From Bacteroidales bacterium (GTDB lineage Bacteria > Bacteroidota > Bacteroidia > Bacteroidales > PUMT01): a stretch of DNA of 32,914 nt. Both the position numbers and the translations under genes were made by a program. A model generated the notes under the pieces. It was not told where the DNA came from and searched no databases. It worked only from the letters and a program-made list of their open reading frames with translations. The stretch is from contig SLPB01000134.1 of assembly GCA_007132225.1 (NCBI GenBank), positions 1 to 32,914 of the forward strand, written 5' to 3'. Below are positions 1 through 32,914 of the stretch, in pieces; within the stretch, counting starts at the first letter, position 1, and each line of letters opens with the position of its first letter.

Positions 1-40
1 AAAACGGGCTGGCAGTCCATCAGGGGGATTAGCATAAAAA

Positions 41-2515
41 TCAAATAAATAAATTCAGGTTGGCTTCTTCGGTGCGTTCCAGGTAAGTGGCCACGCCTCC
101 GAATTCCACCCCGTCGATAAGTTCTTCCTTTTTTACTCCCATCACATCCATAGACATGGTGCAGGCAATAAACTCAACACCGTTTTCCTGAGCCTGCGCG
201 ATGAGTGATTCCAGTGAATCGATGTTTTTATTTTTCATGATATTGCGCATCATATTGCTACCCATTCCCATCATGTTGAGTTTGGAGAGTTTCAGCCCCT
301 TGCTGTTTTTAGGCAGCATCCTGTCAAACATACTTGCCATAAAGTCCTTCTTTACTGCCGGCTTGTTTGTCTTTTTCAGGATGTTAAGGCCCCAGAACGT
401 AAAAAACAGGGAGACTTTTTTGCCGGTAGATGCGGCACCGTTGGCAATGACAAAAGAGGCCAGGGCCTTGTCAAGGTCGTCGCTGAAAACCACCATGGTT
501 TTGTTATCCGCCACTTTGCCCCCATGTACAGGTTTGTCGGAAGCTGAGCCTTTCTGCAGGCGTGCAGTGATCACCCCGCCAGACTGTGTCACTTCAAGGA
601 GCTTGTTGCCGGTCATATTGGCCCAGGATTTAATATCCGACTCAAAAGCAGGGTCGGTAGCTTTCACTTCAATTACCTGGCCGGGCTGCGCTTCTGCAAC
701 TCTGTTTTTCACCTTGAGAATGGGGCCAGGGCATTGCAGTCCGCAGGCATCAATTTGCAGGGATGCCATCTGTCCGGCAACAGGATGTTTCTCCGCGGCT
801 TTGCCCTGATAGATGTTGTCGTCCAGCCCCACATAGTCTTTCTCGTAAATATCTTCGTTGCTTTGTTTCTGGATGGCAAACTCCCAGGTTTTAATTCCGC
901 CGCTGAGGTTTTCCACCTTGCTGAATCCATGCTGGCTTAGGACGCGGCATGCTACATACCCCCTGAGACCGACACTGCAAAATACAATCACCCGTTTGTC
1001 TCGGGGTACTTCATCCATGCGTTCTCTGAGTTCATCAACGGGGATATTCACTGCACTGTGAATGGTGCCCAGGGCAAACTCGTCGGCGGTACGAACATCC
1101 AGCAACAGTGTATCCTTGTAGCTTGTTTTTTCTATTTCCCGCCAGGAGCATGATTTTACCCTGCCGGTGATTATGTTTTCTGCAGCAAAACCTGCTATGT
1201 TTACCGGGTCTTTAGCTGAAGAGTAAGGGGGAGCATAAGCGTGTTCTATCTCCGTAAGATCGTAGATAGTTCCGCTGTTTTTAATGACAGTGGCCAGCAG
1301 GTCGATACGCTTGTCCACTCCGTCGTAACCCACAATTTGAGCTCCGTAGAGTTTTCCGGTTTCGGGGTGGAATACAATTTTTATACTCATGGGTATGGAA
1401 CCCGGGTAATAACCTGCATGCGATCCGGAGTGGGTAATGGAAGAAGTATAGGGAGTATTGTTTGTGCGCAGTGTCCGGCCCGACACACCAGTGGAGGCCA
1501 CGGTGATATCAAATACTTTGGCAATGGCAGTGTTGATGGAGCCCGGGTATTTTCGCCGGTTATTACCAACGATATTGTCGGCGCAGATGCGTCCCTGTTT
1601 ATTGGCAGGTCCTGCCAGGTAGGTTATCTGGGGGATGCTGGTGACAGGGTTGGGATATTCAATGGCATCCCCTACGGCATAAATATCTGGATGAGAAGTT
1701 TGGAGGTACTCATTTACCTTCACACCACCGGTTTCTCCCAGTTGCAGTCCGCTATTTTTGGCCAGATGGCTGTCGGGACGAACACCAATAGAAAGTATTA
1801 CCAGGTCACTTTGCAATACGCGCCCGCTTTGGAGATTTACAGCGATTCCTCCATTCTCTCTGTGGAAAGAGGAGACTCCGGTTTTCAGGAAAAATTCAAC
1901 GTTTTTGGTTTTCAGGTGCTGGTGCACCAGTGAAGCCATGCTGTAATCCAGCGGGGTCATCACCTGTTCGGCCATTTCCACGATGGAAACAAATATACCC
2001 AGTTGATGAAGGTTCTCGGCCATTTCCAGACCGATAAACCCTGCACCCACCACGATAGCTCTTTTGATTTTATGCTCTTCAATATAGATTTTGATGCGGT
2101 CGGTGTCGGCCACGTTGCGAAGTGTGAAAATTCCTTCGGTGTCAATACCCGGCATATTGGGGCGCACGGGTTCTGCTCCCGGAGAAAGCACCAGCCTGTC
2201 ATAAGATTCTTCGTATTCTTCTCCGGTAGTCAACTTTCTAATGCTGACGGTTCTATGCTCAGGACTGATGGAAACCACCTCCTGAAGAACCCTTACATCG
2301 ATATTGAAGCGCCGGGAAAACGCTTTAGGGGTTTGAACAAAAAGGCTTTCGCGTTCTGCTATGGTACCGCCAATATAGTATGGCAGTCCGCAATTGGCGT
2401 AGCTGATGTGCTCACCTCTTTCCACCATGATGATATTGGCATTTTCATCGTTCCTTCTTAGTCGTGCTGCAGTAGTGGCTCCTCCTGCCACACCGCCTAT
2501 AATAAGTATCTTCAT
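41..2515 (-). CDS. Four-domain CoA-disulfide reductase / rhodanese / TusA / DsrE-like fusion
   Basis: An 824-residue sulfur-transfer flavoprotein, predicted cytosolic. Residues 1-450 are a pyridine nucleotide-disulfide oxidoreductase of the CoA-disulfide reductase type: FAD-binding GGVAGG at 7-12, the single redox cysteine Cys42 in SYANCGLPY, NAD(P)H-binding VGAGFIGLEMAE at 156-167, and YAVGDA at 279. Residues 455-550 are a rhodanese with active Cys513 in CSVGLR. Residues 585-655 are a TusA/SirA domain with Cys595 in the CPGP motif. Residues 672-824 resemble DsrE/DsrF-like proteins, with Cys785 as the probable sulfur carrier. Family knowledge says such domains reduce CoA or glutathione persulfides and relay sulfane sulfur between cysteines; having all four on one chain suggests an internal relay, which is inference. 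The gene is monocistronic as far as the window shows, and a perfect inverted repeat lies about 80 bp upstream. The ATG start gives the dinucleotide fold at residue 3. The exact substrate is not fixed by sequence. Confidence 0.93.
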   Translation of the reverse strand: MKILIIGGVAGGATTAARLRRNDENANIIMVERGEHISYANCGLPYYIGGTIAERESLFVQTPKAFSRRFNIDVRVLQEVVSISPEHRTVSIRKLTTGEEYEESYDRLVLSPGAEPVRPNMPGIDTEGIFTLRNVADTDRIKIYIEEHKIKRAIVVGAGFIGLEMAENLHQLGIFVSIVEMAEQVMTPLDYSMASLVHQHLKTKNVEFFLKTGVSSFHRENGGIAVNLQSGRVLQSDLVILSIGVRPDSHLAKNSGLQLGETGGVKVNEYLQTSHPDIYAVGDAIEYPNPVTSIPQITYLAGPANKQGRICADNIVGNNRRKYPGSINTAIAKVFDITVASTGVSGRTLRTNNTPYTSSITHSGSHAGYYPGSIPMSIKIVFHPETGKLYGAQIVGYDGVDKRIDLLATVIKNSGTIYDLTEIEHAYAPPYSSAKDPVNIAGFAAENIITGRVKSCSWREIEKTSYKDTLLLDVRTADEFALGTIHSAVNIPVDELRERMDEVPRDKRVIVFCSVGLRGYVACRVLSQHGFSKVENLSGGIKTWEFAIQKQSNEDIYEKDYVGLDDNIYQGKAAEKHPVAGQMASLQIDACGLQCPGPILKVKNRVAEAQPGQVIEVKATDPAFESDIKSWANMTGNKLLEVTQSGGVITARLQKGSASDKPVHGGKVADNKTMVVFSDDLDKALASFVIANGAASTGKKVSLFFTFWGLNILKKTNKPAVKKDFMASMFDRMLPKNSKGLKLSKLNMMGMGSNMMRNIMKNKNIDSLESLIAQAQENGVEFIACTMSMDVMGVKKEELIDGVEFGGVATYLERTEEANLNLFI

Positions 2516-2877
2516 ATGATGATAAATAATTGTTGGTTTCTTTAGTCCTCGCCGGCTTTTTTACCTTGTAGAAGGATGCCCGGGATGTTGGGTACGGATA
2601 TTATATTACTTACAAAATGTAAGTAATATAATATGTAAATATATAAATTTAAAAGAAGGTTCCCAAAAGATTGTGAATTGACTGGAATAATCTCAAACGC
2701 ATCATATACACCCAGATTCTTGCAACCATCGGACTAACCATGCAGACCAGGCGTATTGAAATTATCTTCCCCGGTGCCGGACCATTTAAACAATAAACGG
2801 TACCATTCTGTTCGCGTACTCCTGTATAACATGTGAGAGTTATCTGTTTTTTTGGAGTCGGTTATATCATGACCACT
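2516..2877. other. Intergenic region between propeller protein and sulfur-transfer gene
   Basis: This 362-bp spacer holds the perfect inverted repeat at 2598-2634. I see no convincing ORF, RNA gene or terminator in the remaining 2640-2877 part. Confidence 0.6.
2598..2634. promoter_or_regulatory. Perfect 17-bp inverted repeat, probable operator
   Basis: The arms are ATATTATATTACTTACA (2598-2614) and its exact reverse complement (2618-2634), separated by AAA. The repeat lies 83-119 bp upstream of the sulfur-transfer gene on the minus strand. The centre read on the minus strand contains TACATTTTG, one base longer than the Bacteroidota -7 box TAnnTTTG, so the palindrome may overlap the promoter. 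Size and symmetry fit a dimeric repressor or activator such as an ArsR- or Crp-type protein. That is inference, since no regulator gene is adjacent. Confidence 0.7.
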
Positions 2878-5800
2878 CTATTGTAACTCGTTCAATATGA
2901 ACTCAATACCCGATACTACCGGTGGGAGAGATCCCTCATGCCACACGAAATCAAGATCCAGATTATCAATCACCTGAACCTCTTTGACTTCAATGCTGTA
3001 AATCCGCCTTGATCCTCCGGTCAGCTCCACAATATCCAAATCATCAATAACTTGCTTTCCCTGAACCATCAGTCCAAAAACACGTTCACCGGCACCGATA
3101 TCTTCTGGCTCGGAGAAATACACCGTCACATCATAACTGTGATTTGCAGAATTTTCCGGTGAGTTGAGTTTCATACTGACATGTTCAATCCCTTTGATAC
3201 CATAGGAAGCCACCCAGGCATGTCCGTCATCGGAGTTTTCAATCCATGTTGCATGATTACGAAACAGTGTCCTCTCCCCATTGGTTTTAATTTCTACGGG
3301 TATCTCGGGCGCCGGCCCCACCAGTGCAGGATATTCGATCCAAAGCACATTTCTCTCCACGTCAAGCCGGTTGCCCGGAGCAGCAAAGTTGATCCCGACC
3401 CGCTTTATAGCACCGGGCTGCGGAGTGGAAAGACTGCTGTAGGTCCACATCTCGGACTCAGGCATATGTACCAGTCCCATAGAAGTCTGGTTTTGATAGC
3501 TGCAAGCACAGGATCGGGTATATTCCGGAGCATTGAGCATGCCATCGGCGACCACCAGGTTATTGGTGCATCCGGGCCTGAATCCGGTCAGATTACCTGT
3601 CATAGCGCCACCGGATAGATCAGTAAATCCGCCTGCTCCTGAACGAAACGTAACCAGATGTTCACTGTAATTTTGTGTGCCACAACGGAGACCACCAAGC
3701 CAGTACCATTTTTCTGATTCCCCGGTAACGGGATGTTTATGCTCGAGCGGCTGACCTGTAAACATATCCAGGGCGCCCTCACCATCACTTAGAATAATCT
3801 GCTCCAGGCTCGCATGAAGACCCAATGGAGCACGACGCTGCGGGTATGATTGTTCCCAGAGCATTTCACCTGTTCGACCCTGGAGTACAATGAGGCGATT
3901 TCTTGGTTCATCCGGGAGGGCACGGCGACGACCAAGATGCCCTGATTGCACCAGAATGTCATGAGGCCCGGAGTAAGCGAGTGCTGTGCCGAAAACCTCA
4001 TCAGTAAAGGACCAAAGAACTTTGCCGGAACGGATATCAAGAGCCCGTATCCCGGGTTCAATATCCGGTTCAATGCCGCGACGGTTCAACATCTCCTGGA
4101 TCTCCTTCGAAAGATGGTCGATGACAAAAACTTTTCCGTTTCCTGCCACAATAGCATTATGCCGAAACCCGTAGCGTGCCTGGTGAACCCATTGAACTTC
4201 GCCTGTGTACCGGTCCATTACAACGATGAACTCACTGGAAGTCGCATTCCAGTTACTTTCTCGTCCGGGCTGACGGTCATCGAACATATGGGGATAAGCG
4301 GCGGCAATCAGCAGGTCATCAACATAACGAATATGTCCCCATCTGATCTGTTCACCTTCCTGAAGTTGTGCTCCATAGGATTTGGTCATCTCCCGGGTAA
4401 AGGGATCACGACCATGCTGCTTAAGCTCCTCCCATTCGGGCATTTCGAAGCTACTTAGCTTCTCACCTGTGGCAAGGTCCAGATGAAGACATTTTTCATC
4501 ATAAATTACATAAACACCATCAGTAGCAGAAGTATAAGGGCTGCCGATAAAATTAGCCCCCGGCTGATTGGGATAGTAAGGCGTTTCTTCAAAATTGGCC
4601 TCCTCTTCACTGGTAAATCTCTCACCGACCCTGATCAGTTTTTTCGCCCACAACTCGATCCCGGTATATACACAACGAGCCGAAACATGGTGGGGACCCA
4701 AAATTATAAGGCGGCCATCCACCACCTGTGGAATCGGCCCGTTCATATGGCGTGGCAGGGCCTTGTGATTGGGTTCGCCACCGAACCAGGCAATGCCCAG
4801 CGGTGCCCTGACGCGTTTGTCGGGGGAAAAAGCCGTATTGCCGGCATCGGCATACTGATGGGTCCAGGAAGCCGAGCCGGGAAGAGCACCGGGACGCGTT
4901 AACAAGGCATAATCGGTGCCATGGGTCAGTTCGGCTTTCTCCAGGCCGGCACGGTCAACCTCTAAGGCAAAACGGTCTTGCGCATCCTTGTCAAGGGCAA
5001 GGTAAGCCTTTCCTCCATAAGGACGAAGCGGATGGAACAGCGCCTCGGCAAAGTCCGCTCCCCTGCCAATACCAGCCGCCTCCGGATCTTCCGATACAAT
5101 CAGGCTCGCTATATAGGGCGGCAGACGGTAACTGGTAACATCGCCCTGCTGCACGGCTACCCGATGGCCATAAATTCCGGCATTCTTGTAGCGATTACGA
5201 AACTCAGCGACTTTCTCCGGGTCGGGATCAAATGCCGTGATATGCAATTCCGACTGCTGCAACAACTCATCAAGTAAACGGCCCGAACCGATACCGTACA
5301 TCAAACCATAACCGCCCCTGGGATCCAGTTCTTCCAGCAATCCCCGAGCCTTGCGGGCCCAATCCCCACCTTCAGTTTCGAGCGTGCGGGGCAGATACTC
5401 ATGTACAATGGTTTCGCGCTCGCCTGAACCAAAACAGTATATACGTCCTTCTTCTGTCGTAACAAACAGGCGGCCATGAGCGGCGATCATGCTGAAAACC
5501 TCGCCGTCAACCGTTTTAGTCCATGCCAGTTCCGCCGGCCGGTCTGCTTCCGGTTCCGGTACGTTCACGGCATAAATACGGCCGTTTTCACCACTTCCAT
5601 AAAGTGTTGGCCCCGCCTTGAGATGAAGACGCTGCAGTCCTTCAATCTTACCGGATGACCAAAGTTCCCGGAGTTCATAATAGTTGCTGAGTGCCCTTCG
5701 GCTAAGCCGGTCACTGACTCCGGGAGCCCGCCCCGAGGCATCCGGCATTCCTTCAATCAATGCACGGCCGTAGCGATCAACCAGTGGTTCGGGCGGGTCT

Positions 5801-6855
5801 TCGCCTGTGAGTTCCAGTTCCGTGGCATATGCCATAATGCGTTCCCGGGCCGGATCCACTCCTATCAGGGCTTCTTCCGTGGTCAGATCAACATCGACCG
5901 TATTGAACTGGGCTCCGTCGACAGTGGTATACATATGGGTAGCCCGGTAATCCCGGACATTGAAAAACCAGTCACCACGGGAAAAGACACTATGACCACC
6001 AGCACCCTTGGTTGTGGTATGCGTGGCCACATTAAAAAACTGGAGGTCGCCTGTATGACGATTGAACACGGCTGGTGCGGTGCGCCCGCCGGGCACAATC
6101 AGCTGGTCACCCTGCACGGTAAACTGTCCCTGGGGCACAACCCCGCCAAAAGAATAATACCGCTTGGAATCAACGATCAAATCACTTTGGCTGCCGGAAT
6201 TGACCCATTGAACTTCAGCTGTCACTGCATCAATGGCATAGATGTAAATCCCTTCGTGCGGCCAAAGGCCGGCGGCAAAGTAAAGGGTGCCATCCTTGAT
6301 GACCGGTCCGCCACGTGCGGGCCACATGCTGATAATTCTTTCGTTGCCCAAAACAAGCCGGTTGTTTGGAGCGGCCTGGAATTTCCAGATTTTCTCCCCG
6401 CTTCTGCTGTCCAAGCAGTATAAGTGACCGTCATCGGAAACAAAATACAACTTCCCTTCGTGATACAGGGGAGCAAGCCTAACCGGTCCGTCTGCATGAT
6501 AGCGCCACAACTCTTCTCCTGTTTTGACTGAATAGGCGCTTACCTTGTCGGCTACCATCGACGATACGAACAACATGCCGCCGGCCGCCACCGGCGCGTA
6601 GGATTTATCGAAGGCCAGCTTTTCATAATCATCCATTTGCCATGGCCAGGCCCTTTGCGGAGCTTGCATCTCCCTTACCCAGTGAAGGTGCAGCTCACTG
6701 GAAAGGCCATAAGTCGAGGAGGCGCTCCGGTTCTGATCATAACGCCACATCGGCCAGTCTCCATCATTTGAAACCGGGGTGAAAATAATAAATAAAACCA
6801 GAGCCATCGCAGCAATGACTGCCAATAATATCAGTACAATTGAATTCTTTTTCAT
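2878..6855 (-). CDS. Membrane-anchored PQQ-type beta-propeller protein with methyltransferase-like and malectin-like domains
   Basis: A very large protein of 1325 residues from the chosen ATG; an upstream ATG at 6897 would add 14 hydrophilic residues ahead of the signal anchor, so the later start is preferred. Residues 5-26 form a hydrophobic signal anchor. Residues about 35-480 are PQQ-like propeller blades, with repeated patterns such as GEELWRYHADG and GEKIWKFQA, each followed by LYCLD- or IYAID-type strands. Residues about 496-656 look like a SAM-methyltransferase Rossmann domain: glycine loop YGIGSGRLL followed by the acidic strand end AFDPD. A second propeller covers about 665-1120. The last 160 residues resemble a malectin domain: RVGINFAAPG, then YDVTVYFSEPE, GERVFGLMVQGK and a VVSGIEFIL end. 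It presumably faces the periplasm and binds carbohydrate or a redox cofactor; no reaction can be assigned. The gene is clearly GC-richer than the housekeeping block downstream. No enzyme neighbours explain its role. Confidence 0.85.
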   Translation of the reverse strand: MKKNSIVLILLAVIAAMALVLFIIFTPVSNDGDWPMWRYDQNRSASSTYGLSSELHLHWVREMQAPQRAWPWQMDDYEKLAFDKSYAPVAAGGMLFVSSMVADKVSAYSVKTGEELWRYHADGPVRLAPLYHEGKLYFVSDDGHLYCLDSRSGEKIWKFQAAPNNRLVLGNERIISMWPARGGPVIKDGTLYFAAGLWPHEGIYIYAIDAVTAEVQWVNSGSQSDLIVDSKRYYSFGGVVPQGQFTVQGDQLIVPGGRTAPAVFNRHTGDLQFFNVATHTTTKGAGGHSVFSRGDWFFNVRDYRATHMYTTVDGAQFNTVDVDLTTEEALIGVDPARERIMAYATELELTGEDPPEPLVDRYGRALIEGMPDASGRAPGVSDRLSRRALSNYYELRELWSSGKIEGLQRLHLKAGPTLYGSGENGRIYAVNVPEPEADRPAELAWTKTVDGEVFSMIAAHGRLFVTTEEGRIYCFGSGERETIVHEYLPRTLETEGGDWARKARGLLEELDPRGGYGLMYGIGSGRLLDELLQQSELHITAFDPDPEKVAEFRNRYKNAGIYGHRVAVQQGDVTSYRLPPYIASLIVSEDPEAAGIGRGADFAEALFHPLRPYGGKAYLALDKDAQDRFALEVDRAGLEKAELTHGTDYALLTRPGALPGSASWTHQYADAGNTAFSPDKRVRAPLGIAWFGGEPNHKALPRHMNGPIPQVVDGRLIILGPHHVSARCVYTGIELWAKKLIRVGERFTSEEEANFEETPYYPNQPGANFIGSPYTSATDGVYVIYDEKCLHLDLATGEKLSSFEMPEWEELKQHGRDPFTREMTKSYGAQLQEGEQIRWGHIRYVDDLLIAAAYPHMFDDRQPGRESNWNATSSEFIVVMDRYTGEVQWVHQARYGFRHNAIVAGNGKVFVIDHLSKEIQEMLNRRGIEPDIEPGIRALDIRSGKVLWSFTDEVFGTALAYSGPHDILVQSGHLGRRRALPDEPRNRLIVLQGRTGEMLWEQSYPQRRAPLGLHASLEQIILSDGEGALDMFTGQPLEHKHPVTGESEKWYWLGGLRCGTQNYSEHLVTFRSGAGGFTDLSGGAMTGNLTGFRPGCTNNLVVADGMLNAPEYTRSCACSYQNQTSMGLVHMPESEMWTYSSLSTPQPGAIKRVGINFAAPGNRLDVERNVLWIEYPALVGPAPEIPVEIKTNGERTLFRNHATWIENSDDGHAWVASYGIKGIEHVSMKLNSPENSANHSYDVTVYFSEPEDIGAGERVFGLMVQGKQVIDDLDIVELTGGSRRIYSIEVKEVQVIDNLDLDFVWHEGSLPPVVSGIEFILNELQ

Positions 6856-7008
6856 GTGTTTTAATTTTTCTTGCAAGCGGTCATATGTTGGCCCCATGAT
6901 TTAATCAAGGACTTGTATATCTATACCTTGCCATGAATGCTTCATCTTTGATGTATACCCACATATAAAATTCATTCTCAAATTTAACTCTGCAAGTAGT
7001 TGATTTAC

Positions 7009-7084
7009 TGGTCGGGGTGAGAAGACTCGAACTTCCGACCTCGTCGTCCCGAACGACGCGCGCTGCCAACTGCGCCACACCCCG
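7009..7084 (-). tRNA. tRNA-Pro (anticodon CGG)
   Basis: A complete 76-nt cloverleaf on the minus strand. Acceptor CGGGGTG pairs with CACCCCG, the D stem is GCGC/GCGC, and anticodon stem CGTCG/CGACG encloses loop TTCGGGA, placing CGG at positions 34-36. The T arm is GGAAG/CTTCT around TTCGAGT. The 3' CCA is encoded. CGG reads CCG proline codons. Confidence 0.96.
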
Positions 7085-7156
7085 TTTTAATATCATTCAG
7101 GTGTTGTTCCCGCAAGCTGAGACTGATTTTACCAAAAAACTGCACTTCCCGGGATC

Positions 7157-7164
7157 CAAAGATA
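7157..7164 (-). promoter_or_regulatory. Candidate -7 box for tRNA-Pro
   Basis: On the minus strand this reads TATCTTTG, an exact Bacteroidota -7 element (TAnnTTTG), 73 bp upstream of the tRNA. No matching TTTG element lies 19 bp further upstream, so the call is weak. Confidence 0.35.
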
Positions 7165-7261
7165 TTTGTAAATTTAAAAAATAAAGCTCAATTACCTTCA
7201 ATTACCACGAGGGAATTTACTCAGGAATACCGGCTGAACTCAACAGGGAATGACTCCCTGG

Positions 7262-8158
7262 TTATCTGCCTGAGCTAAACCTCCGCTGTCTCAATACCTC
7301 ATACAGTACTACGGAAGTTGCCACAGAAACATTCATAGAGTCAACCTTGCCGAACATAGGGATAATTATATTGGCATCAGAGCTCTCTTCCCACAGGGAT
7401 GATACACCCGATGCTTCGGCACCGGCAACAATAGCTGAAGGACCCTGATAGTCGACCAGGTAGTATGGCCTGGAGGCAGACAGGGCGGTGGTAAAGATTT
7501 TTATTTGCATGTTTTTCATCCAGTTAACAGCCTCTTTCGAGGAACAACAAACAACCTGTGTGGTAAAAAGTGTTCCAAGGCTTGATCTGACCACATTGGG
7601 ATTGAATATATCGGTAACGCCATCGCATACAAGTACTGCGTCAACACCGGCAGCATCGGCTGTACGAAGCATTGCACCAAGATTTCCCGGTTTTTCAACA
7701 GATTCAGCAACAAGTATCAAAGGGGTGCTGCTTAACTTGATATCCGCAAGGGCAGGGTTTCTTTGGAGAGCAACAGCCAGTAGTCCGTCTGACTTTTCAC
7801 GGTATGCAAGTTTTCTGAAAACTTCCCTGCTCGTTTCAATGATTTGGGTCTGCCCGGCAAGGGTGTCAATAACTTTCCTGACAAAGGAATATTCAGCATC
7901 GACATCATTGCTTTTGGCACCCTTGTCATTCAGGGGAAGATCATCTTTTTTGTTTTTAGGGTAGGCGACATCACTCTTTTTATAAATTTGTGGACAAATA
8001 AATAGTGTTTGGAACCGGTAGCCTGCAAGCATCGCAAGATTTATCTCCCTGTATCCCTCGATCAGAAAAAGCTTTTCCTTCTTTCTCACAGAGGATTTCT
8101 GCAAAGAAACAGCAAATTTGATTTTTTGGTTTTGCAGGCTATTGATCCTGTCGCTCAT
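7262..8158 (-). CDS. TrmH/SpoU-family RNA 2'-O-methyltransferase
   Basis: A 298-residue SPOUT-class enzyme that transfers a methyl group from SAM to a ribose 2'-OH of rRNA or tRNA in the cytosol. The N-terminal third (1-120) is the substrate-binding region seen in RlmB-like proteins. The C-terminal half carries the three family motifs: VEKPGNLGAMLRTADAAG at 154-171, GAEASGVS at 246-253, and IPMFGKVDSMNVSVA at 266-280, whose residues form the trefoil knot and SAM pocket. Residues about 60-90 are a lysine- and aspartate-rich insertion that looks dispensable. Family members act on 23S rRNA or tRNA, and sequence alone does not say which, so no gene symbol is given. It lies 90 bp downstream of lepA on the same strand, with a weak hairpin in the gap. 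Confidence 0.93.
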   Translation of the reverse strand: MSDRINSLQNQKIKFAVSLQKSSVRKKEKLFLIEGYREINLAMLAGYRFQTLFICPQIYKKSDVAYPKNKKDDLPLNDKGAKSNDVDAEYSFVRKVIDTLAGQTQIIETSREVFRKLAYREKSDGLLAVALQRNPALADIKLSSTPLILVAESVEKPGNLGAMLRTADAAGVDAVLVCDGVTDIFNPNVVRSSLGTLFTTQVVCCSSKEAVNWMKNMQIKIFTTALSASRPYYLVDYQGPSAIVAGAEASGVSSLWEESSDANIIIPMFGKVDSMNVSVATSVVLYEVLRQRRFSSGR

Positions 8159-8227
8159 GTTTCACACTAAATGACAATCAAGATACCCGGGTAAGTTCCA
8201 TTCCGGATATTCGTTATTATAACAAAT

Positions 8228-8249
8228 CCTTTTTTATTTAACAAAAAGG
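8228..8249 (-). terminator. Weak hairpin directly after lepA
   Basis: Arms CCTTTTT (8228-8234) and AAAAAGG (8243-8249) form a low-GC hairpin immediately after the lepA stop codon. The stem is mostly A-T and lacks a separate U tract, so termination would be inefficient at best. Confidence 0.35.
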
Positions 8250-10040
8250 TCAGGAATCAAGTTTAAGAACTGCCAGGAAAGCCTGCTGTGGCACTTCCAC
8301 ATTGCCTACCTGCCTCATTCGTTTCTTTCCCTTTTTCTGTTTTTCAAGCAACTTCCTTTTTCGGGTAATATCTCCACCATAACACTTTGATGTTACATCT
8401 TTGCGGAGTGCCTTCACTGTTTCACGGGAAATTATTTTTGCGCCGATGGCAGCCTGAATAGCAATATCAAACTGTTGCCTTGGAATAAGTTCTTTGAGCT
8501 TGCTGCACATCTTTTTACCAAACTCATAGGCATTGTCTTTGTGTGAAAGGCTGGAAAGTGCATCAACCGATTCTCCGTTCAGGAGAATATCAAGTCTCAC
8601 CAGGCTTGAGGGTTTGTAGCCGGAGATATAATAATCAAATGAAGCATATCCCTTGGAGATGCTTTTCAGCTTATCATAAAAGTCGAATACTATCTCCCCC
8701 AGGGGCATATCAAATGTCAGTTCTACCCTGTCACTTGTAAGATAATGCTGATTCTTCAAGATACCTCGTTTACCAATGCAAAGGTTCATAACCGGTCCGA
8801 CATATTCAGATTTGGATATTATCTGCGCACTAATATAGGGCTCTTCAATATGGTCAAGCAGATTCGGACCCGGCATATCAAATGGATTATGCACTTCAAT
8901 AACCTCCCCCTTTTTGGTATAAGCCTTATAAGAAACGTTGGGCACTGTAGATATAACCCCCATATCAAATTCCCGGTCCAGTCGCTCCTGGACTATCTCC
9001 ATATGAAGCAACCCAAGGAACCCGCACCGGAAACCAAAACCCAGGGCAATTGATGATTCCGGTTCGAAAGTAAGGGAAGCATCATTGAGCTGCAGTTTTT
9101 CGATCGAAGATCTCAATTCCTCATAATCATCAGGATCTATAGGATAGATGCCTGCAAACACCATGGGCTTGACATTTTCAAAGCCTGAAATAGCTTTTTT
9201 ACAAGGCCTTTCAACATGAGTAATGGTATCACCCACCTTTACTTCTTTTGAAGTTTTTATTCCGGAAATAATATATCCCACGTCCCCGGCACTTAATGTC
9301 TCCCTTGGTTGCTGGGTTAGCTTAAGCACGCCAACTTCATCAGCCTGGTATTCTTTTCCGGTGGCTACAAACTTTACCCATTCATTGGTCTTTATAGTAC
9401 CATTAATAACACGTATAAGGGCAATTATTCCCCGGAAAGGATTAAACACCGAATCAAAAATAAGAGCCTGGAGAGGTGCATCCGGATCTCCTACAGGCGC
9501 AGGTATGCGTTCAATGATGCTTTCCAGGATTTTATCAATGCCTATACCAGTCTTTCCGCTCGCTTCTATAATGTCTTCAATATCACATCCCAGAAGGTCA
9601 ATTATCTGGTCCATAACCTCATCCGGCTTGGCAGCATCCAGATCCATCTTATTCAATACCGGAATTATCTCAAGCTCATGCTCAAGGGCAAGATAAAGAT
9701 TAGATATAGTCTGGGCCTGGATTCCTTGTGTAGCATCCACTATAAGCAAAGCGCCTTCGCAGGATGCAATGGACCGGGATACCTCATAGGAAAAATCAAC
9801 ATGTCCCGGTGTATCAATAAGGTTAAGTTTATATTTAACTTCATTCCGGACATATTCCATCTGGATGGCATGTGACTTAATGGTAATCCCTCTTTCACGC
9901 TCCAGGTCCATGCTGTCAAGTACCTGCTCCCGTGCATCACGTGAAGATACGGTATGTGTCCTCTCCAGCAGCCTGTCGGCCAGAGTGCTTTTGCCGTGAT
10001 CTATATGAGCTATGATACAGAAATTCCTAGTATTTTGCAC
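8250..10040 (-). CDS. lepA: Elongation factor 4 (LepA), GTPase
   Basis: A 596-residue translational GTPase that binds ribosomes and is linked to back-translocation and initiation or assembly. The P-loop AHIDHGKST is at 11-19, switch I is ERERGITI at 47-54, DTPGH is at 76-80 and NKMD at 130-133. EF-G-like domains II, III and V follow. The LepA-specific C-terminal domain is present, with [20 protein letters not shown] near 545-565. The length matches the family norm of about 600. The start codon is GTG at 10038-10040; no in-frame ATG lies nearby, and this start places the P-loop exactly where the family has it. A -7-type box and a hairpin sit about 50 bp upstream. Confidence 0.98.
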
Positions 10041-10091
10041 TGACTGAAATGTTAATTGAATTTAGAGGCCTCGTTTTTTAATTCTAATTCA

Positions 10092-10130
10092 CAAAGATAC
10101 TTTTTTACTTCGATTTTTGAAGTAAAAAGG
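10092..10130 (-). promoter_or_regulatory. Candidate lepA -7 box abutting a 12-bp inverted repeat
   Basis: Minus-strand TATCTTTG (10099 to 10092) matches TAnnTTTG and would start transcription about 45-50 bp before lepA. Directly upstream, arms CTTTTTTACTTC (10100-10111) and GAAGTAAAAAGG (10119-10130) pair over 12 bp with one G-T. That is where the -33 element should be, and no TTTG is present there. The repeat could be an operator, or a hairpin ending the transcript of the DUF4837 gene. Confidence 0.4.
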
Positions 10131-10265
10131 CTCCAGGCAAAATCAGTATTTCTTCAACAAGCCAGCACAAAGTTTTTGCAATTTTTCTTTAAGCCTTATT
10201 TTATCAATTTTTTCTTTGGGAGACTTCAATACAGGATTAACTATACCCCTGCAATGACAGAATAC

Positions 10266-11276
10266 TTATTCGTGTATCTCCAGGCTGCTTACAATAGCTT
10301 CAACCTGGCGCATTAAGTTACGTTTCTTCTCATTGGGCTCAAAAACAAATCCTTCAACAGTGACCACCCTGTTTCTTTCCTCGTCAAGCGTGGTATGGCT
10401 AACAAACGGACCTCCCATAAAGTCATTCTGTACTTTCCACAATCCCCTGAGCCTGGCATAATACTGTCCCTCCTGCATATATTCATCAAAAAGCGGGAAC
10501 AATTCCATTTCAGTGGTCATATATGAATTCTGGGAAGGCCCGGCCACATATTTCCTGAGAAACTGGTTTCTCTTATTTACCAGGAATTCAGGAGTGAATG
10601 TATCTGGATCCCTATAATCGTACTGATATACAAAAACCCCTTGTATCCGTTCCTGTGTAGGGGGATTAAATACTACCCATGCAAAATCTGTGGTATCGAC
10701 AGCCATAACATATCCCGGTGGGAAAGTAAGTGATAAATCAAAACTTTTATTTAATTCTTCCCTTAAAGAATGTTTCTCATACTGTTTGTTGTACTGCTTA
10801 ATACGGTTTTTCTCGGCATCTTCCAGCTCACCCAGAATTCGTTCCCTGTTACTGTTTACAAACGAATGCAGGGACTCGGTGCTCGGGGAGTTGATCTCCA
10901 GGAGAATTTGAGGCCTGGACCACACATTAGTCCGCACATACATTCTGGTATCCTGATAATTTTCTGAAACATTAACAACAACAATATTGCGATGTGTCTT
11001 GAAGATATTTGAAAAAGCATTGTGATTAATTCTTACTACATCAAACATACGCTCCATTTGCGGTAATGCCGGATATTCAGAGATTAAAACCTCCCCCAGG
11101 GCCCTGCCTCCATCTGACTCCCATACCGGATTATTTATTACAACAACCACCTCACCTGCCCGGCCGGTAACATTTGATAAAACAGGACTTCTTTCACCGC
11201 TGCAGGAAACCAGCAAAGCTGCTCCTGCTATAAATATCAGGATGATAAGTCTTTTAAATGTTCTATTAAATTTCAT
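10266..11276 (-). CDS. DUF4837-family lipoprotein
   Basis: A 336-residue predicted lipoprotein found across Bacteroidota and of unknown function. A basic n-region and hydrophobic core end in lipobox LLVSC, with the lipidated cysteine at residue 25. The mature part begins with a region of the type GRAGEVVVVINN and carries the conserved segments FPPGYVMAVDTTDFAWV and GPFVSHTTLDEERNRVV that make me assign DUF4837. A second ATG at 11297, in frame and preceded by the same 10-bp leader, would add seven residues; both are plausible and the shorter signal peptide is preferred. It is separated from lepA by 225 bp. Its role cannot be deduced beyond the envelope location. Confidence 0.85.
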   Translation of the reverse strand: MKFNRTFKRLIILIFIAGAALLVSCSGERSPVLSNVTGRAGEVVVVINNPVWESDGGRALGEVLISEYPALPQMERMFDVVRINHNAFSNIFKTHRNIVVVNVSENYQDTRMYVRTNVWSRPQILLEINSPSTESLHSFVNSNRERILGELEDAEKNRIKQYNKQYEKHSLREELNKSFDLSLTFPPGYVMAVDTTDFAWVVFNPPTQERIQGVFVYQYDYRDPDTFTPEFLVNKRNQFLRKYVAGPSQNSYMTTEMELFPLFDEYMQEGQYYARLRGLWKVQNDFMGGPFVSHTTLDEERNRVVTVEGFVFEPNEKKRNLMRQVEAIVSSLEIHE

Positions 11277-11561
11277 TATATTTCTATTTAAATTCATTAT
11301 ATTTCTACTATTATCATTTAAGTAATCTCTGTTTTAATAACGGAGAAATATAACTGGTATTACAAATCTGGCTAAAATGCTGTATTATATATTAATCCGA
11401 TATGTAACCATATTGCATAATCATTGGAATCAGATGCACATGCGGATAATTGTTAATCCAGGCCTTACGATAAATCCCGGGATTCTTTAAAATTGCATCG
11501 GTCAATTGCCGGGTTGTTAAATTGCAGAAAAATCCATAATACTGCATACAATCATCAACCA

Positions 11562-11578
11562 CCCCGCTCTGAGCGGGG
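11562..11578. repeat. Short GC-rich palindrome (REP-like)
   Basis: CCCCGCTC, a single T, then GAGCGGGG form a perfect GC-rich hairpin in otherwise AT-rich DNA, flanked by ATCAACCA on the left and AGTTAATTAAGG on the right. No T tract follows on either side, so it does not look like an intrinsic terminator. It resembles short dispersed palindromes of Bacteroidota intergenic DNA, but copy number cannot be judged from one window. Confidence 0.45.
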
Positions 11579-11706
11579 AGTTAATTAAGGAAGCCCGTGC
11601 ATAATTATGGAATCTATTACTATTTAATCAGTGTTTTAATTAAAAAACTACCGTTTAAATCAGGGTAAGAAATTATCGGACAGTATTAATGATAAAAAGG
11701 TGAGGC

Positions 11707-11723
11707 ATCAGGAATATCCTGAT
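11707..11723 (-). terminator. Hairpin 20 bp after tatA
   Basis: Arms ATCAGGA (11707-11713) and TCCTGAT (11717-11723) enclose a 3-nt loop. On the minus strand a run of five T follows a few bases later. This is a plausible terminator of the rseP-tatA transcript. Confidence 0.45.
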
Positions 11724-11743
11724 CTCGTGGAGCATCAAGAGGA

Positions 11744-11965
11744 TCATTTGTTTTTTGAATCCTCAATCGGGGGTTGATTATCCTCATTATCCTCCTGATC
11801 TTCAGTTGTCTCTTTAGTTGCCTTTTTAAATTCCTTGATGCCCTCTCCAAGACCTTTCATGAGATCAGGAATCTTTTTACCTCCAAAAAGCAGAAGAATA
11901 ATAATAGCAATCAGTACTATCTGCCATGGTCCAACCATAGCACCTAAAACAAATAGATTGGTCAT
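11744..11965 (-). CDS. tatA: Sec-independent (Tat) translocase subunit TatA/E
   Basis: A 73-residue inner-membrane protein forming the pore-like component that moves folded, twin-arginine proteins across the membrane. One N-terminal transmembrane helix (about 8-27) is followed by the hinge FGGKKIP and the amphipathic helix [15 protein letters not shown], both typical of TatA/E. The tail is acidic. TatB-type features are absent. No tatC lies in the window. It sits 77 bp downstream of rseP on the same strand. Confidence 0.93.
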
Positions 11966-12042
11966 ATCTTTTTAATTAATTAATGTGAACAAATGTAATA
12001 ATAAATTAACGAATTCAAGAGTATTTATATTATAAATAAACC

Positions 12043-13362
12043 TTATTGAAATAATCTCACAATATCATTTGCATTGGCGTAGATTATGAGTGATAAAAGT
12101 AAAAACATACCTATGAGCTGCGCATACTCCAGGAACTTTTCACTGGGTTTTCTGCCGGATACCATCTCATAAAACAGGAACATAACGTGTCCGCCATCAA
12201 GCGCAGGAATAGGCAGTACGTTCATAATGGCCAGCACAATCGACAAAAATGCTGTCATACTCCAGAATGCCTGCCAGTCCCATGCCCCCGGAAATATACT
12301 TCCAATAGTGATAAATCCCCCCAGTGACTTGTATGCACCGGTTTGTGGGGAGAATATCATTCTAAGCTGCTTAAGGTAACTGCTGAAAGTGTCCATGCCC
12401 CTGGTTATTCCTGCAGGGATTGCTTCCAGAAAAGAGTACTCAATTGATTTAAGTTCAAAAAACTTATCTATCTCACCCACAGGTCTGACTCCAAGTAAAC
12501 CTTCCTCCGGAACATTTACAGGAATATCCATTGTGCGACCATCTCTTTCAACGGTAACAATTACTTCCTGGCTTCTGTAATTTTGAATCTCTTCACGGAA
12601 TTCAAGAAAATATGGTATATCTTTATTATTAATCCCGGTTATTCTGTCCCCCTCCTTAATGCCTGCTTCCTTCGCTTGTGAATTGTTAGAGAAGCCACTT
12701 ACAATAAAAGGAAATCTTATATCAATCAAAGGTTTACCTGCAAGCACCTCGGGTATTACTTCTTCCGGAATGGTTATATCCACATGCCTCCCGTTTCTTT
12801 TAACCTTGACGGTCTCCACTTTATCAAGAATAATTGTGGGAACGATCTGGTAAAATTCTTCCGGCTTTTTGTTATTAAGGGCAACAATATGATCACCATG
12901 CTGAAATCCTATTTCTCGTCCAAGTGAATCGGCGTGAATTCCATAAGTTAGATTTTCTGTTGGAAGATATCTATCGCCCCAGGCATATAGCATTGAGGAG
13001 TAGATTACGAGTGCAAGTACAAAATTTACCATCACCCCTCCCAACATAATAATTAATCTTTGCCAGGCCGGCTTAGACCGAAACTCATGAGGCTGAGGCT
13101 CCCTGCTCATTTGCTCTTTGTCCATTGATTCGTCAATCATTCCGGAGATCTTTACATATCCCCCAAGCGGAAGCCATCCCAGGCCAAATTCAGTTTCTCC
13201 TCTTTTCACCTTAAACAAAGTAAACCATGGATTAAAAAAAAGATAAAATTTTTCAACCCTGGTATGAAAAAGACGGGCGAATAAAAAATGACCCAATTCA
13301 TGCAAAATTATAAGTATTGAGAGGCTGAGAAAAAATTGTGCCGCTTTTATCAGTATTTCCAT
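12043..13362 (-). CDS. rseP: Site-2 intramembrane zinc metalloprotease RseP
   Basis: A 439-residue membrane protease that cleaves transmembrane segments of regulators or leftover signal peptides. The zinc motif HELGH is at 21-25 inside the first transmembrane helix. The central periplasmic region contains PDZ-type folds (for example near the GIKEGDRITGINNKD segment). The C-terminal LPIPALDGGH supplies the third metal ligand region. The ATG at 13362 is chosen because it starts right before the first helix, as in homologs; the frame stays open to 13419, adding 19 non-homologous residues. Two copies of CTAATTCAAGTGT lie just upstream (13377, 13398). It follows dxr by 65 bp, a neighbour pair also common in other bacteria. 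Confidence 0.96.
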   Translation of the reverse strand: MEILIKAAQFFLSLSILIILHELGHFLFARLFHTRVEKFYLFFNPWFTLFKVKRGETEFGLGWLPLGGYVKISGMIDESMDKEQMSREPQPHEFRSKPAWQRLIIMLGGVMVNFVLALVIYSSMLYAWGDRYLPTENLTYGIHADSLGREIGFQHGDHIVALNNKKPEEFYQIVPTIILDKVETVKVKRNGRHVDITIPEEVIPEVLAGKPLIDIRFPFIVSGFSNNSQAKEAGIKEGDRITGINNKDIPYFLEFREEIQNYRSQEVIVTVERDGRTMDIPVNVPEEGLLGVRPVGEIDKFFELKSIEYSFLEAIPAGITRGMDTFSSYLKQLRMIFSPQTGAYKSLGGFITIGSIFPGAWDWQAFWSMTAFLSIVLAIMNVLPIPALDGGHVMFLFYEMVSGRKPSEKFLEYAQLIGMFLLLSLIIYANANDIVRLFQ

Positions 13363-13427
13363 ATTAAATAAATTTTCTAATTCAAGTGTATTTAAATCTA
13401 ATTCAAGTGTGTATGACAATTAATAAA

Positions 13428-14579
13428 TCAGGTTGGCAAAAGACTTTCAGCATATGCTCTGGCCTCCCTGTCTGCGTCCCTGTAATCAAAAATATCCATG
13501 GACTTGACAAATCGTATCTTCTCCATTGTCTTTTGAATAACCGACGAAATATCGTAAAACCCTATCCTGTCTTTTAAAAAAGCTTCAACCGCGATTTCAT
13601 TGGAAGCATTCATTATACAAGGCATAGTACCTCCGGTCTTCATGGCCTCGTAGGCAAGAAGCAGATTTGGAAAACTATCAAGATCAGGCAATTCAAAATT
13701 AAATTCAGGATAATCTGTAAATCTGAAACGGGGGAAATCAGATTTTATTCTTTCCGGATATGAAAAGGCATAAAGAATAGGCAGCTTCATATCAGGAAGT
13801 CCCATTTGTGCTTTGACAGATCCATCTGTAAACTGGACCAGTGAATGAATTATAGATTGCGGGTGTATAACAACTTCTATCTGGGAGGGATGCAAATTAA
13901 ACATCCATCGGGCCTCAATAGCTTCCAGCCCCTTATTCATAAGTGTGGCAGAATCAATGGTAATCTTGGCCCCCATAGTCCAGTTTGGATGACGCAATGC
14001 CTCCTTCTTTGTTACATGCTCAAGATACTGCCGTTTTTTTCCCCTAAATGGCCCTCCGGAAGCGGTAAGATAAATCTTCTCAACTGCATCAGGCTCTCCG
14101 ACCAAACACTGGAAAATAGCAGAATGTTCAGAATCTACAGGAATAATCCGAACATTTGTCTCACTGGCCATCCTTGCAATAATTTCCCCTGCAACAACCA
14201 GCGTTTCCTTATTTGCCAGAGCAATTGTCTTACCTGCATTAATTGCACTTATAGTTGGCATAAGACCGGAATAACCAACCATTGCGGCCAGCACAATATC
14301 TATTGTATCCATAGTGACAATCTGCTCGACTGCCTCATGCCCGGCATATACCTTTACAGGATAACTCTTTAAGGCGTCAGCCAAAACCCCAAACTTTTCC
14401 TTATTGGCAATAACTACTGCGTTAGGCCGGAAAATTTTCGCCTGTTCTGTCAGAAGCTGAACATTATTATGGGCAGTTAATACCTCCACCTCAAATATGT
14501 CAGAAAATTTACTTATTACCTCCAGTGATTGTGTGCCTATTGATCCTGTTGAACCCAGAATAGCTATTCGTTTTTTCAT
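13428..14579 (-). CDS. dxr: 1-deoxy-D-xylulose 5-phosphate reductoisomerase
   Basis: A 383-residue cytosolic enzyme that converts DXP to MEP with NADPH, the committed step of the non-mevalonate isoprenoid pathway. NADPH-binding LGSTGSIGTQSL is at 8-19. The metal-binding VDSEHSAIFQCL motif, the SGGPFRG loop and MNKGLE are all present in order, followed by the helical C-terminal domain with ASNEIAVEAFL. The ATG at 14579 is chosen because the Rossmann strand then begins at residue 4; the open frame extends 16 codons further up without homology. It lies between the M23 peptidase and rseP, all on the minus strand with gaps under 100 bp, so co-transcription is likely. Confidence 0.97.
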   Translation of the reverse strand: MKKRIAILGSTGSIGTQSLEVISKFSDIFEVEVLTAHNNVQLLTEQAKIFRPNAVVIANKEKFGVLADALKSYPVKVYAGHEAVEQIVTMDTIDIVLAAMVGYSGLMPTISAINAGKTIALANKETLVVAGEIIARMASETNVRIIPVDSEHSAIFQCLVGEPDAVEKIYLTASGGPFRGKKRQYLEHVTKKEALRHPNWTMGAKITIDSATLMNKGLEAIEARWMFNLHPSQIEVVIHPQSIIHSLVQFTDGSVKAQMGLPDMKLPILYAFSYPERIKSDFPRFRFTDYPEFNFELPDLDSFPNLLLAYEAMKTGGTMPCIMNASNEIAVEAFLKDRIGFYDISSVIQKTMEKIRFVKSMDIFDYRDADREARAYAESLLPT

Positions 14580-14672
14580 AATTATCAAAAAATCAACTGC
14601 TTTTATAAAACATAACTCCAACAACAAAATATGTAAGGAAAAGCAGCTTACTTTGGCAGTATACCATCCCGA

Positions 14673-15539
14673 TTAAAATAGAATGAAATTTTCCGGATTC
14701 AGGGGAATCCCATTCTGCCATAATTCAAAATGCAGATGGGGCCCGGTTGTTAATTCACCGGAATTACCCACTATTGCAATAGCGTCTCCTGCATTTACAA
14801 AATCCCCAACACTTTTAAGTAATTCAGCATTGTGCTTATATAAGGACAGGAAATTATTATCGTGCTGAATCTGTATAACATAGCCCGTTTCAATTGTCCA
14901 GTTGGCAAAAGTTATGTTGCCCTCTTTTATTGCAAGAACAGGCTGGTCAACATCAGTTACCAGGTCAACCCCATAATGGTTTTGCCCAGGATTAAACCTA
15001 TTAATAATCAGACCGGTGGTGGGAGCCAGGAAATGGGTCGTGGAGGAAAATCCGGTCATAATTCCCTCCCGGGAATGAATTAAGTCAAACTGATTGCCTC
15101 CTTCAATCTGTGCTCTTAAAACTGAATCATGGTCTGACCGGGTGAATTGAATATCTTCAATTCGTATAGTGGTATCGGTTGCATATTCATAAGTTCTCGG
15201 TTCCCGTCCTGAAATTATATCGCGTATGTTCTCAAGGAACTGCTCCCTTATCCTTAATTCATTTTCCAGGGAGTCAAGTAAAATGGCATTCATTATCAAT
15301 TCGCGACGCATGGTGCCGTCAGGATAACCCGGAATATATTCACGAATCGGAGTAAAAACAATTATTACCGTAACCATGACAATAATAAAAACTGCAGTTG
15401 CCACTAAAACCGACAGAACATTCATTTTGGTAGTCCGGACAGATACCACCTCTTCATATGAGTGATCTTTGAAAATGGTAAACCGGTACTTATGCTTTAA
15501 CTTTTTTAAAAAGCTATCTTGATTATTTTTTTCAGCCAT
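14673..15539 (-). CDS. M23-family (LytM) peptidoglycan endopeptidase, membrane-anchored
   Basis: A 288-residue protein with a cytosolic basic N-terminus (1-40), one transmembrane helix (about 41-63), a short coiled-coil-like segment (80-110) and a C-terminal LytM domain (about 165-288). Zinc and catalytic residues are intact: His188 and Asp192 in NHYGVDL, His236, and His268/His270 in GPHLHFELW. This supports real peptide cross-bridge hydrolysis rather than a degenerate activator. This architecture is common for MepM-like cell-wall hydrolases. It is the first gene of the minus-strand run with dxr and rseP. Confidence 0.94.
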   Translation of the reverse strand: MAEKNNQDSFLKKLKHKYRFTIFKDHSYEEVVSVRTTKMNVLSVLVATAVFIIVMVTVIIVFTPIREYIPGYPDGTMRRELIMNAILLDSLENELRIREQFLENIRDIISGREPRTYEYATDTTIRIEDIQFTRSDHDSVLRAQIEGGNQFDLIHSREGIMTGFSSTTHFLAPTTGLIINRFNPGQNHYGVDLVTDVDQPVLAIKEGNITFANWTIETGYVIQIQHDNNFLSLYKHNAELLKSVGDFVNAGDAIAIVGNSGELTTGPHLHFELWQNGIPLNPENFILF

Positions 15540-15566
15540 TTATTCTATCAAAATTTAATACGCATC

Positions 15567-15574
15567 CAAAGATA
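15567..15574 (-). promoter_or_regulatory. Candidate -7 box for the M23 peptidase operon
   Basis: Minus-strand TATCTTTG matches the TAnnTTTG consensus 28 bp before the ATG. No TTTG sits 19 bp upstream, so only half of the consensus is seen. Confidence 0.4.
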
Positions 15575-16045
15575 ATAGTTGACAATTTGACAGGTCTGTA
15601 AAGATAATAAGATTAATTGCAACCCTTTCCTCTTCTTTATTTAAAGTTCCCCCGTTATACAGTTGCCGGTTACCGTAAAACCTGAAGCAATAAAACAATT
15701 TATTTAAAGCCAGATTTTATTACAACGCATTTTGAAATTTTCATTTATTTAATCATGCAAAAGTAATCATTATTACCGATTTAACCATTACCGTATAACA
15801 ATTTCCAGGTATAATCAATTAGAGAGATGATTATCAATAATAGAGTAAAACCGGCTTTTGTAAATCTTTTTTATAATATATTTATATTAATTTTTTTATA
15901 TTTTTTTTAACTTAATTAACATCTTTGTCTGAATAGGCAGGGTCACTGATATTACACAACACCAGTTCACCATATCCTTAAATCTACAGTAAGCATCGAA
16001 GCAATTTTCGGTTTTTCCGATAATAATAGTCTGCGTCGGTTGTAT

Positions 16046-16085
16046 ATGTTTTGCAAATATTATAATTAAAATAATTGCAAAACAT
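16046..16085. promoter_or_regulatory. 11-bp inverted repeat abutting the tRNA-fMet promoter
   Basis: Arms ATGTTTTGCAA (16046-16056) and TTGCAAAACAT (16075-16085) are exact reverse complements with an 18-bp A/T-only centre. The right arm ends directly before the -33 TTTG at 16086. Position and symmetry suit an upstream activator or repressor site; function is inferred only from position. Confidence 0.5.
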
Positions 16086-16116
16086 TTTGTTCTTCCCGGA
16101 ACTTACGTTATTTTTG
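16086..16116 (+). promoter_or_regulatory. Bacteroidota-type promoter of the initiator tRNA
   Basis: TTTG at 16086-16089, exactly 19 bp, then TATTTTTG at 16109-16116 reproduce the sigma-ABfr consensus TTTG-N19-TAnnTTTG without mismatch. The tRNA 5' end at 16126 lies at the expected distance from the start point. Confidence 0.85.
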
Positions 16117-16125
16117 CATTTATAT

Positions 16126-16197
<72 letters not shown>

Positions 16198-16201
16198 CAA
16201 G

Positions 16202-16235
16202 AAAAGCCTGCCTATCATCTGATAGGCAGGCTTTT
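16202..16235. terminator. Bidirectional terminator between tRNA-fMet and the HIT gene
   Basis: AAAAGCCTGCCTATCA (16202-16217) and its perfect reverse complement (16220-16235) form a 16-bp stem that starts with A4 and ends with T4, so it can end transcription of the tRNA on the plus strand and of the greA/HIT run on the minus strand. Confidence 0.88.
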
Positions 16236-16294
16236 AACTTTATGATTATTTAAACAATAAATTCCTGGCAAGTCCGCTTTGCTACTGACGGCCA

Positions 16295-16693
16295 TCAGAC
16301 CTTTAATTCCTGCCTTATCTTACTTGCAATCTCAGCTAATTCATCGTCGCTTAACTGAAGTTTTGGACGGGCAAAATTAATATCCTCAATATTGTTAATG
16401 GGTATAAGATGAATGTGGGCATGAGGAACTTCCAGCCCAAGTACCGCTATGCCTATGCGCTTGCAGGGCACAACTTTTTCTATGGCTTTTGCAACACGCT
16501 TGGAGAACACATGTATGCCGGCCAGCATCTCATCATCTAGGTCATATATGTAATCAGTCTCCTGCCTGGGTATTACAAGGGTATGGCCCTTTGCCAGGGG
16601 GTTAATATCCAAAAAGGCATAAAAATTCTCATCCCCGGCAATGGCATGGGAAGGTATTTCCCCGCTTAAAATTTTACTAAAAAGTGTTGCCAT
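16295..16693 (-). CDS. HIT-family nucleotide-binding hydrolase
   Basis: A 132-residue histidine-triad protein, cytosolic, of the Hint-like branch that hydrolyses AMP-linked substrates such as adenosine phosphoramidates. The signature HAHIHLIP is at 91-98, with His93 the expected nucleophile. The N-terminal FSKILSGEIPSH segment and GHTLVIPR at 36-43 are also conserved in the family. It lies 15 bp downstream of greA, so the two are probably one transcript ending at the hairpin at 16202-16235. The natural substrate cannot be told from sequence. Confidence 0.94.
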   Translation of the reverse strand: MATLFSKILSGEIPSHAIAGDENFYAFLDINPLAKGHTLVIPRQETDYIYDLDDEMLAGIHVFSKRVAKAIEKVVPCKRIGIAVLGLEVPHAHIHLIPINNIEDINFARPKLQLSDDELAEIASKIRQELKV

Positions 16694-16708
16694 AATAGAA
16701 AATTAATT

Positions 16709-17182
16709 TTATCTGGAAATAAGAATTATCTCAAGCGTAATTACCCCCGAGGGGACTTTAATCTGAACTTCATCACCTACTTTTTTCCCAAGAAGGCCTT
16801 GAGCAATCGGTGTATTTACAGATATCTTTCCTGCCTTTATATCGGCTTCGGATTCAGAAACAATGAAGTACTCCATTACAGCATTGGTAGCTTTATTTCT
16901 GATCTTGACCTTATTCAAAATCTGAACCCTGCTTATATCAATCATCGATTCATCCAGGATACGTGAATTTGCCAATGAACCCTCCAGTCTCGAAATTTTC
17001 ATCTCAAGCATCGCCTGCGCCTCTTTGGCGGCCTCATATTCTGCGTTTTCAGAAAGGTCTCCTTTATCCCTGGCTTCGGCAATCTGCCTGGAAATAGCAG
17101 GACGCTCGACACTTTTCAGGTGTTCAAGTTCAGTTTTTAACCTCTGTAAACCTTCTTCCGTTAAATAAGAAACTTTACTCAT
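16709..17182 (-). CDS. greA: Transcription elongation factor GreA
   Basis: A 157-residue factor that enters the RNA polymerase secondary channel and stimulates cleavage of backtracked RNA. The N-terminal coiled coil (about 8-75) includes the acidic tip GDLSENAEYEAAKEAQ; the C-terminal half is the FKBP-like domain with the conserved QGLLGKKVGDEV segment. The length equals the family norm of about 158. The ATG at 17182 is the chosen start; the frame extends only to a TTG two codons upstream. A stem-loop followed by a T-rich run lies 40-70 bp upstream and may affect expression. Confidence 0.97.
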   Translation of the reverse strand: MSKVSYLTEEGLQRLKTELEHLKSVERPAISRQIAEARDKGDLSENAEYEAAKEAQAMLEMKISRLEGSLANSRILDESMIDISRVQILNKVKIRNKATNAVMEYFIVSESEADIKAGKISVNTPIAQGLLGKKVGDEVQIKVPSGVITLEIILISR

Positions 17183-17219
17183 GATCAATCTGCATTTTAA
17201 TTAAAGTCTTCCCCTAAAA

Positions 17220-17250
17220 TAAAAAGAATTCCGGCTACCCGGAACTCTTT
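17220..17250 (-). terminator. Terminator-like stem-loop upstream of greA
   Basis: On the minus strand AAAGAGTTCCGG, loop GTAG and CCGGAATTCTTT pair over 12 bp with one G-U, followed by TTATTTTA. It may end the transcript of the two small genes upstream (17410-18238), or lie in the greA leader. Confidence 0.7.
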
Positions 17251-17256
17251 CCTGGG

Positions 17257-17264
17257 CAAAGATA
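17257..17264 (-). promoter_or_regulatory. Candidate greA -7 box
   Basis: Minus-strand TATCTTTG matches TAnnTTTG. If used, transcription would begin right at the start of the stem-loop at 17250, giving greA a structured 5' end. No -33 TTTG is seen at the expected spacing. Confidence 0.4.
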
Positions 17265-17409
17265 AAAAATTAATACTTAATGTATATAAGATGAACATTA
17301 TCAAAAACATTCAAAATAAAATCTTGCATTGCTTTTAACAAATCTATGAATTCGACTAATAAAATAATTAAGGGGGTTATTTCATATCCGGATAACTAAA
17401 AATGAATTC

Positions 17410-17853
17410 CTAAAAAACTCGCCTATTTAATATCTCAGAATAAATGACTGCTTTTTTAAGGTCAAAGGGAATACCTCCTTCAGGGTCCACCATGCCAATT
17501 CCATATGCATCGGTCTTTACCTGGCCTTCAAATTGTGCAATAGGATTATTCTCTTTGGCCTCTTTCATTATTGCATCCGTATCAATCAGCATTTCCCGGG
17601 CTTCAGTATCGCTCATCCAGGGAGATTCCTGTTTGGAATCATAAGTTTTATGACTTGTAACCGTGGCTGGCTGGGATTCTGTCCTGTATTCCTTTTCTAA
17701 CTCTTCGTCCTCTTTAAACAATTCCGAAAAAGGATCTCCGGTCTGAGATGATTCTTCACTTCCAGGCTCAACCGGTTTTTTCTTTCGAAGACTCAAAACC
17801 AGAATAACGACAGTAATTAAAAGATATATAAAGCTTTCCAAAAATCCATCCAT
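17410..17853 (-). CDS. Unrecognised small membrane-anchored protein
   Basis: A 147-residue protein that I cannot assign to a named family. One N-terminal transmembrane helix (about 5-22) is followed by a basic stop-transfer RKKK, an acidic low-complexity linker (28-65) and a more ordered C-terminal part ending in FDLKKAVIYSEILNRRVF. That last pattern looks conserved rather than random and resembles the ends of other Bacteroidota hypothetical proteins. The topology predicted from charge puts most of the protein in the cytosol. It starts 28 bp after the 118-residue gene on the same strand, so the two are probably co-transcribed. Function unknown. Confidence 0.75.
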   Translation of the reverse strand: MDGFLESFIYLLITVVILVLSLRKKKPVEPGSEESSQTGDPFSELFKEDEELEKEYRTESQPATVTSHKTYDSKQESPWMSDTEAREMLIDTDAIMKEAKENNPIAQFEGQVKTDAYGIGMVDPEGGIPFDLKKAVIYSEILNRRVF

Positions 17854-17881
17854 GTTAACAAATTTTTATCAAAACCACCAT

Positions 17882-18238
17882 TTATAAAAAGGTCCGTTTC
17901 TTGATTATTTCCCACCACCTCTTATAAAAAGGCCCGTTTCTTGATTCCCTGAACCATCTTTTATAAAAAGGCCCTCTTCTTTCCCGGTACTGTCTCTGCC
18001 GTTCTCTTTCATTTTGCTTCATGCGCTCCTGTACTTCCGGAGATTGGCGGCTGATATGCTCCTTAATTAACTGCTCCCTTTCCTTCTCAAAATTTTTCCT
18101 GTCTCTTCTTTCCTGTTGCTTTTTCTTCTTTTCTGCCTGCCGCACCTCCCTTGAGGCACTTTGGGCAAATAATGACTCTGGGACAGAAAAAAACGATCCG
18201 GAAAGAACAATGATAAAAACGAGTGTCTTTAAGAGCAT
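17882..18238 (-). CDS. Unrecognised secreted, highly basic repeat protein
   Basis: A 118-residue protein with a signal peptide (about 1-25, cleavage after LFA). The mature part is a charged, likely helical region rich in K, R, E and Q (28-90), followed by two 13-residue repeats starting GPFYKRW at about 89 and 102. At DNA level a third repeat copy is present but shifted by one base, so the reading frame leaves it and stops within KRTFL. A one-base change would restore a third GPFYK unit ending at a stop just before the next gene. Function unknown; basic and secreted, it could bind cell wall or nucleic acid, but nothing proves this. Confidence 0.65.
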   Translation of the reverse strand: MLLKTLVFIIVLSGSFFSVPESLFAQSASREVRQAEKKKKQQERRDRKNFEKEREQLIKEHISRQSPEVQERMKQNERERQRQYRERRGPFYKRWFRESRNGPFYKRWWEIIKKRTFL

Positions 18239-18266
18239 TGGGTCTGATTTTAAAAATAACCTGCAA

Positions 18267-18300
18267 CAAAATTAATTGTAATATCGTTTAGATAAACAAA
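18267..18300 (-). promoter_or_regulatory. Candidate promoter of the two small minus-strand genes
   Basis: Minus-strand TAATTTTG (18274 to 18267) fits TAnnTTTG, and a TTTG (18300 to 18297) lies 22 bp upstream, 3 bp more than the ideal spacing. It sits about 30 bp before the 118-residue gene. Confidence 0.4.
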
Positions 18301-18343
18301 ACTCCGTGCAGGTTTTTAAAAATCCCGGTATATTTTAAAGCTA

Positions 18344-18778
18344 ATGATAATAAACAATTCAAAGTTAAAAATAATATTTGTCATTTCCTTGATTTTTATC
18401 ACATTTAATGGATGCGATGATTATGATGACTGGATCCCTAATGTACGGGTTGATCAAACAATCAGTCTTAACAGATTAGCCAATCTTGGACATTTACAGG
18501 CAGATATTTTGCCAGGAGGTGTTAACGGAATCATTATTTTCAGACTGGAAGAAGAAAAATTCCTTGCATATGACCGGACCTGTCCATATCAACCTTCGGA
18601 AAATTGTGCGGTGGAGATCGAAGAGGTTGAGCTTTTTGCAAAATGCCCGTGCTGCGAATCAATATTTGTTATTTCCGAGGGAGGATACCCCAGTGAAGGT
18701 CCTGCAGTCCAGAAAGGCAGGCCATTGAAGCAATACAGAACATCTGTTTCCAACAGACTTCTGCGCATTTATAACTGA
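18344..18778 (+). CDS. Rieske-like lipoprotein with cysteine-only ligand candidates
   Basis: A 144-residue protein with an N-terminal hydrophobic segment ending FNGC; Cys24 is the likely lipidated residue, although the lipobox is imperfect. The fold pattern of Rieske [2Fe-2S] domains is visible: DRTCPYQ at 77-83, where canonical proteins have CxH, and KCPCCESIF at 100-108, where they have CxxH followed by G-S. Both ligand histidines are absent. Cysteines are at 80, 88, 101, 103 and 104. GGYPSEGPAVQKGRPLKQY after the second motif matches the proline loop and GPA..PL ending of Rieske proteins. It may bind a cluster through cysteines only, bind another metal, or have lost the cluster. It precedes lplA on the same strand. 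Confidence 0.75.
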   Translation: MIINNSKLKIIFVISLIFITFNGCDDYDDWIPNVRVDQTISLNRLANLGHLQADILPGGVNGIIIFRLEEEKFLAYDRTCPYQPSENCAVEIEEVELFAKCPCCESIFVISEGGYPSEGPAVQKGRPLKQYRTSVSNRLLRIYN

Positions 18779-18809
18779 AACAACAGCTGAAGATCATTAT
18801 TGATTCCGG

Positions 18810-18840
18810 ATTCAACAGAAGAGAAAAGCTCCTGTTGAAT
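18810..18840. repeat. Inverted repeat between the Rieske-like gene and lplA
   Basis: ATTCAACAG (18810-18818) and CTGTTGAAT (18832-18840) are exact complements around a 13-nt loop that has its own GAG/CTC pairing. It is followed on the plus strand by an A run, not a T run, so it is not a canonical terminator for the upstream gene. It could be an operator or a leader structure of lplA. Confidence 0.45.
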
Positions 18841-18886
18841 AAAAAAAATAATGCATCTTTACATAAGACCACAGTCATCCCATATT

Positions 18887-19870
18887 ATGCTTTGTATTAC
18901 GAATTCAAAAACTGATCCTTATTTTAATCTGGCAACAGAAGAATACCTTCTAAAGAATTTTACGGCCGATTGCTTTATGCTATGGCAAAATGAAAATGCC
19001 ATAGTTGTAGGTAAACATCAGAATGCCCTGGCAGAAATAAACATGGATTATGTCAATAGTAAAAATATAGCTGTGGTACGTAGGATTTCAGGTGGCGGAA
19101 CAGTTTTTCATGATCTTGGCAATCTGAATTTCACTTTCATTAAGAATGGACATGAAGGACATCTGGTGGATTTTAAAAAATATACGCTCCCTATACTTGA
19201 AGTTCTGCAACAATTATCTGTAAACGCAAAATTCCAGGGGAAAAATGATCTTACCATTGATGGCAAAAAAATTTCGGGAAATGCTGAACATATTTACAAA
19301 AAAAGAGTGCTTCACCATGGCACACTGCTATTCTCATCAGTAATTGATGATCTTCAGCTTGCATTAAAAACAGATCCCCAAAAATATACGGACAAAGCTG
19401 TTAAAAGTATACGCAGCCGGGTTACCAACATAAAAGAACACCTCGGGGAGAATATGGATATAATGGAATTCCGTGATTTGATATTTCAGCACATAATGAA
19501 AATCTTTCCTCATTCGAAGGCATATGAGCTTTCACCTTATGACACAAAAAGCATTAATAAACTGCGGAAAGAAAAATATCTTACCTGGGAATGGAACTTT
19601 GGTTATTCTCCAAAATATGACTTCAAAAAATCATTTAATGTCAATGGTGAGCTTATTCAGGTATACCTTAATGTATCGGGTGGTATCATACAAATGGCAA
19701 GGATAGACGGTAATTTCTCCAATAAGGATGATCTCAGGAAGATACAAAAGATATTGACAGGCTCTAAACACGATAAATCTGTACTTCTGACAAAGCTCCG
19801 AAAAGCTCCATTATCAGATTATTTCCATAGTACCATAACTTCCGAAGAATTTATAAGAGGAATATTTTGA
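18887..19870 (+). CDS. lplA: Lipoate-protein ligase A
   Basis: A 327-residue cytosolic enzyme that activates lipoate with ATP and attaches it to lysines of 2-oxoacid dehydrogenase E2 and GcvH proteins. DPYFNLATEEYLL near the N-terminus, RRISGGGTVFHDLGNLNF at about 66-83 and the lysine-containing GKKISGNAEH at about 126-135 are the lipoyl-AMP-binding motifs. The C-terminal third is the accessory domain of long LplA forms. The ATG at 18887 is chosen because family members have the NLA.EE motif within 15 residues of the start; the frame is open to an ATG at 18851. Its presence suggests salvage of free lipoate; no lipA or lipB is in the window. Confidence 0.95.
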   Translation: MLCITNSKTDPYFNLATEEYLLKNFTADCFMLWQNENAIVVGKHQNALAEINMDYVNSKNIAVVRRISGGGTVFHDLGNLNFTFIKNGHEGHLVDFKKYTLPILEVLQQLSVNAKFQGKNDLTIDGKKISGNAEHIYKKRVLHHGTLLFSSVIDDLQLALKTDPQKYTDKAVKSIRSRVTNIKEHLGENMDIMEFRDLIFQHIMKIFPHSKAYELSPYDTKSINKLRKEKYLTWEWNFGYSPKYDFKKSFNVNGELIQVYLNVSGGIIQMARIDGNFSNKDDLRKIQKILTGSKHDKSVLLTKLRKAPLSDYFHSTITSEEFIRGIF

Positions 19871-19925
19871 AGATCCAGCAGTTAACCAGACCCGAATTAA
19901 TCTTCCAGTCCTGTATTTTAACAGA

Positions 19926-20936
19926 TTATCGTGACCCAAAAATTAACTCTTCATCTAAAAACCCGTCAGCTATAACTGTCATCCTTATGTTTTCGGGATG
20001 TACTGAAACCATTGAAGACAAGAGAATTGAAGGAACCATAACCGAGCCGTTATTAATAGAAAGCTGGGTATTCATAACAGGATTACCCTGTGCAAGTGAA
20101 ATAGCAGCAGAGGCGGATACAGTGGCAAGTGTTTCAATGTACTTATAGACTGTCATGGACTGTTGCCCGCTCACAATTCTGCGGCAGGCATCTACCTCCG
20201 CATCCTGTCCTGATAGCAGTACTTTACCGGAGAGATTATGCTTGTTTAGAGCCCGGAAAGCTCCATCAGCCAGATGATCGTTGGAAGCTACAATCGCATC
20301 GAGCCGGCCGGGGTTAGACTCCAGATAATTGTCAATAATACTGTATGCTTCTTCGCTACTCCAGTTATTTATATAATAATCAACCACTATGGATATCCTG
20401 TTGCTTTCCACATGAGGCTGAAGCACATTCATATGGCCCAGTCGCAGCTGGAGTGAATTATTATCACCAGAATCACCTCCAAGCAGAGCATAATAACCCT
20501 CCGGTTTGATCCTGGTAAGATACTCAGCCTGCATCTCTCCTACCCTCATGTTATCAAAGGAAATGTACAGGTCAAGTTCGCAATCATTCACTATACGGTC
20601 ATATGCAATTACACGGATTCCATAATCATGAGCCATGCATACAATTTCCGAAGCCCTTCTGCTATCAACCGGAACGATTACAAGAACATCAATATCCTTA
20701 TTGAATAACTCAAGAACCTGCTCAACCTGCTTAGCATGACTGTTTTCAGCCTTAGTCACAAATAATTTGGCACCGCTATTCCTGATACGGGAAGAAAAAT
20801 AATCAATATCCTTTTCCCATCTTTCCTGTGACGGGCCCAAACTGAATCCAATTTTAATTTCCTGTTCAATGCTGCATCCCGATATCAGGATGATACTAAA
20901 AAGCACTGCAAATGTCAGAATCAATTTTTTTTTCAT
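19926..20936 (-). CDS. Sugar-binding substrate-binding lipoprotein (XylF/RbsB type)
   Basis: A 336-residue periplasmic-binding-protein-like lipoprotein (Peripla_BP_4 fold). The signal peptide ends in LISGC with lipidated Cys21. The two-lobe pattern is clear: KIGFSLGPSQERW, then VLVIVPVDSR, IRVIAYDRIVND, DNMRVGEMQAEYL, YALLGGDSGDNN, DAIVASNDHLADGAFRAL and VLLSGQDAEVDACRRI, all characteristic of the xylose-binding branch. The ATG at 20936 starts a proper signal peptide; the open frame to 21002 adds 22 non-signal residues. No ABC ATPase or permease is nearby, so this is an orphan receptor. It may feed a remote transporter or a sensor kinase, which is inference. It is convergent with lplA over a 55-bp gap. 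Confidence 0.9.
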   Translation of the reverse strand: MKKKLILTFAVLFSIILISGCSIEQEIKIGFSLGPSQERWEKDIDYFSSRIRNSGAKLFVTKAENSHAKQVEQVLELFNKDIDVLVIVPVDSRRASEIVCMAHDYGIRVIAYDRIVNDCELDLYISFDNMRVGEMQAEYLTRIKPEGYYALLGGDSGDNNSLQLRLGHMNVLQPHVESNRISIVVDYYINNWSSEEAYSIIDNYLESNPGRLDAIVASNDHLADGAFRALNKHNLSGKVLLSGQDAEVDACRRIVSGQQSMTVYKYIETLATVSASAAISLAQGNPVMNTQLSINNGSVMVPSILLSSMVSVHPENIRMTVIADGFLDEELIFGSR

Positions 20937-21164
20937 AACGGTAAGGTTAAATGAAAAATCACTGTGATTAGTTGATAAGATGTATTTCTGTAAAACATGC
21001 AATGATTCTGCAAATTAGGCAATTTATAAAATCCCGTTCCTGCAGGATACCGGATCAGGGAGCCTTTATGATAGAGGAGTAAAAGAAGCCAGTATTCCCA
21101 TAATTTGACCTTAAAACAGCTAGCGGCTCTTTAACAGCCGGAAAAGAAGATGTTCCCGGAAGAA

Positions 21165-21183
21165 TATTTCCCAATGGGAAATA
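21165..21183. repeat. 9-bp-arm palindrome
   Basis: TATTTCCCA and TGGGAAATA flank a single central A. It lies 18 bp from a longer palindrome at 21201-21226, in the region upstream of the sugar-binding lipoprotein gene. Confidence 0.5.
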
Positions 21184-21200
21184 AACGTAAACAAGGTATA

Positions 21201-21226
21201 AAATTTTGGTATTAATACCAAAATTT
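21201..21226. promoter_or_regulatory. Perfect 26-bp palindrome
   Basis: AAATTTTGGTATT followed directly by its reverse complement. It is about 265 bp upstream of the sugar-binding lipoprotein gene and 100 bp downstream of the candidate small lipoprotein ORF. It could be an operator or a cruciform-forming site; there is no T tract for termination. Confidence 0.5.
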
Positions 21227-21330
21227 ATTATAAGATAAATTAAAAATGACTGGTCTTAATGATTGCTAAAAAGCTTTGCATAGCTAAATGAAAAGTCAAA
21301 TCAAAATTATACCGTCAGGGATATTACTGA

Positions 21331-21543
21331 TCATAAATATTCTGCGCAATTCTCTGTCTCACTGACTGATGCGTAAGCCGGACATGCGGGGTGCATATAG
21401 CAGGACTGCAAGATGAGGGGAGAAGAAATTATAACTGCAACAAAGATAATCCTGTATAGATAAGCCTTTGGGTGAGCCCATAGGATATGGCCTGAATCAT
21501 TATAACCGGGGAAACCCGGGTCGTTTTTTTTTGACGGTTTCAT
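21331..21543 (-). CDS. Possible small lipoprotein (uncertain)
   Basis: A 70-residue ORF starting with ATG. A hydrophobic stretch RIIFVAVIISSPLILQSC ends in a lipobox-like LQSC and is followed by a short tail with CPAY, a pattern I associate with tiny Bacteroidota lipoproteins. Against it, the 29 residues before the hydrophobic stretch are unusually long and polar for a signal peptide, and no clear promoter is seen. It could be a real gene or a chance ORF. Confidence 0.35.
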   Translation of the reverse strand: MKPSKKNDPGFPGYNDSGHILWAHPKAYLYRIIFVAVIISSPLILQSCYMHPACPAYASVSETENCAEYL

Positions 21544-21809
21544 GGAGATCTATCAGTAAAAAATTCAACTTAATTTAGTAAAAATAATACAAAATAAAAG
21601 TAAAAAATGATTTCCTGAATAAAGTTGATTTATATCATCATTATTCATAAATATTTTAACCCAGGATAGCAGCCAAGGGGGTATCAGTAAATATTTTTCG
21701 CTACTACTGCCGGGTTGTTGTATGATTTTTCTTAAATTGCGGCAAATCAATTCAACTATTTCTTTCAGGAACATTTGTATTCCAGATCTGTAAAAAACCC
21801 AATCAAAGT

Positions 21810-22421
21810 ATGGATGTTAAAGAGAGGATAACAAGAGTAGCTGCAGAGATGTTTTTCACTATGGGGATAAAGAGAGTTAAGATGGACACCATCGCCCAAA
21901 AGATTAATGTCTCTAAAAGAACAATTTACGACATCTTTCGCAATAAAGATTCTTTGATCAGGGCTACTATTGATCTCTCCCAGAAGGAACAGAATGATAT
22001 AAACAACAAAATAATCGATAATTCAGAAAATATTATAGATGCAGTACTAAGCCTGCTGCAAAACGGATCAGAGCTACTGGCCGGTATTGATCCGCAGTAC
22101 TATGCCGACCTTAAGCGCCTTTATCCTGATATCTGGAAAGAGAAAATAGAAAAAAGCAAAGAATACTCTTTCAGACTTATACTTGAGCTTCTGAAAAGAG
22201 GTAAAGACGAAGGGGTTTACCGCCAGGAAATAAATGAAGAGATCATTACTATTATCTTGACAGGCCAGCTTTATATGCTTTCAGACCAGAAACTATTTCC
22301 CGATAAGAAGTTCTCAATTGTAGAAGTGTACGAAAATATCATCATTAACATGACACGGGGAGTTGCAACAAAGAAAGGTTTGGAATTGCTTGAGAAACAT
22401 AACAAACCGTCATTACCCTGA
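21810..22421 (+). CDS. TetR/AcrR-family transcriptional regulator
   Basis: A 203-residue regulator. The N-terminal TetR helix-turn-helix is canonical: RITRVAAEMFFTMGIKRVKM then TIAQKINVSKRTIYDIFRNK at about 27-46. The C-terminal ligand-binding half is divergent, so the inducer is unknown. Family members bind palindromic operators and are released by small molecules. Downstream and convergent lie a decayed and an intact FtsX-type permease, so it could control an efflux-type system, but no regulated gene is directly divergent from it. The ATG matches the family start. Confidence 0.9.
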   Translation: MDVKERITRVAAEMFFTMGIKRVKMDTIAQKINVSKRTIYDIFRNKDSLIRATIDLSQKEQNDINNKIIDNSENIIDAVLSLLQNGSELLAGIDPQYYADLKRLYPDIWKEKIEKSKEYSFRLILELLKRGKDEGVYRQEINEEIITIILTGQLYMLSDQKLFPDKKFSIVEVYENIIINMTRGVATKKGLELLEKHNKPSLP

Positions 22422-22439
22422 TACTGCATGAAAACATTG

Positions 22440-22672
22440 CTATTCATAAAACACCATGCAACAGGCCAGGCAAGCAATGTGGAAATAACTGCCAAAAGGT
22501 TGATCTCTCTGGAAAGAAGCATCATTACAGAACTAATTGAAGCTCCCATGGCTTTGTCTATCCCAATCTCCTTTACAGGCTGTTCCGAAGTAAATCAAGC
22601 AGGTCCCAGCAGACCAAGACAGGCAATGAATAGGGAGAGAATCGCAAAGATTGAGAAAATCAGGCCTGTACG
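22440..22672 (-). pseudogene. C-terminal remnant of an FtsX-type ABC permease
   Basis: Translating the minus strand from 22672 gives RTGLIFSIFAILSLFIACLG, then LLGPA, a TGA stop (22597-22595), and in the same frame FTSEQPVKEIGIDKAMGAS and LLAWPVAWCFMN. This aligns well with the C-terminal FtsX core of the intact permease next to it (CLGLFGLASYMAEQ, KTREIGVRKVFGAG, MPVAWYFMD). A single C-to-G change (TCA to TGA) explains the stop. The N-terminal 600 or so residues are missing, and the reading runs out into the 3' end of the TetR gene, so this is a decayed partial copy. Confidence 0.8.
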
Positions 22673-22700
22673 GATACAACCGGTGCGGGAAACTGCAGGG

Positions 22701-25037
22701 TTATTCATAGCGGAGGGAGTCGGCTGGATTTGACAGGGCGGCCCTTACCGCCTGGTATGATACGGTGATAATTGCAATCCCAATGGCAGCAAGAGCAGCC
22801 AAAACATAAGAACTAATACTCTGGCCATCCCTGAATACAAAATTGTCAAGCCAGCGATCCATGAAGTACCACGCAACAGGCATACCAATAAATATTGCAA
22901 TAATCACCCATCTGGTAAACTCCTTTACCATAAGGACAATCACCTGGACTGTGCCGGCACCAAAAACTTTTCGCACCCCTATTTCCCGGGTTTTTTGCTC
23001 TGCCATGTAGGATGCCAGGCCAAACAATCCAAGGCAGGATATAACAACTGCCAGAACCGAAAACCAGGTAAATAAACGACTCATTCGCTGCTCTGCCCGG
23101 TACATCATGTCAAACTGCTGGTCAAAAAACTGGTAATTAACCGGCTCGTCCATGCAGATGCTGCTCCATGTTTTTTCGATTTTCTCCATGGTAACGGGTA
23201 TTGATGAGGGGTGGAGCCTGATATGTATATTGGATGCATCGGGCGGACTTAAACGTATGACCAGTGGACTTATGTTATGTTTGAGATTCCGGAAATGGAA
23301 GTTTTCGACAACCCCGATAATTTCACCATCTCTTCCCCACATGTTAAAAGGCTTGCCGATAATATCATCACCTCCGATAAAGTTTGCTGCTTCCTGGTTA
23401 ATAATATACGCGGCAGAATCGGACGCATATTCACGGGAAAAAGCCCGGCCGGATACCATTTCCATGGCAAAGGTTTCAGTAAAATCAAAATCTGCATGTA
23501 AAAAATTAAACAGAATTCGCTCATCAGGATCTTTACCCTCCCAGTCAATTCCGTAGGTAGAATTACCAATCCGTGAAGGGAGATCATTAGAGGCAGTCAC
23601 AAGCTCAACACCGGGAACAGCCTTTAACTCCTGCATAAGTAAATCCCGGTTTCCGCTTGTATTAGCAGAGGTAAGCAGGGTGACAATATTTTCTTTTTGA
23701 AATCCCAGGTGCTTGTTATGAATATAATCCATCTGGTTTTTTATTACCAGTGTACTTATAATCAGGGCAACGGAGAGTGAGAACTGAAATACTACAAGTG
23801 CTCTTCTGAAGCCCTTGGATCCGATTTTTTGCCTACCCTTAAGTACGTTAACAGGCTTGAAGGATGACAGGAAAACAGCCGGATAACTGCCTGAAATAAC
23901 CCCGGTAAACAGGGCGATAAACATTAATCCCCCAATCATTGGAAGCGATAAGATCCTTACCGATAATTCTTTCCCCGCCAGTTCATTAAACCAAGGCATC
24001 AGTAATTCGACCAGGACAAGGGATATAAAAAGGGCAATAATTGAAAGTAAAACAGATTCGCCAAGAAATTGTGAGGCGATCTGGGACCTTTTTCCCCCTG
24101 CTACTTTTCGTAACCCGACCTCTTTGGATCTGCGCACCGATCTTGCTGTAGAAAGGTTCATAAAGTTAATACAGGCAATAAGCAGGACAATCAAAGCAAC
24201 CGCTGTAAAGATCCGGATGTTATGTATTGCTCCCGTTCCCCAGATGTTATAAAGATAAGATTTTGACAATGGCTCAAGATAAAGGGTTGTCTGCTCCTGG
24301 TGCTCGGTTATATAGTCCTTGATTTTGGCTTCTGTTTCCCGGTAATCAGCATCCGGATCAATCTCTATATACGTATAAAAAGAATTGCTGTTCCAGTTGC
24401 TGCCATTAGGTCCCCAGAAACGGTTTATATTTGTTTCAAACCTGATTATAAAATCAAAATTAAAATGAGTTCCGTGTGGCTCTTCAATAACTCCGGTAAT
24501 AGTATACTCATAATCATTATTAACAGTAATGGTCTGCCCTAAAGGATCTTCATCCCCAAAATATTTTTCTGCCATCCTGGTGGTAATTACCATATCATCG
24601 GGTCCTTCCAAAGATTCTGAAGCACTTCCTGAAACGAAGGAAAAGGTGAACATCCCGAATGCCCGGGGGTCGGCAAAATAACCACCGGATTCATGAAAAA
24701 GTTTATCGCCCTGGCTGAAAACCAGCTGTTGCCATACCGGTGTGAACCTTGCCACATTGATAAATTCAGGATAATCTTCTTGCAGGGCCGGAGCAAGAGG
24801 ACCGGGAGTATTATATACCAGCATCGGATCCTGGCCTGCATATTCCTGCTTCTCATAAACCCTGTATAACCCGGGAAGTTTTTCATGGAACCTGTCAATA
24901 TTCAACTCATCCATAACCCATAGAAAAATAAGTATGGATGATGCCATTCCCACTGCCAGTCCGCTGATATTAAGCAATGAAAAGCCCCATTGCCTGATAA
25001 AGTTCCGAACTGCGATCTTTATATAGTTTCTAAGCAT
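22701..25037 (-). CDS. FtsX/MacB-type ABC transporter permease
   Basis: A 778-residue inner-membrane protein of the long Bacteroidota permease type. The N-terminal transmembrane helix (about 18-41) is followed by a MacB-like periplasmic domain (50-265), a first FtsX core (275-400, with NFMNLSTARSVRRSKEVGLR), a second helix and periplasmic domain (about 411-650), and a second FtsX core with CLGLFGLASYMAEQKTREIG. It ends LSNPADSLRYE, a typical terminus. Such permeases work with a separate ATPase in mechanotransmission-type export of lipoproteins, peptides or drugs. No ATPase gene is in the window, so the partner is elsewhere. A truncated relative lies directly downstream. A TATTTTTG box is 34 bp upstream of the ATG. 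Confidence 0.92.
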   Translation of the reverse strand: MLRNYIKIAVRNFIRQWGFSLLNISGLAVGMASSILIFLWVMDELNIDRFHEKLPGLYRVYEKQEYAGQDPMLVYNTPGPLAPALQEDYPEFINVARFTPVWQQLVFSQGDKLFHESGGYFADPRAFGMFTFSFVSGSASESLEGPDDMVITTRMAEKYFGDEDPLGQTITVNNDYEYTITGVIEEPHGTHFNFDFIIRFETNINRFWGPNGSNWNSNSFYTYIEIDPDADYRETEAKIKDYITEHQEQTTLYLEPLSKSYLYNIWGTGAIHNIRIFTAVALIVLLIACINFMNLSTARSVRRSKEVGLRKVAGGKRSQIASQFLGESVLLSIIALFISLVLVELLMPWFNELAGKELSVRILSLPMIGGLMFIALFTGVISGSYPAVFLSSFKPVNVLKGRQKIGSKGFRRALVVFQFSLSVALIISTLVIKNQMDYIHNKHLGFQKENIVTLLTSANTSGNRDLLMQELKAVPGVELVTASNDLPSRIGNSTYGIDWEGKDPDERILFNFLHADFDFTETFAMEMVSGRAFSREYASDSAAYIINQEAANFIGGDDIIGKPFNMWGRDGEIIGVVENFHFRNLKHNISPLVIRLSPPDASNIHIRLHPSSIPVTMEKIEKTWSSICMDEPVNYQFFDQQFDMMYRAEQRMSRLFTWFSVLAVVISCLGLFGLASYMAEQKTREIGVRKVFGAGTVQVIVLMVKEFTRWVIIAIFIGMPVAWYFMDRWLDNFVFRDGQSISSYVLAALAAIGIAIITVSYQAVRAALSNPADSLRYE

Positions 25038-25071
25038 AATGATGACTATTTAAATTTATATGCCGGCAGGG

Positions 25072-25079
25072 CAAAAATA
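25072..25079 (-). promoter_or_regulatory. Candidate -7 box for the FtsX permease
   Basis: Minus-strand TATTTTTG fits TAnnTTTG, 34 bp before the ATG. The -33 TTTG is not found at the standard spacing. Confidence 0.35.
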
Positions 25080-25324
25080 GCAGTTGTAATATAGCTTCTG
25101 ATCATTTAACCGGTGTTATCGTTTTTAATCTGTGGGAATGTCAAATTAAACAGGCTTTAAAAGTGTTATCAAGATAAGTGCCACATACCTCACTCCCCTG
25201 CCAATCTGTTTGTTATGAATAAACGCAAAATAAGAAATTGTTCGATATCATACATATAATGTACGAATATGAACATTCTACCAGTTACCGGTAATCCGGA
25301 GGAAAATATCATCAAGAGGTGATA

Positions 25325-25804
25325 TCAGGATTCAGAATTTAAATCAGCCTTATACCCTTGATCCACCAAAAGATTAGGGGAATTGGCAGCAGCTACGGCC
25401 AGACGGTCGCAAATATCATTTTCCGGAATGTTTGAATGGCCCTTAACCCATACAAAAGTTACATTATGCTTTCGGTATGCCAAAAGGAACCTTTGCCAAA
25501 GATCAGGGTTTTTCTTTTTTTTGAACCCATTTCTTTCCCAGCCGAAAAGCCATTTTTTTTCAACCGCATCGGCAACATAACGGGAGTCTGTATATATTGT
25601 AACACGGCTGCCTGGTATTTTAAGAGACTCCAGTGCAACTATAACGGCAAGCAGCTCCATACGGTTATTGGTTGTCAGCCGGTATCCCTGAGACATCTCT
25701 TTCCGGTGTTTTCCCGACATCATTACAATGCCATAACCGCCCGGCCCCGGATTGCCGAGGGCGGAACCATCCGTATATATGGTTATTGAAGGAGGGTGTG
25801 CCAT
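25325..25804 (-). CDS. rnhA: Ribonuclease HI
   Basis: A 159-residue cytosolic endonuclease that cuts the RNA strand of RNA-DNA hybrids. All four catalytic acidic residues are visible: Asp12 in IYTDGS, Glu50 in NNRMEL, Asp73 in YTDSRY and Asp133 in ICDRLA. The basic handle region WLFGWERNGFKKKKNPDLW (85-103) and WVKGHSNIPEND are also present. Length and order match bacterial RNase HI. A second RNase H of type 2 lies about 2.5 kb away on the same strand. Confidence 0.97.
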   Translation of the reverse strand: MAHPPSITIYTDGSALGNPGPGGYGIVMMSGKHRKEMSQGYRLTTNNRMELLAVIVALESLKIPGSRVTIYTDSRYVADAVEKKWLFGWERNGFKKKKNPDLWQRFLLAYRKHNVTFVWVKGHSNIPENDICDRLAVAAANSPNLLVDQGYKADLNSES

Positions 25805-25870
25805 AAAAAATATACTGTTGATTGTATTGCTTTGTTCCTGAACATCTGCAAAGAAAATTTATTGATAGGG

Positions 25871-25895
25871 TACTGATGAAGTCTCTTTATCAGTA
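25871..25895 (-). terminator. Hairpin after the S46 peptidase gene
   Basis: TACTGATGAAG (25871-25881) and CTTTATCAGTA (25885-25895) pair over 11 bp with one G-T around a 3-nt loop, 9 bp beyond the stop codon. A T-rich stretch follows only about 15 bases later, so efficiency is uncertain. Confidence 0.5.
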
Positions 25896-25903
25896 TTGGA
25901 TAA

Positions 25904-28057
25904 TCAATTTACAATAGTCATTTCATCAATAAGGTGAGTTGCACCGGCAAATTTATCAATTATAAACAAAATATACCTGGCATCAACAGCAATACACCGT
26001 TGCAGTTCAGGTTCAAAAGAAATATCGCCACTCATTGCCTCCCAGTTACCATCAAATGCAAGGCCAATAAGCTCACCCCGTGCATTTATCAAAGGACTGC
26101 CGGAGTTTCCCCCTGTAATATCATTATTTGTAATAAAATTAACCGGCAAACTGCCGTTATCACCATACATGCCATAATCTTTATTCTGGAACAACTCCTT
26201 AAGTCTGCCAGGCACCTGAAATTCCCGGTTGCCTGGTTCCTCTTTTTCCATTATACCTTCAAATGTGGTTAGATAATCATAATAAACCGCATCACGTGGC
26301 AGATAGCCGCCTACTGTCCCATAGGACAGACGCATTGAAAAATTGGCATCCGGATAAAATATCCTTTCAGGGTACTGTTCCTTAAGTCCGGCAATGAATA
26401 ACCGCTGTCCCCTTGACAAGTCATTAAAATACTCAGTCGAAGATTCACGGAGATCGCCGGCTTTCTGGTACGTGGAACGAGCTAGACGAAATGCAGGGTC
26501 GTCTTCAAGTTTTCTGCGTGAAGGTTTGTCAAGAAACGCTTTAAGGCTGGCCTCGGAAGCAAATATCGATTTTTTAAAAAGAGCTTCTGAATACTTGTCA
26601 AAATCGCCTCTGTATCTTCTGATAATATCATTCAGCACCGCCGGATGATATTTCCTGTCAACATCATTGTAAAAAAGCTCAAGCATTGCAGCCACCACCT
26701 TCCTGTCAGTTGGGGGATTATAATCCTTATAAAAATTTTCAGCTGACTTTCTCAAGTTCTCTATTGCTTTTTCAATAGCCGGTTGGCTGGGTTCTCTTAA
26801 TGATAATAAGCCAAGCAGGTTATTTGAGCGGATGGCCATTGACACTATTTCACAGCTCCGTAGAATAGCCTCATCGATATATTGTAGGGCATTAATATTT
26901 TCACGCCCGTCATTAACAGCATTGTCAATAAGCTCAAGGGCAGCACCATATTGTTTTTGCCTGGAGGCTTCAGAATTTACCCATTGCCTGAACGATTCTT
27001 CAATCTCCTGTTTTTGTTCATAAATGCCAAGCCGCTTTAAATTTTCACTTTGACCAATGGAAAATTTCCAGTAGTTAGTTGAACCTGAATACTTATCAGC
27101 ATACTGTATCCTTACTTTTTCACTGGCTAACATATCCTCAAGCAGAATCTCCTGACGCAGGCCCCTTATTTTAATCCTGTTTGGATGAGTGACCTCAAGA
27201 ACTTCATTCACCTCAAACGAAGTCATATAGCGTTGGGTGCCTCCCGGATAACCAAGAACCATGGCAAAGTCGCCTGTTTCAATACCCTTTGCTGACACCG
27301 GCAGGTAATGTTTCGGCTTCATGGGAATGTTATCCTCTGAATAATCTGCAGGTGAACCATCGGGAGCTGTATATACCCTGAAAAGGGCAAAATCACCGGT
27401 ATGGCGCGGCCACATCCAGTTATCGGTATCACCCCCAAATTTTCCAATTGATGAAGGCGGGGTGCCCACAAGCCTCACATCACGAAACCGTTCATAAACC
27501 ATCATGTGATACTGGTTCCCTCCAAAAAAGGACTGTACCCTGGCAAAATGATGGGTTCCTGCTGTTGCCTCCCTCTCAAGTTGCCTTGAATAGATTATGG
27601 TAACTGAATCTCTTTCCTGTTCGGTCATTTCAGGTTCCATACCTGCCATTACAGATTCACTGACATCTTCTATTCTGATAAGGAAAGTAACAGATAATTC
27701 GGGAGATGGAATCTCTTCATCCATGTTGCCTGCCCAAAAGCCATCTGTCAGGTAATCACTCTCAAGAGTTGAATGCGACTGTATAACTCCGTATCCGCAA
27801 TGATGGTTGGTAAGAAGCAGTCCCCTGTCTGATATCATTTCCCCTGTGCAACCGCCTCCGAAAATCACTATTGCATCTTTAATGCTGGAATCGTTGATGC
27901 TGTATATATCCTCAGCACTCAGTTCCAGTCCGAGTTCCTGCATTTGCCCCATATTAAGTTTCTCAAGCAGCGGCAGTGTCCACATGCCCTCGTCGGCTTT
28001 CAGGCTGACCTGATAAATAAGGCAAAGGCCAATAAAAAAAGAGAAAAATTTCTTCAT
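25904..28057 (-). CDS. S46-family dipeptidyl-peptidase (DPP7-like)
   Basis: A 717-residue secreted serine exopeptidase that removes dipeptides from peptide N-termini in the periplasm. The signal peptide is about 1-21. The catalytic histidine is in TNHHCGYG (His85/86), the aspartate lies in the FGGDTDNWMWPRHTGDF region, and the nucleophile Ser652 is in GGNSGSP. Eighteen residues after the serine, in FDGN, is Gly670; at this position family literature places Gly in broad or hydrophobic-specific DPP7 and Arg in acidic-specific DPP11, so DPP7-type specificity is inferred. Length fits the family (about 700-720). S46 enzymes suit asaccharolytic or protein-degrading lifestyles. It lies between rnhA and rnhB with no obvious functional link. 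Confidence 0.95.
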   Translation of the reverse strand: MKKFFSFFIGLCLIYQVSLKADEGMWTLPLLEKLNMGQMQELGLELSAEDIYSINDSSIKDAIVIFGGGCTGEMISDRGLLLTNHHCGYGVIQSHSTLESDYLTDGFWAGNMDEEIPSPELSVTFLIRIEDVSESVMAGMEPEMTEQERDSVTIIYSRQLEREATAGTHHFARVQSFFGGNQYHMMVYERFRDVRLVGTPPSSIGKFGGDTDNWMWPRHTGDFALFRVYTAPDGSPADYSEDNIPMKPKHYLPVSAKGIETGDFAMVLGYPGGTQRYMTSFEVNEVLEVTHPNRIKIRGLRQEILLEDMLASEKVRIQYADKYSGSTNYWKFSIGQSENLKRLGIYEQKQEIEESFRQWVNSEASRQKQYGAALELIDNAVNDGRENINALQYIDEAILRSCEIVSMAIRSNNLLGLLSLREPSQPAIEKAIENLRKSAENFYKDYNPPTDRKVVAAMLELFYNDVDRKYHPAVLNDIIRRYRGDFDKYSEALFKKSIFASEASLKAFLDKPSRRKLEDDPAFRLARSTYQKAGDLRESSTEYFNDLSRGQRLFIAGLKEQYPERIFYPDANFSMRLSYGTVGGYLPRDAVYYDYLTTFEGIMEKEEPGNREFQVPGRLKELFQNKDYGMYGDNGSLPVNFITNNDITGGNSGSPLINARGELIGLAFDGNWEAMSGDISFEPELQRCIAVDARYILFIIDKFAGATHLIDEMTIVN

Positions 28058-28358
28058 TTGTTTTTATTTTTTATTAAAGCGCAGCGGTTCATTCTGTGAT
28101 TCAATTATAGATCTAAACTATATTGCAAAAGGAGCTTCTAATAGAATATATAATCGGCCGCAGGTCAATATATTGTTTTTTTATACAAAACCCCGGCCTT
28201 TTACAGGATAAATTACTTTGACTTAGGCTAAGATATTACAAAAGATTTACACCTTTTCATAAAAAATATCATAACGGGAGATTATATAAAATAATTTATC
28301 ATGATTTCAACAACAGGAGCATTTACTTAAACAATGCAGACCTGCACTACATTGGAAT
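28058..28358. other. Intergenic region between rnhB and the S46 peptidase
   Basis: A 301-bp AT-rich spacer. I see no convincing promoter consensus, hairpin with T tract, or ORF. Confidence 0.5.
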
Positions 28359-28973
28359 TTAATCTTTAAAATTAAGGCACAGCTGCATTGACTTAATTTT
28401 AAAGCTCCTTCGGTGGCAGGCGCTTGGACCATATTGTTTAAGAGCACTGATATGCATAGGTGTGGCATATCCTTTATTTTTATCCCAGCCATAAACCGGA
28501 TATTTATCGTGTAATTTCAGAATCATTTCATCCCTGTGGGTTTTTGCCAGTATGGATGCTGCCGCAATGCTGGCAAAAACCGAATCTCCCCTTACAATGC
28601 AGGTATATGGAATATCCTTGTAGCTATTAAAGCAATTGCCGTCAACAATTATATTTTCAGGTTGGGGAACAAGCAGGGCCAGGGCCCGGTGCATAGCAAG
28701 AATAGAAGCCTGAAGTATATTAACATTGTCAATTTCCATATTATCAGCATACCCTACGGCCCATGCCAGGGCATTCTGCTCAACCTCCGCTCTCAGGTCA
28801 TCACGTCTGGAAGGAGTGAGTTTTTTTGAATCATTAAGCAGGGGGTTCTGATAGCTGAAGGGAAGAATGACCGCAGCAGCAACAACAGGGCCTGCAAGGC
28901 ACCCTCTTCCTGCTTCATCACAACCGGCCTCCAGGGCGTTTACTTTATATGATGATTGAAGTGTGAAGCTCAT
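28359..28973 (-). CDS. rnhB: Ribonuclease HII
   Basis: A 204-residue enzyme that cuts RNA-DNA hybrids and 5' of single ribonucleotides in DNA. The signature GCDEAGRGCLAGPV at 17-30 carries Asp19, Glu20 and the GRG loop; AASILAKTHRDEM near 140 holds the later acidic residues; YGWDKNKGYATPMH is the conserved C-terminal segment. Its ATG overlaps the stop codon of the upstream glycosyltransferase by 4 bp (ATGA), so the two genes are translationally coupled. Confidence 0.97.
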   Translation of the reverse strand: MSFTLQSSYKVNALEAGCDEAGRGCLAGPVVAAAVILPFSYQNPLLNDSKKLTPSRRDDLRAEVEQNALAWAVGYADNMEIDNVNILQASILAMHRALALLVPQPENIIVDGNCFNSYKDIPYTCIVRGDSVFASIAAASILAKTHRDEMILKLHDKYPVYGWDKNKGYATPMHISALKQYGPSACHRRSFKIKSMQLCLNFKD

Positions 28974-30103
28974 TTTTCAGGGTCAAGGGTTTTTTCAATA
29001 GATTTCCAGAGCAGGGCAGCGGTAATGTCCCATGAAAATAATTTTCTTCGCACCCTTCCCTTCTCTACAAGAGACCTTCTGAGGCTTTCATCTGAAGATA
29101 CCCTGATCATTCCCTCAACTACAGACCGTATATTACCGGGGTCAACCAGAAGAGCTGCATCTCCGGCAACCTCAGGCAGAGAGGTCCTGTTTGAAGCAAT
29201 GACCGGTGTATCACAGCACATTGATTCCAGAACAGGTATTCCAAAACCTTCGAAAAAGGGAATATAAACCAGTGCAATTGCAGCACCATAAACTTTTCGC
29301 AGATCCACAGGTTCCATCCGGCCTGTAAAGATAATATCCTTCCTGAAAGTCAATCTCTCCAGTGTTTTCTCCATAAGTGGATAACCATGCATCTTTTCTC
29401 CCACAAGCACCAGTTTTATATCCTTACCCGTCTCTCTTTTAAAGCATTCGTAAGCATCAAGCAGTCCGGCAACATTTTTCCTCTTGTGAAAAGACCCTGC
29501 AAAAATGAAATAATCCTTTCCGCCGGCATATTGTTTCTTTGCTTCGACTTTTTCTTCCCCCGAAAGGGGGGTGTATAATTCAGATGCGCCATTATAAACG
29601 ACATCTATCTCTTCAGATGGAATACCAAAGGTGTTACTTATATCATTTCTTGAATACTCGGAAACAGTGGCGATCCTTGAAGCTTTTGAGGCAAATTTAG
29701 GAAAAAAATGACGGTAATATATCCGGGTGAAAAATGGGTGAAAATCAGGCCTGTGCATGAAATTTATATCATGCAGAATAGCAAGTGAAGGTATATCCGA
29801 TGAAAGAGACAAATAGCCGTCAGGTGAAACAAAAATGTCAGCCCCGGTGCTTTTCAGTATTTTTGGCAAGGAATGTTCAAACCACAGGTACCATAAAACC
29901 GGGTGTCGGGATTGGGGTGGTAATATAAAGGGTTCTACATTACCGGAAAAAATAAAGTCCCGGGAATACGGCCTGTCAAAAAAAAACATGAATCGATGCC
30001 TGGGATGGGCCATTGCGATCCTTTTAAGGGTTTCAAAGGTAAACCACCCTGTCCCGTCAAGCCTGCCTTTTAATAATAATCTGGTATTAACAGCTATGTT
30101 CAT
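28970..30103 (-). CDS. GT4-family (group 1) glycosyltransferase
   Basis: A 377-residue cytosolic GT-B-fold enzyme. The N-terminal acceptor domain opens with NTRLLLKGRLDGTGWFTFE. The C-terminal donor domain has GSFHKRKNVAGLLDAYE, the loop EGFGIPVLESMCCDTPVIAS with the catalytic EX7E-type glutamates, and LPEVAGDAALLVDPGN. Members move a sugar from a nucleotide-sugar donor to a glycan; the sugar and linkage are not readable. It is divergent from a Wzx-type flippase 101 bp away, which suggests a role in polysaccharide or glycan assembly. Confidence 0.94.
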   Translation of the reverse strand: MNIAVNTRLLLKGRLDGTGWFTFETLKRIAMAHPRHRFMFFFDRPYSRDFIFSGNVEPFILPPQSRHPVLWYLWFEHSLPKILKSTGADIFVSPDGYLSLSSDIPSLAILHDINFMHRPDFHPFFTRIYYRHFFPKFASKASRIATVSEYSRNDISNTFGIPSEEIDVVYNGASELYTPLSGEEKVEAKKQYAGGKDYFIFAGSFHKRKNVAGLLDAYECFKRETGKDIKLVLVGEKMHGYPLMEKTLERLTFRKDIIFTGRMEPVDLRKVYGAAIALVYIPFFEGFGIPVLESMCCDTPVIASNRTSLPEVAGDAALLVDPGNIRSVVEGMIRVSSDESLRRSLVEKGRVRRKLFSWDITAALLWKSIEKTLDPEK

Positions 30104-30204
30104 ATTAATCTGTATCTGGCAGTTTTAATAGTATGTGATATTCAAATATTATTAACTATTTTTATTCTAATTATCCCCGGGGTCATTTAAACATTTTCCT
30201 GTTT

Positions 30205-31638
30205 GTGAAACGCAAATTTCTTACAAATTTAACATTATTAGTTTCTCTTAACCTGCTTATCAAACCTTTTTGGGTCCTTGGAATTGATCTCACTGTTCAG
30301 AACACCGTGGGGGCAAATGAGTATGGCTTTTACTTTTCACTGCTGAGTTTTTCCCTGCTGCTTAACATTGTGCAGGACATGGGTATTGCCAGTTTTAATA
30401 ACAGGAATATTGCAAGAAATCATGACCTGGTTCCAAAGTTGCTCCCAAATATACTTTTACTTAAACTGTTACTTGCCGTGGCTTATTTTTCAATAAGCCT
30501 GACGCTGGCCTGGTTAATAGGTTACCAGTTTATCCAGATTAAACTGCTGGTTGTTTTGCTCTTCAACCAGTTCCTTAATTCCATGAACCTTTATCTGCGG
30601 AGTAATGTGGGTGGACTTCAGCTTTTTCGCACCGACAGTCTGCTTTCTGTGACCGACCGCCTACTGATGATAATAATTTGCAGCTTGTTGCTTTGGGGTA
30701 ATGTCACAAAATCTGAATTCAGAATAGAATGGTTTGTATATGCGCAAACAGCTGCATATTTTTTAACCACCATAATAACATTGATTGTGGTATTAAAGCG
30801 CACCAGACTTAAAAAAATAAGTTTTGATCTCACCGTTACCCGCAATATAATCAAACAAAGCTACCCTTATGCTTTGCTTGGTTTATTAATGGTGCTTTAT
30901 TACCGTACAGATTCTGTTATGCTGGAAAGGTTGCTGGATGATGGAAAACTGCAGGCAGGAATTTATGCCCAGGGCTTCCGTATTCTTGATGCTGCTTCAA
31001 TGCTAGGATTTCTTTTTGCGGGAATCTTATTGCCAATGTTTGCCAAAATGATCAAACAAGGCGACCTGGTAATTCCCCTTTTCAGATTTTCTTTTCTTTT
31101 GCTTATCGTTCCAGCCATAACAGCAGCCGTTGCCCTCAACTTTTACCGTTATGAAGTGATGGACTTTCTTTACAGAGAACACACTGGAGAAGCTGCTGAA
31201 ATTTTCGGCATCCTTATGATCAGTTTTGTATTTATGTGCTGTTCAATAATTTTCGGAACCTTGCTCACTGCCAACGGCAGTATGAGGGAGTTGAACACAA
31301 TTGCCCTGATCAGTGTGGCGCTGAATATTATGCTGAACCTTCTTCTTATTCCGCACTACCAGGCACTTGGTTCGGCCCTGGCGAGCATGATTACACAAGT
31401 TTTTGCAGCCTTTTTCCAAATGCTAAGAGTCATGAAGGTGCTGGATTTCTTTCCGGGCCTCAAAATAATAACTCAGATGGCCACATTTATCAGCCTCTTA
31501 ATCTTAACCGGGATTCTGCTACAATACACTGAAATAAAATGGATTTATGGTTTTCTGCTTATTAGCCTGACCGGGATCCTGCTTGCTTTTGCATTAAAGA
31601 TTCTTCCATTTCGTGAAACATTTTATAACCGGACATGA
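30205..31638 (+). CDS. Polysaccharide/oligosaccharide flippase (MOP superfamily, Wzx-like)
   Basis: A 477-residue membrane protein with about 12-14 hydrophobic helices spread along its length and few charged residues. The N-terminal pattern with DLTVQNTVGANEYGFYFSL, then DMGIASFNNRNIARN, and a central segment PYALLGLLMVLYYRTDSVML, resemble O-antigen/teichoic acid translocases. It would flip undecaprenyl-linked sugar units to the periplasm. Translation starts at GTG (30205), which gives the typical short basic MKRKFL lead before helix 1. It is divergent from the glycosyltransferase. No other surface-glycan genes are in the window. Confidence 0.9.
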   Translation: MKRKFLTNLTLLVSLNLLIKPFWVLGIDLTVQNTVGANEYGFYFSLLSFSLLLNIVQDMGIASFNNRNIARNHDLVPKLLPNILLLKLLLAVAYFSISLTLAWLIGYQFIQIKLLVVLLFNQFLNSMNLYLRSNVGGLQLFRTDSLLSVTDRLLMIIICSLLLWGNVTKSEFRIEWFVYAQTAAYFLTTIITLIVVLKRTRLKKISFDLTVTRNIIKQSYPYALLGLLMVLYYRTDSVMLERLLDDGKLQAGIYAQGFRILDAASMLGFLFAGILLPMFAKMIKQGDLVIPLFRFSFLLLIVPAITAAVALNFYRYEVMDFLYREHTGEAAEIFGILMISFVFMCCSIIFGTLLTANGSMRELNTIALISVALNIMLNLLLIPHYQALGSALASMITQVFAAFFQMLRVMKVLDFFPGLKIITQMATFISLLILTGILLQYTEIKWIYGFLLISLTGILLAFALKILPFRETFYNRT

Positions 31639-31798
31639 AAACATGGATCATAAGGTTCTGCACATTAATACGCGTTACTGACCAGGTCACTTAGCCGATA
31701 CGGGGCTCCATTAATTACCTGCTAAGTAAATGGCAACTGTCTCTGATTAAATATCTCATGGTTCAGAAGAGGAAAATATCTTGTTGGTCATATCAAGT

Positions 31799-31829
31799 AT
31801 TGTTGATAAACAGGGAAATTATCAACAAT
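31799..31829. promoter_or_regulatory. 11-bp inverted repeat upstream of the small ruvC-adjacent gene
   Basis: ATTGTTGATAA (31799-31809) and TTATCAACAAT (31819-31829) are perfect complements around 9 bp. It ends 23 bp before the -33 element of the promoter at 31853, a fitting place for a regulator site; with no T tract it is a poor terminator. Confidence 0.55.
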
Positions 31830-31852
31830 CGGAATAATTCTGCTTTCAATTT

Positions 31853-31883
31853 TTTGAAATAAGCCTACTGTCAGGTAATTTTG
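31853..31883 (+). promoter_or_regulatory. Bacteroidota-type promoter of the small ruvC-adjacent gene
   Basis: TTTG at 31853-31856, 19 bp, then TAATTTTG at 31876-31883 match TTTG-N19-TAnnTTTG exactly. The transcription start would be near 31888-31892, which rules out the TTG at 31889 as a start codon and favours the ATG at 31898 (short leader) or 31910. Confidence 0.8.
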
Positions 31884-31897
31884 ATATATTGAAAAAA

Positions 31898-32137
31898 ATG
31901 AGCTGCAAAATGCAAAAAAATGAGCACTTGAAACGGGTACACAGGCAATCCTTTTTGCTCAATTCACGTGAAATGCGTGCCATGAGTCATTTCTGCAAAA
32001 AATACAAGATTAATAATAAATCAAAATTCATCCGGGAAACCCTTGTCACGGCAATACTTAAAAAATTTGATGATGACCACCCGACCCTTTTTGATTTTGA
32101 TAAAGAGCCAAACCTCTTTTCCGGGTCAGGATCCTGA
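31898..32137 (+). CDS. Small basic protein, putative ribbon-helix-helix type
   Basis: A 79-residue basic protein of unknown function. The pattern FLLNSREMRAMSHFCKKYK followed by INNKSKFIRETLVTAILKKF looks like a short beta strand plus two helices, as in ribbon-helix-helix DNA-binding proteins; the KSKFIRE turn is especially reminiscent. It ends with an acidic, proline-containing tail around DDHPTLFDFD. It has its own exact promoter and an inverted repeat that could be its own operator. It is convergent with ruvC, with stop codons 5 bp apart. The fold assignment is by eye only. Confidence 0.65.
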   Translation: MSCKMQKNEHLKRVHRQSFLLNSREMRAMSHFCKKYKINNKSKFIRETLVTAILKKFDDDHPTLFDFDKEPNLFSGSGS

Positions 32138-32142
32138 TAACA

Positions 32143-32691
32143 CTATTCAAGTCTGCCGGGATTTTTAGATATAAATTCTTTCCAGCTTTTACATCCGCTT
32201 CTTTGTTTGGTAAGATCATTCTGGTAGAAATGACATAAGGCAGCTGCCAGTCCGTCGGTAGCATCCAAATTATCAGGCAATTGAGAAATATCCAGAATTT
32301 TTTGAAGGAGAACGGCAACCTGTTCCTTTGAGGCATTGCCCTGGCCGGTGATTGCCTGCTTGATCCTTAAGGGTGCATACTCAAATATCGGAAGAGAGCG
32401 GTAAAGTCCGGCTGCCATGGCAACACCCTGTGCTCTTCCCAGCTTGAGCATGGACTGTACATTCTTACCGTAGAAAGGTGCTTCAATTGCCATCTCATCG
32501 GGATGATACTGGTCAATAAGGTGCAGTGTGCGTTCAAATATCCGCTGCAGCTTAAGGTAATGATTGGGGTATTTTGAAAGGTCAATAACTCCCAGGGCCA
32601 GCATACAGGGATTTTTTCCAACTGACTTTATCAATCCATACCCGGTTATGCTGGTTCCGGGGTCAATGCCCAGTATAATCCTCTCCTTCAT
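32143..32691 (-). CDS. ruvC: Holliday junction resolvase RuvC
   Basis: A 182-residue endonuclease that cuts Holliday junctions with RuvAB. Catalytic residues are in place: Asp10 in [13 protein letters not shown], Glu70 in [11 protein letters not shown], and Asp143/Asp146 in [26 protein letters not shown] and GNASKEQV are also conserved. Its ATG lies in a sequence that is repeated 137 bp upstream, so the start region is part of a tandem duplication. A 79-residue gene converges on its 3' end. Confidence 0.97.
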
Positions 32692-32914
32692 TCGTATAAA
32701 GTATAGTTATCTAATATAAAATCAATCATTTATTAAGAGATGGTATTCATATTCAGTATTTCACTCTCATGGAACCCGCATGCTTTATTCATTTTATTTT
32801 GTCTGCCGAAGGCTGATGCGGGTTTCATTCGAATAAAGTATAGTTATCTAATATAAAATCAATATTTACTAAGGCATGGTATTCATATTCAGTATTTCAC
32901 TCTCATGGAACCCG
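32687..32914. repeat. Tandem duplication starting at the ruvC start codon (runs off the window)
   Basis: Copy A is 32687-32778 and copy B 32824-32914; both begin TTCATTCG and end GGAACCCG and are about 90 percent alike with a single 1-bp indel. A 45-bp segment (32779-32823) separates them, and copy B stops at the window end at the point where that segment would begin again, so more units may follow. AACCCGCAT (32773-32781) and ATGCGGGTT (32816-32824) form a hairpin across the spacer. On the minus strand each copy carries ATACTTTAT followed by an ATG; in copy A this ATG is the start of ruvC. Confidence 0.9.

What the first reader, a model, noticed from the sequence alone, without database searches (positions are those of the whole stretch)
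2878..6855. Propeller-methyltransferase-propeller-malectin fusion of 1325 residues
A Rossmann-type SAM-binding-like domain (YGIGSG ... AFDPD) sits between two PQQ-type propellers in a protein that carries a signal anchor, so this normally cytosolic fold would be on the periplasmic side, where SAM is not expected. A malectin-like carbohydrate-binding end is added. Function is unknown. Similar combinations are, as far as I recall, more typical of Planctomycetes-type bacteria.
Basis: partly seen in the sequence, partly recalled or inferred. Interest (0 to 1): 0.65.

Follow-up and report, generated by a model that had tools for sequence, protein, structure and literature searches.

The report
Exported propeller protein with methyltransferase-fold core
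The window holds one copy of a large, apparently undescribed family of exported bacterial proteins in which a domain folded like a methyl-transferring enzyme sits between two propellers; in several phyla these proteins occur together with the same small cysteine-bearing protein and an energy-driven membrane transporter, which points to a shared cell-envelope machine rather than a freak fusion.

Summary
Four domains pass Pfam cut-offs: propeller A, Methyltransf_25, propeller B, malectin. AlphaFold2 of the centre (pLDDT 94.6) matches class I SAM-methyltransferases (Z 16.7). An N-terminal hydrophobic anchor suggests export. The usual motif-I acid is absent in 81 of 81 aligned members and GxGxG is kept in 38, so extracytoplasmic methyl transfer is not supported, though not excluded. 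Four propeller-B cysteines are kept in at least 80 of 81. New here: relatives are linked to a secreted thioredoxin-fold-like protein ('CPV'), an FtsX-type permease and a LolD-like ATPase; in 99 planctomycete genomes the family and CPV occur together in 17, the family alone in 1, CPV alone in 0. All three extracytoplasmic parts carry a nearly invariant CxC. Most likely they form an ATP-driven envelope system handling a thiol-bound cargo, the Rossmann domain being a binding or structural module. The window copy stands alone, is GC-atypical and closest to a Latescibacterota protein. Function is inferred.

The parts
2878..6855 (-). AMB protein (propeller A - Methyltransferase-fold - propeller B - malectin), 1325 aa plus stop
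   Evidence: alternative start at 6897
6781..6855 (-). N-terminal hydrophobic signal anchor / export signal (residues 1-25)
   Evidence: sequence; family hydropathy
5416..6759 (-). Propeller A, PQQ_2/BamB-like repeats (residues 33-480), with near-invariant C147 (6415-6417)
4864..5394 (-). Class I SAM-methyltransferase-fold domain (residues 488-664): GIGSG loop kept, motif-I acid absent (M519), beta-2 acid D543 kept
3316..4863 (-). Propeller B (residues 665-1180)
   Evidence: Pfam PQQ_2 29.2 bits, cut-off 27.6; not folded
3502..3684 (-). Cysteine signature of propeller B: C1058, C1096, C1116-x-C1118
   Evidence: 81, 80, 80 and 80 of 81 members; four cysteines also in 5 of 5 of the permuted family
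2881..3288 (-). Malectin domain (residues 1190-1325)
   Evidence: Pfam 43.2 bits, cut-off 23

Best explanation
The gene encodes one member of a large exported family (here 'AMB'). Its core is a methyltransferase-fold (Rossmann) domain followed by propeller B with a four-cysteine signature; propeller A and a malectin domain are added. AMB most likely works outside the cytoplasm together with a secreted, C-terminally anchored thioredoxin-fold-like protein (CPV), an FtsX/MacB-type permease and a LolD-like ATPase. SHOWN here: the fold of the centre, a hydrophobic N-terminus, a recurrent gene neighbourhood, one gene fusion, co-occurrence over genomes, a conserved CxC in all three extracytoplasmic parts. 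INFERRED: ATP hydrolysis drives the permease, which handles a thiol-binding cargo (a metal ion, a sulfur species or a redox-active thiol); the CxC of the permease, of CPV and of AMB propeller B pass it on or process it; the methyltransferase-fold domain binds a ligand or is a structural wedge and no longer transfers methyl groups; malectin tethers the protein to glycan. The window copy is a stand-alone, probably horizontally acquired paralogue that would use the system encoded elsewhere in the genome (CPV, FtsX, LolD and a TonB-dependent receptor on contig C50).
For: Domains and fold. Neighbourhood: within 8 kb of AMB in 78 distinct loci CPV 21, FtsX 11, LolD 10; of 35 loci with at least 4 kb on both sides, CPV 11; the 21 loci carry eight phylum names and one has none (titles). 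One 1587-aa frame holds AMB and CPV (L061). Of 57 loci without CPV nearby 41 were followed up; 35 of their 40 genomes encode CPV elsewhere, two of these by weak matches. 99 planctomycete genomes: both 17, AMB only 1, CPV only 0, neither 81, Fisher p 3e-18; the FtsX subfamily in 15 of 18 AMB-positive and 2 of 81 AMB-negative. 60 relatives of the window, own genome included: both 8, AMB only 1, CPV only 1, neither 50. CxC: FtsX 13 of 13 aligned rows, between TM1 and TM2 by hydropathy of one row; CPV C278 27 and C280 28 of 28 rows; AMB 80 of 81. CPV fold. Motif-I acid absent in 81 of 81. Own-genome operon L027.
Against: No experiment; cargo unknown. CPV was not found in 5 of the 40 genomes, and these include that of L038, the nearest relative of the window protein, and that of L068 from the same clade (completeness unknown). 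In Verrucomicrobiota the link is looser: CPV in 5 of 96, AMB in 2 of 96, both in 2; of the three with CPV alone one has a clear member of the permuted family, one only partial weaker matches, one none with 36 of 50 candidates scored. FtsX was not found in 3 of 18 AMB-positive planctomycetes and was found in 2 without AMB. The planctomycete and verrucomicrobial samples are centred on known carriers (G086, G094), and G089 was known too; Fisher tests ignore shared ancestry. The window copy has no partner genes beside it. The CPV model is moderate (pLDDT 70.4) and its Foldseek matches weak (E 2e-4, TM under 0.2 by query length). The CxC may be structural. P0001 keeps GIGSG and D543, so SAM binding by this copy is not excluded. 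ModA-like genes near 7 of 78 loci hint at an oxyanion instead. A sulfatase-like cluster is nearly as frequent near the family as FtsX (15 against 17 loci).
Confidence: 0.5

Rival explanations
1. AMB is a real extracytoplasmic SAM-dependent methyltransferase; SAM (or another methyl donor) is exported to it, perhaps by the FtsX-LolD transporter.
For: Fold match Z 16.7; GxGxG kept in 38 of 81, all 38 with the beta-2 acid; beta-2 acid in 77 of 81; an ABC transporter in the operon of relatives.
Against: Motif-I acid absent in 81 of 81; glycine loop broken in 43 of 81; no periplasmic SAM pool is known to me (recalled); one paper search for 'periplasmic methyltransferase' with SAM listed nothing.
Confidence: 0.07
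2. AMB is a polysaccharide-degradation accessory or binding protein: propellers and malectin bind (sulfated) glycans, the methyltransferase-like domain is a spacer.
For: Malectin domain; the paralogue in L025 is flanked by sulfatase-like frames on both sides (by eye), and a sulfatase-like cluster (named by eye) is fourth in the neighbour list with 15 loci.
Against: Sulfatases are many in these phyla (recalled), so their presence is weak evidence and no background was measured; CPV, ABC ATPase and FtsX rank above them; propeller B keeps many charged and cysteine residues.
Confidence: 0.2
3. AMB is a quinoprotein: one propeller binds PQQ and oxidises a substrate.
For: PF01011 PQQ propeller 45.6 bits, cut-off 26.7.
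Against: TIGR03075 PQQ alcohol dehydrogenase 40.4 bits against a cut-off of 480.05; TIGR03074 17.1 against 832.65. PQQ-binding residues were not checked one by one.
Confidence: 0.05
4. The system takes up or inserts an oxyanion or its metal (molybdate/tungstate), with AMB as receiver or maturation factor.
For: ModA-like proteins above the curated cut-off (103.1, 99.9, 65.9 bits against 62.5), Mo/W-type permease and ATPase and MoeB/ThiF-like proteins in AMB/CPV loci; ModA-like in 7, ModB-like in 5, ThiF-like in 3 of 78 loci.
Against: A minority of loci; permease, ATPase and ThiF matches lie below their equivalog cut-offs; ModA-type proteins may bind other ligands; co-occurrence over genomes was not tested.
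Confidence: 0.13

Closest known systems
Class I SAM-dependent methyltransferases (Methyltransf_25; 3dlc, 1xxl)
   Same: Fold; acid at the end of beta-2; GxGxG loop in P0001 and 37 other members; a kept RPYGG before the fifth strand
   Different: Hydrophobic export signal; embedded between propellers; motif-I acid missing in all 81 aligned members
BamB / PQQ_2 propellers
   Same: Repeat type
   Different: TIGR03300 49.2 bits against cut-off 285.2; two propellers with a Rossmann domain between; four-cysteine signature
FtsX/MacB/LolCDE-type ABC systems
   Same: FtsX Pfam domain (70.5 bits, cut-off 25.5) and ABC ATPase in the operon of relatives
   Different: Permease subfamily with CxC in its extracytoplasmic part and with CPV and AMB as linked genes
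NosDFYL (copper/sulfur delivery to nitrous oxide reductase; recalled, not compared here)
   Same: Working analogy only: periplasmic repeat protein, permease, ATPase and an anchored Cys protein
   Different: Different permease class as I recall; no sequence relation tested

Membership tests
Class I SAM-dependent methyltransferase | Rossmann-like class I methyltransferase fold | tested here: met
Class I SAM-dependent methyltransferase | GxGxG loop | tested here: met
   G521-I-G523-S-G525 in P0001; 38 of 81 members
Class I SAM-dependent methyltransferase | Acidic residue of motif I, two before the first glycine | tested here: not met
   M519; 0 of 81 members acidic at 519 or 520; the alignment to 3dlc places D there
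Class I SAM-dependent methyltransferase | Binds SAM and transfers methyl | not testable with these tools
   needs protein
PQQ-dependent dehydrogenase | Curated model TIGR03075 or TIGR03074 at cut-off | tested here: not met
PQQ-dependent dehydrogenase | PQQ-binding residues | not tested
   no residue-level comparison was made
BamB | Curated model TIGR03300 at cut-off | tested here: not met
   49.2 of 285.2 bits
Malectin domain | Pfam PF11721 at gathering score | tested here: met
   43.2 bits, cut-off 23
Malectin domain | Carbohydrate binding | not testable with these tools
   needs protein
FtsX/MacB-type ABC transporter (partner genes) | FtsX permease domain plus ABC ATPase | tested here: met
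   L027 proteins
FtsX/MacB-type ABC transporter (partner genes) | Coupled physically to AMB and CPV | not testable with these tools
   only neighbourhood, fusion of AMB with CPV, and co-occurrence
Thioredoxin fold (partner CPV) | Thioredoxin-like fold | tested here: inconclusive
   Trx Z 9.5, rmsd 2.5 over 99 residues; Foldseek E 2.3e-4 to Mpd1p, low TM; no PDB sequence match up to E 5
NosDFYL-like metal/sulfur delivery | Sequence relation of the parts | not tested
   recalled analogy

The most novel reading that the evidence does not exclude
A widespread but undescribed envelope machine in which an ATP-driven FtsX/LolD transporter, a thioredoxin-fold-like protein and a giant propeller/methyltransferase-fold protein hand a thiol-bound cargo (metal or sulfur) along a relay of CxC motifs, one in each extracytoplasmic part, with the methyltransferase fold put to a new use outside the cytoplasm.
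Probability: 0.28. Interest if true: 0.78.

Novelty: new variant of a known kind. Interest (0 to 1): 0.6.

Why it matters
A fold that normally uses SAM in the cytoplasm has been kept in an exported protein family with eleven phylum labels and with recurrent partner genes. The co-occurrence, and a CxC in each extracytoplasmic part, give a testable handle on an envelope system of Planctomycetota, Verrucomicrobiota and others that none of the paper listings I searched appears to describe (listings only, open-licence papers only).

Tried and rejected
Considered and rejected: (1) chance frame or chimera: conserved over its length in 81 members. (2) Centre is a propeller blade: Pfam, AlphaFold2 and fold search say methyltransferase fold. 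(3) PQQ enzyme or BamB orthologue: curated cut-offs missed. (4) Local operon logic for the window copy: neighbours are a CoA-disulfide-reductase-like gene, a TrmH-like gene and LepA (named by eye, not searched); no partner genes.

Led nowhere: tblastn of P0001 in plasmids, no match; CPV against Pfam, best match E 0.0073 to DUF1269 in 1 of 17 members, and against PDB sequences, none up to E 5; paper searches for the family (searches listed nothing; one listed 2, 59 listed 6, 77 listed 1, 64 held 24 and listed 20). I judged those by title and start of abstract and opened no paper, so a mention inside one, for instance in the planctomycete membrane-coat paper PMC2799638 listed, is not excluded. 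PMC6704655 and PMC6146748 (soda lakes) were likewise seen as listing only.

The 28 CPV rows still include L043 and L108, and one row (L054) starts late. The FtsX alignment holds 13 chosen rows; the cluster spans 17 loci. One search took 41 of 57 loci without nearby CPV (40 genomes). In some searches at most 6 candidate places per genome were scored, at most 36. AMB-positive means best E at most 2.4e-28 (next 6.3e-10); for G007 it rests on a 132-aa frame. An alignment of ModA-like proteins (A6) was made but not searched.
Full report
WHAT IS THERE. The plus strand of 2878-6855 is closed; the minus strand encodes 1325 residues from the ATG at 6855, or 1339 from an ATG at 6897. From the N-terminus: a hydrophobic anchor; propeller A (PQQ_2 76.9 bits); a methyltransferase-like domain (Methyltransf_25 31.2 bits alone); propeller B (PQQ_2 29.2); malectin (43.2); all at or above Pfam cut-offs.

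THE CENTRE. Of 81 family members, 61 match Methyltransf_25 at E <= 0.01. A profile of the 81 finds 3dlc, a putative SAM-dependent methyltransferase, at E 2.5e-6. AlphaFold2 gives pLDDT 94.6, Foldseek 3dlc TMq 0.74, VIA-align 1xxl Z 16.8 (rmsd 2.5, 151 aligned) and 3dlc Z 16.7 (rmsd 3.0, 166 aligned). In the 81-row alignment the residue that matches the motif-I acid is never acidic (0 of 81); G521 is kept in 78, G523 in 46, G525 in 52, all three in 38; the beta-2 acid (D543) in 77. Strongly kept are R553 (79), R565 (76), Y581 (79) and R611, P612, Y613, G614, G615 (79, 81, 75, 78, 80). P0001 is among the members with a whole loop. I read this as a domain kept for binding or structure rather than for methyl transfer; that is a judgement.

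EXPORT. MKKN and about twenty hydrophobic residues, then DWPMWR; 79 of 81 members have a strongly hydrophobic stretch before it. No signal-peptide program was available.

FAMILY. Titles name Planctomycetota, Verrucomicrobiota, Kiritimatiellota, Armatimonadota/WS1/Zipacnadia, Hydrogenedentota, Latescibacterota, Balneolales, Spirochaetales, Bacteroidales and Puteibacter, KSB1, Omnitrophota, Acidobacteria and Bryobacterales; the tree tool counts eleven phylum labels, with 10 of 81 rows unlabelled. In that tree (quick IQ-TREE, SH-aLRT only) the window protein is sister to the Latescibacterota protein L038 (67% over 1207 columns, support 100), then Hydrogenedentota L044 (100), inside a set of eight (100) whose seven other members all come from MAGs with CSSed in their names and carry five phylum labels. 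CSSed as Cock Soda Lake sediment is my recollection; one search lists papers on that lake, which I did not open. The gene has 52.2% G+C against 40.8% for the rest of the window. This speaks for horizontal spread in one kind of habitat, although binning errors in MAGs cannot be ruled out.

TWO ORDERS. The own genome also has a full-length paralogue (43%, in L025), a contig-end fragment (L027) and two proteins in the order methyltransferase-like - propeller B - propeller A (L025 10496-13726, L026 8139-11171). Four cysteines of propeller B are in both orders: 80 or 81 of 81, and 5 of 5. The methyltransferase-like domain plus cysteine propeller thus looks like the core of a superfamily.

PARTNERS. 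Clustering of neighbouring frames put three families on top: CPV (26 loci), an ABC ATPase (19, of which some are other ABC proteins) and an FtsX permease (17), followed by a sulfatase-like cluster (15, named by eye). Within 8 kb of AMB in 78 distinct loci: CPV 21, FtsX 11, LolD 10, ModA-like 7, ModB-like 5, ThiF-like 3; many loci are cut by contig ends, and of 35 with at least 4 kb on both sides 11 have CPV. In L061 AMB and CPV share one frame of 1587 aa. Of 57 loci without CPV nearby I followed 41, lying in 40 genomes: 35 encode CPV elsewhere (two by weak matches, E 6.8e-9 and 3.9e-7), 5 do not, among them the genomes of L038 and L068. In 99 planctomycete genomes AMB (E <= 1e-60) occurs in 18 and CPV in 17, and all 17 are among the 18; the exception, G129, has a weak match to propeller A only. 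The FtsX subfamily (E <= 1e-25) is in 15 of the 18 and in 2 of the 81 others. In 96 verrucomicrobial genomes CPV is in 5, AMB in 2, both in 2; of the three others G225 has a clear member of the permuted family, G211 partial weaker matches, G219 none; 14 further genomes without AMB or CPV at these thresholds showed none, candidates capped. In 60 relatives of the window both are in 8, one alone in 2, neither in 50. Fisher tests ignore shared ancestry, and the samples are centred on known carriers.

CPV AND THE CxC. CPV looks secreted, has a C-terminal hydrophobic helix, a cysteine at the probable start of the mature protein (27 of 28 rows) and CxC further on (27 and 28 of 28). It has no convincing Pfam match and no PDB sequence match. 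Its model (pLDDT 70.4; core good, tail disordered) resembles thioredoxin folds, by Foldseek in tandem as in PDI, weakly. The permease has a CxC in 13 of 13 aligned rows, between TM1 and TM2 by hydropathy of one row, which in this transporter class is outside the cytoplasm (recalled). AMB has C1116-x-C1118. That three otherwise different partners each keep a CxC is the strongest clue to chemistry: thiol, metal or sulfur handling.

OXYANION LINK. In several AMB/CPV loci lie ModA-like proteins above the curated cut-off; Mo/W-type permease and ATPase and MoeB/ThiF-like proteins there lie below their equivalog cut-offs. This is a minority of loci and is kept as a rival.

WINDOW COPY. It has no partners next to it; the genome holds one CPV match, in a locus with FtsX, LolD, TonB-dependent receptor and an AMB fragment on contig C50.

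VERDICT. Observation confirmed (minus strand); interpretation partly supported: real fold, probably exported, but a family hallmark and probably not a working methyltransferase. The larger result is the linked set of envelope genes. Its function is inferred, not shown.

Noticed in passing
window 41-2515 (minus): Neighbour resembling a CoA-disulfide reductase with rhodanese, TusA and DsrE-like parts (by eye); its G+C (48.8%, GC3 53.1%) is also above the window's, so it may have come with the AMB gene.
   Followed up: no
L025 1-14717: The own-genome paralogue and a permuted-order relative lie on one contig among five sulfatase-like frames (by eye).
   Followed up: partly
L061 808-5568: AMB and CPV fused in a single 1587-aa frame.
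   Followed up: partly
L039 1357-19690: Balneolales locus with three AMB frames (the first two overlap and may be one interrupted gene), CPV, ModABC-like genes, two MoeB/ThiF-like genes, and JAMM-like and cysteine-synthase-like genes (the last two by eye).
   Followed up: partly
window 18344-18778 (plus): Small exported Rieske-like protein in which the usual histidines seem replaced (TCPYQ and CPCC); judged by eye only.
   Followed up: no
L114 15009-18053; L055 34-3108: Permuted-order relatives close to AMB genes in other genomes.
   Followed up: no
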